The notes under the pieces are model-generated. The model did not search any database and was not told the origin of the DNA. It saw nothing but the letters and a program-made list of their open reading frames with translations. Shown one piece after another: positions 1-64,000 of a stretch of 64,000 bases of DNA. This DNA comes from Oscillospiraceae bacterium. Its GTDB lineage: Bacteria; Bacillota; Clostridia; Oscillospirales; Ruminococcaceae. The stretch lies in contig JAITFZ010000015.1 of the NCBI GenBank assembly GCA_031280965.1, positions 1 through 64,000 of the forward strand, written 5' to 3'. How positions within the stretch are numbered: position 1 is the stretch's first letter; each line of letters starts with the position of its first letter. A program made the translations under genes and the position numbers.

Positions 1-241
1 CAGAAAGTAATTCTGTGTTTATCCTTGCTTCCTGTTCTATTTTGGGTGTTTCAGCAGATTCAAGGGGTTGCAAAGTCTCTTTAGGTTGTTCCGGGTTTAA
101 GTCTGCTTCAATTCCGGGCATTTTCGCAGATTCAGGGGATTGCGAGTTCCCACCATTTTGTTCGGAATATATGCTTTCCGAACAACCTGTAATTACTGTA
201 ATCAGTGCCGCTACACAAATTAATGCGATTAAATTTTTCAT
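1..241 (-). CDS. Putative lipoprotein, 3' part beyond the window
   Basis: The reading frame starts with ATG at 241 (minus), runs open for 80 codons and leaves the window. It begins MKNLIALICVAALITVITGC: a basic N-terminus, a hydrophobic segment and a lipobox-like ITGC with Cys20, so it is probably exported and lipidated. The rest is Pro/Glu/Ser-rich and low in complexity, with a loosely repeated Ser-Pro-Glu-Ser-like pattern, as expected for a spacer following the lipid anchor. A GGAGA Shine-Dalgarno lies 6 bases before the ATG, in sequence that borders the GGDEF remnant at 252-339. Only the signal peptide resembles the lipoproteins of the array upstream of it. It is the last visible member of the minus-strand lipoprotein run. 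Function unknown. Confidence 0.7.
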   Translation of the reverse strand, partial: MKNLIALICVAALITVITGCSESIYSEQNGGNSQSPESAKMPGIEADLNPEQPKETLQPLESAETPKIEQEARINTELLS

Positions 242-251
242 AAGATTTCTC

Positions 252-339
252 CTTTTTTATTTTATACATCGCTTCGTCCGCCATACAGATAATTTCATCA
301 ACGCGCTTCGCGGTATCGCGAATGATAGCTATGCCGATT
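252..339 (-). pseudogene. Remnant of a GGDEF-domain gene
   Basis: These 88 bp are almost identical (about two mismatches) to 5111-5198, the part of the diguanylate cyclase gene that encodes residues around IGIAIIRDTAKRVDEIIG and on to MYKIKK. Here the fragment has no start codon, lies out of frame with the lipoprotein gene whose stop codon it abuts, and stops short of the last codons of the intact gene. It is a duplicated scrap. Its position at the downstream end of the lipoprotein array, while the intact copy lies at the upstream end, suggests that recombination or duplication shaped this locus. Confidence 0.75.
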
Positions 340-1075
340 AGTTTTCGCTTTGTCTAATAATATCAATTTCGGCTTGCACATCGACTAATTCAATCGTTTC
401 TATCGTCCTTAAGGCAAGGTTTCTTAAAAACTCGTAAGTGTTCAATTCGCCAGGAACCTTTACACTAAACCATGTATTTCCTATCTTTGAAAACACATCA
501 TTTTTGCTTTCAACATAAATTATATCTTCCTTGCTCAAATATGATATACCACTTTGATTTAATTGCTCTGTAATTGATTTTAACGGGTCAAAAGCGTCAA
601 CATATTCTGGTCTGCGTATTAAAATTTCAATCCCAGAGTTATAACAGAAAAAATAATCTCCATTTTTATCTAAGTTCTCTTTATTAGGATTTAATGGCGC
701 ATAATAAAAAACTAATGAAATACTCGTTACTTCCACACAAAATAATTCATATCCGTCAATTTTCAATAATGGGAAGTAAAAATCTTTTATATCTGCAAGA
801 TTATTTCGAGTAAATATTGAATATTCGTAGCTACCCTCATCAGCTGTTCTATATTTGTTAATTCGATTGACTAATTCTTCTTTATAACCGTTTTCATTAA
901 TATTCCTAATAACTAAGGATTGGTACTCAAACTCAACTTCGATTTTTTCATCCTCATGTAATTGCATGATATTTCCATTATTTACTTCCGGGTTACGCGA
1001 TTTACAGCCGCAGAGAAATGTAAATAATACTGTCATAACGATAATTACAGGAAAAACGTTTTTTTTATTTTTCAT
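338..1075 (-). CDS. Array lipoprotein 5 (paralogous family)
   Basis: A 245-residue predicted lipoprotein: basic N-terminus, hydrophobic segment, lipobox LCGC. The mature part is mixed alpha/beta with no domain I recognise. It is homologous along its length to the four genes upstream, but only the signal peptide and the C-terminal block (LALRTIETIELVDVQAEID) are near-identical; the middle is strongly divergent. I start at the ATG of MKNKK (1075) because the top gene of the array, with a clear GGAGG, starts at the equivalent Met. An in-frame ATG at 1087 lies directly against the GGGAG and would be too close to it. Eight bases separate this gene (from 1087) from the stop of the next one upstream. 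Its own stop codon overlaps the GGDEF remnant. Confidence 0.75.
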   Translation of the reverse strand: MKNKKNVFPVIIVMTVLFTFLCGCKSRNPEVNNGNIMQLHEDEKIEVEFEYQSLVIRNINENGYKEELVNRINKYRTADEGSYEYSIFTRNNLADIKDFYFPLLKIDGYELFCVEVTSISLVFYYAPLNPNKENLDKNGDYFFCYNSGIEILIRRPEYVDAFDPLKSITEQLNQSGISYLSKEDIIYVESKNDVFSKIGNTWFSVKVPGELNTYEFLRNLALRTIETIELVDVQAEIDIIRQSEN

Positions 1076-1095
1076 TGGAAAGTTCATCTCCCAAC

Positions 1096-1836
1096 TTAGT
1101 TTTCGCTTTGTCTAATAATATCAATTTCGGCTTGCACATCGACTAATTCAATCGTTTCTATCGTCCTTAAGGCAAGGTTTCTTAAAAACTCGTAATTTCC
1201 TAATTCTCTCGGCACATCAATGTGAATAGACGTTTCACCAATTTTTGCGGTGATGTTGCCGAACTCTGCATCGTACAACATATCATCTTCAGTCAAATGT
1301 CCCCAACCTTGCGCCTGCGCTTGCTTCACTTCGTCATTAAAGTGGTCAAGAACATTTCGAGCTGCATACCACTCATTTCGTCTTAGCGATATTATTATAA
1401 GTCCTTCTGAACCAATCAAAACTTCAAAATCGTCATCAATTTCAAATGGGGCATACATAAATCTAAATGTAGTCTCTGTTACAAAAACGCTGTGTAGTTT
1501 AAATCCATCAATTTCAACAGTTGGAAAGAAAAACTCTGTTATTTCAGAAATTCTGTTCACGTCATAATTGTTTTCTTCTTGATATTCCCCAATATTTTCC
1601 GACCTTGAAGTGATGACTTTATCAATAATTTCTTTTTTAAAATCCCTGCCTTCAACATTACATATTATAGTTGGAGTAGGCAATCCTACAGATAACACTT
1701 CATTGTTATCTGTAGGATTCTCGAATACTTGAGTTTCATTATTCACTTCCGGATTACGCGATTTACAGCCGCAAAGCACTACAATTAATACCGTCATAAC
1801 GATAATTACAGGAAAAACGATTTTTTTATTTTTCAT
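1096..1836 (-). CDS. Array lipoprotein 4 (paralogous family)
   Basis: A 246-residue predicted lipoprotein (alternative upstream ATG at 1848). The signal peptide MKNKKIVFPVIIVMTVL with lipobox LCGC is almost the same as that of the gene at 338-1075, and the last 30 or so residues are also shared, so these two genes form the most similar pair at their ends. The middle contains a conserved family block, here EGRDFKKEIIDKV, followed by ISEITEFFFP, VEIDGF and MYAP, which recurs in recognisable form in every member. No catalytic motif is visible. Probably a surface-anchored protein exposed outside the membrane; role unknown. Confidence 0.75.
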   Translation of the reverse strand: MKNKKIVFPVIIVMTVLIVVLCGCKSRNPEVNNETQVFENPTDNNEVLSVGLPTPTIICNVEGRDFKKEIIDKVITSRSENIGEYQEENNYDVNRISEITEFFFPTVEIDGFKLHSVFVTETTFRFMYAPFEIDDDFEVLIGSEGLIIISLRRNEWYAARNVLDHFNDEVKQAQAQGWGHLTEDDMLYDAEFGNITAKIGETSIHIDVPRELGNYEFLRNLALRTIETIELVDVQAEIDIIRQSEN

Positions 1837-1856
1837 TGGAAAGTTCATCTCCCAAC

Positions 1857-2576
1857 TTAGTTTTCGCTTTGTCTAATAATATCAATCTCGGCTTGCACAT
1901 CGACCACCTCAGAGGTTTCAATTAGCCGAAAAGCAAGGTCGCGTAAAAATTCATAATTATTTAGATTATTAGGAACAGTTATTCTAAAAACCGTATCCCT
2001 AATCTGCCCCCAAATTTGATTGTTCCCATCATATACGAAGTTATCGTCTGTCAATTTGCTGTTGCCTTGAGCGATTTTATTCAAGTTAGTTGGAATTTTT
2101 GAGTCAGACCTTTCAATTACTATTTCGACACCATCTGTGTTGGAAAAGCTATATTCTTCTCGCTGTCTTAGCTTTTCAACTGGAGCATAGTAATAAATGA
2201 AACCGTATTCACTTATCGAAACGCAAAATAACTCAAAGTCTATAATTTTTATAGATAAATAAAATTCAGTTAAATTAGATATTCTATTTGATGGATAAAC
2301 ATTGTAAATATCGTTATTTTCATTTGGATTTTTCGCTATATTAATGTGTTCAATAATTTTTTCTTTGAAATCAGTGCCTTTCTCAATCCATATCGTTAAC
2401 GGTGCAGGGTCTCCTATTGGTACAGGGTCGTTATGTTCCTCGTATGTTTCTTCTTTTTCAGGGAGAAATGGAGTTGTGTTTTTGTCGTTGACTTTTGCAG
2501 ACTGACACCCACAGAAAAAAGCAAAGGATATTGCCATAAAGACAAAAGCAGAAAGAATACATTTTTTAATTTTCAT
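1857..2576 (-). CDS. Array lipoprotein 3 (paralogous family)
   Basis: A 239-residue predicted lipoprotein (upstream ATG at 2588 possible). The signal peptide MKIKKCILSAFVFMAISFA with lipobox FCGC is identical to that of the gene at 2597-3271, and both end LAFRLIETSEVVDVQAEID and on, so they are a second sub-pair in the array. The central region (after about residue 30) has an acidic Glu-rich linker and then the family core (DFKEKIIEHI, then ISNLTEFYLS, then FIYYYAPV). Spacing to the neighbours is 8 bp measured from the upstream ATG. Function unknown; the family appears to be local, and I do not recognise a named domain. Confidence 0.75.
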   Translation of the reverse strand: MKIKKCILSAFVFMAISFAFFCGCQSAKVNDKNTTPFLPEKEETYEEHNDPVPIGDPAPLTIWIEKGTDFKEKIIEHINIAKNPNENNDIYNVYPSNRISNLTEFYLSIKIIDFELFCVSISEYGFIYYYAPVEKLRQREEYSFSNTDGVEIVIERSDSKIPTNLNKIAQGNSKLTDDNFVYDGNNQIWGQIRDTVFRITVPNNLNNYEFLRDLAFRLIETSEVVDVQAEIDIIRQSEN

Positions 2577-2596
2577 TGGAAAGTCCATCTCCCAAC

Positions 2597-3271
2597 TTAG
2601 CTTTCGCTTTGTCTAATAATATCAATCTCGGCTTGCACATCGACCACCTCAGAGGTTTCAATTAGCCGAAAAGCAAGGTCGCGTAAAAATTCATAACTAT
2701 TAAATTTCTTGGGCACATCTATGCGAACTGTGGTATTTCCTATTTGAGCAACAATATTACTATACTCTTCAGCATACAACATGCCGTCCTCGGATAAATA
2801 TCCCCAACCTTCATTTTGCGCTTGTTTTGCTTCGGCTCGGAATTGGTCAAAACGCCTAATTGATATTTCGATAACATCTGCTATATCAAGAAGAATCGAA
2901 GTGTCATCACCTACAAATTCAAGTGGAACATATCTAAAAATAAAAACGCCATCAAATATTGCCACGCTGTATAATTCGTAACCTTCAAATTTAATAGTTG
3001 GATAATAAAACTCTGTTATTTCCGAGATTTTATTCGCTTTGTAACTTCCATCAGCTTGGTGTTGTTCTTCGTCCATTAATTGCGATATATTTATTTTGTT
3101 AATAATTGCTTTTCTAAAATCTCCATTTTCAACATCGCTTATTATTACCGGCATAAAAGAAGCTAATGGCAATATTTCTTCGCTTTCGTTAGGTTTAGAA
3201 CACCCACAGAAAAAAGCAAAGGATATTGCCATAAAGACAAAAGCAGAAAGAATACATTTTTTAATTTTCAT
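2597..3271 (-). CDS. Array lipoprotein 2 (paralogous family)
   Basis: A 224-residue predicted lipoprotein, the shortest member (upstream ATG at 3283 possible). Signal peptide and C-terminus are shared with the gene at 1857-2576, but its middle (GDFRKAIINKINIS, ISEITEFYYP, EGWGYLSEDGMLY) is closer to the gene at 1096-1836, which has EGRDFKKEIIDKV and GWGHLTEDDMLYD. Its ends and middle therefore have different closest relatives within the array, a mosaic pattern expected from recombination between tandem copies. Function unknown. Confidence 0.75.
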   Translation of the reverse strand: MKIKKCILSAFVFMAISFAFFCGCSKPNESEEILPLASFMPVIISDVENGDFRKAIINKINISQLMDEEQHQADGSYKANKISEITEFYYPTIKFEGYELYSVAIFDGVFIFRYVPLEFVGDDTSILLDIADVIEISIRRFDQFRAEAKQAQNEGWGYLSEDGMLYAEEYSNIVAQIGNTTVRIDVPKKFNSYEFLRDLAFRLIETSEVVDVQAEIDIIRQSES

Positions 3272-3291
3272 TGGAAAGTCCATCTCCCAAC

Positions 3292-4032
3292 TTAGTTTTC
3301 GCTTTGTCTAATAATATCAATTTCGGCTTGCACATCGACTAATTCAGCTGAAACTACCAATTGTGCGCCAATATCGCATAAAACATCAAAATCAACCGAT
3401 TTAGGCACTTTCATGGCAAACCACGTTTCACCTATCAATCCGCCTAATTCATTATATTCAAAGAGTTCGCTTCCTTCGACAAAGAATAAATTATTACCAA
3501 TTACTTGCCCGTCAAATATTTCAGCAAGCTGCTCAATTGTTACACGAGAAGGTATATCGCCATATCTGTTATCAAATCTTGTTATTTGTAACAGAATCGC
3601 CGAGCCGTTGCTAAAGCATAAGCTACTTCTGTCTGCGGTTGAATTTATCGGAGCATAATAGTAACAAATAGTATCGCCTAATATTAGTACTTTATATAAT
3701 TCGTATCCGTGAATCTCAAAATTATTAAGGCTATAAAATGCCTTTATATTCGAGATTCTAACCGCTTGATAACTATCATTATATTTATGTTCGTTTTCGC
3801 TTATAAGCTTTGATGTGTTTATTTCGTTAATTATTTCTCTCGTATAATTGGCATCTTTGACGTCTTCTATAACTATTGCCGTAAAAATATTGGGCATTTC
3901 CTGAGCTTCTGTTATTTCAACCTCATCAGGTTCGGATTCATTTAATTGTGCAGAGCATCCGTTGAATATTAAAATCACGGATAATAATATCGATATGACC
4001 AAAATCGCAGAAACAAAAGTTTTATTTTTCAT
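3292..4032 (-). CDS. Array lipoprotein 1 (paralogous family)
   Basis: The first array member in transcription order, 246 residues. It has its own signal peptide, MKNKTFVSAILVISILLSV, with lipobox FNGC, and a partly different C-terminal region, but ends with the same VDVQAEIDIIRQSEN as the other four. The start is well defined: GGAGG lies 7 bases before the ATG at 4032. It follows the metzincin gene by 28 bp on the same strand, so it is probably co-transcribed with it. The core again shows the DANYTREIINEINTS / ISNIKAFY / CYYYAPI pattern. Cell-surface anchored; role unknown. Confidence 0.78.
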   Translation of the reverse strand: MKNKTFVSAILVISILLSVILIFNGCSAQLNESEPDEVEITEAQEMPNIFTAIVIEDVKDANYTREIINEINTSKLISENEHKYNDSYQAVRISNIKAFYSLNNFEIHGYELYKVLILGDTICYYYAPINSTADRSSLCFSNGSAILLQITRFDNRYGDIPSRVTIEQLAEIFDGQVIGNNLFFVEGSELFEYNELGGLIGETWFAMKVPKSVDFDVLCDIGAQLVVSAELVDVQAEIDIIRQSEN

Positions 4033-4060
4033 TGGAAATCCTCCTTAATATTTTTTGACT

Positions 4061-5050
4061 CTATTTGTTAGTGAAAATAGCGCTACTGCAAGTAGTACAC
4101 CACCTATTAAATTCTATATTGTTAGCGTTCATTATACACAGATTGCTACAATCCGTAGCCCCGAGATTATGTGATAATTCGTGTTGCATAAGAATCGGTA
4201 TTGAAAGAATAGAACGATTAGTAAGTATTGTATTTCGCCCAGGACGAACTCCTAACCCTCCAAGCCCGCTACCGGTGGCACTCGTGCCTATATGATTTCC
4301 TGGTGTAGTTCTTGTATCCCACCAACACAACGCGTGTCCAACTACCCTAACTGTGTGGATAGTCGGCGATGTCAACAATGCATTGAGACGGCTTGCCCCT
4401 TTAATATGACTTGTATTACAGTTAGAATTAGTGCCGCATGCTGTTCCGCCATCGCTATTGCAGAAGAGGTTATCTGCTAAGCGACAAGTGCTTCCATTCA
4501 AATCAGCGGACTGTTGGGTGCCGATTAATGAGAAGAAAATGCCAAAATTACTTCCAATTCCACCAGTTGCGTTAGAGAAATGCATAGACAATCCTGTAAT
4601 TGTCGTGTTATTATTAGGTCCGTATGACGTGTCAAATCTAATCCTCGCATCATGAATTTTAATATTAGATTGATGTGTCCATGTTCCTGTCACGGTTACG
4701 GCAGTAGATGAATCGTTTATAACTCGGAAACGATATGTTCCCGCTTGAGGAATTGTTAATGTGGAGCGGACAGAACCGCCTACCGGTATCAAGCCCCCAA
4801 AAAACATGCCATCTGACTGACGGATAAGCCCAATACGCACATTATTATGTGTAGTCGTTAAATTAAAAGTTACGGTATCACCACCAACCATATTTATAGC
4901 CGGTGTAATGATTGTTTGAGAACCATTTCCGTTAATTGTAATGTTTACACTGTTCGCACTTACAAACAGTGTAAGTGCGATTGTTGTACTGATGACAATT
5001 GCAAATGTTAACACGATGCTTATAATTTTTCTTCTATTTCTTTTTTGCAT
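4061..5050 (-). CDS. Secreted metzincin-like zinc metalloprotease
   Basis: A 329-residue protein with a Sec signal peptide (about residues 1-32, basic start then a long hydrophobic run). Residues 35-125 look like an all-beta domain of the pre-peptidase C-terminal type (GDTVTFNLTTT, then AGTYRFRVIN). The C-terminal part carries HELSHNLGATD (290-300), a metzincin zinc site HExxHxxGxx(H/D) with Asp as third ligand, followed by a plausible Met-turn, CIMN (Met307). Asp as third ligand is known from snapalysin-type enzymes. Eight or more Cys in the catalytic part suggest disulfides. The gene lies between the GGDEF gene (27 bp upstream) and the lipoprotein array (28 bp downstream), on the same strand. 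Substrate unknown; the neighbouring surface lipoproteins are a possible but unproved target. Confidence 0.7.
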   Translation of the reverse strand: MQKRNRRKIISIVLTFAIVISTTIALTLFVSANSVNITINGNGSQTIITPAINMVGGDTVTFNLTTTHNNVRIGLIRQSDGMFFGGLIPVGGSVRSTLTIPQAGTYRFRVINDSSTAVTVTGTWTHQSNIKIHDARIRFDTSYGPNNNTTITGLSMHFSNATGGIGSNFGIFFSLIGTQQSADLNGSTCRLADNLFCNSDGGTACGTNSNCNTSHIKGASRLNALLTSPTIHTVRVVGHALCWWDTRTTPGNHIGTSATGSGLGGLGVRPGRNTILTNRSILSIPILMQHELSHNLGATDCSNLCIMNANNIEFNRWCTTCSSAIFTNK

Positions 5051-5077
5051 AATTAAAATTCCTTTTCATTTTTTATC

Positions 5078-7081
5078 TTAATTAATAAACCCGTAATTCG
5101 ACTTACCGCTCTTTTTTATTTTATACATCGCTTCGTCTGCCATACCGATAATTTCATCAACGCGCTTCGCGGTATCGCGAATGATAGCTATGCCGATACT
5201 GACCTTGACCGAGAGCTGGTCGCCCACGTCGCACATAAAACCCTCGCCGAGCTTGGTTAGTATTTCCTCAGCTGTTTTCGCCGGGTCGTTAATTTCGGAG
5301 TTGCGTATACAAACCACGAATTCATCGCCGCCGAAACGTCCCGCCATACCATAATTAGAAACAATGTCGTTAATCGACAGCGCAGTGAACCGCAGAACCT
5401 GGTCGCCCGTCGCATGGCTGTAGTTATCATTAAAGAACTTGAAATCGTCTACATCTATAAACAAAATCGCGAATTCATTCTTTCGGGCAGTGATGAGGTC
5501 AATCTCGTTGTTTATCAGTTCTTCAAGTGTTTCGCGGTTATAAAGCCCCGTGAGAGCGTCGTAATTGGCGCGGGCAGAAAGAATCTTTTCTTTCTTTTTA
5601 GCGTTATCTATATCTACGATTACGCCTACGACCTTCAAAATCTCATTGTTCGCGCCGCGAATGGCGCAGGCGCGTAAAAGAAACCAAACATAGTCGCCGA
5701 ATATATTTTTCCAGCGGAATTCATCCTGCTGTATGGATTCGCCCTTTGACAGCTTTTCCAATGTTTTCTTATAATTCACGGTGTCTTCGGGGTGAATCTT
5801 GCACTTAACCAGGAAGCTGTCCTTATACGAATCTGTAGGCGCCCGATAAGAGAACTTCTTGCTGAAATTATTAGAGAAATGAACCTCATCTTTCAGGAAA
5901 TTCCACTCAAAGATAATATTGTCGGACATCTCAATAACGGTTTTATGCCTGCCTTCGCCAATCACCACATTATCAAGCAGGTCGTTAAATTCTTTAGCGA
6001 TTTTACCGAACTCGTTGCCCTGGGAAATACTAATTCTTACTTCGTGGTCGCCGCGACGCACTTTCGTGAGAACATCCTTGATGATTACGAGCGGCTTCGT
6101 AAACCAAATCGCAAACAGAACGCTGAGCGCGACCATGACGACACCGAGGAAAATCGCAAGGTTCCTTAACACGGCGATTGAATCAACGGAGTAATCGTTT
6201 ATGTCGGAGGTTTTGCCGATTACGCCGAGAAGCCAGCCCGTGTCGCTGATTCTGTCAAAAAGTGCGATAGAGTTTTCTCTGCCGAGTTCATAAGTGAAGA
6301 ACGTTGTGCCGTTTCTGTATTGTTCATCTCTGTCTTTTCTGATGTAAGAATTGATTCTTATATATTCCTGCGTTGTTCTGCTGCCTTCGTCAAGGTTTCC
6401 TCTGAAAGTAACGTCAAGAATATTATTAAGCGGGCAGATGAGTACGATTTTTCCTCTTGTTGAAGGTCTTGAGTTATAAAAAAACGTTACTATATCATCG
6501 CTTGAGTATGAACACAGCATAAAATACGGCGAACTTCCGATACGTGCGTAGTGCAGAAGCTCAAAATTCTGCTCCGCTTCATTATCGGATTGTATGGGGA
6601 AAGCAGTGAACTGATGCTCGCTGAGATTATTTACCCGCGTTTGCAGAAAATTGCGTCTGTTGCTGCCGGTGTAAATAAAAATATCATTGCGTTCATCAAA
6701 AATAGTTATTCCGGTAATGCCGCTTTCGTTGGAAGTAAGCGCTTCAAGCGCACTTCGCACCCTTATGTATTCGGGTGAATCCTCTTCAGACTCATCGTCA
6801 TTATCGTTGTTATCATCGTATTCACCGCCATCATCAAGGTCAAGATAATTTACGAAATCAATAACAGCCGGATTCCCCGCAATGCTGTCAAACCTGCGGA
6901 TATAAGAGTCAAAATATGATTCTACGGCATGCGACTGCTTTCCGGACAATTCCCGCATCGTCTGCCTGTAATGGCTGTCGGAAGACGATGACAAATGAAC
7001 GCCCACAAATACAGTGAACAAAAGCGAGGATAAAACCGAGAAAACAATCATCGAAATGATGAGCATTGTTCTTATTTTCAT
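5078..7081 (-). CDS. Membrane sensor diguanylate cyclase (HAMP-PAS-GGDEF)
   Basis: A 667-residue membrane protein predicted to make c-di-GMP from GTP. An N-terminal transmembrane helix (about 7-29) is followed by an extracellular sensor of roughly 270 residues with an acidic Asp/Asn insert (about 77-95), a second helix (about 305-330), a HAMP-like linker, a PAS domain with a PAC end (about 395-495) and a GGDEF domain (about 505-660). The active site reads GRFGGDEF, so it should be active. The inhibitory I-site RxxD expected just upstream is S-N-Y-G here, so product inhibition at that site is unlikely. It is first in a minus-strand run with the metzincin and lipoproteins, which makes it a candidate for local control. 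Part of its C-terminal coding sequence is duplicated at 252-339. Confidence 0.88.
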   Translation of the reverse strand: MKIRTMLIISMIVFSVLSSLLFTVFVGVHLSSSSDSHYRQTMRELSGKQSHAVESYFDSYIRRFDSIAGNPAVIDFVNYLDLDDGGEYDDNNDNDDESEEDSPEYIRVRSALEALTSNESGITGITIFDERNDIFIYTGSNRRNFLQTRVNNLSEHQFTAFPIQSDNEAEQNFELLHYARIGSSPYFMLCSYSSDDIVTFFYNSRPSTRGKIVLICPLNNILDVTFRGNLDEGSRTTQEYIRINSYIRKDRDEQYRNGTTFFTYELGRENSIALFDRISDTGWLLGVIGKTSDINDYSVDSIAVLRNLAIFLGVVMVALSVLFAIWFTKPLVIIKDVLTKVRRGDHEVRISISQGNEFGKIAKEFNDLLDNVVIGEGRHKTVIEMSDNIIFEWNFLKDEVHFSNNFSKKFSYRAPTDSYKDSFLVKCKIHPEDTVNYKKTLEKLSKGESIQQDEFRWKNIFGDYVWFLLRACAIRGANNEILKVVGVIVDIDNAKKKEKILSARANYDALTGLYNRETLEELINNEIDLITARKNEFAILFIDVDDFKFFNDNYSHATGDQVLRFTALSINDIVSNYGMAGRFGGDEFVVCIRNSEINDPAKTAEEILTKLGEGFMCDVGDQLSVKVSIGIAIIRDTAKRVDEIIGMADEAMYKIKKSGKSNYGFIN

Positions 7082-7150
7082 TTATGTAAATTCCTTTCAT
7101 AAACAGAAGGATTTAATAACGGAAGTACAGAGATGCATCGTATACTTTAT

Positions 7151-7179
7151 ATAGTATCATAAAAAATAAAAAAAGTAAA
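7151..7179 (-). promoter_or_regulatory. Putative sigma-A promoter of the GGDEF-metzincin-lipoprotein run
   Basis: On the minus strand TTTACT (7174-7179) and TACTAT (7151-7156) are separated by 17 bases, about 70 bases before the GGDEF gene. The match is moderate and the region is very AT-rich. The 309-bp gap 7082-7390 also holds the leader of the spore-protein gene. Confidence 0.4.
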
Positions 7180-7309
7180 TATACTGCTTTTTTATTTGTT
7201 TATTACTAACAAAGCGGAGTCGGAAACTTGTGCATAATTTACATTATTTTAACGGCTGTTAATAAAAATTTCCTGTAATAATGAAATTCGGGCGAGTTAT
7301 AATACTAAC

Positions 7310-7368
7310 ACAAAGGAAAAAATCCTTTGTTATAACTGATAAAAAGAAACTATAATAAACGTTTCTTT
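7310..7368 (+). other. Two inverted repeats in the spore-protein gene leader
   Basis: ACAAAGGA (7310-7317) pairs with TCCTTTGT (7323-7330), and AAAGAAAC (7343-7350) pairs with GTTTCTTT (7361-7368). Both are perfect 8-bp stems between the probable promoter region and the Shine-Dalgarno GGAGG near 7377. They could form two small hairpins in the 5' leader or be protein sites. No sigma-F/G promoter could be assigned with confidence. Confidence 0.45.
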
Positions 7369-7390
7369 AAATTACCGGAGGAGATTAATC

Positions 7391-7567
7391 ATGGCTAGCA
7401 AAAATAAAGAAGCTTTGAACAACATTAAAATGCAGGCTGCCAACGAAGTAGGCGTGCCTCTTAAACAAAACGGCTACAACGGCGACCTCACTGCTAAGCA
7501 GGTTGGTTCCGTAGGCGGCCACATGGTTCGTAAAATGATTGAAAGCTACGAAAACAGCAACAGATAG
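7391..7567 (+). CDS. Alpha/beta-type small acid-soluble spore protein
   Basis: A 58-residue ORF starting MASKNKEALNNIKMQAANEV with a strong GGAGGAG 7 bases upstream. It has the hallmark blocks of alpha/beta-type SASPs: the EVGVPL segment, where the germination protease GPR normally cuts after Glu in an E-(F/I/V)-G motif, then GYNGDLTAKQVGSVGGHMVR, containing the GSVGG DNA-contact region, and a C-terminal helix KMIESYE. These proteins coat DNA in the spore core, shift it to an A-like form and protect against UV and heat, then serve as an amino-acid store at germination. Expression is normally forespore-specific. This short gene is the clearest evidence that the organism forms endospores. Confidence 0.93.
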   Translation: MASKNKEALNNIKMQAANEVGVPLKQNGYNGDLTAKQVGSVGGHMVRKMIESYENSNR

Positions 7568-7653
7568 CCGACTTTATAACAAAGTCCGCTTACAGGCTGT
7601 AACAGAGCTTTATTCGGAAAAATAAAACGCGGTTTGTAAAAAAATCGCGAAAC

Positions 7654-7688
7654 AGGCTCGGAGCGGCAATTTACTTGTCGTTTTGAGC
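7654..7688 (-). terminator. Possible terminator after the coiled-coil gene
   Basis: GGCTC...GAGCC arms enclose a second partly paired arm set (CGACAA / TTGCCG) on the minus strand, just after the stop of the gene at 7690-8139. A run of seven T follows about 13 bases further on. The stem is imperfect, so this is only a possible terminator. Confidence 0.35.
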
Positions 7689-7689
7689 C

Positions 7690-8139
7690 TTACTTATTGG
7701 CTTTCAAGGCATTTCGGGCTTTCTTTATATTCACTAAATCGTTGGAAAGCAGTTCTTCAACCTTTGAAAGCGTGTTGTCAATATACTCGTTAGTGGTGTT
7801 TCGCAGTTCTTTGGACTTTTGATGAGCGGAAGCTATGATTTCGTTGGAGCGCTGCTGTGCGTGGCGGGTAATTTCCTGATGAGAAACGAGCTGTTTTGCT
7901 CTTTCTTCCGCCCTTTTGATAATCATGTCGGCTTCGCCCTTAGCTTCAGAAACGATGTCTTTTCTGTCTTGAGTGATTTTTTTCGCCTGTTTGAATTCAT
8001 TGGGCATATTAAGCCTGATTTCGTCAACAAGCTCGCGCATCTTTTCCACGTCAACAAGGCTTTTCTTGTTGGAAAAAGGCACCTGCATTGCCTTATCAAG
8101 GGTATCGTCCATCATTTCCAAGATTTCTTCTATTCTCAT
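7690..8139 (-). CDS. Coiled-coil protein, 'ATPase'/F0-b-like family next to coaD
   Basis: A 149-residue soluble, charged, mainly helical protein. Residues 45-130 are a continuous coiled coil rich in Lys, Glu and Ala, with AKGEADMIIKRAEERAKQ resembling the F-type ATP synthase b subunit and DivIVA-like proteins. Proteins of this type are often found directly beside coaD in Clostridia and annotated 'ATPase' or 'F0 subunit b' although no nucleotide-binding motif is present; none is visible here either. AAGGGG lies 7 bases before the ATG. It is 16 bp downstream of coaD on the same strand and likely co-transcribed with it. The exact role is unknown. Confidence 0.7.
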   Translation of the reverse strand: MRIEEILEMMDDTLDKAMQVPFSNKKSLVDVEKMRELVDEIRLNMPNEFKQAKKITQDRKDIVSEAKGEADMIIKRAEERAKQLVSHQEITRHAQQRSNEIIASAHQKSKELRNTTNEYIDNTLSKVEELLSNDLVNIKKARNALKANK

Positions 8140-8155
8140 ATGTTTACCCCTTCGG

Positions 8156-8659
8156 TTATTTCTGTTTTTTTATTTTTAATTTTGCTTGTATGTCTGTCAG
8201 TATGGTGTGAGGTACGAATGCGCTTATATCCCCGCCGAACATGGCGATTTGCTTAACCATGCTTGACGAAAGGAAAGTGCCGGTAACATCTGCCGCCAAA
8301 AAAACGGTTTCCGCTTTATAAAATAAGTCCTTGTTAACTAACGCCATTTGGAATTCCGCCTCAAAGTCAGACATAGCGCGGAGCCCCTTAACAATTACGT
8401 CTGCTTCCCGCTTTTTAAAGTAATCCACCAAAAGACCATCGTGTGTGTCAACTTCAATGTTTTCCGGGTTTTTGAGCGTATTAAACGAGCGCTTTAGAAA
8501 ATCCATGCGCTCTTCCAGGGTAAAAAAGCAGTCGGGCTTTGCCGGATTTGTTGAAACTAAAACAATCAGCTTGTCAAAAAGCTTAGCCGCACGACCTATT
8601 ATATCCAAATGCCCATAAGTTACAGGGTCGAAACTGCCGGGATAAATCGCTGTTTTCAT
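8156..8659 (-). CDS. coaD: Phosphopantetheine adenylyltransferase
   Basis: A 167-residue protein catalysing the fourth step of coenzyme A synthesis: ATP plus 4'-phosphopantetheine gives dephospho-CoA and pyrophosphate. It has the nucleotidyltransferase signature YPGSFDPVTYGHLD (with the TxGH motif) at residues 6-19, the VKGLRAMSDFEAE substrate region and the C-terminal LSSSMVKQIA segment. Length fits the family (about 160). The frame stays open 8 codons upstream (MKKGLYEN), but CoaD proteins begin with the equivalent of MKTAIYPGSFDP and the upstream codons belong to the dispersed leader repeat at 8660-8740, so I place the start at 8659. Confidence 0.95.
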   Translation of the reverse strand: MKTAIYPGSFDPVTYGHLDIIGRAAKLFDKLIVLVSTNPAKPDCFFTLEERMDFLKRSFNTLKNPENIEVDTHDGLLVDYFKKREADVIVKGLRAMSDFEAEFQMALVNKDLFYKAETVFLAADVTGTFLSSSMVKQIAMFGGDISAFVPHTILTDIQAKLKIKKQK

Positions 8660-8740
8660 ATTTTCATAAAGTCCTTTCTTCACTAATTAAGGAATGAAAG
8701 CAACATTTTCCCCGTTCCGGTTGTATTTTGTTTCAAACTT
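8660..8740 (-). repeat. Dispersed 5' leader element, copy E (before coaD)
   Basis: Minus-strand copy of an element found five times in this window. It opens with AAGTTTGAAACAAAATACAA, continues with GGAACGGGGAAAATG and ends GTGAAGAAAGGACTTTATG plus AAAAT, immediately before the coaD ATG. This copy is of the short type: it has ATTCC where copies B and D carry a 20-bp palindrome. The GAAAGGA near the end is the only Shine-Dalgarno for coaD. Confidence 0.85.
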
Positions 8741-8765
8741 ATGTCCTCCGGACATGAACGGGCGC

Positions 8766-9317
8766 TTACTCCGCCGCTATATTTTCGTATATAGTTACAT
8801 TTTTTTTGCCGTGCCTGTAGGTCTTGCGGATTTTATATATTCCGCATACGTCGGGGACTTTGCACTCTTTTTCATATTCGCAGACTATAAGTCCGTTTCG
8901 GCTCATTTTCGGGATTAAATCCGGTAATGTCCGGTTGATTAAGTTCTGCTCGTAAGGCGGGTCTAAGAAAGCAATGTCAAATTTTACGTCTGCCGGAATC
9001 TTCTTCAAAAAAGCCGCAACGGTGAGCGGCGAAACCTCGCTAATTTCCAAGAAGTTGCAAAGTTTTAAGTTTTCGCGTATGATTGCCGTGCTTTCGGGGG
9101 AGTTGTCCGCAAAATAAACGCGCTTTGCGCCACGGCTCAAAGCCTCGATGCCTATTTGTCCCGTCCCCGCAAACAGGTCGGCAATAACCGCGCCTTCTAT
9201 ATCGAACTGCACTGCGCTGAAAATAGCTTCCTTGACCGAATCCGAGGTCGGGCGAATATTTAAGTTTTTCGGGGCTTTTAATTTACGCCCGCGTGCCGTG
9301 CCGGTGATTATACGCAT
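8766..9317 (-). CDS. rsmD: 16S rRNA (guanine(966)-N(2))-methyltransferase
   Basis: A 183-residue SAM-dependent methyltransferase that modifies G966 of 16S rRNA. Residues 1-30 (MRIITGTARGRKLKAPKNLN and the RPTSDSVKEAIF block) are the conserved RsmD N-terminus. Motif I is IADLFAGTGQIGIEALSRG (SAM binding) and the catalytic N6/N2-type motif is LDPPY at about 117-121. AAAGGA lies upstream of the ATG at 9317. It sits between uvrC and coaD; the rsmD-coaD pairing is common in Firmicutes. Length is normal for the family. Confidence 0.94.
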   Translation of the reverse strand: MRIITGTARGRKLKAPKNLNIRPTSDSVKEAIFSAVQFDIEGAVIADLFAGTGQIGIEALSRGAKRVYFADNSPESTAIIRENLKLCNFLEISEVSPLTVAAFLKKIPADVKFDIAFLDPPYEQNLINRTLPDLIPKMSRNGLIVCEYEKECKVPDVCGIYKIRKTYRHGKKNVTIYENIAAE

Positions 9318-9356
9318 TTATATTCCTTTGCGGTGCTATGCGGATATACGCGCACC

Positions 9357-11204
9357 CTACATGTTTTCTTTTATGAATTCCCGTAGCTCTTCGGCTTTTT
9401 CAAGGCTGATTTTCGCCGCACCTGCCAATTCTTCCGCGTCGGCTTTTTTAATCGCCTGCTTAGTCCTAAAATGCTTCAGAATCGCCGCCGCTTTCTTCTC
9501 TCCTATGCCCGAAACCTTGGTTAATTCAAGCTCATAGCTTTTTTTCTTGTGCGCCGCTCGGCTGAAAGTCACCGAAAATCTGTGAACCTCGTCTTGGATT
9601 TTTGTAATAAGCCCGAAAACCTGCTTGTTCGCCGCTATTTGAATCTCACCGCCGTCAGCGGCAATGGCTCTTGTTCGGTGCTTTTCGTCTTTAACCATAC
9701 CGAACAGCTTTACATCAAGCTCGAATTCGTCTAAAACTTCACGAACCGCCGAAACATGTCCCCGCCCGCCGTCAAGCAATATTAAATCAGGAAGTACGGA
9801 AAAAGCCGGGTCGGGATTTTGGTTGCCGTCGTTATAACGCGCAAGTCTGCGCCTTAAAACTTCGCGCATACAGGCATAATCGTCAAGCCCGGTAACTTCT
9901 TTTATTGTGAATTTTCGGTAGTTCGCCTTAAAAGGTTTTCCGTTTTTATAAACGACCATACCGCCCGCTTTTACAGATTCGCCTATATTGGAAATATCGT
10001 AGCTTTCGATATAAAGCGGCGGTTTTGCGAGACCTAAAATCTTCGCTAACTCTTCGAGCGCGCCGAGTTCCTTAACCGAGCGCCCGACCTTGAGCGAAAG
10101 ATATTCAAGCGCGTTGTTTTTGGCAAGCGCTACCTGCGTCAATCCCTCGCCACGCTTTGGAACTACAATACCGGCTTTCTTTCCGCGCTTTTCCGCGAAG
10201 AATTTTTCAAGAAGCTCTCTGTCTTCCGGTTCTTCTTCGACAAGGATTTCAGGCGGAATTTCAGCGTCCCCGGAATCGTAATATTCAATAAGAAAATCCG
10301 AAAGCATCTGCTTGGGCTCATATTCATCGCCGAGGAAAAAGTTTTCCTTATCGGTGAGCCGTCCGCCGCGGTATTTAATGACTGTAGCCCCGGCAAGCTC
10401 CGCATCGAGAGCCGTTGTAACTATATCGTAATCGGTGGTTTTGGATGTTTGAATCTTTTGTCCGGTTTCGGTTTTCGTAATGGCGTTAATTCTGTCGCGA
10501 AGCCTTGCCGCCTGCTCGAAGTCAAGCCGCTGCGCCGCGTCTTCCATCTCGCCCGTAAGCCGCCGAATACTTTCTTTCGCGCCGTTCTTTATATAGTCAA
10601 GCGCGCTTTGTATAACCCTGTTGTATTCATCTCCTGTAATTTTCCCCCGACAAACGCCCATGCAGCGTTTAATCTGATAATTCAAACAGGGGCGGTCGGA
10701 CTTACCGAGTTCCTGCGGAAACTTTTTATTACAGGACGGCAGCATGAAAATCCGGCAGGTCTCGTCAACCGTCAGCCTTATATTATAGCCGCTCGTGTAA
10801 GGCCCGATGTACGCCGCGTCTTTATCGTCGGTTTGAAGCGCGTATGAAATCCTCGGATATTCGCCGCCCGACACTTTGATATAATTATATCCGGTGGAAT
10901 CTTTAAGTTTTATATTGTATTTCGGGTTGTGGCGTTTTATCAGGCTCGCTTCAAGCACCAGCGCGTCAAGCTCGCTCCCGGTCGCGATAAAATCGAAATC
11001 ATGAATCACTGAAATCAACTTAAAGGTTTTCACCCCATGCGCCGCGATATTGTTAAAATAACTTGAAACACGGCTTTTAAGCGCTTTTGCCTTGCCGATA
11101 TAAATGATTTTACCGCTCTTGTCTTTCATGAGGTAAACGCCGGGGCTTTTTGAAAGTTTCCCCGCTTTTTCTCTTAAAAAGCCGAGATTTTCATTTACTT
11201 CCAA
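9357..11204 (-). CDS. uvrC: Excinuclease ABC subunit C
   Basis: A 615-residue nucleotide-excision-repair endonuclease that makes the two incisions around a lesion bound by UvrB. Domains in order: GIY-YIG nuclease (about 16-95, with GVYLMKD and IIYIGKAKALKSRV), Cys-rich linker (CLNYQIKRCMGVCRG), UVR domain that contacts UvrB (about 205-240), RNase H-like second nuclease (about 375-540, with SYDISNIGE and LLDGGRGHV) and a C-terminal helix-hairpin-helix pair (VSGIGEKKAAAILKHF). Length is typical. The start is TTG at 11204, 2 bases after the DegV stop and inside the same transcript, with AAGGGAAG as Shine-Dalgarno; no in-frame ATG is better placed. Confidence 0.96.
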   Translation of the reverse strand: MEVNENLGFLREKAGKLSKSPGVYLMKDKSGKIIYIGKAKALKSRVSSYFNNIAAHGVKTFKLISVIHDFDFIATGSELDALVLEASLIKRHNPKYNIKLKDSTGYNYIKVSGGEYPRISYALQTDDKDAAYIGPYTSGYNIRLTVDETCRIFMLPSCNKKFPQELGKSDRPCLNYQIKRCMGVCRGKITGDEYNRVIQSALDYIKNGAKESIRRLTGEMEDAAQRLDFEQAARLRDRINAITKTETGQKIQTSKTTDYDIVTTALDAELAGATVIKYRGGRLTDKENFFLGDEYEPKQMLSDFLIEYYDSGDAEIPPEILVEEEPEDRELLEKFFAEKRGKKAGIVVPKRGEGLTQVALAKNNALEYLSLKVGRSVKELGALEELAKILGLAKPPLYIESYDISNIGESVKAGGMVVYKNGKPFKANYRKFTIKEVTGLDDYACMREVLRRRLARYNDGNQNPDPAFSVLPDLILLDGGRGHVSAVREVLDEFELDVKLFGMVKDEKHRTRAIAADGGEIQIAANKQVFGLITKIQDEVHRFSVTFSRAAHKKKSYELELTKVSGIGEKKAAAILKHFRTKQAIKKADAEELAGAAKISLEKAEELREFIKENM

Positions 11205-11206
11205 TA

Positions 11207-12079
11207 TTATCTTCCCTTACCTTTAAAGAAAATCGCAATTGTCCCGGGACCGCTGTGTGCGCCGATAATCGGGGTTAAGTAGTCGGATATAATATCCTTT
11301 GCGCCGATGCGCTCCTCAATAAGCTTTTCCACGTACTTCGCATCTTCGGCGCAGTCGCCGTGAACTATGGCGATAGTCTGCTCCTTTGGGTTGGTTATTG
11401 TTTCGGCTATCTTGTCCACGAGAGCAGAAAGCGACTTTTTGCGTCCCTGAACCTTGTCATATTTTTCGAGTTTGCCTTCGTTTGTGACGTGCATGACGGG
11501 CTTTACGCCGAGCAGTGAGCCTACTAAGGCGGTTGCGGGGCTTATGCGTCCGCCGCGCTTTAAATATACTAAGTCTTCTACAGTAAACAGATGAATAAAA
11601 TTAAGCTTGTCGGCTTCAAGGCTGTCGCGGATTTCTTCCATAGATTTGCCGCTATCGCGCATACTGACCGCGTAATGAATCAGCAAACCCAATGCGTAGG
11701 TTACGCAAAGCGAGTCTATGACATATATTTTCCGGTCGGGATATTTTTCCTTCAGTTCGTCTGCGGTGCTTTTGGCGAAAGAATAAGATGAACTCAAGCC
11801 CGATGAAAAAGAGATGTAGAGTATATCCCTGCCTTCTTCCAAAACCTGTGTGAACCGTTCCTCAAAGGTGGCGGCGTTGATATTGGAGGTGGAAGTGGAC
11901 GCTTTTTCTCTCATGCGCCCGTAGAAATTCTTTAACGAGACATCGTTTTCATTCTCAACATAGCTGTCGAACTCTTCGCCGTCAAGAAGATATTTCAGAG
12001 AAATAATGCCTACATTATTTTTTTCTGCGTATGACGCAGGCAGATTGGATGCGGAATCGGTGATGATGTAAAAGCTCAT
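11207..12079 (-). CDS. DegV family fatty-acid-binding protein
   Basis: A 290-residue DegV-fold protein. The family binds fatty acids and in some Firmicutes feeds them to fatty acid kinase (FakB role). Seen here: N-terminal ITDSASNLP, the STSNINAATFEERF segment, the ISFSSGLSSSYSFAKSTA block that lines the lipid head-group site, and LVYLKRGGRISP. Length is normal. It is the first gene of a unit running into uvrC (2-bp gap) and has a good sigma-A promoter at 12152-12180. A second, more divergent DegV protein is encoded at 49759-50640. Confidence 0.9.
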   Translation of the reverse strand: MSFYIITDSASNLPASYAEKNNVGIISLKYLLDGEEFDSYVENENDVSLKNFYGRMREKASTSTSNINAATFEERFTQVLEEGRDILYISFSSGLSSSYSFAKSTADELKEKYPDRKIYVIDSLCVTYALGLLIHYAVSMRDSGKSMEEIRDSLEADKLNFIHLFTVEDLVYLKRGGRISPATALVGSLLGVKPVMHVTNEGKLEKYDKVQGRKKSLSALVDKIAETITNPKEQTIAIVHGDCAEDAKYVEKLIEERIGAKDIISDYLTPIIGAHSGPGTIAIFFKGKGR

Positions 12080-12151
12080 AATTTATGGTTCCTTCCTGTC
12101 ATGCAGTACTTACCGCATTCCTTACGGTGTCTGTTTTGGGCCTATCTACAT

Positions 12152-12180
12152 ATCTTAACATATAAATATAAAGTTGTCAA
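12152..12180 (-). promoter_or_regulatory. Sigma-A promoter of the degV-uvrC unit
   Basis: On the minus strand TTGACA (12175-12180) and TAAGAT (12152-12157) are spaced by exactly 17 bases, about 70 bases upstream of the DegV start. Confidence 0.65.
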
Positions 12181-12196
12181 GTATCATGTTCACCTC

Positions 12197-12226
12197 TTGA
12201 CAACCGCACCATAAATATAATATAAT
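12197..12226 (+). promoter_or_regulatory. Sigma-A promoter of the esterase gene
   Basis: TTGACA (12197-12202) and TATAAT (12221-12226) with an 18-base spacer, about 50 bases before the coding start. It is divergent from, and nearly adjacent to, the degV promoter. Confidence 0.7.
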
Positions 12227-12275
12227 ATAAAAAAAGGCAAATTTTACACGGACAATGGCGAAAGGACGCAAAACA

Positions 12276-13085
12276 ATGACGATTAAGACATTTTTCCTTA
12301 ATAACGAGCGGACTGCGTATGTCAGAGCATTCATTCTGAGCAGAATCGAGGAGGTTCCCTGGACACATAAGCGTCCTGCGGTCGTGGTTTTCCCCGGCGG
12401 CGGTTACGAACGCTGTTCCGACAGGGAAGCCGAGCCGATTGCCATGCGCTACGTTGCCGAGGGTTATAACGCGTTCATACTTAATTACACGTGCGGGAAA
12501 AAATACCCCGCCGCTTTCACCAATGCGGCGTACGCTATGTTTAAGATTAAAGCGCGGGCCGAAGAATTCGGCATAGATAAGGAAAAAATTGCTGTTGTCG
12601 GCGCGTCGGCAGGCGGACACTTAGCCGGCTGTTTGGCTACGATGTGGAGCGACACGGGTATAGTGCGGGTCATAGGTTGCGAGCCGGAGGATATTCGTCC
12701 GGCGGCGGCGGTGCTTTGTTATCCCGTAATCAGCGGCGTGACTTCACCGCACAAGAGTTCATTCCGGATTCTCGCGGGCGATGACGCCACTCCGGCGAAT
12801 CTGTCACGGCTGTCCCTTGAAAACCGCGTAACCCCTAAAACCCCGCCGATATTCCTGTGGTGTACGGCGGACGACGACGCTGTAAGCGCGCATAACAGCA
12901 TAGTTATGGCGAAAGCGTGTGTCAGCAATAACGTTCCGGTGGAACTGCATATGTATGACAGCGGGCCGCACGGGCTTTCCGACTGCTCGAAGGCTTCGGG
13001 TTACGACGAGCGTTATTATGACAAGCACTGCGGCGGCTGGGTTGACTTGTCTGTGAGATTCTTAGAAAAACATCTTGGACTGTAA
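12276..13085 (+). CDS. Alpha/beta hydrolase, acetylxylan-esterase-like
   Basis: A 269-residue cytosolic alpha/beta hydrolase of the BD-FAE/acetyl esterase type. The oxyanion-hole segment is VVFPGGGYERCSDREAEPIA, the nucleophile elbow GASAGGHLA (Ser of GxSxG), the acid is in TADDDAVS, and the catalytic His lies in SGPHGLS near the end. These enzymes remove acetyl or related ester groups, often from plant-polysaccharide fragments; the substrate cannot be read from the sequence. I use the ATG at 12276, which has AAAGGA 9 bases upstream; an in-frame ATG at 12255 precedes that Shine-Dalgarno and is less likely. It is followed directly by leader element A. Confidence 0.85.
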   Translation: MTIKTFFLNNERTAYVRAFILSRIEEVPWTHKRPAVVVFPGGGYERCSDREAEPIAMRYVAEGYNAFILNYTCGKKYPAAFTNAAYAMFKIKARAEEFGIDKEKIAVVGASAGGHLAGCLATMWSDTGIVRVIGCEPEDIRPAAAVLCYPVISGVTSPHKSSFRILAGDDATPANLSRLSLENRVTPKTPPIFLWCTADDDAVSAHNSIVMAKACVSNNVPVELHMYDSGPHGLSDCSKASGYDERYYDKHCGGWVDLSVRFLEKHLGL

Positions 13086-13090
13086 TTAAC

Positions 13091-13165
13091 TAAAACCAAA
13101 ACACGACCGAAACGGGAAAATGATATTTTTATTCCTCACTGATGAAGAAAGGACTTTATGAAAAT
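13091..13165 (+). repeat. Dispersed 5' leader element, copy A (before the LRR lipoprotein)
   Basis: Short-type copy: AACCAAAACACGACCGAAAC, then GGGAAAATGATATTTTTATT, CCTCACT and GATGAAGAAAGGACTTTATG plus AAAAT directly before the ATG. It begins within 10 bases of the stop codon of the esterase gene. Confidence 0.85.
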
Positions 13166-14044
13166 ATGAAAAAGAAATTACTTGCACTGCTTCTTGCACT
13201 TTTTATGGTGCTGACGCTTGTCGCCTGCGGCAAAGAAGATGACCCCGCACCCTCTCCGAGAGAACGAAGCCGTAATTCGCCCGATTCCGCAGGTGAATCG
13301 GCGGCAAATGATGCCCTCACGGCTAACGGAGATGACCCCGATATGTCCGAGATGCCGGACGACCCCGATACGCCCGAGATACCGGACGACCCCGGCGACC
13401 CCGATGTACCCGCCCTGCCCAATGCACAGGATGACTCTGACTACATATTGATTGGCGGAGTGGAGTACAGCAAATCGCTGACAGAACTTATTTTATTTGG
13501 TGAAGGGCTGACCGATGCAGATATAATCCCGATTCAGCACATGACATACCTGAAATATTTAGACTTGGACGGCAACAATATAACCGATTTGTCACCGCTT
13601 GCAGGTCTTGTGAATTTAGAAGCTCTTGATTTAGCAAAAAATAATATCAGGGACATCAGTGCGCTGAGCGGCTTAACAAGATTAGAAGAATTGGTTTTGT
13701 GGGATAATATGATTTCCGACATATCGCCGCTTGCAAAATTAACAAGGCTTGAGTATTTGGATTTGGACTTTAATCTTATCAGAGACCTTACTCCTTTAAG
13801 CGAACTTTTTAATCTGCGCGAGTTGTTTTTATGGGATAATATGATTTCCGACATATCGCCGCTTGCAGGACTTATAAAGCTTACGTTTTTAGACCTTGAC
13901 GAAAATAATATCTCTGACCTGACACCGTTATTCGGGCTTGCGAACTTAGAGTGGCTAAGCATAGTGGATAATCCCTCCGTCAAAGACGCACAGCTCAGGC
14001 AACTTGAAACAGCGCTTCCGGACTGCGATATTAATTCTTCGTGA
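13166..14044 (+). CDS. Leucine-rich-repeat lipoprotein (internalin-like)
   Basis: A 292-residue predicted surface lipoprotein. Signal peptide MKKKLLALLLALFMVLTLVA with lipobox LVAC, then a low-complexity Pro/Asp-rich spacer of about 80 residues containing repeated MPDDPDTPEIPDDP-like units, then six or so tandem 22-residue leucine-rich repeats of the internalin type (LxxLxxLDLDxNxIxDLSPLxxL). Two repeats are near-identical (LFLWDNMISDISPLAGL against LVLWDNMISDISPLAKL). The LRR stack is a typical protein-binding surface. The start is at 13166 because the signal peptide begins there; the upstream codons MKKGLYEN belong to the leader element. The ligand is unknown. Confidence 0.85.
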   Translation: MKKKLLALLLALFMVLTLVACGKEDDPAPSPRERSRNSPDSAGESAANDALTANGDDPDMSEMPDDPDTPEIPDDPGDPDVPALPNAQDDSDYILIGGVEYSKSLTELILFGEGLTDADIIPIQHMTYLKYLDLDGNNITDLSPLAGLVNLEALDLAKNNIRDISALSGLTRLEELVLWDNMISDISPLAKLTRLEYLDLDFNLIRDLTPLSELFNLRELFLWDNMISDISPLAGLIKLTFLDLDENNISDLTPLFGLANLEWLSIVDNPSVKDAQLRQLETALPDCDINSS

Positions 14045-14071
14045 CTCCGGTAAGGCGATTTTCTGTATAAT

Positions 14072-14173
14072 AAGTTTTAAACCAAAATACAACCGAAACG
14101 GGGAAAATGTTGTTTTCGCTTCGTTTTAAAACGAAGCTATCCTCTATCGGTGAAGAAAGCACTTTATGAAAAC
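14072..14173 (+). repeat. Dispersed 5' leader element, copy B (before lysA)
   Basis: Long-type copy: AAGTTTTAAACCAAAATACA, then ACCGAAACGGGGAAAATG, TTGTTTTC and the perfect 20-bp palindrome GCTTCGTTTTAAAACGAAGC, then GGTGAAGAAAGCACTTTATG plus AAAAC before the ATG. It has one change in the Shine-Dalgarno block (GAAAGC instead of GAAAGG). Confidence 0.85.
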
Positions 14174-15427
14174 ATGAAAAAACCATTTATAAATGAAGAA
14201 AAATTAAATGAAATAATCACAAAACACCCGACCCCTTTTCATCTTTATGATGAAAAGGGGATTCGGGAAAATGCCCGCCGTCTGCACGAGGCTTTCGCGT
14301 GGAATAAAGGTTTCCGTGAGTATTTCGCCGTGAAAGCCACGCCAAATCCTTATATAATGAGAATTTTGCAGGAGGAGGGCTGCGGTTTCGACTGCGCGTC
14401 GTATACAGAGCTTCTGCTTGCCGATAAAATCGGCTCCAAAAACGTAATGTTCAGCTCTAACGCCACGCCTGACGAAGATTTTATTCTCGCGTACAACAAC
14501 GGCGCGATTATAAACTTAGACGACTTTACCCATATAGAAGTCCTTGATAAACTCTGCGGAATCCCCCAAACCATAAGTTGCCGCTACAATTCCGGCGGCG
14601 AATTCGGCGTAGAAGCGGGAAACGTCATGGACGTACCGGGTGAAGCGAAGTACGGGTTCACGAAAGAACAGATTATCGAGGGTTTTAAAGTTCTCAAAGC
14701 AAAAGGCGCGAAACACTTCGGAATCCACGCTTTCTTCGCCAGTAATACCCAAACCGAAGAGTATTACCCTGTTTTGGCGGGTATGATGTTCAGGCTTGCG
14801 GTCGAAATCAAGGAAAAAGCAGGCGTTGACATTAACTTCGTAAACCTTTCCGGTGGAATCGGCGTACCGTATGAACCGGATAAGAAACCCCATGATATTT
14901 TTAAAATAGGACAGGGGGTAAAAAAGCAGTTCGAGAGCATAATGATACCGGCAGGACTCGGAGAAGCGGCGATTTACACCGAACTCGGACGCTTCATGCT
15001 TGCACCGCACGGACATCTTATTACAAAAGCGATAAGAGAGAAGAATATATACAGAAAGTATATTAATACCGATGCCTGCTCCTGCGACCTTATGCGCCCC
15101 GCACTTTATAAGTCTTATCATCATATTACAGTCGCGGGAAAGGCACAAGTTGCTCATGACTGCATTTACGATGTGGCGGGCGGGCTGTGCGAAAACAACG
15201 ACAAATTCGCGATACAGCGCTCTTTACCCAGAATTGATACAGGCGATGTTTTGATTATACACGATACCGGCGCGCATGGTTATTCGATGGGGTATAATTA
15301 CAACGGCAAGTTAAGAAGCGCGGAAATTCTGCTTTGCGAAGACGGCTCGTTTAAACTTATACGCAGAGCCGAAACGCCGAAGGATTATTTCAAGACGCTT
15401 GACTTTTCAAAAGATTTTGATTTTTAG
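14174..15427 (+). CDS. lysA: Diaminopimelate decarboxylase
   Basis: A 417-residue fold-III PLP decarboxylase that converts meso-diaminopimelate to lysine, the last step of lysine synthesis. Visible signatures: YFAVKATPNP (the Lys that binds PLP), FGIHAFFASNT (the motif Ser/His region), LSGGIGVPYEP (glycine loop for PLP phosphate), YTELGRFM, DLMRPALYKSYHHI and the C-terminal DTGAHGYSMGYNYNGKLR, which in this family contains residues binding the distal carboxylate. Related carboxynorspermidine and arginine decarboxylases are less likely because the RPALY and NYN...R blocks fit DAP decarboxylase. The start at 14174 follows the leader element. Confidence 0.87.
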   Translation: MKKPFINEEKLNEIITKHPTPFHLYDEKGIRENARRLHEAFAWNKGFREYFAVKATPNPYIMRILQEEGCGFDCASYTELLLADKIGSKNVMFSSNATPDEDFILAYNNGAIINLDDFTHIEVLDKLCGIPQTISCRYNSGGEFGVEAGNVMDVPGEAKYGFTKEQIIEGFKVLKAKGAKHFGIHAFFASNTQTEEYYPVLAGMMFRLAVEIKEKAGVDINFVNLSGGIGVPYEPDKKPHDIFKIGQGVKKQFESIMIPAGLGEAAIYTELGRFMLAPHGHLITKAIREKNIYRKYINTDACSCDLMRPALYKSYHHITVAGKAQVAHDCIYDVAGGLCENNDKFAIQRSLPRIDTGDVLIIHDTGAHGYSMGYNYNGKLRSAEILLCEDGSFKLIRRAETPKDYFKTLDFSKDFDF

Positions 15428-15522
15428 TAATGTCATAAGAATATAATTGATAGGAAAAGTCTTTATATAATGCGAAGCTATGCTCCGCGAACGAAGGACG
15501 TCACTTTTTGCTCGTACAAAAA

Positions 15523-15552
15523 GTAAATCCCCGCCTTGCGGCGGGGATTTAC
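15523..15552. terminator. Bidirectional terminator between lysA and the ABC permease
   Basis: A perfect 13-bp stem (GTAAATCCCCGCC / GGCGGGGATTTAC) with a TTGC loop between convergent genes. TTTTT follows on the minus strand, a T-rich run on the plus strand. Confidence 0.85.
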
Positions 15553-15565
15553 TATGCTTTAATTT

Positions 15566-16972
15566 CTATTTTTTCTTTGCCATTTTCAGCATTATTCCGA
15601 ATTTAATCCTGTTCCCCGTGTGCATGACGATAGCTTCATAAACCCGCGACACGAACAGCAACATAAGTACGCAGAATACAGCCAAAACCAACACCGAGAT
15701 AAATATACCGGCTGCGTTCATTTCTCCCGAGATAATTGCCGCCGGCAGTGCGAACGGCGATGAAATCGGCACATAGTAGCTTATTCTTTGTATGAAGTTA
15801 ATTTCCCCGCTGTCCATGTTGAAAATCGGCGCGAGATACGCCATCATAAAGCCCAACACGCTGATAAGCGACATCGGTTGTAACGCCGCCTGCAGGTCTT
15901 CAATACGGTTTATGGAAGCGCCGAAAAGACCGGCAATCAGCGAGTAAAACAAAAATCCGAGAAGAAAAACTATGATAATCCAAACCACAGACATCGCGTT
16001 AAAGCCTACAAACGCTTCTTCAAATGCGGTTTGAACCATTTGCATTTCCACATCGTCTACCGGAATTTCAACCGAGCCGAAAACCTGACCGAGCGCACCA
16101 AAAGGCGCAACGGCGGCGGAAATCAACACTCCGCTTGCAACTAAGGCAAAGAACTGCGTGAAAGAAGCCAAGCCCATACCGAGAACCTTACCGAGGATAA
16201 TCGCCATCGGACGCACGGAAGTCAGCAAAGTTTCCATAACTCGTGAGGTTTTTTCCGTGGCGATTGCCTGCGCGGTAAGCTGACCGTACATTATTATGAA
16301 CATAAAAAGGATAAGTGCTGAAATCGTCGGCAGAGCTATATTTGCTATAATAGCGGCTATTTCGCTCCTCGGTGCTTCTCCGGCAATCGTCACTTGCGTT
16401 GTTACATACGCGCTTACCTCGGAAATGCTTTCCTCGGGGACGCCTATTGAAATAAGGTGCGACATCCATACCGTATTACTCATAAAAGCGAGAACAGAGC
16501 GGCAGTTATCGGCGTTTATACGCCCCTCAAATTCAGGTCGTGAAGCTAAGATATTATAGCCGCCCTTTACTTTGATAATTTCAACTAAAGCTTCCGCGTC
16601 AAGGCTTGCATGAATCTGCGCTGTTTTGGTTTCAATGTCACTCTCGGGAATCGGAATTAATTCAATCCCCATTTCCAAAAAATAATCGAAATCGGGCGCG
16701 GGTTCAATCCCGCTCCGGTCGCTGACATAAAGCTTTGATATACCGAAAAACGCGCCTTCGGAAGTATTGTCGCCGCCCTCGCCGCCCTCGACGTTCTCAC
16801 CCTCCGCGCCGCCGCCGAAGCCGCCCGCCATAAGCGCCGGCAGAAAGTTAATCCCAACCGCCATAATCAGCATACAAACAGCAATAACAATCGTGCTGAT
16901 AATATACGCCTTGCTTTTAATCATCTGCAAGTATGTAAACTTAAAAACCTGCTTCCAGCCGTTAGCTCTCAT
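15566..16972 (-). CDS. ABC-2 type transporter permease (NatB-like)
   Basis: A 468-residue integral membrane permease. One N-terminal helix (about 18-42) is followed by a large extracytoplasmic domain with a Gly/Glu-rich stretch and then five or six helices in the C-terminal half, the layout of NatB-like ABC-2 permeases that export sodium or small compounds. The start is set at 16972, where GGAGG lies 7 bases upstream; the frame extends to 16987 but that ATG overlaps the Shine-Dalgarno. It overlaps the ATPase gene by 11 bp, which indicates translational coupling. Exported substrate not predictable. Confidence 0.85.
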   Translation of the reverse strand: MRANGWKQVFKFTYLQMIKSKAYIISTIVIAVCMLIMAVGINFLPALMAGGFGGGAEGENVEGGEGGDNTSEGAFFGISKLYVSDRSGIEPAPDFDYFLEMGIELIPIPESDIETKTAQIHASLDAEALVEIIKVKGGYNILASRPEFEGRINADNCRSVLAFMSNTVWMSHLISIGVPEESISEVSAYVTTQVTIAGEAPRSEIAAIIANIALPTISALILFMFIIMYGQLTAQAIATEKTSRVMETLLTSVRPMAIILGKVLGMGLASFTQFFALVASGVLISAAVAPFGALGQVFGSVEIPVDDVEMQMVQTAFEEAFVGFNAMSVVWIIIVFLLGFLFYSLIAGLFGASINRIEDLQAALQPMSLISVLGFMMAYLAPIFNMDSGEINFIQRISYYVPISSPFALPAAIISGEMNAAGIFISVLVLAVFCVLMLLFVSRVYEAIVMHTGNRIKFGIMLKMAKKK

Positions 16973-17867
16973 TTGCTTCACCTCCAACCTTCTCTACGAA
17001 TATTTCATGCAAACTCGGTTCGCGAAGCTCGTACTTCACAAGGGTTATGCCGCTTTCAACAGCTTTTTTCAGGAACATATCGGGCTGTGAACGGTCGCTG
17101 ACTTTGAAATCGGTTTGGTTCGGAGTCTTGCGCTCAACCGCGAGCCCGCATTCAAGTGCAAGAGGAAGAATATTCTCATCGGCTTTAACCGAAAGCTTAA
17201 CCCTGCCGTAGCCTTTCTTGATTTGGTTCAGGTTCCCCTGAAGCACCGTGTCGCTTCTGTGCAGAATAACTATATCCGTGCAAAACTCTTCTACCGTTGC
17301 CATTTGATGGCTGGACATGATTATATACTTCCCCTTGTTAATTTCATCGCGGATTACACTTCTGAACAGGTCGGTGTTAACCGGGTCAAGTCCGCTCAAA
17401 GGTTCATCGAGAATAAGCAGTTCCGGGTCGGAAATAAGCGCAACAGCAAGCTGGACTTTCTGTTGATTTCCTTTTGAAAGCGTTTCGGCACGCTTTTTTG
17501 TATACTCAACCGCTCCAAGACGTTCAAGCCAGAATTTAATAGCATCGGCGGCGGCAGTTTTCTTCATGCCTTTGAGTTCTGCAAAATACATCATCTGCTC
17601 CCAAACGGTGTATTTCGCGTACAAACCGCGTTCTTCCGCAAGGTAGCCGACGCGCTCCCGCGTGACGCAGAGTTCTCTGCCTTTCCATGTCACCGAACCG
17701 CCCTCCCTTGACAGCATACCGAGAATTGCGCGGATAGAGGTGGTTTTACCCGCGCCGTTACTGCCGAGCAGAGCGAAAACACCGGGAACGGCTATGCTGA
17801 AGCTGAGGTCTTTTACAGCTGTGAATTCCCCGTATCTCTTTACAAGATTATTTACATGTAAAGCCAT
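16962..17867 (-). CDS. ABC transporter ATP-binding protein (NatA-like)
   Basis: A 301-residue ATPase partner of the downstream permease. Walker A GSNGAGKTT (about 34-42), Q-loop region, signature LSKGNQQKVQ, Walker B LLILDEPLSGLDP and the switch His in MSSHQM are all present, so it should be active. A C-terminal extension of about 80 residues after the ATPase core is usual in NatA-type exporters. The frame extends 22 codons further up, but that stretch contains the promoter and operator; the ATG at 17867 has GGAAGA upstream and matches the family N-terminus (MALHVNNLVKRYG). Confidence 0.92.
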   Translation of the reverse strand: MALHVNNLVKRYGEFTAVKDLSFSIAVPGVFALLGSNGAGKTTSIRAILGMLSREGGSVTWKGRELCVTRERVGYLAEERGLYAKYTVWEQMMYFAELKGMKKTAAADAIKFWLERLGAVEYTKKRAETLSKGNQQKVQLAVALISDPELLILDEPLSGLDPVNTDLFRSVIRDEINKGKYIIMSSHQMATVEEFCTDIVILHRSDTVLQGNLNQIKKGYGRVKLSVKADENILPLALECGLAVERKTPNQTDFKVSDRSQPDMFLKKAVESGITLVKYELREPSLHEIFVEKVGGEANES

Positions 17868-17888
17868 ATTTTCTTCCTTTTTCCTTTC

Positions 17889-17909
17889 ATGGTAAATATT
17901 GTTTACCAT
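17889..17909 (-). promoter_or_regulatory. Palindromic operator before natAB
   Basis: A perfect inverted repeat, ATGGTAAA-N5-TTTACCAT, directly abutting the -10 box and covering the expected transcription start. This layout is typical of an operator for a dimeric repressor (GntR-, TetR- or MarR-like). No regulator gene lies next to it, so the repressor is unknown. Confidence 0.65.
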
Positions 17910-17938
17910 ATTGTAGCATATAATACTTCGCATGTCAA
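17910..17938 (-). promoter_or_regulatory. Strong sigma-A promoter of natAB
   Basis: TTGACA (17933-17938) and TACAAT (17910-17915) with a 17-base spacer on the minus strand: a near-consensus promoter that ends at the palindrome described at 17889-17909. Confidence 0.8.
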
Positions 17939-17961
17939 TAAAAATATTTTCTAAAATTTGC

Positions 17962-17988
17962 TAAAGTTTCTAAATTTTTGTCCGATAT
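17962..17988 (+). promoter_or_regulatory. Sigma-D (sigma-28) promoter of the gene at 18056
   Basis: TAAA (17962-17965), 15 bases, then TCCGATAT (17981-17988): the flagellar sigma factor consensus is TAAA-N15-GCCGATAA, so 4/4 and 6/8 positions match with exact spacing. It lies 67 bases before the start codon. Confidence 0.65.
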
Positions 17989-18055
17989 AACACATGAAGT
18001 ATTTTTGGCAGTACGACTCCAATAAATTTTTGTAAGCTCGAAAGGAGAATCTCAC

Positions 18056-18676
18056 ATGAACATTCAAAACGCTCAAAACGTGGCAAAAAACGCATACAAT
18101 AACCAGCCCAAGCCTGCATCGCAGGAAACCCAAAAGAAAAATACAACTTTAGCGGCAGACAACGTTGATAAATTCGAGGAATCAAACGCAACTTATAAAT
18201 CCGCTTACAACAAGAACACTAACAAAACCGAAAACAGAAGAGTTGATAACGATGAGTTTCGCTCAAAGGCATCGGCTTCTGCACGTCAGATGAAAAACAA
18301 CGCGGTTCGCGACATGGTTTCGGCGCAGATTAACGCGCAAGGGAACAAAGGTGTTTACAAGCCTTTGTTCGGAAATAATCCAATAATTGCGAACGCTTTG
18401 AAAGCGGCTGAAGCCACCTCGTCAAAACATGATGATTACTGGGGTGTTGAAGCAACGGCAGAGCGTATATTCACTTTTGCGAAGAGCTTAGCCGGCGACG
18501 ATGACAGCAAGCTTGAGACTATGAAGAACGCTTTCATGAAAGGCTTCAGACAGGCGGAAGGCGCAAGAGGCGGAAAGCTTCCGGGAATCAGTTATCAGAC
18601 CAGAGACAGGGTACTGGAGATGTTCAATCAGTGGGAAAATGAAATCAGCGCAAAGAAAACTGAAAAAGCAGAATAA
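18056..18676 (+). CDS. Protein of unknown function, probable flagellar regulon member
   Basis: A 206-residue soluble protein without signal peptide or membrane segment. Residues 1-75 are polar and low in complexity (Asn, Lys, Gln, Ala-rich); the C-terminal half is helical and conserved-looking, with ERIFTFAKSLAGDDDSKLE followed by AFMKGFRQAEGARGGKLPGI and YQTRDRVLEMFNQWEN. I recall similar C-terminal blocks in small uncharacterised proteins of motile bacteria but cannot name the family. AAAGGAG precedes the ATG by 9 bases. The sigma-D promoter upstream ties it to the motility regulon. A double terminator follows. Function unknown. Confidence 0.75.
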   Translation: MNIQNAQNVAKNAYNNQPKPASQETQKKNTTLAADNVDKFEESNATYKSAYNKNTNKTENRRVDNDEFRSKASASARQMKNNAVRDMVSAQINAQGNKGVYKPLFGNNPIIANALKAAEATSSKHDDYWGVEATAERIFTFAKSLAGDDDSKLETMKNAFMKGFRQAEGARGGKLPGISYQTRDRVLEMFNQWENEISAKKTEKAE

Positions 18677-18695
18677 GTTTAAAATTCATACAAAC

Positions 18696-18729
18696 GAAAA
18701 GCCGCCGTGATTTAAATCGGCGGCTTTTC
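18696..18729. terminator. Terminator after the gene at 18056
   Basis: A 12-bp stem (GAAAAGCCGCCG / CGGCGGCTTTTC) with a 10-base loop, just after the stop codon and between convergent genes. Confidence 0.8.
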
Positions 18730-18749
18730 GCTCATTCAAAAGGAGGCGT

Positions 18750-18770
18750 AAAACGGCTTTTAGCCGTTTT
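18750..18770. terminator. Second terminator hairpin, for the MATE gene and read-through
   Basis: A 9-bp stem (AAAACGGCT / AGCCGTTTT) with a TTT loop, T-rich on both strands, 6 bases from the MATE stop codon. Confidence 0.75.
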
Positions 18771-18776
18771 ATTTTG

Positions 18777-20150
18777 TTAATAATTATCGCGTGTCAGCGA
18801 TTTAATCCATCGCGTGCCGTTAAGCCGAATAGTGCAAACCACGGTTTTAACAGCTTCATCTGAACGCATTGCAAGCAAAACAACAGGCACGGGAAGCTGT
18901 AAAACAATCGCAAAGAAAGCGGCAAGGGGAAGCGAGAATCCCCATAAAGCGGCAATTTCTAAAAAGAGACAGAACCTTGTGTCGCCTGAGCCGCGTAAAA
19001 CCCCCACGATGTAAATTGAGGCGAAAGAAATGAAAATTACGCTGACGGCGGTAACTATGAGCAGCTCCCGCGCTAACCGACTTGTATCTTCATCGAAGTT
19101 ATAAAAGTCTACCGCAAAGTTTCTAAGGAGCAGGATTGCACCGCACGCAACGATTCCGGCTAAAAGCGCGATTAGCTTGAAAGTGTTTGCTTTCAGTTGT
19201 ACGCCCTCAAGGTCTCCCTCGCCGACAGCTTTTCCGATTAACACAGTGGCCGCGTTTGCTATGCCGAACATGAAAATTGTGGCAAACTGCTGAACCACAC
19301 CCGCGATTGTATTTGCCGCAACGGGGTCGCCCGCCGAATAGGCGATGTGTCCGAGAATTGCCGCCTGCACCAAAATTCCGAGCGCCCAAAAAACTTCATT
19401 AAAGATTACAGGCGAGCCGTGTTTCATTAAATCGGAAAGCAATTGCTTGTTTCTTTTAAAAACATCACGCAGTCGGAACTTTACCCGCTTATCAATTACA
19501 AAAACAAAGAGGAGAACTAATATTAGCTCAACTATGCGCGCTATAAGAGTGGAGATTGCCGCGCCGCGTATTCCGAGGGCGGGGAAGCCGAGGTTGCCGA
19601 AGATGAGGAGATAATTAAGCCCCGCGCTTATGAACAGGGTGAAAAGACTGACGACTACGGAAATTTTCACGATTTCCACACTTCGGAACGAACATATTAA
19701 AGCCATGCTTACGGCAAACAATACGTAAGCCCAGCCGACTATGGAAAGGTATTCCGCGCCGCTTTCAATTATTTCGGGTCGCTTTGTGAAAAGGCTCATT
19801 ATACTCCTTGGAAAGAGCAGTATAACAGCCGAAAAAGCCGCCGAAAACAAAACAGAAATTCTAAGTATAATAGCGAAGATTATTTTGATTGCTTCAATAT
19901 TCTGTTTGCCCCAATACTGCGATGCTAATACACTCCCCGCGCCTGAAACCCCGAAGATGATTATTAACAGCAGAAAAAAAGGCTGATTCGCAAGATAGGA
20001 AGCGGAAAGCAACGCGCCGGTGTCGTCCGCTCTGCCGAGCATTAATGTATCGACCATTTTCGCCGCGAATGAAATCAGGTTCTGAAGCGCTAAAGGTATA
20101 GTAATCGCGAGTATGTTGTAATAGAAGTATTTATTTTTAACGAGTTTCAT
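18777..20150 (-). CDS. MATE family efflux transporter
   Basis: A 457-residue inner-membrane protein with 12 predicted helices in two homologous halves. The first half begins with ITIPLALQNLISFAAKMVDTLMLGR, the usual MATE N-terminal block, followed by GAGSVLASQYWGKQN. The second half starts around residue 240 (HGSPVIFNEVFWALGILVQA). MATE proteins export cationic drugs or metabolites in exchange for Na+ or H+; substrate not predictable. The gene stands alone on the minus strand with weak Shine-Dalgarno sequence and terminates in the hairpin at 18750-18770. The 203-bp gap upstream (20151-20353) holds only a short GCGGGAG/CTCCCGC hairpin without a T run. Confidence 0.93.
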   Translation of the reverse strand: MKLVKNKYFYYNILAITIPLALQNLISFAAKMVDTLMLGRADDTGALLSASYLANQPFFLLLIIIFGVSGAGSVLASQYWGKQNIEAIKIIFAIILRISVLFSAAFSAVILLFPRSIMSLFTKRPEIIESGAEYLSIVGWAYVLFAVSMALICSFRSVEIVKISVVVSLFTLFISAGLNYLLIFGNLGFPALGIRGAAISTLIARIVELILVLLFVFVIDKRVKFRLRDVFKRNKQLLSDLMKHGSPVIFNEVFWALGILVQAAILGHIAYSAGDPVAANTIAGVVQQFATIFMFGIANAATVLIGKAVGEGDLEGVQLKANTFKLIALLAGIVACGAILLLRNFAVDFYNFDEDTSRLARELLIVTAVSVIFISFASIYIVGVLRGSGDTRFCLFLEIAALWGFSLPLAAFFAIVLQLPVPVVLLAMRSDEAVKTVVCTIRLNGTRWIKSLTRDNY

Positions 20151-20353
20151 TTTGAATTCTTTCTGTTTATGTAGCGCGGGAGCAAAACTCCCGCTGAACG
20201 GCAGGGGCAGTCCGAATCAAGGAGCAGGTTCGGAGCAGGGAAAAGCCGCCGCCTTTAAACGTCACGTTTCATACACCCTGCATTTTTATTATATGCAAAA
20301 GAGCGAAATTTGTAGAATAATGCAAATGTATGTCAGATTTAAGAGGTAAGATG

Positions 20354-22135
20354 TCAAAAGTCAAGATAATCTCTCGGATTTAGAATAAAGTTGTCGCTTT
20401 GCCGCCGCACCTCAAAATGGAGATGGTTGCCGTCTGCTCTTCCGGTCATCCCGACGAGCGCGATGGTTTCACCCCGCGAAACAAAATCTCCTACCCGCAC
20501 ATACAGAAAACTGCAATGACTGTAATAGGTGCGAAGCCCGTTATCATGGTCAATAATAACAAGGTTGCCATAACCGCCGCTCCACCCCGCGAAAGTGACC
20601 GTACCGCTTGCGCCCGCATATATAGCCGTGCCGTGAGGTGCGCTTATATCTACTCCGGTATGTCCCCGATAACCGCCGTTCCAGTGACCCCACTCGGAAA
20701 CCCTGCTGACATCACGCGGAACCGGCCAGATAAACTTTCCGTAAGATGCAACATCATTGGAAATACCGCGTCCGGGAATCGGTCTTGTTCCTTGTGATAT
20801 AACCTGCGTTACGGGCGCGGATATAGTTTCCCTGCCTGTTGTGCGGCGTCCGGTTTCGACACCGTTAACAAGAGTAACACGCGCCGTAACCCTTTCATAA
20901 CCGGGTTGCCCTCCGACTGTAATGACTTCATTCCCGACAAAAACAGTATTATCACTTCTGCGTTCCGTGGCAAAAGGAATTGCCTGGTCGTAAACCACCG
21001 TTCTTGTTACAGAAACAGGAATATGTGGCACTTCTACACTAAATTGTATTCTTTCTCCCGGCAAAAGCACCTGCTCGGATAAGCCGGGATTCATTCTTTC
21101 GAGCGCGTCTAAAGACAAATCAAGCTTATCGGAAATCAGGTAGAGGTTGTCGCCTTCAACAACGGTGTAGAACTGCGCTTCCGCGCTCCTTCGCGTGATT
21201 ATGTTTATTATAGTCTGCGGCTCAACGATGTTTTCCGTCGGGAATAAACCGCCCTGTTTAATATCAATAGGCCAAATGAACGCAACATCTTCATAAACGG
21301 CGCCTGTTTTGTGAACGTTAAGAAGCCCTTCAAGCGTTGCGATTATGCTCGAATTGTCAATAACAGCGCCCATAAACTCATTGTTGATTATAATTCCGTA
21401 GGCGTGGTCAACGCTCACGCCTGACTTTGAAATAAGAATATTCGCGACCTCGGGCGCGGTCAGAATTCGGGAATATCCGACCTTTTCAATAGTAAAGCGC
21501 GGCGTAATTTCAATCATTGTTGCGCTTCCGAGGAAAGCGAGCCGTTCCTTATAAATCTTTTCAGCTTCGGAGAAGATAAGCTCGGTTTCGACATAGCCGA
21601 CGAACGTTCCGTTTACTTCGAGCCGAACCGCATAATTAATGTCGGTTGCGTAGGAAATTATATTTACAAGAAAAATAATACTTATAAAAGGCGCGGCGTA
21701 ATTAAAAACAGTCGTCACAACGCCGCCGCTCCGTTTGCCGAATATGAACACGAAAATATGCCGAAAAAAAACCGGTGCAGCTCCCCGAAGCCCGTATTCG
21801 CGGTTTGCGGCTTTGGTTTCCCTCCTCATAGAGGAGAAAGCGCCGATGAATTTAAAGAACGGCGAGAAGACGAAAATTCCGAAGTATTTCAGCTTCCCCA
21901 TAAAATAAATGCGAAACTTTTCAGTTTTCAGCCAAATTAAGCCAATCAGCCTGCCGGTAAAGAGCAGAACACCATTAATTAAGTCGATTATGATTTCACA
22001 GATGCTTTTTCCGAGGTCGTGAAAAAACACCATGAACGTTTTAAGCAAAAGCATATGAAAAGGCGGCTTTGCGGGTTTTACCGCAACGCCGGATAATATA
22101 TCGCGTGTTTCGCTGATGATTTCTTTGTTATCCAT
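20354..22135 (-). CDS. Membrane-anchored LysM-G5-M23 peptidoglycan endopeptidase
   Basis: A 593-residue cell-wall hydrolase. The N-terminal 165 residues are cytoplasmic and basic, with hydrophobic stretches; a transmembrane helix lies at about 165-190; then a domain of about 130 residues, a LysM domain (EAQFYTVVEGDNLYLISDKL), a G5 domain (about 375-450) and a C-terminal M23 peptidase domain (about 485-585). The zinc motifs HTGVD and HLHFEV and the intervening SHCS are intact, so it should cut peptide cross-links. Similar LysM-G5-M23 proteins are common in Clostridia. It has its own promoter at 22184-22212, divergent from the CofE-like gene. Confidence 0.92.
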   Translation of the reverse strand: MDNKEIISETRDILSGVAVKPAKPPFHMLLLKTFMVFFHDLGKSICEIIIDLINGVLLFTGRLIGLIWLKTEKFRIYFMGKLKYFGIFVFSPFFKFIGAFSSMRRETKAANREYGLRGAAPVFFRHIFVFIFGKRSGGVVTTVFNYAAPFISIIFLVNIISYATDINYAVRLEVNGTFVGYVETELIFSEAEKIYKERLAFLGSATMIEITPRFTIEKVGYSRILTAPEVANILISKSGVSVDHAYGIIINNEFMGAVIDNSSIIATLEGLLNVHKTGAVYEDVAFIWPIDIKQGGLFPTENIVEPQTIINIITRRSAEAQFYTVVEGDNLYLISDKLDLSLDALERMNPGLSEQVLLPGERIQFSVEVPHIPVSVTRTVVYDQAIPFATERRSDNTVFVGNEVITVGGQPGYERVTARVTLVNGVETGRRTTGRETISAPVTQVISQGTRPIPGRGISNDVASYGKFIWPVPRDVSRVSEWGHWNGGYRGHTGVDISAPHGTAIYAGASGTVTFAGWSGGYGNLVIIDHDNGLRTYYSHCSFLYVRVGDFVSRGETIALVGMTGRADGNHLHFEVRRQSDNFILNPRDYLDF

Positions 22136-22183
22136 GTTTTATTCAAATCCTGCCAAAATTATTACAAAGTGGTTACAAAATAC

Positions 22184-22212
22184 AGTATATCATAGTCCGC
22201 GGGTTTTGTCAA
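22184..22212 (-). promoter_or_regulatory. Sigma-A promoter of the M23 peptidase gene
   Basis: TTGACA (22207-22212) and TATACT (22184-22189), 17-base spacer, minus strand, about 50 bases before the ATG. Confidence 0.75.
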
Positions 22213-22225
22213 TCCAAAAAAGCCG

Positions 22226-22254
22226 TAGACAAAGCCTGTGGTTTATGTTATAAT
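22226..22254 (+). promoter_or_regulatory. Sigma-A promoter of the CofE-like gene
   Basis: TAGACA (22226-22231) and TATAAT (22249-22254), 17-base spacer, 30 bases before the ATG at 22285. Confidence 0.75.
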
Positions 22255-22284
22255 AAACAAAACAAATAAAGGAAAGCTGAAACA

Positions 22285-22977
22285 ATGCATTTCACACCAA
22301 ATGAGGGAAAAGAACTTACAATAACCACCGATTTCGGGCAATTCGCCCGCTATCCAATAAAAACTCACGTAATCATGCGCGAAGACATACTTGAGGACGT
22401 TCTTGACAAATATGTCCGCGAACACATTGAAGAAGGCGACACACTTTTTATAGCCGAGAAAATCGTTGCGATTACGCAGGGGCGCGCTTTCAGGTTAGAC
22501 GAAATCAAGGTTTCGCGGCTTGCCCGCTTTCTTTGCAGATTTGTCTACAAACCGGATTACGGCATAGGAATCGGTCGCCCCGAAACCATGGAGCTTTGTG
22601 TGCGCGAAGTCGGGCGTCCGAAAATCCTTTTTGCGGCGCTCTGCTCGGCAATAGGAAAGCTTTTCGGGAAGCGCGGCGTATTCTATAAAATCTGCGGTAT
22701 GAAAGCCCGCGCAATCGACGGGCCCTGCGACTACACTATTCCGCCGTACAATAACTATGCCAAGATGGCGCCGCTGAAGCCTGACGAGGCGGCGGCGGGG
22801 CTTTCGGATTATATTGGTTACGATGTTTTTATCGTTGACGCAAATGATATAGCCTGCACTGTCCTCGGGAAAAGCAGAAAAAACCTGCCGACCGCTTTCG
22901 CCGAGCAGGTTTTCAGGGATAATCCGCTTGACCAGAGCGACCAGCAGACGCCGCTTTGTATCGTGAGGAAAATGTAG
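22285..22977 (+). CDS. CofE-like (F420-0:gamma-glutamyl ligase family) protein
   Basis: A 230-residue protein resembling the N-terminal ligase domain of CofE, which adds glutamate to coenzyme F420-0. Family features seen: YPIKTHVIMREDILEDVLDK, then EEGDTLFIAEKIVAITQGRA, the GIGRPETMELCVREVGRPKI block and a late DGPCDYTIPPYNNYAKMAPL. No other F420 gene is in the window and Clostridia commonly carry stand-alone relatives of unknown substrate, so I would not infer F420 synthesis. GGAAAG precedes the ATG. After the stop there is a GGGGCGC-type sequence like those after two other genes (see findings). Confidence 0.75.
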   Translation: MHFTPNEGKELTITTDFGQFARYPIKTHVIMREDILEDVLDKYVREHIEEGDTLFIAEKIVAITQGRAFRLDEIKVSRLARFLCRFVYKPDYGIGIGRPETMELCVREVGRPKILFAALCSAIGKLFGKRGVFYKICGMKARAIDGPCDYTIPPYNNYAKMAPLKPDEAAAGLSDYIGYDVFIVDANDIACTVLGKSRKNLPTAFAEQVFRDNPLDQSDQQTPLCIVRKM

Positions 22978-23058
22978 GGGCGCGCTGCTCTCAACAGCCG
23001 TAAATATTACAAAATTATTACAATTCGCAAACAAACCGACCAAGGTTTCCAAAAACTA

Positions 23059-23119
23059 TTGACATTCAGCCCGCAATAGGTTATCATGTTATTGACGATA
23101 TAAATGTATACTATATACT
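23059..23119 (+). promoter_or_regulatory. Two candidate sigma-A promoters for the pseudokinase-ispDF unit
   Basis: TTGACA (23059-23064) with TATCAT (23082-23087) at 17 bases, and TTGACG (23092-23097) with TATACT (23114-23119) at 16 bases, in tandem. Either could drive the gene starting at 23136; the second would leave a leader of only about 10 bases. Confidence 0.5.
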
Positions 23120-23135
23120 GTAGGGGAAAACAGTT

Positions 23136-24992
23136 ATGAAAAAAGAAACTTCCCTGTGCATGGGCTGTATGGCGGAAACCAAGAACGAATTCGGGGAAAG
23201 CGTTAATATTTGCGCGGTTTGCGGTTATGCCAAGAACAGCGTGTTTCTCTCGTCCTATCTTGCGCCTGCGACGTTCTTGGCGGAGAGATACATAATAGGG
23301 AAGCTGATTTCATATAACGGCGAGGGCGCGTATTACATAGCGTTCGATACCATAAATAAAGTAAAAGTAACGGTTCGCGAATATATGCCCGATACACTTT
23401 GCGGGAGGAAAAAGGAAGCGGAAGCTATTGAGGTTAATCCGCAGTTTGTCGCGCTTTATAAAACCTATCTGTCGGAATTCATCGAGCTTAACCGCTCGCT
23501 GATGAACATAGGGCAGTCGCTTCAGATTCAAAGGGTATCGGACGTTTTTACAGAAAATAATACAGCTTATGCAGTTTATGAATACATTACGGGCATCAGC
23601 CTTAAATCCTACTTGTCGAACCTTGGCGGCGTTCTGCCGTGGGAACAGGTAAAAGAGCTGTTTGCGCCGTTGTTTACAACGCTGAACCTTGTTCACTCCG
23701 CAGGTATAGTTCACAGGGGTATCAGTCCGTCAACCATTCTGCTTAACGACAAGAGCGAGCTTGTTCTAATCAACTTCGGAATTACTGCCGTGCGTACCTA
23801 CGGCTCGGAAATAAATCATGAGGTTTTCACGGGTTACGCGGGACCGGAGCAGTACAACGGTGCGGCGCGCCACGGAAGCTGGACGGACGTTTACGGCGTA
23901 GCGGCGGTGCTTTACAAGGTTTTGACAGGGCAGATGCCGACGGGTGCAATTGCGCGCAAAGAGGAAGAAAACCTTAATACTCTTACCGAGCCCGCGCTCA
24001 TCAACCGCAATGTTCCCCAATCGGTTTCAACAGCGATTATGAAAGGGCTGACTCTTGAGCTTGACGCGAGGACGCAGAACATCGGCAGATTTATAGACGG
24101 GCTTTTTGAAGCTGTGCCGGTCGGCGTTCCCGATTCCACCAATGAGATTCTTATAAAAAAGCCGCCCCGCAAGACAGAGTCAGAGGAACAGCGGCAAAAC
24201 AGTTATAAAACTTCATCATCACAGGGGCGCCGCGACTTTAACGAGCGCTCGTACATTCTGCCTGTAATAGGGCTTGTTCTGCTCGGATTGGCGGTAATCG
24301 TCATTATTACGGTTATGCTGAACCCCGCTTTGATTGACCGTTGGTTCGGTAACAATTCAAACAACCCGCCGGAGATTTCAAACAACGGTAACGGCACACC
24401 GCCTATTAATGAAAACCCGCCCGATATTCCCGGCGGTCCCGAAAATTCCGGCAACAACGGCAATGGTCATGACGACCCGCAGAATCAACAGCCAAGCGAG
24501 CTTTTCGTAGTTCCGGATTTTACAACGCGCAGGTTTGAGGTTGTTGAAAACAGCAGTACTTTCGGCTTCCTGATGTTTAACCCTGTTTACGAATTCAGCT
24601 ATGAATATGATGAAGGCGTGATTTTCGAGCAGGATATAGAGCATGGAACCGAGGTTACGGACGGAACCGAAATTACCGTAACAATCAGCAAAGGTCCCGA
24701 AACTGCCCGTCTGCCCGCTTATACAGGTGTAAGGCTCGCCGATTACGAGAGGATGCTGAATGAAGCTAAAATCAAATACGGCGGTAACACGGGCATGTAC
24801 AGCGATGAGGTTGAAGAAGGCTTTGTGATAAAGTGCAGTCTTGAAGGTGCGGCTATTACTGTGGGGGGCATTGTAAATATAGCCGCGGGCGAAACCGTAA
24901 CGGTGGTTTATTCGCTCGGACCGGAGCCTGTCGAGGACGAACCGGAAGATAGTTCGGAACCGCCGTCCGGCGAAGACGAAGATGACTTATAA
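23136..24992 (+). CDS. PASTA-domain serine/threonine pseudokinase
   Basis: A 618-residue membrane protein. An N-terminal zinc ribbon (Cys8, Cys11, Cys26, Cys29) precedes a protein-kinase fold (about 50-325), one transmembrane helix (about 373-395), a Pro/Asn/Gly-rich linker and two extracytoplasmic PASTA-like domains (about 445-520 and 521-600) with an acidic tail. The catalytic residues are lost: the VAIK lysine is Arg81 (VTVREYMP), HRDxxxxN reads HRGISPST (Gly195, Thr200) and DFG is NFG (Asn213). The fold is otherwise kept, including GPEQY and the [15 protein letters not shown] helix. It is therefore predicted to be a non-catalytic receptor sensing cell-wall fragments. Overlaps ispDF by 11 bp. 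Confidence 0.82.
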
Positions 24993-26151
24993 GAAGAAAG
25001 CCGCCGCGATTATAGCGGCAAGCGGCAGAAGTTCCCGCATGAACGGCATTAATAAACTCTTCGCAGATTTAAATGGTATTCCGGTTATAATGCGTACAGT
25101 TTTAGCTTTTGAGAAAGCTGAGAGTATTGATGAGATTATAATTGTGACGCACCCCGAAAGCGCACAAAAAATCCAAGATTTATGTCTCAGATTTAACATT
25201 ACTAAACCTTTAATTGTAACGGAAGGTGCGCGACATAGACAGGAATCAATCTTTTGTGCGCTTAAGGTAAATAGTAGTGATATAATCGCTATTCATGATG
25301 GTGCAAGACCGCTTATAACGTCAGAAAATATAAATCAAATAATCACCCTCGCATATGAAAAAGACGCGGTAATCCCTGCTGTCAGGGTAAAGGAAACCGT
25401 CAAGGTCGTGCAGGACGGACGGATTATCGGAACCCCTGACCGCGGCGGGCTTTATTTGGCGCAGACTCCGCAGGCGTTTTGCTTTGAAAAGTATAAGAAA
25501 GCGATGGAGAAAGCAAGGGGCTTATCATTTACGGATGATGCTCAATTATTTGAAAATGCAGGCTTTGAGGTTTTTGTAACCGAGGGCGACTATAATAATA
25601 TAAAAATCACAACGCCTGAAGATTTAGAAATAGCACGAGCTTTTATAGGTGCAAATAACATTTATTCGCTTAAAACCCGTATTGGTTCAGGTTATGACGT
25701 TCACAAATTCGGGAAAGACAGGAAATTAATCCTTTGCGGGATCGAAATCCCGCACGAGGAAGGGCTTCTCGGTCATTCCGACGCGGATGTGGCTGTACAC
25801 GCGCTTATGGACGCATTGCTCGGCGCGTTGGCTTTGGGCGACATAGGGCGGCATTTTCCTGATACCTCGCCGGAATTCAAGGGAATTTCGAGCATGGAAT
25901 TACTGCGGCGGGTTATGGCGCTGATTAACGAAAAAGGCTACGCCCCGTCTAACATCGACATCACCATAATCGCCGACCGCCCCCGGCTCGCGCCTTTTAT
26001 AACGCAAATGCGGGAAAACATCGCCGCAGTCTGCAATATTCCGCTCGAAGCAGTCAGTGTAAAAGCTACTTCCGAAGAAGGACTCGGGCTTGCGGGTAAA
26101 GGTATTGGCGCTAATGCAGTATGTTTGCTCGAAAATATAATTTTCACATAA
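24982..26151 (+). CDS. ispDF: Bifunctional IspD-IspF enzyme of the MEP pathway
   Basis: A 389-residue fusion of two enzymes of the non-mevalonate isoprenoid pathway. Residues 1-225 are IspD (MEP cytidylyltransferase): [15 protein letters not shown] nucleotide loop, [10 protein letters not shown] and the late [12 protein letters not shown]. Residues 232-389 are IspF (MEcPP synthase): [11 protein letters not shown] (metal-binding Asp/His), [33 protein letters not shown] and the C-terminal [17 protein letters not shown]. IspE, which acts between them, is not in the window. The fusion is known in several bacterial groups. The start overlaps the pseudokinase gene by 11 bp, which implies coupled translation. 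Confidence 0.95.
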
Positions 26152-26188
26152 AAAACACAAAAATATCATCAAAATTTCAAATTCGGGC

Positions 26189-26215
26189 TAAAGATTTCTC
26201 AGCGCTGTACGATAT
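26189..26215 (+). promoter_or_regulatory. Sigma-D (sigma-28) promoter of the flgM operon
   Basis: TAAA (26189-26192), 15 bases, then TACGATAT (26208-26215), against the consensus TAAA-N15-GCCGATAA. It lies about 100 bases before flgM. Confidence 0.65.
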
Positions 26216-26316
26216 TATATATAGAAATAATTGTGCAAAAAAGCGTCATAAAAGAAGCATACCCCGGATTTGTTTTATGAAATCGCCTTTGATATAGTAA
26301 ACGGGAGGATATTGTT

Positions 26317-26604
26317 ATGGAAATCAAAAACGTAAACAGCAGGATGATTAATGCTTACAAGAGCGTTAGCGGAACCCCGCCGAAAGGGAAAAATGCATCT
26401 TCTGCGGCAGGGAAAACAGGCGGTGAAAACTTCGATAAGGTCGAGTTCAACTTTGGTCTTTCGCTGTCTGCCGCGCAAACAGATATAACCGCAAGTGTAA
26501 ACGCGGACGCTAATACCGAGCGCTTGGAACAGCTTCAGGCGGCATACGAAGGCGACAGCCTGCCGGTAACACCTGAGCAAATCGCGGGAACGATTGTAGG
26601 TTAA
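26317..26604 (+). CDS. flgM: Anti-sigma-28 factor FlgM
   Basis: A 95-residue, largely disordered protein with the FlgM layout: polar N-terminus, then FDKVEFNFGLSLSAAQTDIT and a C-terminal sigma-binding region of short helices (ERLEQLQAAYEGDSLPVTPEQIAGTIV). FlgM binds and inhibits the flagellar sigma factor until the hook-basal body is complete, then is exported. The position just ahead of flgN, flgK and flgL is the classic Firmicute arrangement and supports the call more than similarity alone. GGGAGG lies 8 bases upstream. The gene is followed by a terminator-like hairpin, so its transcript may exceed that of the downstream genes. Confidence 0.82.
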   Translation: MEIKNVNSRMINAYKSVSGTPPKGKNASSAAGKTGGENFDKVEFNFGLSLSAAQTDITASVNADANTERLEQLQAAYEGDSLPVTPEQIAGTIVG

Positions 26605-26609
26605 TATCC

Positions 26610-26643
26610 AAGGCGCGCCATGTGCTGATTTGCGCGCCTTTTT
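26610..26643 (+). terminator. Terminator-like hairpin between flgM and flgN
   Basis: AAGGCGCGC (26610-26618) pairs with GCGCGCCTT (26632-26640), 13-base loop, followed by TTT. Since flgN-flgK continue in the same direction with no clear separate promoter, it probably acts as a partial terminator or as a 3' stabiliser of flgM mRNA. Confidence 0.65.
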
Positions 26644-26658
26644 GAAAGGAAACCGGGA

Positions 26659-27138
26659 ATGGATTATAATGCGGCGATGGAAATTCTTGATTTTATGGAG
26701 AAGTACGACGAGCATTTCAAAGAACTGCGTACTTTCATAAACGAGAAGCAGGAAAAGACGGCAGGGGATGACCTTGTTTGGCTTTTGGACGCGCTGACGA
26801 CCGAGCAGAAGTTCATAATGCGCGGGAACTCGCTCGAAGCTAAGAGGAATCTTATTTTTGAGGAACACGGGATTGAAGGGTACGACGCCGGGAAGCTGAT
26901 TGAGGAATGTCCCGAAGAAATCAAGGGCAGAATGAGACATTCGGTTAGTTCAATTGACGATTCGGTTAATTACATTAAAGAAACAAACAAAAACATATTG
27001 GAACTCGGCAGACGCAAGCTTGAAGCGCAGGCGGAGATTCTGCAGGACAGCCTAATCGCCGGAAGCGACACCTACAACAACTCCGGCTCTAAAATAAAGA
27101 AAATCAATAACGACGACAACATCATAGGTTCTGTATAA
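26659..27138 (+). CDS. flgN: Flagellar export chaperone FlgN
   Basis: A 159-residue helical protein. The first 110 residues form long amphipathic helices (FMEKYDEHFKELRTFINEKQ, LVWLLDALTTEQKFIMRGNS) as in the FlgN family, which holds the hook-junction proteins FlgK and FlgL for export; the C-terminal 40 residues are polar and probably disordered. Sequence similarity in this family is low, and the identification rests largely on position between flgM and flgK, length and helix content. AAAGGAAA precedes the ATG. Confidence 0.8.
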   Translation: MDYNAAMEILDFMEKYDEHFKELRTFINEKQEKTAGDDLVWLLDALTTEQKFIMRGNSLEAKRNLIFEEHGIEGYDAGKLIEECPEEIKGRMRHSVSSIDDSVNYIKETNKNILELGRRKLEAQAEILQDSLIAGSDTYNNSGSKIKKINNDDNIIGSV

Positions 27139-27171
27139 ATATAAACCATACTTGCGGATAAGGAGTAAAAA

Positions 27172-28998
27172 ATGAGGTCATCTTTTGCGGGCTTAGAAAT
27201 GTCCAAACGCACAATTCAACTGTCGCAGAAAGCGCTTGATATATCGGCGGGCAACATGGGTAACACCATGACGCCGGGATACTCGCGGCAAAGAGTGGAC
27301 ATAACTTCAATGCATATAACTTCATACAAAAACTGGCAGACAAGGCTGTCGCGCCTGTCGTTGGCAGGGCAGGGCGCAAACGGCGTCGGTGTCGCACAGC
27401 TCCGTAACCCGTACCTGGATAAGCGCTTCCGTGAAATGAACAGCCACCTTGCCACGGCTGAAAAAAAAGCTCCCATACTTGAGGAGATTCAAACCACGCT
27501 CGATAACTTCGAGAATGTGGGCATGGAAGGAATGTTGGCGCGTTTTAAGGAAGCTTTGTCAAAGTACGGCACCAACTCGCCGGATAACCTTGAACTTGCG
27601 ACCATTGTCCGCAACAGTGCTTTTGATATAACCAAAATGCTCAACTCTTACGCAAGAGACCTTGACAGAATGCTCGAAGACAACGTGTTTGAGTTAAGAG
27701 CTACCGTAGATTATGTAAACACGCTTATAGAAAGAGTGGCAACTTTAAATACGGCAATCGTTAAAGAATATAAATCGACTGAATTCGGCGCGATTCATCA
27801 GGGACGGGGAGTTTCCCCTTACGGGCCGTTGGAACTCATGGACGAGAGAAACCTTATTCTTGACGAACTGTCTACATACGTGAACATCAGGACAGATGAA
27901 AACGTAGACGGAAGCATAAACGTCTTTTTAGGCGATGTACTTATGATAGAAGGCGAAAAGTATGAGTCGCTCGTAATGCGTGACTTTGAGAACTTCAACG
28001 CTGCGGTAATTTTCGCTTCCAACGGTCAAACGCCGAACTTCAGGTCGGGCGAAATAAGGGCTTACATAGACGTAGTAAACGGCAACGGCCCCTATGCAAC
28101 TCACTTTCAAAGCTCGGACTACGGAATTCCTTATTACAAATCAGCGATGGACGCTTTTGCGGAAGCTTTTTCGCATCTTATGAACAGCGTAAACGGCGTT
28201 ACTTTTGACGATTCTCACAGGGCGATGTTCGGCTCAACGCTCGATGTTTATGACCCGGACGGAAACATAGTTTCGCGCGGGCCGATAACCGCCGCGACCA
28301 TAAGGATTTCGGATGAGTGGATGCACGATGCATCGATGATAGGGTTAGTGTATAATGAAGTAATCGGAAGTGTAATTTCATCATTCAGTTTTCCCGAGGG
28401 CGGCGGTCCTTTTGAATTTGATGTAACCCTCAACGGCTCCACGGTAACGGTCAACTTTGACGGTACCGAAGCGGATTTGCAAAACGTGCTTGACATAGCG
28501 TTTCCGGGCGGTTTCATTGTCGGAAACGACGGCGACGGCAACATAACCATAAGCGCGGAAAATGAAGACGATGTATTCAGCGTTACTTCCGGCGATGTGA
28601 CGATTACGACAAACAGAACAGACGTTACAAGCGGCGGCTGGGCATATTCGGTCAACTTAGACGGTAATCACGTTAAAGAACTGCTGTTGGCGCTTGACCA
28701 TCCCATGAAATTCGGGCGCGCACTCGACTTTGAAGGGTCGGCGTTCGATTACGTAGCTTTCCTCTCTAACCGTTTAGGGCAGGGGCTTAAGTTCTTAGAT
28801 GAACAGCTTGACACCTTAACTGTCACCACGAACAATCTTTTGGACAGCAGAGATGCGATTATGGGCGTGTCTACAGATGAAGAAGGCATAAATATGTTGA
28901 TTTACCAGAAATGGTACAATGCGGCGGCGAGAATGATGACCGCGCTTGACGAATGTCTTGACAGGGTTATTAACGGAATGGGCAGAGTAGGACTGTAA
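27172..28998 (+). CDS. flgK: Flagellar hook-associated protein 1 (FlgK)
   Basis: A 608-residue filament-hook junction protein. The N-terminal D0 helix MRSSFAGLEMSKRTIQLSQK, with the adjacent GNMGNTMTPGYSRQRVDI, is the flagellar rod/hook/HAP signature. Residues 95-200 are helical D1, about 260-490 a variable beta-rich exposed region, and the C-terminus ends with the amphipathic INMLIYQKWYNAAARMMTAL and DECLDRVIN helix typical of FlgK. Length is slightly above the usual 470-550. AAGGAG lies 7 bases before the ATG. Secreted through the flagellar type III system with FlgN. Confidence 0.94.
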   Translation: MRSSFAGLEMSKRTIQLSQKALDISAGNMGNTMTPGYSRQRVDITSMHITSYKNWQTRLSRLSLAGQGANGVGVAQLRNPYLDKRFREMNSHLATAEKKAPILEEIQTTLDNFENVGMEGMLARFKEALSKYGTNSPDNLELATIVRNSAFDITKMLNSYARDLDRMLEDNVFELRATVDYVNTLIERVATLNTAIVKEYKSTEFGAIHQGRGVSPYGPLELMDERNLILDELSTYVNIRTDENVDGSINVFLGDVLMIEGEKYESLVMRDFENFNAAVIFASNGQTPNFRSGEIRAYIDVVNGNGPYATHFQSSDYGIPYYKSAMDAFAEAFSHLMNSVNGVTFDDSHRAMFGSTLDVYDPDGNIVSRGPITAATIRISDEWMHDASMIGLVYNEVIGSVISSFSFPEGGGPFEFDVTLNGSTVTVNFDGTEADLQNVLDIAFPGGFIVGNDGDGNITISAENEDDVFSVTSGDVTITTNRTDVTSGGWAYSVNLDGNHVKELLLALDHPMKFGRALDFEGSAFDYVAFLSNRLGQGLKFLDEQLDTLTVTTNNLLDSRDAIMGVSTDEEGINMLIYQKWYNAAARMMTALDECLDRVINGMGRVGL

Positions 28999-29019
28999 TA
29001 AATTAAAAAGGAGAAGGTC

Positions 29020-30306
29020 ATGAGAATAGCGGGTAACACTGTTTTAAGAAGGTATATGCATAACCTTGAGCGCAACATGGGGCGCAAAAACAGAGAAGAA
29101 AACAGGCTTTATTCCCATCGTAATTTCAACAGAGCAAGCGAAAATCCGATTCAGGCTGCCCGCGCTCTGAGAATACGCAAGGCGATTAATGACATCAACA
29201 TATACCAGGATAACTTAAAAACCGCCAACATGATTTATGAGAACGCGGAAAGCTCAATCATGAAGGTTTCTTCTATCATACAATCGGTTTACGAGCATCT
29301 GATAAAAGGCGCGCACGGCGGGCTTAACAGCGAAGACGCGGGTATTGTCGCCGATTCAATTGATAAGTTTGCGGAAGAAATGGTTCAGCTTATGAACATT
29401 GTGGTTGCCGACAGAAGAATCTTCGGCGGAACCAACAACAGCAGTCTTGCGTTCAGCATAACGGACGGTCCGGCCGGAAAAACCGCGAATTATCACGGCG
29501 TCGCGCTTAATTTATATCAGGACCCGAACCTTTTTCCTTTTTCGGGTGTGTCATACACCGACATAGGCATCGGACTTACGATGGGCAGAGACGGCAGAGT
29601 AGACCCGCAGTCGGCGGTTCCGGTAACTTTTAACGGTGCGGAAATTCTCGGCTCGGGGCTTGCGGGCAAAACTACTATGATAAACCTTGACAGTTTATCA
29701 GACGGCGAAACCTACAGCTTGGACGTAAGCGTGGGAGCCAACAGGCAAACGATTGTCTTTACGGCCGGCGCCGATAATAACGCAACGGTCGCTAATTTAA
29801 ACCGCGCGCTTCACGCAAGATTCGGGGACAGAATCAGCATCGGCGCGGAAAGCGGTTTAGTTATAAACAACGTAGCCGGCAGACCTGAAATAACCGTGGT
29901 AAATACTCCGCCCCGTATGGGTGAACCGGGCTATCCGCCGGCAACCATAACCACGACCCCGACCGGTTTTTCAGCAAATGTGATTCAACTCGTTTTGGAT
30001 TCGGCGCAGGCGTTGAAAGCGGACGAAAGGTTTTTGGCGGCGCAGTACGCAGACGCGCTATTCGCGCTTCAAACCAACGTATCGCTTACCCTTGCGAAAA
30101 TCGGTAACACTCAGGAGTTTATTGACTTCAACATGGACAGAACTACCAATAACATGATGTCGTTGCTTGAACAGCAAAGAGATATTGAAGCTTCTAAGCC
30201 GGAAGAGCAAATCACGATGATAAAAGTTTTGGAATCAATTTTCAGCGCACAGCTTAGTATGGGCGCGCAATTAATACCTATGTCAATTTTCAACTTTATT
30301 CGCTGA
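29020..30306 (+). CDS. flgL: Flagellar hook-associated protein 3 (FlgL)
   Basis: A 428-residue junction protein. N-terminal flagellin-like coiled-coil helices (MRIAGNTVLRRYMHNLERNM and RNFNRASENPIQAARALRIRK) and a C-terminal helix (TNNMMSLLEQQRDIEASKPE, then EQITMIKVLESIFSAQLSMG) match FlgL. The middle (about 165-320) is a beta-rich insert and makes the protein longer than the common 300 residues. It follows flgK by 21 bp with AAAAAGGAGAAGG as ribosome-binding site. Confidence 0.92.
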   Translation: MRIAGNTVLRRYMHNLERNMGRKNREENRLYSHRNFNRASENPIQAARALRIRKAINDINIYQDNLKTANMIYENAESSIMKVSSIIQSVYEHLIKGAHGGLNSEDAGIVADSIDKFAEEMVQLMNIVVADRRIFGGTNNSSLAFSITDGPAGKTANYHGVALNLYQDPNLFPFSGVSYTDIGIGLTMGRDGRVDPQSAVPVTFNGAEILGSGLAGKTTMINLDSLSDGETYSLDVSVGANRQTIVFTAGADNNATVANLNRALHARFGDRISIGAESGLVINNVAGRPEITVVNTPPRMGEPGYPPATITTTPTGFSANVIQLVLDSAQALKADERFLAAQYADALFALQTNVSLTLAKIGNTQEFIDFNMDRTTNNMMSLLEQQRDIEASKPEEQITMIKVLESIFSAQLSMGAQLIPMSIFNFIR

Positions 30307-30374
30307 TAATTTTCGGGAGATTTTATACTTATATAAATCCGACAAAATGAAATTCACGGGACAAGGAGGTTGCC

Positions 30375-30980
30375 ATGAATCACAATTTGCTTAACATTAC
30401 AAACATACCAATATCCGTTGAGATTAATATTGTTAAAGGCGAGCTTAGAAACCCGAACGCTCCCAAGCCCAAAATCAACATAACAACAGGGGACGGCGGG
30501 ATTCAGATACATGCGGAGAACGCTAAAATTAACATTGACACCTACGCGGCGCGTTCAAGCATGGGTTACGGGAAGTATAACTCCGCCGACTTCACAAAAA
30601 AAGAAGCGGATAAAGGCATAAAATTAGCGTATGAAGGGACGGCGCGGGTTGTCAAAGAAGGTAACGCCCTTGCAAAAGGGACGACATCGGGTCAGCTTGC
30701 GGTGCAGAATAACCGCGCAGGCGCGACAATTCAGACGATTATGGAGCATATCCCGAAAACAGGCGCGGATGTAACCTTTGAAAAAGGGCGGCTTAACATC
30801 AACTATGAAATTAAGGATGTAAACGTAGACTGGGAAAACCTGAAAACCGTACCCTTGCAGTTCATACCCGGAAGAGTTGAGTTCAACATCACGCAAATGC
30901 CGCAGGTTGTAATCGAATACACGGGCAGACCCATTTATGTTCCGCCGAGCGCAGACCCGTATTACAACGCAGTAATTTAA
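30375..30980 (+). CDS. DUF6470 family protein (YviE-like)
   Basis: A 201-residue soluble protein of a family that sits between flgL and fliW in many Firmicutes. It alternates beta-strand repeats (ISVEINIVKGELRNPNAPKP, GGIQIHAENAKINIDTYAAR) with a helical middle and ends with NITQMPQVVIEYTGRPIYVPP. The YG-K-Y block and the Tyr/Pro-rich end are usual. The function is unknown; the conserved position implies a part in filament assembly or in FliW/CsrA control. AAGGAGG precedes the ATG by 7 bases. Confidence 0.82.
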   Translation: MNHNLLNITNIPISVEINIVKGELRNPNAPKPKINITTGDGGIQIHAENAKINIDTYAARSSMGYGKYNSADFTKKEADKGIKLAYEGTARVVKEGNALAKGTTSGQLAVQNNRAGATIQTIMEHIPKTGADVTFEKGRLNINYEIKDVNVDWENLKTVPLQFIPGRVEFNITQMPQVVIEYTGRPIYVPPSADPYYNAVI

Positions 30981-30996
30981 AAATAGAAATATACAG

Positions 30997-31024
30997 GGTG
31001 TGACGCCCTCTGTCACACCGTTTT
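30997..31024 (+). terminator. Hairpin before fliW
   Basis: GGTGTGAC (30997-31004) pairs with GTCACACC (31012-31019), 7-base loop, followed by GTTTTA. It could be a weak terminator or attenuator that lowers fliW-csrA expression compared with flgK/flgL. Confidence 0.55.
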
Positions 31025-31039
31025 AGGAGCAGAGTAAAA

Positions 31040-31519
31040 ATGACCGAGAAATTAGTAAAACTAAATACCCGCGATTTCGGAGAAATCGAAATCGCCGAAG
31101 AGAACATATTTGAATTCCCGAACGGCGTTTTCGCGTTTGAAGACGTCAGGCACTTCGCGCTGATAAGCCCGCTCGGTGAAGACGTTTACCCTAAGTGGCT
31201 GCAATCCGCCGACGCTCTTATACCCTGCTTTGTGGTATTCGACCCGACAATCATTGACGGCAATTATCAGGTTGCGCTGACGGAGAGCGAAAAAGCTCTG
31301 CTTGATATAAAAGACGACACCAATCTGCGGTATTTGGTAATAGCTAAGGTGCCGGAAAACTTTAGGGAAACAACGGTGAATATGAAGTCGCCGATTGTCA
31401 TAAACAGCGACCTGAACACTGCCGCACAATTTATTCTCCCGCATGATTATACGTTCAGGCTTCCGATTTATAAAGCAGAGGTTAGTATAGAGGCTAAAGT
31501 AGAGGAAGGTACGGTTTAA
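31040..31519 (+). CDS. fliW: Flagellar assembly factor FliW
   Basis: A 159-residue beta-barrel protein. FliW binds flagellin and, when free, binds and inhibits CsrA, linking flagellin translation to secretion. Seen: TRDFGEIEIAEENIFEFPNG near the start, FALISP, IPCFVVFDPTIIDGNY and the C-terminal NLNTAAQFIL-type segment (DLNTAAQFILPHDYTFRLPI). Length is typical. The stop codon overlaps the csrA start by one base. No flagellin gene is in the window. Confidence 0.94.
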   Translation: MTEKLVKLNTRDFGEIEIAEENIFEFPNGVFAFEDVRHFALISPLGEDVYPKWLQSADALIPCFVVFDPTIIDGNYQVALTESEKALLDIKDDTNLRYLVIAKVPENFRETTVNMKSPIVINSDLNTAAQFILPHDYTFRLPIYKAEVSIEAKVEEGTV

Positions 31520-31752
31520 TGCTCGTAATTACAAGAAAAACCGATGAAAGCCTGTTAATCGCAGATAACATTGAAGTAACCGTGCTTGAGATTTCAAAAG
31601 ACAGGGTGAAGTTAGGTGTGAGCGCGCCCCGCGACATAACAGTTATACGCAATGAACTCGCCGCCGCGCAAAACGCCAACCGTGAATCCGCACAGCTCAT
31701 ATCGAAGAACGCGCTTGATGCGCTGATTAATGCCGCTAAAAACAAATCCTGA
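31519..31752 (+). CDS. csrA: Carbon storage regulator CsrA
   Basis: A 77-residue RNA-binding dimer that represses translation of target mRNAs with GGA motifs; in Firmicutes the main target is the flagellin mRNA. N-terminal MLVITRKTDESLLIADNIEV and the ISKDRVKLGVSAPRDITVIR block carry the RNA-binding Arg of the first strand and the VIRNEL of the last. The C-terminal 20 residues form a tail helix involved in FliW binding in related species. Coupled to fliW by a one-base overlap. Confidence 0.96.
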   Translation: MLVITRKTDESLLIADNIEVTVLEISKDRVKLGVSAPRDITVIRNELAAAQNANRESAQLISKNALDALINAAKNKS

Positions 31753-31781
31753 CGGCAGGCAGGGGAAAGGAAGAAAAGACT

Positions 31782-34700
31782 ATGTCAAGTATTAAGGGCA
31801 GTTCACTCAGAATAGGCGGACTTAACTCCGGGCTTGATACCGAAGCGATTGTAAACGCGATGACCGCTTCAACAAAGCTTAGAATAACCACTAATCAAAG
31901 AAAAGTGTTAAGGCTTCAGGAACAGCAGGGGGCTTACCGCTCTATTATTGATAAATTCAACAACTTCAAAAATAAATATTTCGATATGCTCAACGGCGAT
32001 ACTTACCTTCGCAGCAGAAGCACTTTCAACCGTCACAAGGCTACAGTAAGCCAAGGCGGTTTTGAAACCGGTCCGGCGGGCGTCAGAGTTACTACCGGAG
32101 CTAACGCAACGGCGGGAAACTATAAAGTCACAGTGAATTCTGTGGCGTCGCCGGCTTCCGTAACATCGAACCCGACAGACATTTCGTCTTCAGGCGGCTT
32201 CAACCCGGCACAGTTCAACATAGACGGTAAAACCTACGCTATGACTATAACCGTGGGCGGCGATTCAAAGGTAATTACCTTTGAAGGCAATGCGAACGAG
32301 GCAGAAGTTGTAAAAAGCATTAACAGCTCACTTATAAAAGCTTTCGGAAGCACAAACGATACTTACGTTCAATATAACGCAGACGGAGACGAGATAGAAG
32401 GCACCGGAAGAGGGCTTGTATTCTTTGACAACAGGGTGTCCAGCCCTACCAACAACAGATTCGTTTCCGCCGATAGCAGAGCTGTTTCCACGAGCCCGGC
32501 GGTAAACCTTGAAAATATTGTTAATTTCGGCGATATAGCTACATGGAAAACCGGAAACAACAGCATAACCTTTGTAATCGACGGCGAAACAAGAACCGTA
32601 AACTTCCAAACGGTTGCAATGAATTACTTTGAAAATATAACATTTTCAATGAACGCCGACAAAACATGGTCGGTAACGGGCGGCACAGCCGAGGAAAGAG
32701 ATAACTTCAACACAATCGTCAGGGAAATGTACGACAAGGAACGCAAAGCCGCTTACGATGATTGGATGAAAAGCGACAACCGCAACGACAATTTCCGCAC
32801 GGTTACTCTTACAACAGCTGAAAGAATCGCGGCTATCAGGGCGGCGGGAATTACTATTGCAGATAGCGCAACGGACGAAATAATCAACGCACTTACATCA
32901 AACGATAACACAAACATTGCGCAGAGAGATGCCGCACGAAACGCCCTAACAAATAAGCTTAACGAAAAGAATCTGGATATAAGATTAAATGGCGTTCCGG
33001 GCGTTCCGGGTCCTCCGAGTCTTTCGGGCGCTCAAGGCTTGAAAGCATGGGCAGAAGAAAAAGGCATTGCAACAACCGATGCAACCTGGGCAACTGCCGC
33101 ATCCGTCAACGCTTTCATCGCGGCAAACGCAAACGCAGGCGCGAGAGAAATCGCGGACATGGCGACCTTTACTTACATTTTTAACAACCAAATGACAGCA
33201 ATGCAACGAGATTTGTTTAATGAGGAAGTTGAGCGGAGAGATGCGGCGACCCGTCAAATCGAATTTGACAGGGCGATGAGATTTGCCTATGAAGAATTCG
33301 ATAAGTGGCAGAGAGCCAATCCCAATATCGGCGGTTCCCGCATAGATAATTCTATTCCTCCCTTTAACCCCGCTTTACCCGAAAGCGCCGACAACCCGCG
33401 CCAAATAAACAACCCTAACTACATGTTTTGGGACGACAGCTTCCGCGAAATGTTAGGAATGACCCTGACTGTCGCCGAAATGGAAGAAGAGTACGGCGAT
33501 GACTGGTGGAAAAACCCTGCCGCGATGAAAGGTCGCATAGACATTACAAAACTGCCTATCCATGATACTTTAAGCGACCTTGAAAAAGAGGCGTTTAAGC
33601 TGAGGTTGGAAGGGTTTATAGACGAGTTTGCGCGCCGCGCACAATTGGCGGAAGACGGCAAAATTGACCCGCTCTCCTTCCTGCAGGGCGGCTACAATGA
33701 ACAGCAGGCGTTTTATAACAGCTACGCCGACAAAGACTCGACCGTGATAACGGGAAGCCGCAGTTTTAACCAATTTTTAGAAACAGAGGTTATGGGTATC
33801 AGCCCGACCTTCGCCTTCACTCCCGCTGAAAAGCTCGCTGCTCTGATTGACGCCGGAATTGTTACGGCAGGTCAAATTACAGATGTTACCGAAAAAGGAA
33901 TAAACGACTTTTTAGCAACGCAAACCGCTTCGGACGCAAGCAGGCTTAGTCAGGAATTGCTTCGCCTGAGAACCGCAAGAGTTGAAGCCTTGCCCGGCGT
34001 CCTCACGGGTAATGATGTTGCTGAATCTTTAGGAAAAGGCCTTACCGTCTATGAAAGAATTTTGGCGCTTAATAACGCAGGCTTTAATACAAGCTTAGGC
34101 GACTCCCCCTTAGGCGCCAACCCCACTCATACAGATGTAACTGATTATATTAACAGTCTCGAAACTGACAAGCCTCTTAATCCGAGCAATGCTGTTCCTG
34201 CCCCGCTCAGCCCGCGGGAGAGAGCTGAGGCGGCTTTAACCAACGCCCGCAACGCTAAAATTGCAAACTTTGTTCTTAGCGACACCGATAGAGAAGCGGC
34301 GTTGAACGCGGCGCTTAAACACACCGCGCTTACTTCGGCTGATAAAATCGCGGCGTTGGACGCGGCGGGGATTGAACACACATTTGATTCAGATTCAACA
34401 GACGCACAAATAAATGCTTTTACTGCCGCTTTAACAGTTGAGGATACGGCAAAATGGAAGACCGCCGAAAATAACGCAAGAATGGCGAAAACTTCAACCC
34501 TTACAGACGGGCAAAGAGGTCACAACGCTATAAATGCCGCGTTGAACCTCAAAATCACTGAAGCAGGGAGCGCCCCCGGAGCCATAAGCATAACCCGTGA
34601 GGATATTGCGCGTTATTTCAATGAATCCGTGGTCAACAACAGACTCGGAAACGTTCACTTTAGTAACGGTATGAGGATTGAAGCGAGCATAGGCCCCGCG

Positions 34701-36122
34701 ACTATACCGAATCCGTATTACGACCCCGACGGGCCCGATGATGATACTAATCCGCAGACTATTGCAAATCCTGACTATGGCGTGGTGACGTTCAGAACCT
34801 ATACGCTTTCCCCGCTTACGGGCGCCGATGACACGCGAACTTATAACCAGAGGAAAATATATTCGGATGCAGACACCCTCGGCGTATTCATAAACAAAGG
34901 CAGCACCAACGACTTCAATGTTGGCGACGTTATAAGACCCGTGAACGAAACCACGGCAAATACGATTTCAAGGACGACAAGGCTTAGCGAACTGGGGCTT
35001 GAAGCCACCAACGGCAGATATAATATGACTATCAACGGGGTGAACTTCTCGTTCGACGGCAATACCACGATAGCGCAGATGATGACAATCGTCAACACCA
35101 ATACGGTGGCAGGCGTGGAAATGACCTTCTCAACCCTCACCAATACATTTGAAATCAAGACAAAGGAGTTCGGAACAGGCGCGGATATAGTGCTGACCGA
35201 CGGCGCAGAGGGCTTGCTGGATAAGTTAGGTTTTACAGGCGTTGTGGTTCAAGCCGGCAAGAACATGAGCCTTACAATTAACGATTCGGTTATTGAAACC
35301 AATTCCAATACTTATGAAGTCAACGGCGTGAGGATTGAAATAGGCCCGAACGTTGAAGTGGGAACACAGTTTGACATTGAAGTATCACGCGACGTTTCTC
35401 AGGTTGCGGATATAGTTAAGCAGTTTGTCAAGGATTATAACGACCTGATTGACTACGTTTTCGGATATGTCAACGAAAAACCCGACAGCCAGTACTTCTT
35501 CCTGACCGACAACGACAGGGAAGAGCTGAATCTTTCCGAAGCTCAGGAAAGAAGGTGGGAGGACAGGGCAAGACAGGGTCTGCTGTATAACGACCGCACG
35601 CTGATTAACTTAATGGGAAGAATGAGAACATCTCTTTTCAGCGGAATTGACCGCGGCGACGGAACTATGTTCGGGCTTTTCAGCATGGGAATCACTACAT
35701 CCGACAACTGGCGCCAAAACGGCAAGCTTGTAATCAACGAAAGCAGACTGACAGCGGCGCTCAACGATGACATAGATATGATTACCGAGCTTTTCACCAA
35801 TACGAGCAACGGGCTTATGCCGCAAATGCAGGAGATTATAGACTCCGCGATTAAAACTACAGGTGCCCGTCACGAAAAAGGTGTGCTGATTCAAAGAGCG
35901 GGCATGGCATCCGGCACATCGGTTAACGATAACGCGATTCACGACCAGATTAAGCGCCTGAACGACGTAATCTCCAACCTCGAACTGCGCTACCAAAAAC
36001 AACAGGACAGATTCTGGAAAGTTTTCTCGGCAATGGAAAAGCAGATGGGACAGCTCAACAGCCAAACCGACTTTATCGGACAGATGGCGGCAAGCAGTAT
36101 GTGGGATACAAGGAGGAATTAA
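31782..36122 (+). CDS. fliD: Giant flagellar cap protein FliD
   Basis: A 1446-residue FliD, against a usual 450-700. The ends are canonical: N-terminal GSSLRIGGLNSGLDTEAIVN with the following coiled coil, and a C-terminal part (about 1115-1446) with LGLEATNGRYNMTINGVNFS, VKQFVKDYNDLIDYVFGYVN and the final helix (RYQKQQDRFWKVFSAMEKQM). Between about 300 and 1000 lies a large Ala-rich helical insert with at least four related units near residues 342, 679, 753 and 849, each starting like (L/F)TxAE(R/K)(I/L)AAL-AAGI. The frame is uninterrupted. FliD caps the filament and directs flagellin folding; the insert should be exposed at the filament tip. Confidence 0.93.
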   Translation: MSSIKGSSLRIGGLNSGLDTEAIVNAMTASTKLRITTNQRKVLRLQEQQGAYRSIIDKFNNFKNKYFDMLNGDTYLRSRSTFNRHKATVSQGGFETGPAGVRVTTGANATAGNYKVTVNSVASPASVTSNPTDISSSGGFNPAQFNIDGKTYAMTITVGGDSKVITFEGNANEAEVVKSINSSLIKAFGSTNDTYVQYNADGDEIEGTGRGLVFFDNRVSSPTNNRFVSADSRAVSTSPAVNLENIVNFGDIATWKTGNNSITFVIDGETRTVNFQTVAMNYFENITFSMNADKTWSVTGGTAEERDNFNTIVREMYDKERKAAYDDWMKSDNRNDNFRTVTLTTAERIAAIRAAGITIADSATDEIINALTSNDNTNIAQRDAARNALTNKLNEKNLDIRLNGVPGVPGPPSLSGAQGLKAWAEEKGIATTDATWATAASVNAFIAANANAGAREIADMATFTYIFNNQMTAMQRDLFNEEVERRDAATRQIEFDRAMRFAYEEFDKWQRANPNIGGSRIDNSIPPFNPALPESADNPRQINNPNYMFWDDSFREMLGMTLTVAEMEEEYGDDWWKNPAAMKGRIDITKLPIHDTLSDLEKEAFKLRLEGFIDEFARRAQLAEDGKIDPLSFLQGGYNEQQAFYNSYADKDSTVITGSRSFNQFLETEVMGISPTFAFTPAEKLAALIDAGIVTAGQITDVTEKGINDFLATQTASDASRLSQELLRLRTARVEALPGVLTGNDVAESLGKGLTVYERILALNNAGFNTSLGDSPLGANPTHTDVTDYINSLETDKPLNPSNAVPAPLSPRERAEAALTNARNAKIANFVLSDTDREAALNAALKHTALTSADKIAALDAAGIEHTFDSDSTDAQINAFTAALTVEDTAKWKTAENNARMAKTSTLTDGQRGHNAINAALNLKITEAGSAPGAISITREDIARYFNESVVNNRLGNVHFSNGMRIEASIGPATIPNPYYDPDGPDDDTNPQTIANPDYGVVTFRTYTLSPLTGADDTRTYNQRKIYSDADTLGVFINKGSTNDFNVGDVIRPVNETTANTISRTTRLSELGLEATNGRYNMTINGVNFSFDGNTTIAQMMTIVNTNTVAGVEMTFSTLTNTFEIKTKEFGTGADIVLTDGAEGLLDKLGFTGVVVQAGKNMSLTINDSVIETNSNTYEVNGVRIEIGPNVEVGTQFDIEVSRDVSQVADIVKQFVKDYNDLIDYVFGYVNEKPDSQYFFLTDNDREELNLSEAQERRWEDRARQGLLYNDRTLINLMGRMRTSLFSGIDRGDGTMFGLFSMGITTSDNWRQNGKLVINESRLTAALNDDIDMITELFTNTSNGLMPQMQEIIDSAIKTTGARHEKGVLIQRAGMASGTSVNDNAIHDQIKRLNDVISNLELRYQKQQDRFWKVFSAMEKQMGQLNSQTDFIGQMAASSMWDTRRN

Positions 36123-36127
36123 GAAAC

Positions 36128-36550
36128 ATGATTATGGGAAATGCTTATTTAAGCTATAAGAAGCAGTCGGTTACGACCCTGACACCTATGGAGATAGTGG
36201 TTAAGCTCTATGTTGAATGTGAGCGGCAAATGAACAGAGCCTTGTTCTTCATAGAAGGCAGAGACTACGGAAACGCCAACACAGCACTTTTGAAGGCTAT
36301 AGACATAGTAGGCGCACTGCGCTCGGTTTTAGACCTTGACCTATCTATGGGTAAGGACTTAGACTCGCTTTATGAGTTCTTCACCCGCGAGCTGATTGCG
36401 GCGAATTTCAAAAAGGACAAGGAAAAACTCAAAATTCTGCTGCCGATGGTCGGCGACCTGAGAGATGCGTTCACGCAGATTTCAAAAATGCCGAAAGAGC
36501 AGATTCACTTGCAGGCGGCGCAAAACGCCGCAACCGCACAGGCAATGTAA
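36128..36550 (+). CDS. fliS: Flagellin export chaperone FliS
   Basis: A 140-residue helical-bundle chaperone that binds the flagellin C-terminus. Family features: YLSYKKQSVTTLTPMEIVVK at the N-terminus, ALLKAIDIVGALRSVLDLDL and the SLYEFFTRELIAANFKKD segment. I set the start at the ATG 36128, with AAGGAGG 12 bases upstream; the frame reaches back into fliD (36101), but those codons overlap the end of fliD and precede the Shine-Dalgarno. The Gln/Ala-rich end is slightly longer than usual. Confidence 0.93.
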   Translation: MIMGNAYLSYKKQSVTTLTPMEIVVKLYVECERQMNRALFFIEGRDYGNANTALLKAIDIVGALRSVLDLDLSMGKDLDSLYEFFTRELIAANFKKDKEKLKILLPMVGDLRDAFTQISKMPKEQIHLQAAQNAATAQAM

Positions 36551-36566
36551 TAAAAAGGAGGTTTTT

Positions 36567-37052
36567 ATGGTTGTCGCTGTTGATTTATTAATGGAGAAGT
36601 TCAATCATCTCGAAGACCTCCTTTCTGATTTCGGGCGGCTTTCCGGTCGTCTTTCGTCGGCAGACTTTGAGCTTGTTGATGAAACCCAGGGGATTTTAGA
36701 TGAGCGCGAGAAAATTATCGGGCAGATTAAAATTATCCAATCGCAAATAACGGAAATACTCGAAAAACAACCGCCGGCCCAAGCGGCGAAAATCCGTAAA
36801 ATGCTGACAGGCGAAAACGTAACAGCGGATTATTCCGAGGATGAAAAGAATATTCAGGTGAAAATTATCGGCATTCACTCGCTTCAAAGCGATATTATGC
36901 AAAAAGAGAGCGGCACCCGAATCAGGTTCAAAAAAAAGTACGACGATGTACGCAGTGAACTTGAGGAGTTGCAAAAAGAAAAAAAGAAGCTGAACTTCTA
37001 CCAAAATGCGCGGGTTGAAGTAAAAGGCGATGCGTTCGACAATCAAAGTTAA
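36567..37052 (+). CDS. FlgN/FliT-like flagellar protein
   Basis: A 161-residue helical, charged protein with strong coiled-coil regions (about 35-75 and 120-150, for example LEELQKEKKKLNFYQNARVE). Proteins of this shape directly after fliS are usually FliT-type or FlgN-type export chaperones, FliT being the FliD chaperone; the weak sequence conservation of that family prevents a firm name. The start at 36567 has AAAAAGGAGG 5 bases upstream; the frame is open further 5' but overlaps fliS. It is the last gene of the flagellar operon, closed by the terminator at 37081. Confidence 0.65.
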   Translation: MVVAVDLLMEKFNHLEDLLSDFGRLSGRLSSADFELVDETQGILDEREKIIGQIKIIQSQITEILEKQPPAQAAKIRKMLTGENVTADYSEDEKNIQVKIIGIHSLQSDIMQKESGTRIRFKKKYDDVRSELEELQKEKKKLNFYQNARVEVKGDAFDNQS

Positions 37053-37080
37053 AAATAAAACCGTATAAACAGCGGTTTTA

Positions 37081-37109
37081 AGGACGTCTGACGGCGTCTT
37101 CTTTTTTTT
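37081..37109 (+). terminator. Rho-independent terminator of the flagellar operon
   Basis: AGGACGTC (37081-37088) pairs with GGCGTCTT (37093-37100) with two G-T pairs and a TGAC loop, followed by CTTTTTTTT. Confidence 0.8.
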
Positions 37110-37121
37110 GTCAAAAAAAGG

Positions 37122-37150
37122 TTGAAAAATTCTTGTAAAAATGTTATTAT
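37122..37150 (+). promoter_or_regulatory. Sigma-A promoter of ttcA
   Basis: TTGAAA (37122-37127) and TATTAT (37145-37150) with a 17-base spacer, about 45 bases before the ttcA start. Confidence 0.55.
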
Positions 37151-37196
37151 TATATTGTATGTTATAAATAAAGGATAGAGGAATCGTCAGCATAAG

Positions 37197-37910
37197 ATGC
37201 AAAAAATACTCGGATATATGAGGAAAGCCTGTCAGGAATTTGATTTAATTGAAGACGGGGACAAAATAGCCGTCGGTGTTTCCGGCGGCAAGGACAGCCT
37301 TGTACTTTTGGCGGGGCTTGCGGAAATGCGGAGGTTTTACGGGAAACGCTACGAGCTTCACGCTGTCAGCCTTGACCCGCGCTTCGGTCAGAAGGACGGG
37401 GATTATTCACCCGTGGAAAGGCTTTGCGAAAGTCTTGACGTGCCTTTCACGCTGTTGCGGACTGACATAGCTGAAATCGTTTTTGTTCTGCGGAAAGAGA
37501 AAAATCCCTGCGCTCTTTGCGCTAAGATGAGGCGCGGCGCGCTTCATGACGCGGCGAAAGAAAACAGCTGTAATAAAATCGCTCTCGGTCATAACAACGA
37601 TGATGTAACCGAAACTTTCATAATGAATCTTTTCAGGGAAGGGCGGGTAGGCTGTTTCGCACCTAAAAGCTATCTTTCGAGAAAGGATTTGACGCTAATC
37701 AGACCGTTAGTGTTCGCGCCGGAAGCGGCGGTACTCGCAACATGCAGGCAACGCGGCTTTGAGATTATACCTTCGCCCTGCCCCGTTGATAAAACGACAG
37801 AAAGACAGCGCGTCAAGGAATTTCTCGATGCGCGGGAAAAAGAGGATAAAGGATTTAAGTTTAGGTTATTCGGCGCGCTCAGAAGAAGCGCAGTAGACGG
37901 TTGGGGGTGA
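37197..37910 (+). CDS. TtcA-like tRNA 2-thiolation enzyme
   Basis: A 237-residue PP-loop ATPase of the TtcA/TilS family. The PP-loop is VGVSGGKDSLVLL (about 27-39), and CALCAKMRRG (CxxC) together with a late SPCPVDKTTERQRVK Cys match TtcA, which uses these Cys for an Fe-S cluster and thiolates C32 of some tRNAs. ALGHNNDDVTETFIMNLFREG is the conserved ligand-binding segment. TilS is excluded by the Cys pattern and short length. It is followed after 7 bp by the CCA-enzyme relative, another tRNA-acting protein. Confidence 0.85.
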   Translation: MQKILGYMRKACQEFDLIEDGDKIAVGVSGGKDSLVLLAGLAEMRRFYGKRYELHAVSLDPRFGQKDGDYSPVERLCESLDVPFTLLRTDIAEIVFVLRKEKNPCALCAKMRRGALHDAAKENSCNKIALGHNNDDVTETFIMNLFREGRVGCFAPKSYLSRKDLTLIRPLVFAPEAAVLATCRQRGFEIIPSPCPVDKTTERQRVKEFLDAREKEDKGFKFRLFGALRRSAVDGWG

Positions 37911-37917
37911 TAAGCAG

Positions 37918-39300
37918 TTGCCGAACGTAAACATAGACATACCGACTCAGGTTAATGAACTGCTAAACAGGCTCAACGCTTATTCCTACCGTGCTTATAT
38001 TGTGGGGAGATGTGTGCGTGAGCTGATAACCGCAGTGAATTCCGAAGGCACCGTAGACTTCGACATCATAACCAACGCCGACATAGACAGAATCTGCTCG
38101 ATTTTCGATATTTACAATGTTAATACCGAAAACATAAAAAAGGGCGAGGTAATTGTTACGGTTCAAGGTTTGCCGGTGCTGATTGCGCCGTACCGGAAAG
38201 GGCAGGACGAGAGCGGCGATCCGGTTTATACCGACGAAATAACAGAGGACTTAAAGCGGCGCGATTTTTCTTTTAATGCTATCGCTTATAATCCGCGGGA
38301 AGGCTTCATTGACCCGTTCGGAGGAGTAGCATGTCTGTCGGAGGAGCAGGGAATTGTCTGCGTTGTTGAACCGTCAACCGATGGCGAAAACGAAAAAAAC
38401 TGTGAATCATCGCCGTTTAAGCGTAATCCCGTGTCAATTCTGCAAGCGCTCGGATATTATTCATCGGGAGGTTATGTAATTTCACCTGCAACGCGTGAAT
38501 CCATTCTGCTTCATAAGGACTGCATAAAAGAAATTTCATCGTCCGACCTGCGAACCGAGCTGAGCTGGGTTATACGCGGAAAGCAGGTTAGCGCGGTTTT
38601 GGAGGAGTATGCAGAGGTTTTCACGGCATTAGTCCCCGAATTCGCTCCTCTGGCTGATTTTGACTTAAAGCGCCCCGAATATGGCACGGACGCGCTTACA
38701 CATACTTTTAAAAGCGTGGGTTACGCCTCGCCGATTTTGACGCTCCGATATGCGGCGCTGTTTCACTCGCTCGGAAAACCCGATTGTTTTTCCGAAGATG
38801 AAGAAAAGCGGGGTCACTTTCACGGTCATGCAGAGCGTTCATGGATTTATACGCAGAGAATTATGCGCCGCATGGGCTTTTCTGATGATGAAACACGGGA
38901 GGTTGGCTTCTTAATCAAAAACCAAAGCATGGACATAGCGTCCGACCGACGTTCGCTGAAGTTAAAACTGCGGGAAATGCCGCCCGAACGCCTGAAACTG
39001 CTGTTGCAATTCAGATACGCCGACTTAAAGGCGCGCTCTCCCGACTTTGAGGGGGCGGCGATGGCTTGCAAGCGGCAGGTTGACGCGGTTAATGAGATTG
39101 TCGCTATGAAAGAGTGCTACACACTGCATCAGCTTGCGGTTAACCGCTACGATTTAATGCAAAAGGGTACAGTGCGAAGCGATGAACAGGCGACCGCAGT
39201 ACTGGAGCGGCTTTTGGATATGGTAATAGACGCGCCTGCTTTCAATACAAGGCAAAGGCTTCTCGGAGCCGCCGAAAAAATAATGCAGAATGTGATTTAA
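37918..39300 (+). CDS. Divergent CCA-adding enzyme / poly(A) polymerase family protein
   Basis: A 460-residue class II nucleotidyltransferase. The metal-binding DxD is kept (VDFDIITNA, Asp47/Asp49), as are RRDFSFNAIAYN and FIDPFGG. Two signatures deviate: the GGxVRD helix reads GRCVRE (Gly30-Arg31...Glu35) and the HD-like motif in the C-terminal half is FHSLGKP with Ser in place of Asp, although the later FHGHA remains. It may therefore be a CCA-adding enzyme with a lost phosphohydrolase centre or a family member of other specificity. The start is TTG at 37918, 7 bases after ttcA, with GGGGGTGA upstream; no good ATG is available. Confidence 0.75.
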   Translation: MPNVNIDIPTQVNELLNRLNAYSYRAYIVGRCVRELITAVNSEGTVDFDIITNADIDRICSIFDIYNVNTENIKKGEVIVTVQGLPVLIAPYRKGQDESGDPVYTDEITEDLKRRDFSFNAIAYNPREGFIDPFGGVACLSEEQGIVCVVEPSTDGENEKNCESSPFKRNPVSILQALGYYSSGGYVISPATRESILLHKDCIKEISSSDLRTELSWVIRGKQVSAVLEEYAEVFTALVPEFAPLADFDLKRPEYGTDALTHTFKSVGYASPILTLRYAALFHSLGKPDCFSEDEEKRGHFHGHAERSWIYTQRIMRRMGFSDDETREVGFLIKNQSMDIASDRRSLKLKLREMPPERLKLLLQFRYADLKARSPDFEGAAMACKRQVDAVNEIVAMKECYTLHQLAVNRYDLMQKGTVRSDEQATAVLERLLDMVIDAPAFNTRQRLLGAAEKIMQNVI

Positions 39301-39355
39301 AAATAAACACAAGAAATAAAAGCGGTAATTTTACAGATAAACGAAGGAAGAAGAA

Positions 39356-39726
39356 ATGAAATGCTGTTTATGGCTTAACGGGGTCAAGGTTTGGCATACC
39401 CGAGATATAAAGAATAATTTCGACCTTGCTTCCTTACGCGGTTATTTCATGGGCGGCAGTCTTTCGCGGTGGCTGACAGCGAACGGCGGGGAGGAAGAAG
39501 CGAAAAAACTTGAGGAAACGGGAGATATTGAATACACATTCGGTATAAGCGAACAATTAACGGTTAACAATGAACAATTATACGAAAAACTTGAAATTCC
39601 TGCAATAATATCAATGTCGGTTCTTTCACGGCACGGTTCGTATAATCTTGGTTCAGGAGGTTCATTCGGAAGCTCAGGGTCGTTTGGTTCGGGCTCCGGT
39701 TTGCTCGGATACGGGCTGCACATCAT

Positions 39727-39730
<4 letters not shown>
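39356..39730 (+). CDS. Small protein of unknown function with Gly/Ser tail
   Basis: A 124-residue protein I do not recognise by name. Residues 20-50 (NNFDLASLRGYFMGGSLSRW followed by LTANGGEEEAKKL) resemble a helical block seen in assorted clostridial proteins: F-D-L...Y-F...G-S-L..W-L. Residues 63-78 (EQLTVNNEQLYEKLEI) are encoded by AATTAAC/AACAATGAACAATTA-type repetitive DNA, possibly an in-frame repeat insertion. The last 35 residues are Gly/Ser/Phe-rich (GSGGSFGSSGSFGSGSG) and probably flexible. Its stop overlaps the start of the next gene by 4 bases (ATGA), so the two are coupled. AAGGAAG precedes the ATG. Confidence 0.6.
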
Positions 39731-42203
<2,473 letters not shown>

Positions 42204-42204
42204 C

Positions 42205-42283
42205 AAGTTTGAAACAAAACACAACAGAAACGGGAAAATGTCGTTTTCATTCCTCGGCGGTGAAGAAAGGACTTTTTGAAAAC
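42205..42283 (+). repeat. Dispersed 5' leader element, copy C (before ppk1)
   Basis: Short-type copy: AAGTTTGAAACAAAACACAA, then CAGAAACGGGAAAATGTCG, TTTTCATTCCTCGG and CGGTGAAGAAAGGACTTTTT plus GAAAAC before the ATG. It begins immediately after the pyrG stop codon, so it lies between two same-strand genes. Confidence 0.85.
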
Positions 42284-44485
42284 ATGAACCAAGCAAAACC
42301 TTATATGGATAATCGGGAATTGTCGTGGTTAAAGTTCAATACCCGCGTCTTAGAGGAAGCAGAGGACGAAAGCGTACCGCTGTTTGAAAGGTTGCGTTTC
42401 CTTTCTATTTTCCGCTCGAATATGGATGAGTTTTTCATGATAAGGGTCGGCTCGCTTAACGACCAGATATATCTCAAAAGCGAGAAATTAGATACCAAAA
42501 CTTTCCTTAGTGCGCCGGAGCAACTGGAGCTTATTTCAAAGAAAGTGCGGGAACTCGTCCCGAGATTCACACATGCCTACAGCGAAATCATGCGTAGTTT
42601 TGCACGCGGGAATATATTAATTCAGGTAAGACCCGAGAATAAATACTGCACACCGGGCAAAACCGCATTGTCAAACAGCGATGAAGAAGAACTTTCAGCG
42701 CAGTTTGAGCAGGAAGTGTTGCCGTTTCTGACGCCGTCGGTAATTGACAAGCGGCACCCGAATCACTTTCTGAAAAACCTTGAAGTTTACGCTGCCGCCG
42801 TTTTGAAGAAAACGGGTTCGGACGGACTTCAAAAGGGCAACACGATGATTGGAATCGTGCCGGTTTTATTGCAGGGAGTATTCAGGCGCGTGTTCTATCT
42901 GCCGTCGGAAGCCGGCTTCCCTGAAACCGTGCGGTTTATATTAGCGGAAGATTTGATTTTATATTATCTGAATAAGGTTTTCAATAATTATATAATAACC
43001 GGAAAAACTATTTTCAGGATTACGCGAAACGCCGACTTAGATGTAAACGAGGCGGTATTTGACCAGGATATGGAACTTAATTTCCGTGAAGCTATGGAAG
43101 AAATGCTTAAAAAGCGCATTAAACTGAAACCTGTCAGAATTGACTTTACAGGGGAGAATGTACCGGAAGATTACCACAAAATAGTTTCAAAGCTGAATTT
43201 GAATTTAAAGGAAGACTTCACTTTTTTGCATGAAACCCCGCTTAATTTCGTATTTATAAACGAGCTTGAAGAAAAGCTGAAAGACAGAAAAGAGTTATTT
43301 TATGAAAATCTGAGTCCGAGACAATCGCTTTTGGCTGACCCGAAAGAGAAGATTCTGAAACAGCTTGACAAGGGCGATATTCTGCTGTCCTATCCTTACG
43401 AAAGCATTTCAACTTTCATTAAACTTTTGGAGGAGGCGGCAAACGACCCCGGTGTTTTCTCGATTAAAATTACGCTTTACCGGGTTGCAAGAGAAAGCAA
43501 GGTTATAAACGCGCTGATTACCGCCGCTGAAAACGGCAAGGACGTATTAGCTTTGGTTGAATTGCGGGCGCGGTTCGATGAGGAAAATAACATAGGTTGG
43601 TCACTGCGGCTTGAGGAAGCGGGCGTTAACGTAATGTACGGGCTCGACGACCTGAAGGTTCACTCCAAATTATTGTTAATAACTAAAAAAAGCGGGCAGG
43701 GAATAAAGTATTATACCCAGATAGGTACAGGGAATTACAACGAGCGGACATCAAGATTATACACCGACCACACGCTGATGACGGGAGCGCAGGATATAGG
43801 TTCGGACGCATCGTTAGTGTTCAATGCGCTTTCGGTGGGAACGACAGTCAGCAATACAGGCGCGCTTTGGGTGGCGCCAAAGGGCTTAAAGCCGCGTGTA
43901 GTGGAAATGCTTGACACTGAAATTGTTCACGGGGAAGCGGGTTACATCGGACTTAAACTCAACTCCTTAACCGACCGCGACATTATAGAAAAACTCGCGG
44001 AAGCAAGCCGTAAGGGCGTTAAGGTTGAACTGCTCGTCAGGGGAATCTGCTGTCTGATTGCCGGAGTTCCCGGTGAAACCGAAAACATCACCGTAACATC
44101 AGTCGTAGGGCGGTTCCTGGAACACAGCAGGGTATATATTTTCGGGCGCGGTGAGCGACAGAAGATTTATATTTCATCCGCCGACTTTATGACGCGCAAC
44201 ACAGAAAAGCGCGTAGAAGTAGCCGCGCCGGTTCGCGACCCGAGAGCGCGGGAATTTATACTTGAGGATTTTTATGCACTGCTGACAAACAATTCAAAGG
44301 CGCGGATTCAAAACAGCAGCGGCACTTACTCAAAGCGCACTTCAAGTCCGGACGACAGAGATGTGCAGGTTGAGCTTTATAAATTAGCGTATAAGCGCGC
44401 CGGAGAAAAACAATCACAAAAAGCAGAAAAGCTAAAAATATCGTGGCTTACAAAATTATTCTGGAGGGGAAATAAGAAATGTTAA
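42284..44485 (+). CDS. ppk1: Polyphosphate kinase 1
   Basis: A 733-residue enzyme that polymerises ATP gamma-phosphate into polyphosphate and runs in reverse. N-terminal domain: NRELSWLKFNTRVLEEAED and FRSNMDEFFMIRVGSL. C-terminal phospholipase-D-like domains contain ELRARFDEENNIGWSLRLEE, GLDDLKVHSKLLLI (the phosphorylated His) and HSRVYIFGRGE (second His), then SADFMTRNTEKRVE. All key residues are present and length is normal. The start at 42284 fits the family and follows leader element C; the frame is open further upstream through the repeat. Confidence 0.95.
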   Translation: MNQAKPYMDNRELSWLKFNTRVLEEAEDESVPLFERLRFLSIFRSNMDEFFMIRVGSLNDQIYLKSEKLDTKTFLSAPEQLELISKKVRELVPRFTHAYSEIMRSFARGNILIQVRPENKYCTPGKTALSNSDEEELSAQFEQEVLPFLTPSVIDKRHPNHFLKNLEVYAAAVLKKTGSDGLQKGNTMIGIVPVLLQGVFRRVFYLPSEAGFPETVRFILAEDLILYYLNKVFNNYIITGKTIFRITRNADLDVNEAVFDQDMELNFREAMEEMLKKRIKLKPVRIDFTGENVPEDYHKIVSKLNLNLKEDFTFLHETPLNFVFINELEEKLKDRKELFYENLSPRQSLLADPKEKILKQLDKGDILLSYPYESISTFIKLLEEAANDPGVFSIKITLYRVARESKVINALITAAENGKDVLALVELRARFDEENNIGWSLRLEEAGVNVMYGLDDLKVHSKLLLITKKSGQGIKYYTQIGTGNYNERTSRLYTDHTLMTGAQDIGSDASLVFNALSVGTTVSNTGALWVAPKGLKPRVVEMLDTEIVHGEAGYIGLKLNSLTDRDIIEKLAEASRKGVKVELLVRGICCLIAGVPGETENITVTSVVGRFLEHSRVYIFGRGERQKIYISSADFMTRNTEKRVEVAAPVRDPRAREFILEDFYALLTNNSKARIQNSSGTYSKRTSSPDDRDVQVELYKLAYKRAGEKQSQKAEKLKISWLTKLFWRGNKKC

Positions 44486-44964
44486 ATGTAGCGGAAATCA
44501 CAGAAAAAGACATTCCTATGAGTGCGGACATAATAAGGCGCTCGTTCAAAACAGTTGCCGATGAATTCGGTATAACCGAAGAAAACACACCGACCCACGG
44601 AACTTTCCTTAAAGACGAGAAGTTGCAAAGCGACTTTGAGGCGGGAATAAAAATGTTCGGCTTGTTTGAATGGGAAAAGCAGGTCGGCTTCATTGCGCTC
44701 GAAGCTAAGGACAGCGAGCTTTATTACCTTGAAAAGCTTGCGGTTCTGCCTGAATATCGGCATAAAAGAGGCGGCAGAGATTTGATGAAACACGCCGAGG
44801 ATTACGCCGTAAAAGCAGGCGGAAAAGCTATTTCAATCGGGATTATCTATGAAAACGAAGTGCTTTTGGAGTGGTATAAAAACTTAGGTTATGAGGAAAC
44901 GGGGACTAAAATTTTCCCGAATTTCCCGTTCACGGTTTGCTACATGAAGAAAGAATTGGTGTAG
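44479..44964 (+). CDS. GNAT family N-acetyltransferase
   Basis: A 161-residue acetyl-CoA-dependent transferase. The GNAT core is visible: LEKLAVLPEYRHKRGGRDLM (strand 4 and the acetyl-CoA phosphate loop, canonical R/Q-x-x-G-x-G/A, here RHKRGG) and NEVLLEWYKNLGYEETGT (motif B). The acceptor is unknown. It overlaps the end of ppk1 by 7 bp, so translation is coupled. A hairpin-prone GGGGGCGC sequence follows the stop. Confidence 0.85.
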   Translation: MLNVAEITEKDIPMSADIIRRSFKTVADEFGITEENTPTHGTFLKDEKLQSDFEAGIKMFGLFEWEKQVGFIALEAKDSELYYLEKLAVLPEYRHKRGGRDLMKHAEDYAVKAGGKAISIGIIYENEVLLEWYKNLGYEETGTKIFPNFPFTVCYMKKELV

Positions 44965-44995
44965 GGGGCGCTCGTTTCGCGCCTGCGGAGGTTCA

Positions 44996-47401
44996 ATGAA
45001 ACTGCTTGTAATCGACGGTAACAGCATAGCCAACCGCGCTTTTTACGGAATCCGCCCGCTTTCAAACAAGGCAGGCGTACCGACCCATGCGTCAACGGGC
45101 TTTCTAAATATTTACCTTAAACTGCTCAGGCAGTTTAAGCCGGATGCGGTCGCAGTCGCTTTCGATGTGAGGAAGCCGACATTCAGAGCCGAAATATACC
45201 CTGAGTATAAAGCGAACCGCAAAGGTATGCCGGACGAACTTGCCGTTCAGCTGCCTTACATAAAACAGCTTATGACCGCGCTCGGCGTTACTGTGCTTGA
45301 ATGTGGGGGGTATGAAGCTGATGATATTCTCGGAACGCTGGCAAATGCGGCGGCTTCGGAAGGAAACGAGTGTATACTTGCTACAGGTGACCGCGATGCA
45401 TTTCAGCTTGTTAACGAAAAAGTCAGCGTAAATCTCGCGAAAACTAATGACGACACGATTTTTACGCCTGAACTGATTCAGGAAACCTACGGAATCACGC
45501 CCGCGCAGATGCTTGATGTAAAGGCGCTGATGGGTGATTCGAGCGATAATATACCCGGAGTAAAAGGGATAGGTGAAAAGACCGCTTTCGATTTAATAAA
45601 GAAGTACGGAAGTGTTGACTATATCTACGAAAACCTTGATTCGCTTGAAGTTTCGCCGGGTGTAAAAAAGAAGCTGTCCGAGGGCAGTGAGCTTTGCTTT
45701 TTAAGTCGCCGTCTCGGTTTAATTGCAACGGACGCACCGGTTTCTTCGGTTTTGGAGGATTATATTCTGCGGGGATTTGACAATACGGAACTTGCGCGTA
45801 TTTTAACCGAACTCGAAATGTTTTCGTTTATGAAAAAGTTTAATATTGATAGCAGTAAAGTTAATGTGCAAATTGATGAAAAACCTATAACCGAAAATGC
45901 GGAAACCGAAGCTTATCCGGATGTTACAATTGAAGACGGCGGGGTTGTCGTCTATGATAATAAAGTCAGGCGCGAACTTGACAAAACCGCAACAGACGCC
46001 TTTTTGAGCGGTGATGAAAAGAAGCGGACTTATGACTTAAAAGCGTTGTGGAACTACGCTTTTGAAAACAGCACAGAAATTAAAAATGTGGTTTTCGATG
46101 CCGCTTTGGCGGCGTATCTGCTCGGCGTTAACGCTTCCGAATATACACCCGAACAGCTTTACAGCAAGCTTCAAAGCGAAAATATGCTCGGTGTTTTAAA
46201 TGACATTGAAATCCCGCTGACAGAAGTTTTAGTAAGCATGGAGCGCTGTGGAATCGAACTTGACAAAGCAGGAATCGAGGGCTTCGGTGAGGAATTACGG
46301 CGAGATATTGACAGAATTCAAAGCGAGATTTACGAGTTGGCGAACGCGGTTTTCAACATCTCGTCACCTAAACAGCTTGGCGAAATTCTCTTTGACAAGC
46401 TAAGTTTACCGCACAGCAAAAAAACTAAAACAGGCTATTCAACCAACGCAGACGTGCTTGAGGATTTGGCGGACAAACACCCGATAATACCGCTCATAAC
46501 CGAGTACCGCGCACTAACCAAGCTTAATTCAACCTATGTTGCGGGTTTATTGAAGATTGTCGGCGATGATAACAGAATCCATACAACCTTTATGCAGACA
46601 ATCACGCGAACGGGGCGTATTTCTTCGGTTGAACCCAACATACAGAATATTCCGGTTCGTACACCGCGCGGCAGGCAAATGCGCCGGTTTTTCCGGGCAA
46701 AGAGCGGCTGTATGCTTGTGGATGCCGACTACTCGCAGATTGAACTGCGGGTACTGGCGCATATTTCCGACGATGATATTATGAAGCGGGCGTTCGCTGA
46801 GAATGAGGACATTCACACTATTACGGCGTCGCAGGTGTTCGGTCAGCCGCCGCAGTGGATTACGCCCGAACTCAGAACGGCGGCGAAAGCGGTCAACTTC
46901 GGCATTGTTTACGGGATTGGCGCGTTTTCGCTCGCCAAGGATATCGGGGTCAGTGTCGCAGAGGCCAACAACTACATTAAAAGCTATCTCGCGAAATACA
47001 AAGGTGTAAAAGCATATATGGACGAGATAATCTCATCGGCGAAAAAAACAGGCTGCGTCGCTACAATGTTCGGGCGCAGAAGATATATTTCCGAAATCAA
47101 TGCGTCCAACAAAAACGTCGAGGCGGCAGGTAAGCGAATCGCCATGAACACGCCTATTCAAGGCACGGCGGCAGATATAATTAAAATTGCGATGATTCGG
47201 GTTTATCGTAAAATCAAGGAGCGCGGTTTGAAGGCGCGGCTGATTTTGCAGGTTCATGACGAGCTTATTGCGGAAGCGCCGCTTGCCGAAATGCTTGAGA
47301 TTGAAAATTTAATTCGTGAGGAAATGGAAGCCGCGGCAAAGCTGTCCGCGCCGCTCAGGGTAGATGTAAAAAGCGGAAAAACGTGGTTTGACGCTCACTG
47401 A
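44996..47401 (+). CDS. polA: DNA polymerase I without proofreading
   Basis: An 801-residue family A polymerase for Okazaki-fragment processing and repair. Residues 1-285 are the 5'-3' exonuclease/flap domain (VIDGNSIANRAFYGI, LATGDRDAFQLV, MGDSSDNIPGVKGIGEKTA). Residues 305-400 are a shrunken 3'-5' exonuclease-like domain without the D-x-E metal motif, so no proofreading, as in Bacillus-type PolA. Residues 410-801 are the polymerase: motif A VDADYSQIELRVLAHIS, the O-helix RTAAKAVNFGIVYGIGAFSL and motif C LQVHDELI. At 801 residues it is shorter than the usual 850-930, the loss being in the middle domain. AGG precedes the ATG at 44996. Confidence 0.95.
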   Translation: MKLLVIDGNSIANRAFYGIRPLSNKAGVPTHASTGFLNIYLKLLRQFKPDAVAVAFDVRKPTFRAEIYPEYKANRKGMPDELAVQLPYIKQLMTALGVTVLECGGYEADDILGTLANAAASEGNECILATGDRDAFQLVNEKVSVNLAKTNDDTIFTPELIQETYGITPAQMLDVKALMGDSSDNIPGVKGIGEKTAFDLIKKYGSVDYIYENLDSLEVSPGVKKKLSEGSELCFLSRRLGLIATDAPVSSVLEDYILRGFDNTELARILTELEMFSFMKKFNIDSSKVNVQIDEKPITENAETEAYPDVTIEDGGVVVYDNKVRRELDKTATDAFLSGDEKKRTYDLKALWNYAFENSTEIKNVVFDAALAAYLLGVNASEYTPEQLYSKLQSENMLGVLNDIEIPLTEVLVSMERCGIELDKAGIEGFGEELRRDIDRIQSEIYELANAVFNISSPKQLGEILFDKLSLPHSKKTKTGYSTNADVLEDLADKHPIIPLITEYRALTKLNSTYVAGLLKIVGDDNRIHTTFMQTITRTGRISSVEPNIQNIPVRTPRGRQMRRFFRAKSGCMLVDADYSQIELRVLAHISDDDIMKRAFAENEDIHTITASQVFGQPPQWITPELRTAAKAVNFGIVYGIGAFSLAKDIGVSVAEANNYIKSYLAKYKGVKAYMDEIISSAKKTGCVATMFGRRRYISEINASNKNVEAAGKRIAMNTPIQGTAADIIKIAMIRVYRKIKERGLKARLILQVHDELIAEAPLAEMLEIENLIREEMEAAAKLSAPLRVDVKSGKTWFDAH

Positions 47402-47437
47402 CGGGCAATTTACGACTTACAGTAACGGGGATTTATT

Positions 47438-47872
47438 ATGAAAAACATTTTAATAGTTTGTACCGCTAACAAAGCCCGAAGCGTCATGGCGATGGAAATT
47501 GCGAATTTTCTTGCACGAAAAGCAGGGAAGAGCGATGAGCTTTACTTTGACAGCGCGGGAATCGCGGTTATGGGAAGCGAATCAGACCCCGTAGTCAAGC
47601 GGATTTTAGCAGATATGGGAATTGAATCCGCGCATAATCCCACCCACTTTTCATATTTGGACTTAAATGACTTTGATGAAATTCACGTTATGACCAAACG
47701 GCAAAAAACCGCGTTATTAAAACTCGGCTCCCATAATAAAAACGCCGAAACAGAAAGAAAAATCCGCGTTCTTAACATCAGCGACCCTTTCGGGAAAGGC
47801 GAGGACGAGTATCGCGGTTGCCTTGAACGGCTTAGAGATTTTTATGAAAACTTCATCAGCCGCCATGATTGA
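47438..47872 (+). CDS. Low-molecular-weight protein-tyrosine-phosphatase family protein
   Basis: A 144-residue LMW-PTP-fold protein. The phosphate loop is CTANKARS (C-x5-R-S, usually CTGNTCRS) near residue 8, and the general acid is probably the Asp of ISDPFG near 117. In Firmicutes such proteins act as tyrosine or arginine phosphatases; the loop Thr/Ile that separates the two classes is not decisive here because the loop is unusual (Ala at both the third and sixth position). It starts a set of small enzyme genes following polA by 36 bp. Confidence 0.82.
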   Translation: MKNILIVCTANKARSVMAMEIANFLARKAGKSDELYFDSAGIAVMGSESDPVVKRILADMGIESAHNPTHFSYLDLNDFDEIHVMTKRQKTALLKLGSHNKNAETERKIRVLNISDPFGKGEDEYRGCLERLRDFYENFISRHD

Positions 47873-47881
47873 AAAAGATTT

Positions 47882-48295
47882 ATGAGAAATTCACTGACAA
47901 CCGAAATTATTTTCGATATAGAACAAAAATGCTTTTCGGAATTTTCCGATTCATGGAGCATGGAAATGATAAAGGCACAGCTTAATTCCAAAAACACCGC
48001 AACCGTTATTAAAACCAAAAACGGCGTTCCGGTTGGTTACGCGACAGGAGTTAAACTCGACGGCGAAAGCGAGCTGTACCGGATTGCCGTACTGCCGCAG
48101 TTCAGGGGACAAGGAATTGCGAAAGAGCTTCTTGCGCGATTTCTTGAGAAGTGCAGCGGTGTGGTTTTCCTTGAAGTCCGCTCGAAAAATGAAGCAGCAA
48201 TAGCGCTTTATAAAAGCGCGGGGTTTGTTGAAGCGGGGCGAAGAAAAGATTATTATGGCGACGATGACGCGGTTATTTATAAATATGAACGGTAG
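47882..48295 (+). CDS. RimI-like GNAT acetyltransferase
   Basis: A 137-residue acetyltransferase. ELYRIAVLPQFRGQGIAKEL is the GNAT acetyl-CoA loop (RGQGIA), and FLEVRSKNEAAIALYKSAGF with the following GRRKDYY is the RimI signature (N-terminal acetylation of ribosomal protein S18 in E. coli). RimI is often encoded beside tsaB/tsaE, not here, so a broader specificity is possible. It starts 9 bp after the phosphatase gene. Confidence 0.82.
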   Translation: MRNSLTTEIIFDIEQKCFSEFSDSWSMEMIKAQLNSKNTATVIKTKNGVPVGYATGVKLDGESELYRIAVLPQFRGQGIAKELLARFLEKCSGVVFLEVRSKNEAAIALYKSAGFVEAGRRKDYYGDDDAVIYKYER

Positions 48296-48303
48296 GAGAA
48301 TAA

Positions 48304-49152
48304 ATGCAAAAACAGAAAAAAGTAGCCGCAATTCACGACCTCTCAGGTTTCGGGCGGTGTTCGCTGACGGTAATAATCCCTGTGCTTTCGGCGCTGGGAA
48401 TTCAAGTCTGCCCCGTCCCGACCGCTGTGCTTGCTACCCATACCGGCGGCTTCGGCGAGGCTGTAATGAAGGACATGACCGGCTTCATAACCGCCGCCCT
48501 AAATAAATACAAGGAGCTTGAAATAGACTTCGATGCGGTTTACAGCGGCTTTTTGGCTTCATCAGAGCAGATTGACTGCTGTCTTGATTTCTTTAAAAGC
48601 TATCCGAAAGCGCTTAAAGTTGCAGACCCCGTAATGGGCGACCACGGCAGGATTTACAGCACTTACACGAAAGAGTTGTGTGACAGAATGGGCGAACTTG
48701 CGGACGTTGCGGACGTTATTACTCCGAACGTGACCGAAGCGGCTATTCTGCTTGGCGAGGATTACCCGCAGTTTTTGGAGCGGGACAAGGCGCGCAGTTG
48801 GCTTAAACGGCTCAGAGAACGCGCACCTGCCGTTGTTATGACGGGAGTTTTGTTGTCCGAGGGTTGTATTGTTAACGTTTGCGCGGAAAAAAGCAGCATG
48901 AAGCTTGTGGAGTGCGATTATGTGCCGCAAAATTACCCCGGAACAGGCGATTTGTTTGCGTCCGTGCTGACGGGCGGACTGCTTAAAGGCGATGATTTGA
49001 ATACCGCAATGAACAAGGCGACCGCCTTTGTGCAAACGGCGGTTACGGTTACTTTCACGCACAAAACAGAGCCGAGGAACGGTGTAAATTTCGAGAAATG
49101 TTTATCCCTGCTCGCCGAAGAACATGTTTTTTTAGAACGCGGGGAATTATAG
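48304..49152 (+). CDS. Pyridoxal/pyridoxamine kinase
   Basis: A 282-residue ribokinase-superfamily kinase that phosphorylates B6 vitamers to salvage PLP. Diagnostic blocks: AIHDLSGFGRCSLTVIIPVL, VPTAVLATHTGGFGE, DPVMGDHGRIYSTYTKEL, ITPNVTEAAILLG and the catalytic PGTGDLFASVLTGGLLKG (anion hole and base Asp). The SGFGRCSL start and overall length match the Firmicute pyridoxamine kinase group. GGTAGGAGA precedes the ATG. Confidence 0.88.
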   Translation: MQKQKKVAAIHDLSGFGRCSLTVIIPVLSALGIQVCPVPTAVLATHTGGFGEAVMKDMTGFITAALNKYKELEIDFDAVYSGFLASSEQIDCCLDFFKSYPKALKVADPVMGDHGRIYSTYTKELCDRMGELADVADVITPNVTEAAILLGEDYPQFLERDKARSWLKRLRERAPAVVMTGVLLSEGCIVNVCAEKSSMKLVECDYVPQNYPGTGDLFASVLTGGLLKGDDLNTAMNKATAFVQTAVTVTFTHKTEPRNGVNFEKCLSLLAEEHVFLERGEL

Positions 49153-49153
49153 C

Positions 49154-49182
49154 TTGAAATTTTCCCTGAAATGTGGTAGAAT
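49154..49182 (+). promoter_or_regulatory. Sigma-A promoter close to the trmL start
   Basis: TTGAAA (49154-49159) and TAGAAT (49177-49182), 17-base spacer. The expected transcription start falls at or next to the trmL ATG at 49189, so the mRNA could be leaderless or have a very short leader. Confidence 0.6.
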
Positions 49183-49188
49183 AAATAG

Positions 49189-49680
49189 ATGGAAAAAATG
49201 ACGTTGAATATTGTGCTTGTAGAGCCGCAAATTCCGCAAAACACCGGTAACATTGCGCGTACCTGCGCCGCCATCGGAGCGAGGTTGCATTTAGTCAGAC
49301 CGCTTGGCTTTGAAATTGACGATGCAAAACTGAAGCGTGCGGGCTTAGATTACTGGAGTCTGCTTGATATAACTTACTATGACGGGCTTGAAGATTTTTT
49401 GAAAAAGGCTGACGGGAAGTGCTTTTACTTCTCCACTAAATCGCCCAAAGCCCATTCCGATGCAAAATACCCCGATAACTCCTACATTGTTTTCGGCAGG
49501 GAGGATAAAGGTTTGCCGGAGAGCCTGTTGCTCGCGCATATAGATGAATGTGTGCGAATCCCCATGATTAACCAAGCGAGAAGCCTAAACCTTTCAAACA
49601 GCGTAGCTGTGGGAGCTTATGAAGTATTAAGGCAGTGGGGTTATCCCGAGCTGCAAAATTCAGGCAAATTTAAAACATAA
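49189..49680 (+). CDS. trmL: tRNA (cytidine(34)-2'-O)-methyltransferase
   Basis: A 163-residue SPOUT-class methyltransferase acting on the wobble base of tRNA-Leu. Motif 1 IVLVEPQIPQNTGNIARTCA, then DYW, FGREDKGLPESLL and the knot-forming RIPMINQARSLNLSNSVAVG are characteristic. The ATG at 49189 lacks a clear Shine-Dalgarno and lies 7 bases after the -10 box; a second ATG at 49198 is in frame and would give a protein starting MTLNIVLVEP, which is the common family start. Confidence 0.93.
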   Translation: MEKMTLNIVLVEPQIPQNTGNIARTCAAIGARLHLVRPLGFEIDDAKLKRAGLDYWSLLDITYYDGLEDFLKKADGKCFYFSTKSPKAHSDAKYPDNSYIVFGREDKGLPESLLLAHIDECVRIPMINQARSLNLSNSVAVGAYEVLRQWGYPELQNSGKFKT

Positions 49681-49758
49681 GCATTGGGTAATTGCGAAAT
49701 TCATTTTTCGGTGCGCGGAGGGCGTTGCACCCTAAAATATAAGGAGAAATGCAGGTAT

Positions 49759-50640
49759 ATGCACTTAAAAAAGGATAAAATCCGGTTAATTACAGACAGC
49801 GGCTGTGACATACCGGAAGGCTGGGAAAACACTTATAACATAGACATAATTCCGTTTAATATCATGATTGACGACAAGGAATACTGGGAGCGTGCGGATT
49901 TAAAGCCGCAGCAGTTCTATGAACTGGCGCGGAACTATTCGGGCATACCGAAAACAAATCAGATTCTGCCGTTCCGCATAGAAGAAAGGTTCCTTGAATG
50001 TGTGCAAAGAGGAACAGAGGACGTTATATTTGTGACAATAAACGGTTCCGGCTCGCAAACCTACAATAATGCCGTTCAGGCACGGGACAGCCTTGAAAAG
50101 GCAGGGAAACTCGGCGGCATGAAAATCCATATCGTTGACAGTCATTGCTATTCTGTGGGATACGGCTACCCTGTTGTGGAGGCGGCGAAAAAAATAAAAG
50201 CGGGGCAATCCGCCGAAAGTATTGTCGCCTACCTTGAGGACTGGTTCAGTTGCTGTGAGATTTACCTGTTGACCTTTGACCTGCGTCACGCCAAAAAATC
50301 GGGCAGAATCACCGCGGCGGCAAGCGTAGTAGGGGAACTCATGGGAATCAGACCCGTTATTTCCATGATTGATGACAAAACCGCAATCATAAAAAAGGCG
50401 CGCGGAGAGAAAGCCGCAGTTGATGAAGCTGTCAAAATTGCCGCAGAGCGCATGATTCCGGGGACACCGTGGATTGTACTGCGTACCACCTGCACCGAAA
50501 TGGAGGATTATACAATCGCTGAGATGACCAAAAGGACAGGCAAACCGCCCGTCATGGAGAGCTACAGCGGCGCGGCGGTCGGCTCAAATGCCGGCACAAA
50601 GTTCTTAGGCATGGTTGTTAAGGGGCAGTCAAGAAGATAA
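49759..50640 (+). CDS. DegV family protein (second copy)
   Basis: A 293-residue DegV-fold protein distinct from the one at 11207-12079: IRLITDSGCDIPEGW at the start, SGIPKTNQILPFRIEERF, VTINGSGSQTYNNAVQARDS and LTFDLRHAKKSGRITAAASV. In this copy the usual Thr-Ser/Ser-Gln pair that positions the fatty-acid head group is T-N-Q, and the second Ser-Gly-Leu-Ser block reads GSGSQT. It may therefore bind a different lipid or be a partner of fatty acid kinase. The frame is open upstream to 49684 but family members start near MHLKKDKIRLITDSG; GGAG lies about 12 bases before that ATG. Confidence 0.85.
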   Translation: MHLKKDKIRLITDSGCDIPEGWENTYNIDIIPFNIMIDDKEYWERADLKPQQFYELARNYSGIPKTNQILPFRIEERFLECVQRGTEDVIFVTINGSGSQTYNNAVQARDSLEKAGKLGGMKIHIVDSHCYSVGYGYPVVEAAKKIKAGQSAESIVAYLEDWFSCCEIYLLTFDLRHAKKSGRITAAASVVGELMGIRPVISMIDDKTAIIKKARGEKAAVDEAVKIAAERMIPGTPWIVLRTTCTEMEDYTIAEMTKRTGKPPVMESYSGAAVGSNAGTKFLGMVVKGQSRR

Positions 50641-50664
50641 TTTTATGTTTTTACTAAAAACCAC

Positions 50665-50693
50665 TTGAAAAATTCCAAATAAAGTGGTAAAAT
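50665..50693 (+). promoter_or_regulatory. Sigma-A promoter of the pgk operon, bracketed by an inverted repeat
   Basis: TTGAAA (50665-50670) and TAAAAT (50688-50693) with 17 bases between. CCACTT (50661-50666) and AAGTGG (50682-50687) form an inverted repeat across the promoter, a possible repressor site. The whole resembles the trmL promoter. Confidence 0.6.
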
Positions 50694-50731
50694 AAATAAA
50701 ATAGGCTATAAAAAAGAAAAGGAACAAAATT

Positions 50732-51955
50732 ATGGGCAAAAATTCTAAGTTATCCAAGAAAAATGTAGACGACTTAAACGTAAAAGGGCGTAAAATTTTA
50801 GTGCGGTGCGACTTCAATGTGCCGATTAAGGACGGCGTAATTTCAAATGATAAGCGAATCGTTGCCGCGCTTCCGACAATTAAAAAGCTGATTGAGGGCG
50901 GCGGCAGGGTTATTCTCTGCTCGCATCTCGGCAAACCTAAGAACGGTCCCGAAGATAAATTTTCGTTAGCTCCTGTAGCCGTGCGGCTTTCCGAGCTTCT
51001 CGGGCAGGATGTTGTTTTTGCCGGAGACGGCAATGTTGTCGGCGACAACGCTAAAAAAGCGATTAATGAAATGCAGGACGGCGGTGTGATTCTGCTTGAA
51101 AATACCCGCTTCCGCGCCGAAGAAACCAAGAACGGCGAAACTTTCAGCAAAGAATTGGCTGAAATCTGCGATGATTACGTGAACGACGCGTTCGGCTCGG
51201 CGCACCGCGCCCACTGTTCGACTGCGGGAGTTACCGAATTTATAAAAGGCGAAACCGCTGTCGGTTATCTCATGGAAAAGGAAATCGAGTTTCTCGGCAA
51301 TGCGGTTGAAAACCCCGAAAGACCGTTTGTGGCGATTCTCGGCGGCGCAAAGGTTGCGGATAAGCTGAATGTTATATCAAACCTGCTTGATAAATGCGAT
51401 ACGCTGATTATAGGCGGCGGAATGTCTTACACCTTTATGAAGGCGGAAGGCAGGGAAATAGGGAAGTCGTTAGTTGACAATGATAAGCTTGATTATTGCA
51501 GGGAAATGCTCGAAAAGGCGAAAAATCTCGGCAAAACGTTACTGCTTCCGGTAGATAACGTAATCGCCGCAAACTTCCCCGACCCGATTGACGTACCTTT
51601 AGAAATCAAAACCGTGAGCGCAGATTGTATTCCGGCGGACTGGATGGGTCTTGACACCGGCGTGGAATCGCGGGAAATTTTCGCAGAAGCGATTAAAACC
51701 GCTAAAACCATAGTTTGGAACGGTCCGATGGGCGTGTTCGAGAATCCGTTGCTTGCCGAGGGTACGCTTGAGGTTGCCAAAGCGGTTGCGAACGCCGATG
51801 CGGTGACGATTATCGGCGGCGGCGACAGCGTGGCGGCTGTAACCCAGCTCGGTTTCGCGGCTCAGATGAGCCATATTTCAACAGGCGGCGGCGCGTCGCT
51901 TGAATATCTCGAAGGTAAAATTCTCCCGGGAATACAGGTAATTCAGGACAAATAG
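50732..51955 (+). CDS. pgk: Phosphoglycerate kinase
   Basis: A 407-residue glycolytic enzyme: 1,3-bisphosphoglycerate + ADP gives 3-phosphoglycerate + ATP. Seen: [57 protein letters not shown] and the C-terminal ATP-binding [20 protein letters not shown] followed by [13 protein letters not shown]. Length is usual. AAAAGGAAC precedes the ATG. First gene of a run through tpiA and gpmI. Confidence 0.97.
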
Positions 51956-51997
51956 CTACAACAATACACGTCATCACACAACAGGAGGGGTTAAACA

Positions 51998-52369
51998 ATG
52001 GATACCAACAGAAGGGCTTATAAACGCGACATCTGCCACCGCTCAAATATCGAGATTAGTCTTGACAGCTATATATGGCATAAAGCTGTGGTTTTTGATA
52101 TTTCGGCGGGTGGGCTTAAAATAGTTACGAACATAATCTTCGATGTCGGCGAGGATTTATGGTTTAACCTTGACATGCCTGAATTTCTTTCAAAGAGTCA
52201 AATGAAAATAAAAGGCACAATCCGCAGGCAGGAAGACGATGATGAAGAAGGTATGTTCGTGTACGGCGTTTCGTTTAAGGATTTAAGCGAGTCTGTGCGA
52301 ATCGGAATTGACGAGAACATCCTGCTTCGTGAAAGAATGCACAAAAAGAGAATAGAGTATTCCGAATAG
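51998..52369 (+). CDS. PilZ-domain protein, probable c-di-GMP receptor
   Basis: A 123-residue single-domain PilZ protein. The two c-di-GMP motifs are present: RAYKR (RxxxR, residues 6-10) and DISAGG (DxSxxG, about 35-40). It therefore probably binds the messenger made by GGDEF proteins such as that at 5078-7081. AGGAGGGG lies 9 bases before the ATG. It sits inside the glycolytic run, 42 bp after pgk, which is an unusual place for a motility or envelope effector. Confidence 0.88.
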   Translation: MDTNRRAYKRDICHRSNIEISLDSYIWHKAVVFDISAGGLKIVTNIIFDVGEDLWFNLDMPEFLSKSQMKIKGTIRRQEDDDEEGMFVYGVSFKDLSESVRIGIDENILLRERMHKKRIEYSE

Positions 52370-52401
52370 CTTTACAATAATTAAGTGCGGAGGGTTTTAA
52401 A

Positions 52402-52722
52402 ATGGCCGGATTGTTTGATTTTTTATCCGCTACCTGCGTACGTTGCGGCGAGGGTAAAGGACTGATTAAAGTAAGCAATGATATTTGGATGTGTATGGAA
52501 TGCCTGAAAGAAAGCAAGTATAAATCCTTTTGGAATAAACTCAGTACCCGGGTAATCGAAGTCTGCGACACAAGAAGAGACCATAACGCTACGTATGAAA
52601 TCCTGATGAAGGAAGCGACGGCGATTTTAAATCTCAGAATACTTACGGACAGCGGGCTTATTACCGAGGAAGAATTTTCCGAAAGAACCGCAAAATTTTT
52701 TGAAGACGGAGAAGACAAATGA
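52402..52722 (+). CDS. Small zinc-ribbon protein of unknown function
   Basis: A 106-residue protein. MAGLFDFLSATCVRCGEGKG and WMCMECLKE provide a CxxC...CxxC zinc ribbon (about Cys12, Cys15, Cys31, Cys34). The rest is helical and charged, ending with TDSGLITEEEFSERTAKFFE, a SHOCT-like short helix pair (typical pattern L-x-x-G-x-I-T-x-E-E-F). I cannot assign a role. It shares an ATGA overlap with tpiA, so its translation is coupled to that enzyme, and follows the PilZ gene by 32 bp. Confidence 0.7.
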   Translation: MAGLFDFLSATCVRCGEGKGLIKVSNDIWMCMECLKESKYKSFWNKLSTRVIEVCDTRRDHNATYEILMKEATAILNLRILTDSGLITEEEFSERTAKFFEDGEDK

Positions 52723-53486
52723 GAAAAGAATTAAGAAAGGCAATTATTGCCGGAAACTGGAAAATGAACAAAACCCGCCCCGAAGCGGCAACGCTCATAA
52801 ATGAAATTAAGCCGTTAATGCAGAACAACGGTTGCGAGGTTGTTGTGTGTGTGCCGTTTACTGCGCTTGTGGCGGCGGTTGAAGCCGTCAAAGATACCGG
52901 CATCAGGGTCGGCGCACAGAATGTTCATTTTGAGGCGAGCGGCGCGTTCACGGGGGAAATCTCGGCGGCTATGCTTAAAGAAATCGGCGCGGAGTATGTC
53001 ATAATCGGACACAGTGAGCGCAGGCAGTATTTCGGGGAAACCGATGAAACCGTTAATAAGCGCACAAAATCGGCGCTTTCGGGCGGTTTGATTCCAATCG
53101 TCTGCGTGGGTGAGCTTTTATGGGAGCGCGAGGCTAATATAACGGAAGAAGTGGTTTCAAGGCAGATTAAGCTTGCTTTCGCGGGGATTGATGCGGCAGA
53201 CGCGGCGAAGATTGTTATAGCTTACGAGCCTGTTTGGGCAATCGGTACAGGCGTAACCGCCACGAATGAGCAGGCGCAGGAAGCGTGTAAATTAATCCGC
53301 GACAGATTAGCGGCGCTTTACGGAAAGCCGGTTGCCGACTCGGTTACGATTCAATACGGCGGTTCCATGAACGCGGCGAACGCGGCGGAACTTCTTGCTA
53401 AAGAAGACGTAGACGGGGGACTTATCGGCGGGGCATCGCTTAAAGCGGCAGATTTCGGCGTGATTATAAAGGCGGCAGCGTCTTAA
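52719..53486 (+). CDS. tpiA: Triosephosphate isomerase
   Basis: A 255-residue TIM-barrel enzyme interconverting dihydroxyacetone phosphate and glyceraldehyde 3-phosphate. Catalytic Lys in AGNWKMNK, His in YVIIGHSERR, Glu in IAYEPVWAIGTG and the phosphate-binding GGASLKAADF are all intact. Overlaps the zinc-ribbon gene by 4 bases. Leader element D lies between tpiA and gpmI. Confidence 0.97.
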   Translation: MRKELRKAIIAGNWKMNKTRPEAATLINEIKPLMQNNGCEVVVCVPFTALVAAVEAVKDTGIRVGAQNVHFEASGAFTGEISAAMLKEIGAEYVIIGHSERRQYFGETDETVNKRTKSALSGGLIPIVCVGELLWEREANITEEVVSRQIKLAFAGIDAADAAKIVIAYEPVWAIGTGVTATNEQAQEACKLIRDRLAALYGKPVADSVTIQYGGSMNAANAAELLAKEDVDGGLIGGASLKAADFGVIIKAAAS

Positions 53487-53511
53487 AATTAAAATCAGGA
53501 GAGAAATATAT

Positions 53512-53612
53512 AAGTTTTGAAACAAATATGACTGAAACGGGGAAAACGTTGTTTTCGCTTCGTTTTAAAACGAAGCTATCCACTGTTGGTGAAGAAAGGA
53601 CTTTATGAAAAT
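53512..53612 (+). repeat. Dispersed 5' leader element, copy D (before gpmI)
   Basis: Long-type copy: AAGTTTTGAAACAAATATGA, then CTGAAACGGGGAAAACG, TTGTTTTC, the 20-bp palindrome GCTTCGTTTTAAAACGAAGC and GGTGAAGAAAGGACTTTATG plus AAAAT before the ATG. The palindrome and its flanks are the same as in copy B, 39 kb away. Confidence 0.85.
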
Positions 53613-55178
53613 ATGAACAAAATCAAACCTGTTCTGCTTGTCGTTATGGACGGCATAGGCTTCAGTGAAACCGGAATCGGCGATGCGGTTACAATGGCGA
53701 ACACGCCTGTTCTCGATAAGCTTCTTGCCGAATGCCCGAATACCCGCCTGAAAGCGCACGGCGAAGCCGTCGGTTTACCCGGCGATGACGACATGGGCAA
53801 CAGCGAGGTCGGGCATAACGCCCTTGGTTGCGGGCAGGTTTACTCGCAGGGCGCGAAGCTCGTCAACGAGGCAATCGAAAGCGGCAGAATGTTCGCAGGT
53901 GAAGCGTGGAACGAGCTGATTGATAATTGCGGCACTTTGCATTTCATAGGGCTTTTGTCGGACGGAAACGTTCACTCTAACATAGCGCATTTATTTAATA
54001 TGCTGCGTGAAGCCAAGAAAAGCGGCGTTAAGCGGGTGCGGGTGCATATATTACTTGATGGTCGCGATGTTCCGGCGACAAGCGCTTCAGATTATATTGA
54101 AAAGCTGGAGGAGGTTTTAGCGGAGCTGAATGACAGCGGTTTCAACGGACTTATAGCTTCCGGCGGCGGCAGAATGAAAGTCACGATGGACAGGTACCAA
54201 GCCGATTGGGGTATGGTTGAACTCGGCTGGAAAACCCACGTCTTAGGCGAAGGGAGAATGTTCGCTTCGGCGAAGAGCGCGATAGAAACGCTCAGAAGCG
54301 AGAATGCGGGAATCATCGACCAGGATTTGCCTGCTTTTGTAATCGCCGAAGACGGTGAACCGACAGGTAAAATTGAAGATGGCGACAGCGTAATTTTATT
54401 TAACTTCAGAGGCGACAGAGCGATTGAGATTTCAATGGCGTTTGATTATGACGATTTCGATTTTTTTAATCGGAAACGCAGACCGAAAGTTTGTTATGCC
54501 GGCATGTTGCAGTACGATGGCGATTTAAAATTACCGGCGCGTTTTCTTGTAAATCCGCCTGAAATCAAAGATACGCTTTCGGAGCTTTTGGTTGCGAACG
54601 GAATTAATCAGTACGCTGTTTCCGAAACGCAGAAGTTCGGGCATGTTACGTATTTTTGGAATGGCAACAGAAGCGGGAAAACAAGCGAAGAACTCGAAAC
54701 ATTCAAGGAAATCCCGTCTGACAGAATCAGCTTTGACCGGCGTCCGTGGATGAAGTCGGCGGAAATCACCGACGACCTGATTGAAGCAATCAGGTCGGGC
54801 AAATACGGCTTCATACGCTGTAACTTCCCGAACGGCGATATGGTGGGGCATACGGGAAATTTGCCTGCGTCGGTTATCGGCGTGGAAACTGTGGATTTAG
54901 CGCTTGCGCGGCTTATTCCGGTGTGCGATGAATACGGCGTGACTTTAATCGTCACCGCTGACCACGGTAATGCTGATGAAATGCTTGAAAAAGACAAGAA
55001 AGGCAATCTTGCACCTCGTACCGCACATTCGCTGAACAAAGTGCCTTTTATAATTTACGACAGGGAAGTTCGGTATAAAATCGCTGACGGCGACTACGGG
55101 CTTGCGAATGTCGCGCCGACACTTGCCGGAATGTTCGGACTTACGCCTCCCGCGTCCTGGGAAAAGTCGATGATTTAA
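53613..55178 (+). CDS. gpmI: 2,3-bisphosphoglycerate-independent phosphoglycerate mutase
   Basis: A 521-residue Mn-dependent enzyme converting 3- to 2-phosphoglycerate. N-terminal VLLVVMDGIGFSETGIGDAV (metal site), the phosphorylated Ser in DDDMGNSEVGHNALG, ILLDGRDVPATS, the RYQADWGM segment and the C-terminal metal ligands in TADHGNADEML and TAHSLNKVPFI are present. Length is as expected. The start at 53613 follows leader element D; codons before it belong to the repeat. Confidence 0.96.
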   Translation: MNKIKPVLLVVMDGIGFSETGIGDAVTMANTPVLDKLLAECPNTRLKAHGEAVGLPGDDDMGNSEVGHNALGCGQVYSQGAKLVNEAIESGRMFAGEAWNELIDNCGTLHFIGLLSDGNVHSNIAHLFNMLREAKKSGVKRVRVHILLDGRDVPATSASDYIEKLEEVLAELNDSGFNGLIASGGGRMKVTMDRYQADWGMVELGWKTHVLGEGRMFASAKSAIETLRSENAGIIDQDLPAFVIAEDGEPTGKIEDGDSVILFNFRGDRAIEISMAFDYDDFDFFNRKRRPKVCYAGMLQYDGDLKLPARFLVNPPEIKDTLSELLVANGINQYAVSETQKFGHVTYFWNGNRSGKTSEELETFKEIPSDRISFDRRPWMKSAEITDDLIEAIRSGKYGFIRCNFPNGDMVGHTGNLPASVIGVETVDLALARLIPVCDEYGVTLIVTADHGNADEMLEKDKKGNLAPRTAHSLNKVPFIIYDREVRYKIADGDYGLANVAPTLAGMFGLTPPASWEKSMI

Positions 55179-55192
55179 GGAGTTTAAACATT

Positions 55193-57145
55193 ATGAAGCC
55201 GGAGAACATGCCTACCTTCAAACCTTATGAAGGAAATGAACCGTTTATTTTTATCAGCTATTCTCACAAGAATAATGCGGATGTTTTTCCTATCCTCCAG
55301 CGTCTTCATGATTGCGGGCTCAGGATTTGGTACGACAGGGGAATCGACCCCGGTTCTGAATGGCCGGAGGAAATAGCAACTCACTTGTTGGGTTGCGGGC
55401 TGTTTCTGCTGTTCATGTCGCCCGATGCGGCGGAATCGCACAATGTCCGGCGTGAAATTACGATGGCTGTAGACCGACAAAAACCGCTGATGAATGTTTT
55501 CCTGAAAGAAACCGAGCTTCAGCCGGGATTACAATTACAGCTCAATTTAATTCAATACATATCTTATAATACAGACGGTGAAACTTTTGATGAATTCATT
55601 GAAAGGCTTGCCGGGATTCTGCTTAAAAAAGCGCCCGACGTTGCGGGGGATTATGTACCGCCTCCGGTTGTAACGCCGCCGCCCGCTGTTATGCCGCCGC
55701 CGATTACGTCTGAACCGAAACCGAAAAAGAAGTTTAAGCTTTGGCAGATTTTAACGCCGGTGTGCGCGGTTTTCCTAATCGCTGCAGCATTAATCGTCTT
55801 CCTTGTAACACGTGATGATGAAGACCATGTTCCGGTGTTAAGAGAAAGAGAACGCGGCAGTTCCTCGCGTAATAACGGCGAAAACGGCGGCGAGGACGAG
55901 AACGAAAACGGCGGCGATAATTATAGCAACGGCGAAGATGAAAATAATCCCGACTCCGATGAAATTGAGCTTGATTCGGCAGTATTGGACGGGAATTTTT
56001 ACGTTGTTTTGAAAGGTTCCGAGAGCCTTGAGTTCACGAATACTTCAGCGGAAAAAGTTGATATGCCGACCTCTACCGAATGGGTGCGGGCGGATTATGT
56101 TTTATTTGACAGGCACGGGTTAGCTACGGAATACTGGTATGGTTCCCTAAGTTTCGGAGAAAGCTTACAACCCGGCTCGAGAATAGTTATATCGCTTGCC
56201 GACCCTGCCGAAACCACAAAGCTTGTTATTCCCGTAGAACTGATTGATACCGCTGTTACTGTAAGAGCGCTGGCTTCTCCCGCGATTAATTTTGTGACGC
56301 TGACAGGTACGGGCGGGCTTGAGATTACGAACAATTCACAGGATGTAATAACGTTTCCGCAGTCGGTATCATTTATACGCAGGGATTATGCGGTTTTCGA
56401 CAAAAACGGCGAGCTTACGGACTATTATAACGATACATCTTACCGTGCGGATTTAGAGCCGGGCGCAAGAAAAGTAATTTCTCTCACCGACCCCGCCGAT
56501 ACACTGGAACTTTATTATCCGGCAGAGTGGGAAAATACGGTTATAATCGTTAACGAAACCGCAGTTCCGGCAGTGCATTATGTAACACTTACGAGCGGGA
56601 GCAGCGCGGAATTTACAAACATTTCCGATAATGTCGTAAGGGCGCCCTCAGCCGTTGATTTTGCATTTAGAGACTATGTAGTATATGACAGGGACGGCAA
56701 TATAACTGATTTCTACGCAAACTCATCCTATCGCGAAGACTTAGAGCCGGGTTCCCGGATAGTTATATCAATTGCCGGCGCAGATGATTTTCTCAAGCTT
56801 TTTTATCCGGCAGAATGGAAAGACACCGTGATAAGCGTGAACGAGATTAATACTCCCTCGGTGCTTTACTTCATAACACTGACCGGTACGGAGAGCGTAA
56901 GCATAACCAATATTTCCGGCGAGAGGGCGGCTATGCCCAAAGCGGACGGTTACGAGAGAAGGAACTATAAAATTTATAACGCCGACCGGGAAGAAACCGA
57001 CTCGTGGGATAATACATCAAGCCACGGCTTCGGCTTAGACGCAGGCTCGACCATAACCATTTCGCTTGCCGATTCATCAGAAACATTGCGCTTATATTTT
57101 CCGCTTGAAATGCTTAATGTTGTTTTTACCGTTCAAGGTGATTAA
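55193..57145 (+). CDS. TIR-domain membrane protein with four extracytoplasmic repeats
   Basis: A 650-residue protein. Residues 15-145 are a TIR (TIR_2-type) domain: FIFISYSHKN, GLRIWYDRGIDPGSEWPEEI and an SHNVRREIT segment where Glu88 lies at the position of the catalytic Glu of TIR NADases. A Pro-rich linker (155-175), one transmembrane helix (about 185-206) and an Asp/Glu/Asn-rich spacer follow. From about 264 to the end are four tandem repeats of about 95 residues, each with ...TGT..LEITN.S, (R)RDY.V(F/Y)D, LEPGSR.VISLADPA and LYFPAEW.-type blocks. The TIR side should be cytoplasmic and the repeats outside. It lies 14 bp after gpmI, with AAGGAG before the ATG. Role unknown. Confidence 0.8.
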   Translation: MKPENMPTFKPYEGNEPFIFISYSHKNNADVFPILQRLHDCGLRIWYDRGIDPGSEWPEEIATHLLGCGLFLLFMSPDAAESHNVRREITMAVDRQKPLMNVFLKETELQPGLQLQLNLIQYISYNTDGETFDEFIERLAGILLKKAPDVAGDYVPPPVVTPPPAVMPPPITSEPKPKKKFKLWQILTPVCAVFLIAAALIVFLVTRDDEDHVPVLRERERGSSSRNNGENGGEDENENGGDNYSNGEDENNPDSDEIELDSAVLDGNFYVVLKGSESLEFTNTSAEKVDMPTSTEWVRADYVLFDRHGLATEYWYGSLSFGESLQPGSRIVISLADPAETTKLVIPVELIDTAVTVRALASPAINFVTLTGTGGLEITNNSQDVITFPQSVSFIRRDYAVFDKNGELTDYYNDTSYRADLEPGARKVISLTDPADTLELYYPAEWENTVIIVNETAVPAVHYVTLTSGSSAEFTNISDNVVRAPSAVDFAFRDYVVYDRDGNITDFYANSSYREDLEPGSRIVISIAGADDFLKLFYPAEWKDTVISVNEINTPSVLYFITLTGTESVSITNISGERAAMPKADGYERRNYKIYNADREETDSWDNTSSHGFGLDAGSTITISLADSSETLRLYFPLEMLNVVFTVQGD

Positions 57146-57205
57146 TAATATAAAACCATAACTGTCAATTGTCAATTGATAATTGCCCAAAAGGAGCTTA
57201 TAATT

Positions 57206-59116
57206 ATGAGTAATGTTGAATGGCTTTGGATTAACAGCATCGACTTTGATTCTAGCGCGCAAAGCATTCTCCAAAAGCTGTCAAGTCACGGCTACGCGAT
57301 TGCCCTCAATCGTATGGAAGGGGGGAAACTGCAGACGACGGAGCTTTGCGTTCACGATGTTCTGACCCAAAAGGAAAACCCGAACATCGTAATCATCGCA
57401 CCCGAGCATTTGGTCAAGAACTGGTACTTCTCGCTGTTATGGGACTTAGGGGTTGAATTTAAAAACCTCGGCGTTTACGAGAAGTCGCTCGACCTGTACT
57501 CACCGTCCATTTCCAACTGCTGCCTTGTTTCAGCCGAGGGATTGCTTCGCGCTGAAAAAAACTCGGCGTTATCACAGGCGGGGAGCGCGGGGATTATTTG
57601 GGATTTGATGGTTATTGACCTGCCGTTAACAGGCGGTGCGGATTTACAGGACTACATAAAATCCATTAAAACCAAAACTAAGAAACTGCTTATAAACACA
57701 CCCGCTTCAGAAGGTTACGGGAAAAAGCTCGAGAAATTATCCGAGGCAGTGAAAGCTCTGCTTCACCGTAACCGAAAAGAGGATAAAGGCGCGGAATATC
57801 CCGTTCTGCTGTCCGAACCCGACGGTCATGTCGTAGCGGGCAGAAACATGACAGGTGATTATAACATTAAAACCATAAACTATAAAACAGACGGCGCGCT
57901 TTATGCTAAAGCCGAGCGTATAGATGATACACGCTCGGGTATTCCGCTGTACAGTTACGGCGGGAATATTTTCGAGGAGTATAACCTTAAAGACCGTAAG
58001 ACATATTTAAGAGAGGGATATGACAAGAAGGAACTCAAGGTTCTTGTCACGGCTGACGGTAAGCTTGAGGCGTTCCTGAAAGAAATCGTTACGCTCCTTT
58101 CCGACCCCGGAAACCGTATTGTCGTTTACTGCACACTGGAAAATACGATGAAGTATGTAAGCAAGGCGCTCTGGGCTTGCAACGGCGGCAAAAAAGGGAT
58201 TTGCGTATATGATAAAAACACCACCGACGCGGAGTTCGTATCCGGTGAAATGAGCGGCGCGGGTTCGGAAGAACCGCATATCATTGTAACTGATGATTCG
58301 GCAGGTTCAAGGTTCCTCAATATAGAAAAAATCACGCATATTATAAATTACGAATATCCCGAAAACCCTGCAGTTTTAGAACAGCGCCTGACCCGTGCGG
58401 GAAGAAAGCCGAGTTCGGGCAGTCCTGCTTTCTATATTTTCTGTGATGAGGATTATAAGTTCGATGGCAGAATGTTGCGTAAAACCGTGCTTAGTAATTT
58501 AGGCGATACATTTTGCAGGGTTCCGGATAAAAGCCTGCTGTTTGATATTGATAATATCGAAGAACATTTGATTGTGCTTATTTTAGATTTAAAGTATTTA
58601 AGCGACAACGCCAAGGATGATGTTATTGAAAGCTTCCGCGTTGAATACAACGCGCCCGAAGCCGTCACAGCCGCCGGTGTTGCTGGCACTGCCAGGAAAA
58701 GGCTGAAAAGTTTAGTGGATATGTTCGGACTGCATGAGGTTATGAAGCAGAAAGAAGTAGACGGAGAGCGGCTTTTCATGGAAGTTTCCGAAAAAATCGA
58801 AAAGTTCAGAGGTAAGCGGGTCTGCCTTGATGAGAAGGGCGTTTTAAATCTCGCAGGAAAGACAAAACTGCCCGCCGAAACAAAAACACCTCCCGAAGCG
58901 ACCAAAGCGGCGGAATTCACGAAAAAACTCACCGGCAGGAGAGAAGATTTTACGCTCATTAAAGCCGAAACTGAGAAATTATCATACAGTTTAAAGTTTT
59001 CGGCACTCGTTAATATTTGGAAACATTACAAGTTTGAGCTGAAAATTCAAAAATCGTATAAAGGTTTTATAGAAGCTTTTAACTTTCATGATAAGCACGA
59101 TAAAGGGGTGATATAA
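57206..59116 (+). CDS. Degenerate SNF2-like helicase-family protein
   Basis: A 636-residue protein with the outline of a superfamily 2 SNF2/HepA helicase but altered motifs. Motif I reads RMEGGKLQTTEL (Lys41 kept, no GKT/S), motif Ia NIVIIAPEHLVKNW, motif II WDLMVIDLPL (Asp138-Leu139 in place of D-E-x-H). The second domain is clearer: NRIVVYCTLENTMKYVSKAL, then FLNIEKITHIINYEYPENPA and VLEQRLTRAGRK (motifs V-VI with Q..R..R). The last 130 residues are helical and Lys-rich. ATPase activity is doubtful. AAAAGGAG lies 9 bases before the ATG at 57206. Its stop is 1 base before the start of the HSP90-like gene: the two proteins are surely made together. Confidence 0.68.
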   Translation: MSNVEWLWINSIDFDSSAQSILQKLSSHGYAIALNRMEGGKLQTTELCVHDVLTQKENPNIVIIAPEHLVKNWYFSLLWDLGVEFKNLGVYEKSLDLYSPSISNCCLVSAEGLLRAEKNSALSQAGSAGIIWDLMVIDLPLTGGADLQDYIKSIKTKTKKLLINTPASEGYGKKLEKLSEAVKALLHRNRKEDKGAEYPVLLSEPDGHVVAGRNMTGDYNIKTINYKTDGALYAKAERIDDTRSGIPLYSYGGNIFEEYNLKDRKTYLREGYDKKELKVLVTADGKLEAFLKEIVTLLSDPGNRIVVYCTLENTMKYVSKALWACNGGKKGICVYDKNTTDAEFVSGEMSGAGSEEPHIIVTDDSAGSRFLNIEKITHIINYEYPENPAVLEQRLTRAGRKPSSGSPAFYIFCDEDYKFDGRMLRKTVLSNLGDTFCRVPDKSLLFDIDNIEEHLIVLILDLKYLSDNAKDDVIESFRVEYNAPEAVTAAGVAGTARKRLKSLVDMFGLHEVMKQKEVDGERLFMEVSEKIEKFRGKRVCLDEKGVLNLAGKTKLPAETKTPPEATKAAEFTKKLTGRREDFTLIKAETEKLSYSLKFSALVNIWKHYKFELKIQKSYKGFIEAFNFHDKHDKGVI

Positions 59117-59117
59117 A

Positions 59118-62100
59118 GTGGCCGAATTAAATGGTAAAACCGTAACCCGGCTTGTCGGCGACTTTTATGAAGGACACGCCGCCGGTAACAAAGAGCAAAT
59201 GACTTCCACGCTTGAACAGCTTGACGCACTGCTGATGACGGGCGAAGCAGCGCATATTGAGTTCATAGATTATTTCAATGAACTTTTCAGCGGACGCACG
59301 GCGTACAACACACTGCTCGGTGTTAAGGAATATCCTGTGGAAAGCGTAATCAGAGAGCTTTTGCAGAACGCTTTCGACTGCGATTACGACCAGGAAGACA
59401 TTAAAATAGGCATTAACTTCAAGGATAACCACACGATTTCAATTTCGTACAACGAAGTGGGCTTTATACTTGAGCAGTTCATGTTTTATCTGAGCTTCGG
59501 GCGGAACACCAAGAATGCCGCGTCAAGCGAGGGTCGCTTCGGTGTTGGTGCAAAGAGTGTGTTCATGAATGTCGAGTGGCTTTCAATGCGTTCGAATAAT
59601 TTCAGTTTCTGCATCACCAACAATGACGGTCACCTTAAAATCACCGACATAAATCTTCGCCGCCCAATCTTCAAGGGTACGGAGATGGTTATTAAAGTTG
59701 ATGCCGAACAGCACAGAAGAATCAAAGAAAACTTCATTAATCTCACAGCAAGAAAAAGCGATTATATAAATCTTGTTGAAATCTGCTTTGCGTTCAACCG
59801 TAAAAAAATCCTCAATAACAAAGCAACGCAGGAATTCAACGACAAGCGCACGTTCAATATCGCGGTTATGCATAACGGCAAGCTGATTGATTTTTATAAG
59901 GTGTTCAATCATACCAACAAAGCTGTTGATGTAAATGTTATACGCTTCACGCAGGGCGGAAAAAGCGTGGTTGACTTTGTTTGCTATGAAGACGACGGTT
60001 TCGTCTACCTTATACCGTTTGCGGTGGCGGTGGCAAAGCGCACGGACTTAATCGTACTGCTGTCCGAGAAGTATAATTACTTTTCCACCTATGAGCTGAC
60101 CGGCTTAATGCAGAACGCGGACAGCAAGTTCGCGAATGAAAAACTCTCGGCGTTCTTCATAAGCGTACCGAACCGCCACATCACCTCTTTCCGTACGGGA
60201 ATCCGCCCGGACAGGGAAGGCGATGTTATTTCGCACGTTGAGGAAAGCCTCAAGAAAATTATTAATGATTATAAAAGATTCTTCGTGCTTGAATTAGTGC
60301 AGAATCCCGATGGCAGCGGCTTGTATTTTCTGCGACCGGAATCCTATGCGTTTGAGTTTATTAAAAACTTTATTCTCACCAGCAGCCTTGCATACGGGCT
60401 TAAAAGAGATTTTCTCAATGCTGTTTCACTGCGGTATTCGAGGGAGGAAGCGCCGGTCGGGTACGGGGACTTGCGGAAGAACGCATTTTCGAGCAGTGTG
60501 CGCGATGTATCGAAGGAAGACCACTTAGACGGCTCGGCTTATGATGACCTGATTCTCGATAAGCTTGATAAAATGAACGAGAATCTGCCCGATACAGGCG
60601 ATAAGGTGTTTTACGCGGGCTATGAGTGGACGGGAGAATTAGACGGAGACGGCGGAGTTGTATACGCTTACGAATTCCACAAAAACGGAAATATAATGAC
60701 CATCAGTTCCGAGGATAATCCGGCGGGAACCGATTATGACCTGTACGATGGCTTTATGAGCCTGCTCGAACGTTTGCTGGAAAATGTTCTCGGCGGCAGT
60801 AAAATTGCCGATGAAGAACAGTTTAAAAAGATGCTCGTTATGCTCGGCGATGTATATGCCGATGATTTCCGGATAGCGCTGAGAGAAAACAAGCTTTGGG
60901 TTTCACAGGCTAATGAGGAATGCGCGGTTGATATTTCTGATTTAAAAATAGGCAATATCGCAAACCTGATGAGTTGCCTGCACAGGCACAGACAGCTTTT
61001 CCTAACGTATCAGGATTATAACGAAACAGTGAAGTTAATGCTTGCCGCTTTCGCGGGGGGGAAGGATACGGCGGACTTCCTGCGCGCAGTCAGGGAGCAG
61101 GGCGTGGAAATTGTTCTCAGCCGCGACCCCGACAATAACTTCTGCTTCACGCTTTACGAAATGCAGTACCCGATTCCCGACGCCATGACGATGCCTGAAT
61201 TGCTTGATATAGTCGGCGATATAGGCGTACTGATTAAGCACGGGATTCTTAAAGGCAGGAGCTTCGGCTTCAAATACGAGCAGAGCCGTTATAACTTCGA
61301 GCCTAAAAAAATCGCGGATATATTAGCTACGGAAAGCCTGCCCGCTGAAATGATTGTGGAATTGCTTGGCGGTATATACGACTGCGACTTAAAGACTGAG
61401 AGACTTGCCTTACTCGGCGAAAACGACGCAATTATAGATATTATTGATTACAAGTACGGAATCGGCTCGGAAGACGCCGAAAAATGCAAAAAAGCGCAGA
61501 AATTCATCGTTATGCGCGATGATAATACCAAGGAAGAGTTTGCGGACTTAATTGAGCTTATTATAATCGGCGAAGTCAAAGACCTGATGCGTAAGCGCTA
61601 CTTAGGCGCGAAAGCGGCGAAAATCGTAATTCCCGACCAGCTTTCTTTCAGCATGAAGCCCGCGCCTGCGTTTAATAAGGGTGAATTCAAGTATCTGCGC
61701 GAGGTGGTTCGCAGTATAACCGATAATAATTACAACGCGAGAAATTTTTATGCGCGCGATATTAACTCGAAGTTGTTCGGTTACGGCGGTTACTGCTCGT
61801 TCTGCAGGTTTGAAACCGACGGAATCAACGGTTTCTCGGTCAACGATTTTGAAGTGGCGCTCATGCACGGTAAAAACGAAAAGAAGTTCAATTTTTCGCT
61901 CTACCTCTGCGTCAACGATGCGGCGTTCTGCGACAGTTGGGTCATAGACGACCTCACCGTCGGCGGGAAATCGCCGTTCCTGTGGCTTGAGGAAATCGCC
62001 GGCGCAGAAGCCGTAACTCCCGAATTCCTTACAGCCATGCTCACCTACCGCGAACAAATCACCCACGACATGTCCAAAACCGAGGACAACTGGGACTCGG

Positions 62101-62195
62101 TTATGCTGACGCCGAGAAAGAGTACAGCCCTTGTCTTAACTCCGCTGATGGCGGCGAATTGGGTCGAAAAAAACACTGAGATATTGAATAATTAA
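59118..62195 (+). CDS. Large HSP90-type (GHKL) ATPase-domain protein
   Basis: A 1025-residue cytosolic protein. The N-terminal 220 residues are a GHKL ATP-binding domain: N-box ESVIRELLQNAFDCDY (Asn84 for Mg-ATP), and GRNTKNAASSEGRFGVGAKS (lid and GxxGxG). The first glycine box, normally DxGxG, reads YNEVGF (Asn112), so the adenine-contacting Asp is Asn. The following 800 residues, including a conserved-looking RTGIRPDREGD stretch near 360, match no domain I know. HSP90-like proteins paired with SNF2-like helicases occur in uncharacterised bacterial gene pairs. The start is GTG at 59118 with GGGGTGA upstream. It ends the run, followed by a strong terminator. Confidence 0.75.
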   Translation: MAELNGKTVTRLVGDFYEGHAAGNKEQMTSTLEQLDALLMTGEAAHIEFIDYFNELFSGRTAYNTLLGVKEYPVESVIRELLQNAFDCDYDQEDIKIGINFKDNHTISISYNEVGFILEQFMFYLSFGRNTKNAASSEGRFGVGAKSVFMNVEWLSMRSNNFSFCITNNDGHLKITDINLRRPIFKGTEMVIKVDAEQHRRIKENFINLTARKSDYINLVEICFAFNRKKILNNKATQEFNDKRTFNIAVMHNGKLIDFYKVFNHTNKAVDVNVIRFTQGGKSVVDFVCYEDDGFVYLIPFAVAVAKRTDLIVLLSEKYNYFSTYELTGLMQNADSKFANEKLSAFFISVPNRHITSFRTGIRPDREGDVISHVEESLKKIINDYKRFFVLELVQNPDGSGLYFLRPESYAFEFIKNFILTSSLAYGLKRDFLNAVSLRYSREEAPVGYGDLRKNAFSSSVRDVSKEDHLDGSAYDDLILDKLDKMNENLPDTGDKVFYAGYEWTGELDGDGGVVYAYEFHKNGNIMTISSEDNPAGTDYDLYDGFMSLLERLLENVLGGSKIADEEQFKKMLVMLGDVYADDFRIALRENKLWVSQANEECAVDISDLKIGNIANLMSCLHRHRQLFLTYQDYNETVKLMLAAFAGGKDTADFLRAVREQGVEIVLSRDPDNNFCFTLYEMQYPIPDAMTMPELLDIVGDIGVLIKHGILKGRSFGFKYEQSRYNFEPKKIADILATESLPAEMIVELLGGIYDCDLKTERLALLGENDAIIDIIDYKYGIGSEDAEKCKKAQKFIVMRDDNTKEEFADLIELIIIGEVKDLMRKRYLGAKAAKIVIPDQLSFSMKPAPAFNKGEFKYLREVVRSITDNNYNARNFYARDINSKLFGYGGYCSFCRFETDGINGFSVNDFEVALMHGKNEKKFNFSLYLCVNDAAFCDSWVIDDLTVGGKSPFLWLEEIAGAEAVTPEFLTAMLTYREQITHDMSKTEDNWDSVMLTPRKSTALVLTPLMAANWVEKNTEILNN

Positions 62196-62252
62196 CAATA
62201 TATAGTGTTTGTAAAAAACATGTAAGCACAACATGTTGTATATTCATTTTGT

Positions 62253-62278
62253 GAAGAACTCTCAAAAGAGAGTTCTTC
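62253..62278 (+). terminator. Terminator after the HSP90-like gene
   Basis: GAAGAACTCTC (62253-62263) and GAGAGTTCTTC (62268-62278) form a perfect 11-bp stem with an AAAA loop, followed by ATTTTG. It is the first strong terminator after the pgk promoter, about 11.6 kb downstream. Confidence 0.85.
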
Positions 62279-62340
62279 ATTTTGTGCAATATGCACAAAA
62301 AAACGCCGAAAAGTTTTCCTCTTAAAAAGTAAAAAAGGAA

Positions 62341-62370
62341 TTGCTTTTTGAAGTTAGTATGTGTTATAAT
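62341..62370 (+). promoter_or_regulatory. Sigma-A promoter of the mraZ operon
   Basis: TTGCTT (62341-62346) and TATAAT (62365-62370) with 18 bases between; the -10 is extended (TGTTATAAT). It lies just ahead of the MraZ boxes. Confidence 0.7.
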
Positions 62371-62376
62371 GTTTGT

Positions 62377-62416
62377 AGTGCCGAAAAGTGGCAAAAAGAG
62401 GCAAAAGGCGGTGAAG
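62377..62416 (+). promoter_or_regulatory. MraZ box array (autoregulatory operator)
   Basis: Four direct repeats with an exact 10-base period: AGTGCCGAAA, AGTGGCAAAA, AGAGGCAAAA and GGCGGTGAAG. MraZ is known to bind AAAGTGG-type direct repeats in its own promoter; these fit in sequence, number and place, between the -10 box and the mraZ start codon. The last unit overlaps the Shine-Dalgarno region. Confidence 0.75.
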
Positions 62417-62418
62417 TT

Positions 62419-62832
62419 ATGGAGTTCAGTGTAAATATTGACGCTAAGGGCAGATTGAACTTCCCGTCCAAGTTGCGCGAAGAATTAGGCGAAACTTTTT
62501 ATGTCACAAGAAATTTAGGGGCAAAATGTCTGAAAGTATACTCGGCACAGGGATGGAAATCTTTATTAGAAAAAATCAATGCGGCACCGGAAACCGAACT
62601 CGCAATGCTTCGCAGATTCTTAATCGGAGGTAAGCAAAAGGTTGAACCGGACAAGCAGGGCAGGTTCGTTGTATCTCAGGCGCTTCGTGAACATGCGGGA
62701 ATTGAAGCGGAAACCGAAGTTGCTGTATTAGACCTTGAGGGATATGCTGAAATATGGAACAAGGCTGAATTTAGCACATATACGGGCGACGAAGCCGCTA
62801 TGTTGGAGCTTGCCGCAAAATACGGCGTATAA
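62419..62832 (+). CDS. mraZ: Transcriptional regulator MraZ
   Basis: A 137-residue protein with two AbrB-like halves, each with the DxxGR signature: VNIDAKGRLNFPSKLREELG near the N-terminus and VEPDKQGRFVVSQALREHAG in the second half. MraZ forms a ring-shaped oligomer and represses or modulates the division and cell-wall (dcw) cluster from the boxes upstream. I start at 62419 (GGTGA upstream, family start MEFSVNIDAKGR); the frame is open further up across the promoter. Slightly shorter than the usual 143 residues at its N-terminus. Confidence 0.94.
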   Translation: MEFSVNIDAKGRLNFPSKLREELGETFYVTRNLGAKCLKVYSAQGWKSLLEKINAAPETELAMLRRFLIGGKQKVEPDKQGRFVVSQALREHAGIEAETEVAVLDLEGYAEIWNKAEFSTYTGDEAAMLELAAKYGV

Positions 62833-62833
62833 T

Positions 62834-63766
62834 ATGATTGAATTTTCTCACACATCCGTGTTACTTAATGAATGCATAGAAGCGCTTGCAATAAAGCCGA
62901 AAGGCGTTTATATAGACGGCACGGTCGGAGGCGGAGGACACAGCCTTGAAATTGCCCAAAGACTGAACTTCCCCAAAGGCAAACTCCTCTGCCTCGACAC
63001 GGACAAGCGGGCGCTTAAAGCGGCTCGCGAAAAACTTAAAGACTACCCTGTAATTATTATAAACGATAACTTCGCAAATGTAAAGGGACAAGCTACCGCG
63101 AACAGAATAAAAAACGCAGACGGTATTTTAATGGACTTGGGTGTTTCATCGCACCAGCTCGACAGCGGGGAGCGCGGATTTTCTTTTCATGAGGACGCGC
63201 CTCTTGACATGAGAATGGACGGCGACAGTAAGCTTTGCGCGTATGATGTAGTGAATTCCTATTCGGCAGAAGATTTAACAAGGATTCTATTTTTATACGG
63301 CGAAGAAAAATTCGCAAGAGGAATCGTCGGCGGTATAATTAAAGCGCGTGAAACCGCCCCGATACAAACGACATTACAGCTTGCCGAGATTATAAAAAAC
63401 AACGTACCTTTAAAAGTGCGGCGGGAGAAAAACCCGTGCAGAAAAACTTTTCAGGCAATCAGAATTGAAGTCAACGATGAACTCGAAAGCATAAAAGCCG
63501 CATTGCCCGACGCATTTGATTTGCTTAATAAAGGCGGCAGGCTTGCAGTAATTTCGTTTCACTCGCTTGAAGACAGAATTGTCAAAAATATATTTAAAGA
63601 ATTTTCAACAGGGTGCGTGTGTCCGCCCGGATTTCCCGTCTGTGTTTGCAAAAACAAACCCCAAGGCAGTTTGGTTTATAAAAAGCCGATAACGGCGGGG
63701 GAAATTGAGCTTTCTGCCAATAACCGCAGCAGAAGCGCAAAATTACGTGTAATAGAAAAACTATAG
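62834..63766 (+). CDS. rsmH: 16S rRNA (cytosine(1402)-N(4))-methyltransferase
   Basis: A 310-residue SAM-dependent enzyme (formerly MraW). FSHTSVLLNECIEAL, VYIDGTVGGGGHSLEIAQRL (SAM loop), GILMDLGVSSHQLD, RGFSFHEDAPLDMRMD and the late RRPITxxxxEI-like (KKPITAGEIELSANNRSRSA) block are present, together with FQAIRIEVNDEL and VISFHSLEDRIVK. Start at 62834, one base after the mraZ stop, with no separate Shine-Dalgarno, so it depends on translational coupling to mraZ. Confidence 0.96.
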   Translation: MIEFSHTSVLLNECIEALAIKPKGVYIDGTVGGGGHSLEIAQRLNFPKGKLLCLDTDKRALKAAREKLKDYPVIIINDNFANVKGQATANRIKNADGILMDLGVSSHQLDSGERGFSFHEDAPLDMRMDGDSKLCAYDVVNSYSAEDLTRILFLYGEEKFARGIVGGIIKARETAPIQTTLQLAEIIKNNVPLKVRREKNPCRKTFQAIRIEVNDELESIKAALPDAFDLLNKGGRLAVISFHSLEDRIVKNIFKEFSTGCVCPPGFPVCVCKNKPQGSLVYKKPITAGEIELSANNRSRSAKLRVIEKL

Positions 63767-63799
63767 AGATATAACAAAAAGTAAGAGTAAGGGCGGGCA

Positions 63800-63820
63800 G
63801 CGCAATGCACGGCATTGCGC
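63800..63820 (+). other. Hairpin between rsmH and the ftsL-like gene
   Basis: GCGCAATGC and GCATTGCGC form a perfect 9-bp stem with an ACG loop; flanking GGG/CCC can extend it. No T run follows in the direction of the operon, so it is not a standard terminator. It resembles the GGGGCG-type sequences after other genes. Confidence 0.5.
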
Positions 63821-63864
63821 CGAACCCACCTTAAAAGGAAAAAAATACGAGGGGGAACTTTTAA

Positions 63865-64000
63865 ATGCTGACATCTAACAGCGCCGGCACGTTTCATGAT
63901 TTTGCACTGTTTGAAAGCCATGAAAGAGAACATGGAGAAAAACCGAAAAGGAGAACAAGAAGAAACGCCGCTCCGCAGTCGGTGTCGAAAAGCGGAAGCT
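63865..64000 (+). CDS. N-terminus of a putative FtsL-like division protein (partial)
   Basis: An open frame from ATG 63865 to the window end (45 codons): MLTSNSAGTFHDFALFESHE and then a Lys/Arg-rich segment (KPKRRTRRN). GAGGGGG lies about 10 bases upstream. FtsL, a small bitopic divisome protein with a basic cytoplasmic N-terminus, normally follows rsmH in the dcw cluster; only the basic tail is visible here, so the call rests on position. Confidence 0.5.
   Translation, partial: MLTSNSAGTFHDFALFESHEREHGEKPKRRTRRNAAPQSVSKSGS

Follow-up and report, generated by a model that had tools for sequence, protein, structure and literature searches.

A short repeat that occurs five times in a 64,000-nt stretch of an Oscillospiraceae genome (the window), and more than 100 times in the genome as a whole, is probably a small, presumably non-autonomous, mobile element that inserts between the Shine–Dalgarno sequence (SD) and the ATG of a gene and supplies a new SD of its own. 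Comparison of the sequences directly establishes the position and orientation of the copies, the displaced SDs, the empty sites in relatives, the pattern of sequence loss and the tandem arrays.

Anatomy, classes and carriers of the repeat

The five window copies lie where an earlier note had reported them (Table 1); searching the window with a 21-mer, up to 3 mismatches allowed, returns exactly those five, compared with a mean of 0.01 and a maximum of 1 in 100 shuffles. Each abuts an ATG, and Pfam matches support unrelated downstream products (CTP_transf_like, coaD-type; LRR; Orn/DAP/Arg decarboxylase, lysA-type; polyphosphate kinase; iPGM). The copy at 13091 is shortened at its 5′ end, and those at 14072 and 53512 belong to a longer class with a 20-nt palindrome. 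Elsewhere in the window (338-4032, minus strand), five successive ORFs of 228-250 aa, separated by direct repeats at a spacing of 695-761, make up a tandem paralogue family.

Table 1. Copies of the repeat and displaced native SDs in the window.
Feature	Coordinates	Strand	Remarks
Full-length class A copy, coaD target	8660..8740	minus	ATG 8659-8657; profile match E 4e-21
Displaced native SD (GGAGG) of coaD	8745..8749	minus	4 nt upstream of the element's 5′ end; SD-like motifs enriched at full-length copies
Copy without first bases, LRR lipoprotein gene target	13091..13165	plus	ATG 13166; profile match from 13094 = model position 8
Full-length class B copy (with palindrome), lysA target	14072..14173	plus	ATG 14174; old SD upstream not clear
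Full-length class A copy, ppk1 target	42205..42283	plus	ATG 42284; 1 base past the stop of the upstream gene; old SD not clear
Displaced native SD (AGGAG) of gpmI	53497..53501	plus	element-free orthologues read AGGAG-spacer-ATG at the same place
Full-length class B copy, gpmI target	53512..53612	plus	ATG 53613; empty sites in 12 same-genus genomes, G613 and G612

Across the source genome (G000; 2,011,069 bases, 36 contigs, 98.79% complete), a 27-mer probe with up to 3 mismatches gave 111 matches (none in the reversed control) and a 21-mer with up to 2 mismatches gave 121; the upstream box as a probe added copies with a changed 3′ box. Drawing on 100 of the 111 27-mer matches and on matches from later scans, we extracted 121 copies from the source-genome loci, 23 of them inner array units and 98 others. 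The unit reads AAGTTTG...CGGGGAAAA...GAAGAAAGGACTTTATGAAAAT, followed by the ATG of an unrelated gene; full-length units mostly begin with AAGTTTG or AAGGTTG and end in GAAAAT or GAAAAC. Class A units are 80 nt long (alignment of 52 rows, 5 from relatives), and class B units, of ~101 nt, contain the 20-nt palindrome GCTTCGTTTTAAAACGAAGC (23 rows, 1 from a relative). Together the two alignments hold 69 of the 72 distinct full-length source-genome units and 6 from relatives, the omitted units being the double unit L057, L069:1705-1784 and L071:1707-1786. The 3′ ends are constant among copies and the 5′ starts variable.

Tandem arrays in the source genome have a period of 80 nt. Neighbouring full-length class A units are on average 95.7% identical (9 pairs), compared with 86.1% for other class A pairs (1212 pairs), so the arrays grow mainly locally.

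The repeat is thus short, multicopy and without coding capacity, as MITEs are. Terminal inverted repeats, however, were not found (the class A consensus ends reach a local score of 4.0, equalled in 888 of 1000 shuffles), and target site duplications at 35 full-length insertions do not exceed chance (2 nt, 8 against 6.7 expected; 3 nt, 2 against 1.4; 4-6 nt, none). Since neither MITE hallmark is present, we class the element with small non-autonomous mobile repeats rather than as a MITE. A second, unrelated repeat resembling GGTGCGCCGAGRGCRTCG..ACCCTACAAT was seen by eye just upstream of shortened copies at L056, L073 and, in part, L001 and L002; it is possibly a MITE that broke some copies of the element.

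Known carriers are the source genome, two Oscillospiraceae MAGs and one phage contig. The MAGs, Pal332_bin19 (G612) and Lab288P3bin172 (G613), came to light when one genome from each of 84,980 species (contigs of 3 kb and above, near-identical records aside) was scanned for an exact 25-mer, and they hold 79 and 156 pattern matches. The label Lab288 occurs in two papers on termite-gut MAGs; the Pal332 MAG would also come from a termite, and the source genome would be that of a termite symbiont. A profile search detected 179 copies at E < 0.001 in 400 kb of G613, where the arrays L107 and L117 mix two subfamilies within one run and some unit junctions keep ATG, the source-genome arrays having AAG. 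The same search of 420 kb of the same-genus genome G397 gave no copy at E < 0.001 and 4 weak matches up to E 1. Among other genomes, in partly overlapping samples, 1 of 246 had one two-mismatch match, a pattern scan of 393 gave 0 matches among the candidates scored (at most 11 per genome), and the exact two-box pattern occurred in 0 of 395.

One contig among 2.9 million viral contigs carries an intact 80-nt copy (L228:14278-14357), flanked by CCGTGGAGGTAAAC and ATGAGCAAC. This copy sits between GTGGAGGTAAAC and an ATG, the same placement as in the bacterial genomes, and its neighbours match major head, tail sheath, tape measure, head closure and anti-repressor families. It lies at the contig end, with the downstream gene running off the contig, and an empty counterpart of the site was not found in relatives. 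Searches of phage and plasmid records returned nothing, and three further scans of viral sequences, by pattern or by protein, brought up no contig other than this one.

Placement before start codons and the displaced Shine–Dalgarno sequence

An ORF start lies at the 3′ end of 92 of the 98 non-inner source-genome copies: 69 at +0, 12 at +3, 8 at an internal ATG of the element (−8) and 3 elsewhere within 12 bases, with 6 copies lacking one; these counts are approximate, since ORFs were called with a simple longest-ORF script. Reclassifying L080:3342 and L057:1635 by eye as inner units gives 91 of 96, and the five start-less copies that remain precede short or broken frames or non-coding sequence. 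The constant distance to the ATG claimed by the earlier note therefore holds in the window and only nearly so genome-wide. The genome-wide search proposed there, with random orientation and position in mind, did return many copies, but neither their orientation nor their position is random. The portable leader it considered is borne out, in that the repeat stands in a single orientation directly before the start codons of unrelated genes and carries an SD. Its argument that an inserted repeat would not keep its orientation and distance constant, on the other hand, is not supported: given more than 100 copies, tandem arrays, empty sites in relatives and an old SD upstream of most full-length copies, we regard the element as an inserted repeat with unusual placement.

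In G613, 57 of the 179 copies are inner units; of the 122 terminal ones, set against 441 ORFs in the same 400 kb, 107 end at an ORF start and 15 do not. The ORF called 90 nt downstream of the terminal copies is on the same strand in 103 cases, on the other strand in 12 and absent in 7. The 3′ junctions are looser than in the source genome, with 48 of 83 start-linked terminal copies at +0 and the others from −11 to +5. These looser junctions, the 15 start-less copies and the 12 opposite-strand cases count against the mobile-element reading.

Is the placement a matter of targeting or of survival? In 144 kb of the source genome, ATGAA occurs at 40 ORF starts, at 44 strictly intergenic sites and 551 times within ORFs; a random choice among the sites outside ORFs would put ~48% of copies at starts, which makes the observed 92 of 98 improbable (p about 1e-22). 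Untargeted insertion followed by a selective filter, in which only copies before starts survive or are favoured as good ribosome-binding sites or domesticated leaders, is in our judgement unlikely. Such a filter would remove in-gene insertions, for which there are 551 ATGAA sites within ORFs, and it accords with the retention of the 3′ SD box in copies that have lost everything else. However, starts hold 92 of 98 copies, even though ATGAA is as frequent at intergenic sites away from them (44, compared with 40 at starts), where insertion should be tolerated; moreover, the 3′ junction in the source genome falls at few discrete positions, mostly +0.

The bases around the junction are also skewed. 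Among the 69 copies at +0, A follows the ATG in 90% and A stands at the next position in 80%, compared with 67% and 42% at 43 background starts. Most genes of the −8 class begin with ATGAAA, like the internal ATGAAAA of the element (L164, L069, L086 and others), which suggests that the junction may form at a shared ATGAA through microhomology. We consider it likely, if not proven, that insertion is actively directed to start sites with ATGAA favoured, although selection after insertion is not cleanly separated from targeting.

What lies upstream of the copies bears on how they arrived. Within the 18 nt that precede the 5′ boundary, 37 of 52 full-length first units have an SD-like tetramer, against a background of 17.5% (2146 random stretches); among shortened first units it is present in only 6 of 35, which equals background. 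With a stricter motif list, 23 of 27 SD motifs end 3-6 nt before the element boundary. In G613, counting units that start outside model positions 4-11, the motif precedes 36 of 55 full-length and 3 of 15 shortened units (background 20.2%). We take the motif upstream of full-length copies as the gene's old SD, and the contrast between 37 of 52 and 6 of 35 then indicates that a full-length unit has the old SD on one side and the ATG on the other, and that 5′ loss came later, removing the old SD with it. No such tetramer precedes the other 15 of the 52, two of which are the window copies at 14072 and 42205, and these units count against the mobile-element reading.

If the element were copied in by target-primed reverse transcription that begins at the 3′ end, a constant 3′ end and variable 5′ losses would result, which matches the end pattern; the lack of target duplication fits as well. 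A retroelement of this kind would be expected to leave the native SD next to shortened copies as well, and they do not have it (6 of 35; 3 of 15 in G613), so that shortening looks like later deletion; we set this explanation aside as very improbable. Also against it, reverse transcriptase genes number one in G000, one in G612 and none in G613. The G000 gene fragment, at L127 (G000:C16 about 4300), adjoins repeats that by eye resemble template and variable regions, and thus looks like part of a diversity-generating retroelement.

The mobile-element reading also offers an account of what the element brings with it. Its AAAGGA lies 12 nt before the ATG of the gene, a distance that shrinks to 4 nt for genes that begin at the internal ATG. 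The new SD that the 3′ box GAAGAAAGGACTTTATGAAAAT brings is suitably spaced and probably the one used for translation. The native leader in the genus can itself resemble this box, as in GAGAAAGGACGCTTAAAATT-ATG at gpmI of G454. Because coaD and genes like it are as a rule essential, the rebuilt site, if it is the one in use, has to be functional. Among the 35 shortened first units of the source genome, 22 have lost the whole upstream box, and the 3′ SD box is retained in copies that lost the rest. Divergent G613 copies conserve two boxes, AAtCGGGGAAAACG and the SD box; as host genes can do without the first, we infer that AAtCGGGGAAAACG serves movement.

We envision that a full-length unit of 80 or ~101 nt lands in sense orientation between the native SD and the start codon, without visible target duplication. 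The 3′ box would replace the interrupted SD and keep the gene translatable, the element rebuilding what it breaks, so that landing does little harm. Later, the 5′ part may be deleted together with the old SD, the 3′ box being retained because the gene would by then depend on it, and local duplication would give rise to the tandem arrays.

Empty sites, RNA structure and the leader peptide

At gpmI, the source genome reads ATCAGGAGAGAAATATAT-[element]-ATG and the same-genus genome G509 reads TTCAGGAGAAAACATAT-ATG; the site is an empty SD-spacer-ATG in 14 of 14 genomes (12 same-genus, G613 and G612). The coaD site is likewise an empty SD-spacer-ATG in 12 of 12 same-genus genomes, and neither G612 nor G613 has an intact copy there. 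Both have core-like sequence before coaD, gagaaggacttattggaac-ATG and gggaaggaatattgaaaat-ATG, perhaps left over from an old copy or perhaps there by chance. At a third gene the source genome has GTCACAAAATAGAGGAATAAT-[element]-AATATG where G613 has GTCACAAGATAGAGGAATGTAAAATG, again an empty site of this form. Of 26 element-bearing genes comparable in the G613 stretches, 8 have the element or its core and 18 do not, with the reservation that some low-identity matches may be paralogues (one shared case is at 53%). The same comparison finds the element at 3 of 5 G612 loci, a biased set mostly chosen for carrying it, and at 0 of 6 in G397. Such presence and absence at orthologous sites is characteristic of small non-autonomous mobile repeats. 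As for the leader conservation at orthologous genes that the earlier note put up for checking, most orthologues lack the leader, which makes a fairly recent insertion a better fit than a conserved regulator.

The same note had raised a new cis-regulatory RNA. A regulatory RNA or translational control element common to a regulon would account for the two boxes, AAtCGGGGAAAACG and the SD box, kept across divergent G613 copies, but we judge it highly unlikely. Consensus folds, column covariation and Rfam at gathering scores gave nothing convincing for a structured RNA: the class A consensus folds at −1.74 kcal/mol with 0 of 11 pairs compensatory, the class B consensus at −12.4, mostly through its palindrome, with 0 of 23, and the window holds no Rfam match at gathering scores. 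The window targets are moreover unrelated, the upstream box is missing from those 22 of 35 shortened first units, and most orthologues have no copy at all.

The in-frame VKKGLYENM-like extension described earlier does exist as a reading frame, but a start with an open frame is present in only 54 of the 69 copies at +0 and no SD is visible by eye before the GTG; a peptide extension from the repeat's GTG is therefore not supported. A three-codon frame, ATG AAA ATA TGA, frequently overlaps the gene's ATG; we give it no weight, as A occupies base +4 even in copies whose internal ATG is broken.

Mobilisation and known systems

Movement of the element would call for a putative enzyme acting in trans. 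Searches for reverse transcriptase, Y1, IS110 and TnpB found none common to the three carriers G000, G612 and G613, a point against the mobile-element reading. Y1 transposase (PF01797), the enzyme of REP/RAYT and IS200/IS605 systems, has no match in any of them, nor has TnpB, and IS110 transposase is present once in G000 and absent from G612 and G613. A link to the G000 IS110 gene through weak profile matches near it was rejected (best E 0.0034).

BOX, RUP and SPRITE of pneumococcus are short non-coding repeats with many copies and a narrow host range, and are regarded as non-autonomous mobile parasites; they are reported to be overrepresented between convergent genes, and BOX and RUP have inverted repeats and target duplications (PMC3049150). 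The present element is like them in size, copy number and narrow range, but unlike BOX and RUP it has neither inverted repeats nor target duplication, and unlike all three it sits sense-oriented at start codons. REP elements are short intergenic repeats, sometimes clustered, moved by RAYT (Y1) transposases. The short intergenic form and the clusters recur here, but the three carriers have no Y1 match and class A units are not palindromic. HEARO-type elements insert beside a short target motif. So do IS200/IS605-type elements, without target duplication or terminal inverted repeats, and IStrons render insertion harmless by splicing (PMC4227781). HEARO, IS200/IS605 and IStron elements resemble our element in lacking target duplication and terminal inverted repeats and in the short motif, IStrons also in being harmless; the carriers nevertheless have no Y1 or TnpB match, the element bears no sign of a ribozyme, and harm would be avoided through its own SD. 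A literature search, with most subscription journals outside its coverage, returned no report of a repeat inserting between SD and start codon.

A further-reaching interpretation, which we put forward tentatively, is that the repeat represents a class of start-codon-homing mobile elements. Its members would recognise initiation sites through the SD and ATGAA sequence or through initiating mRNA, stay harmless by bringing their own ribosome-binding site, and depend on a putative mobilising enzyme; they would have replaced the ribosome-binding sites of roughly one gene in four in one relative, and would have reached a phage. If true, a selfish repeat would have found a way to settle in a gene-dense genome: it picks the single position in a gene where it can restore what it disrupts. 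Ribosome-binding sites would have been rewritten on a genome scale, as the terminal copies and ORFs counted in G613 illustrate, providing a natural experiment on SD strength and spacing. The finding would also point to a new insertion machinery that targets the start of translation.
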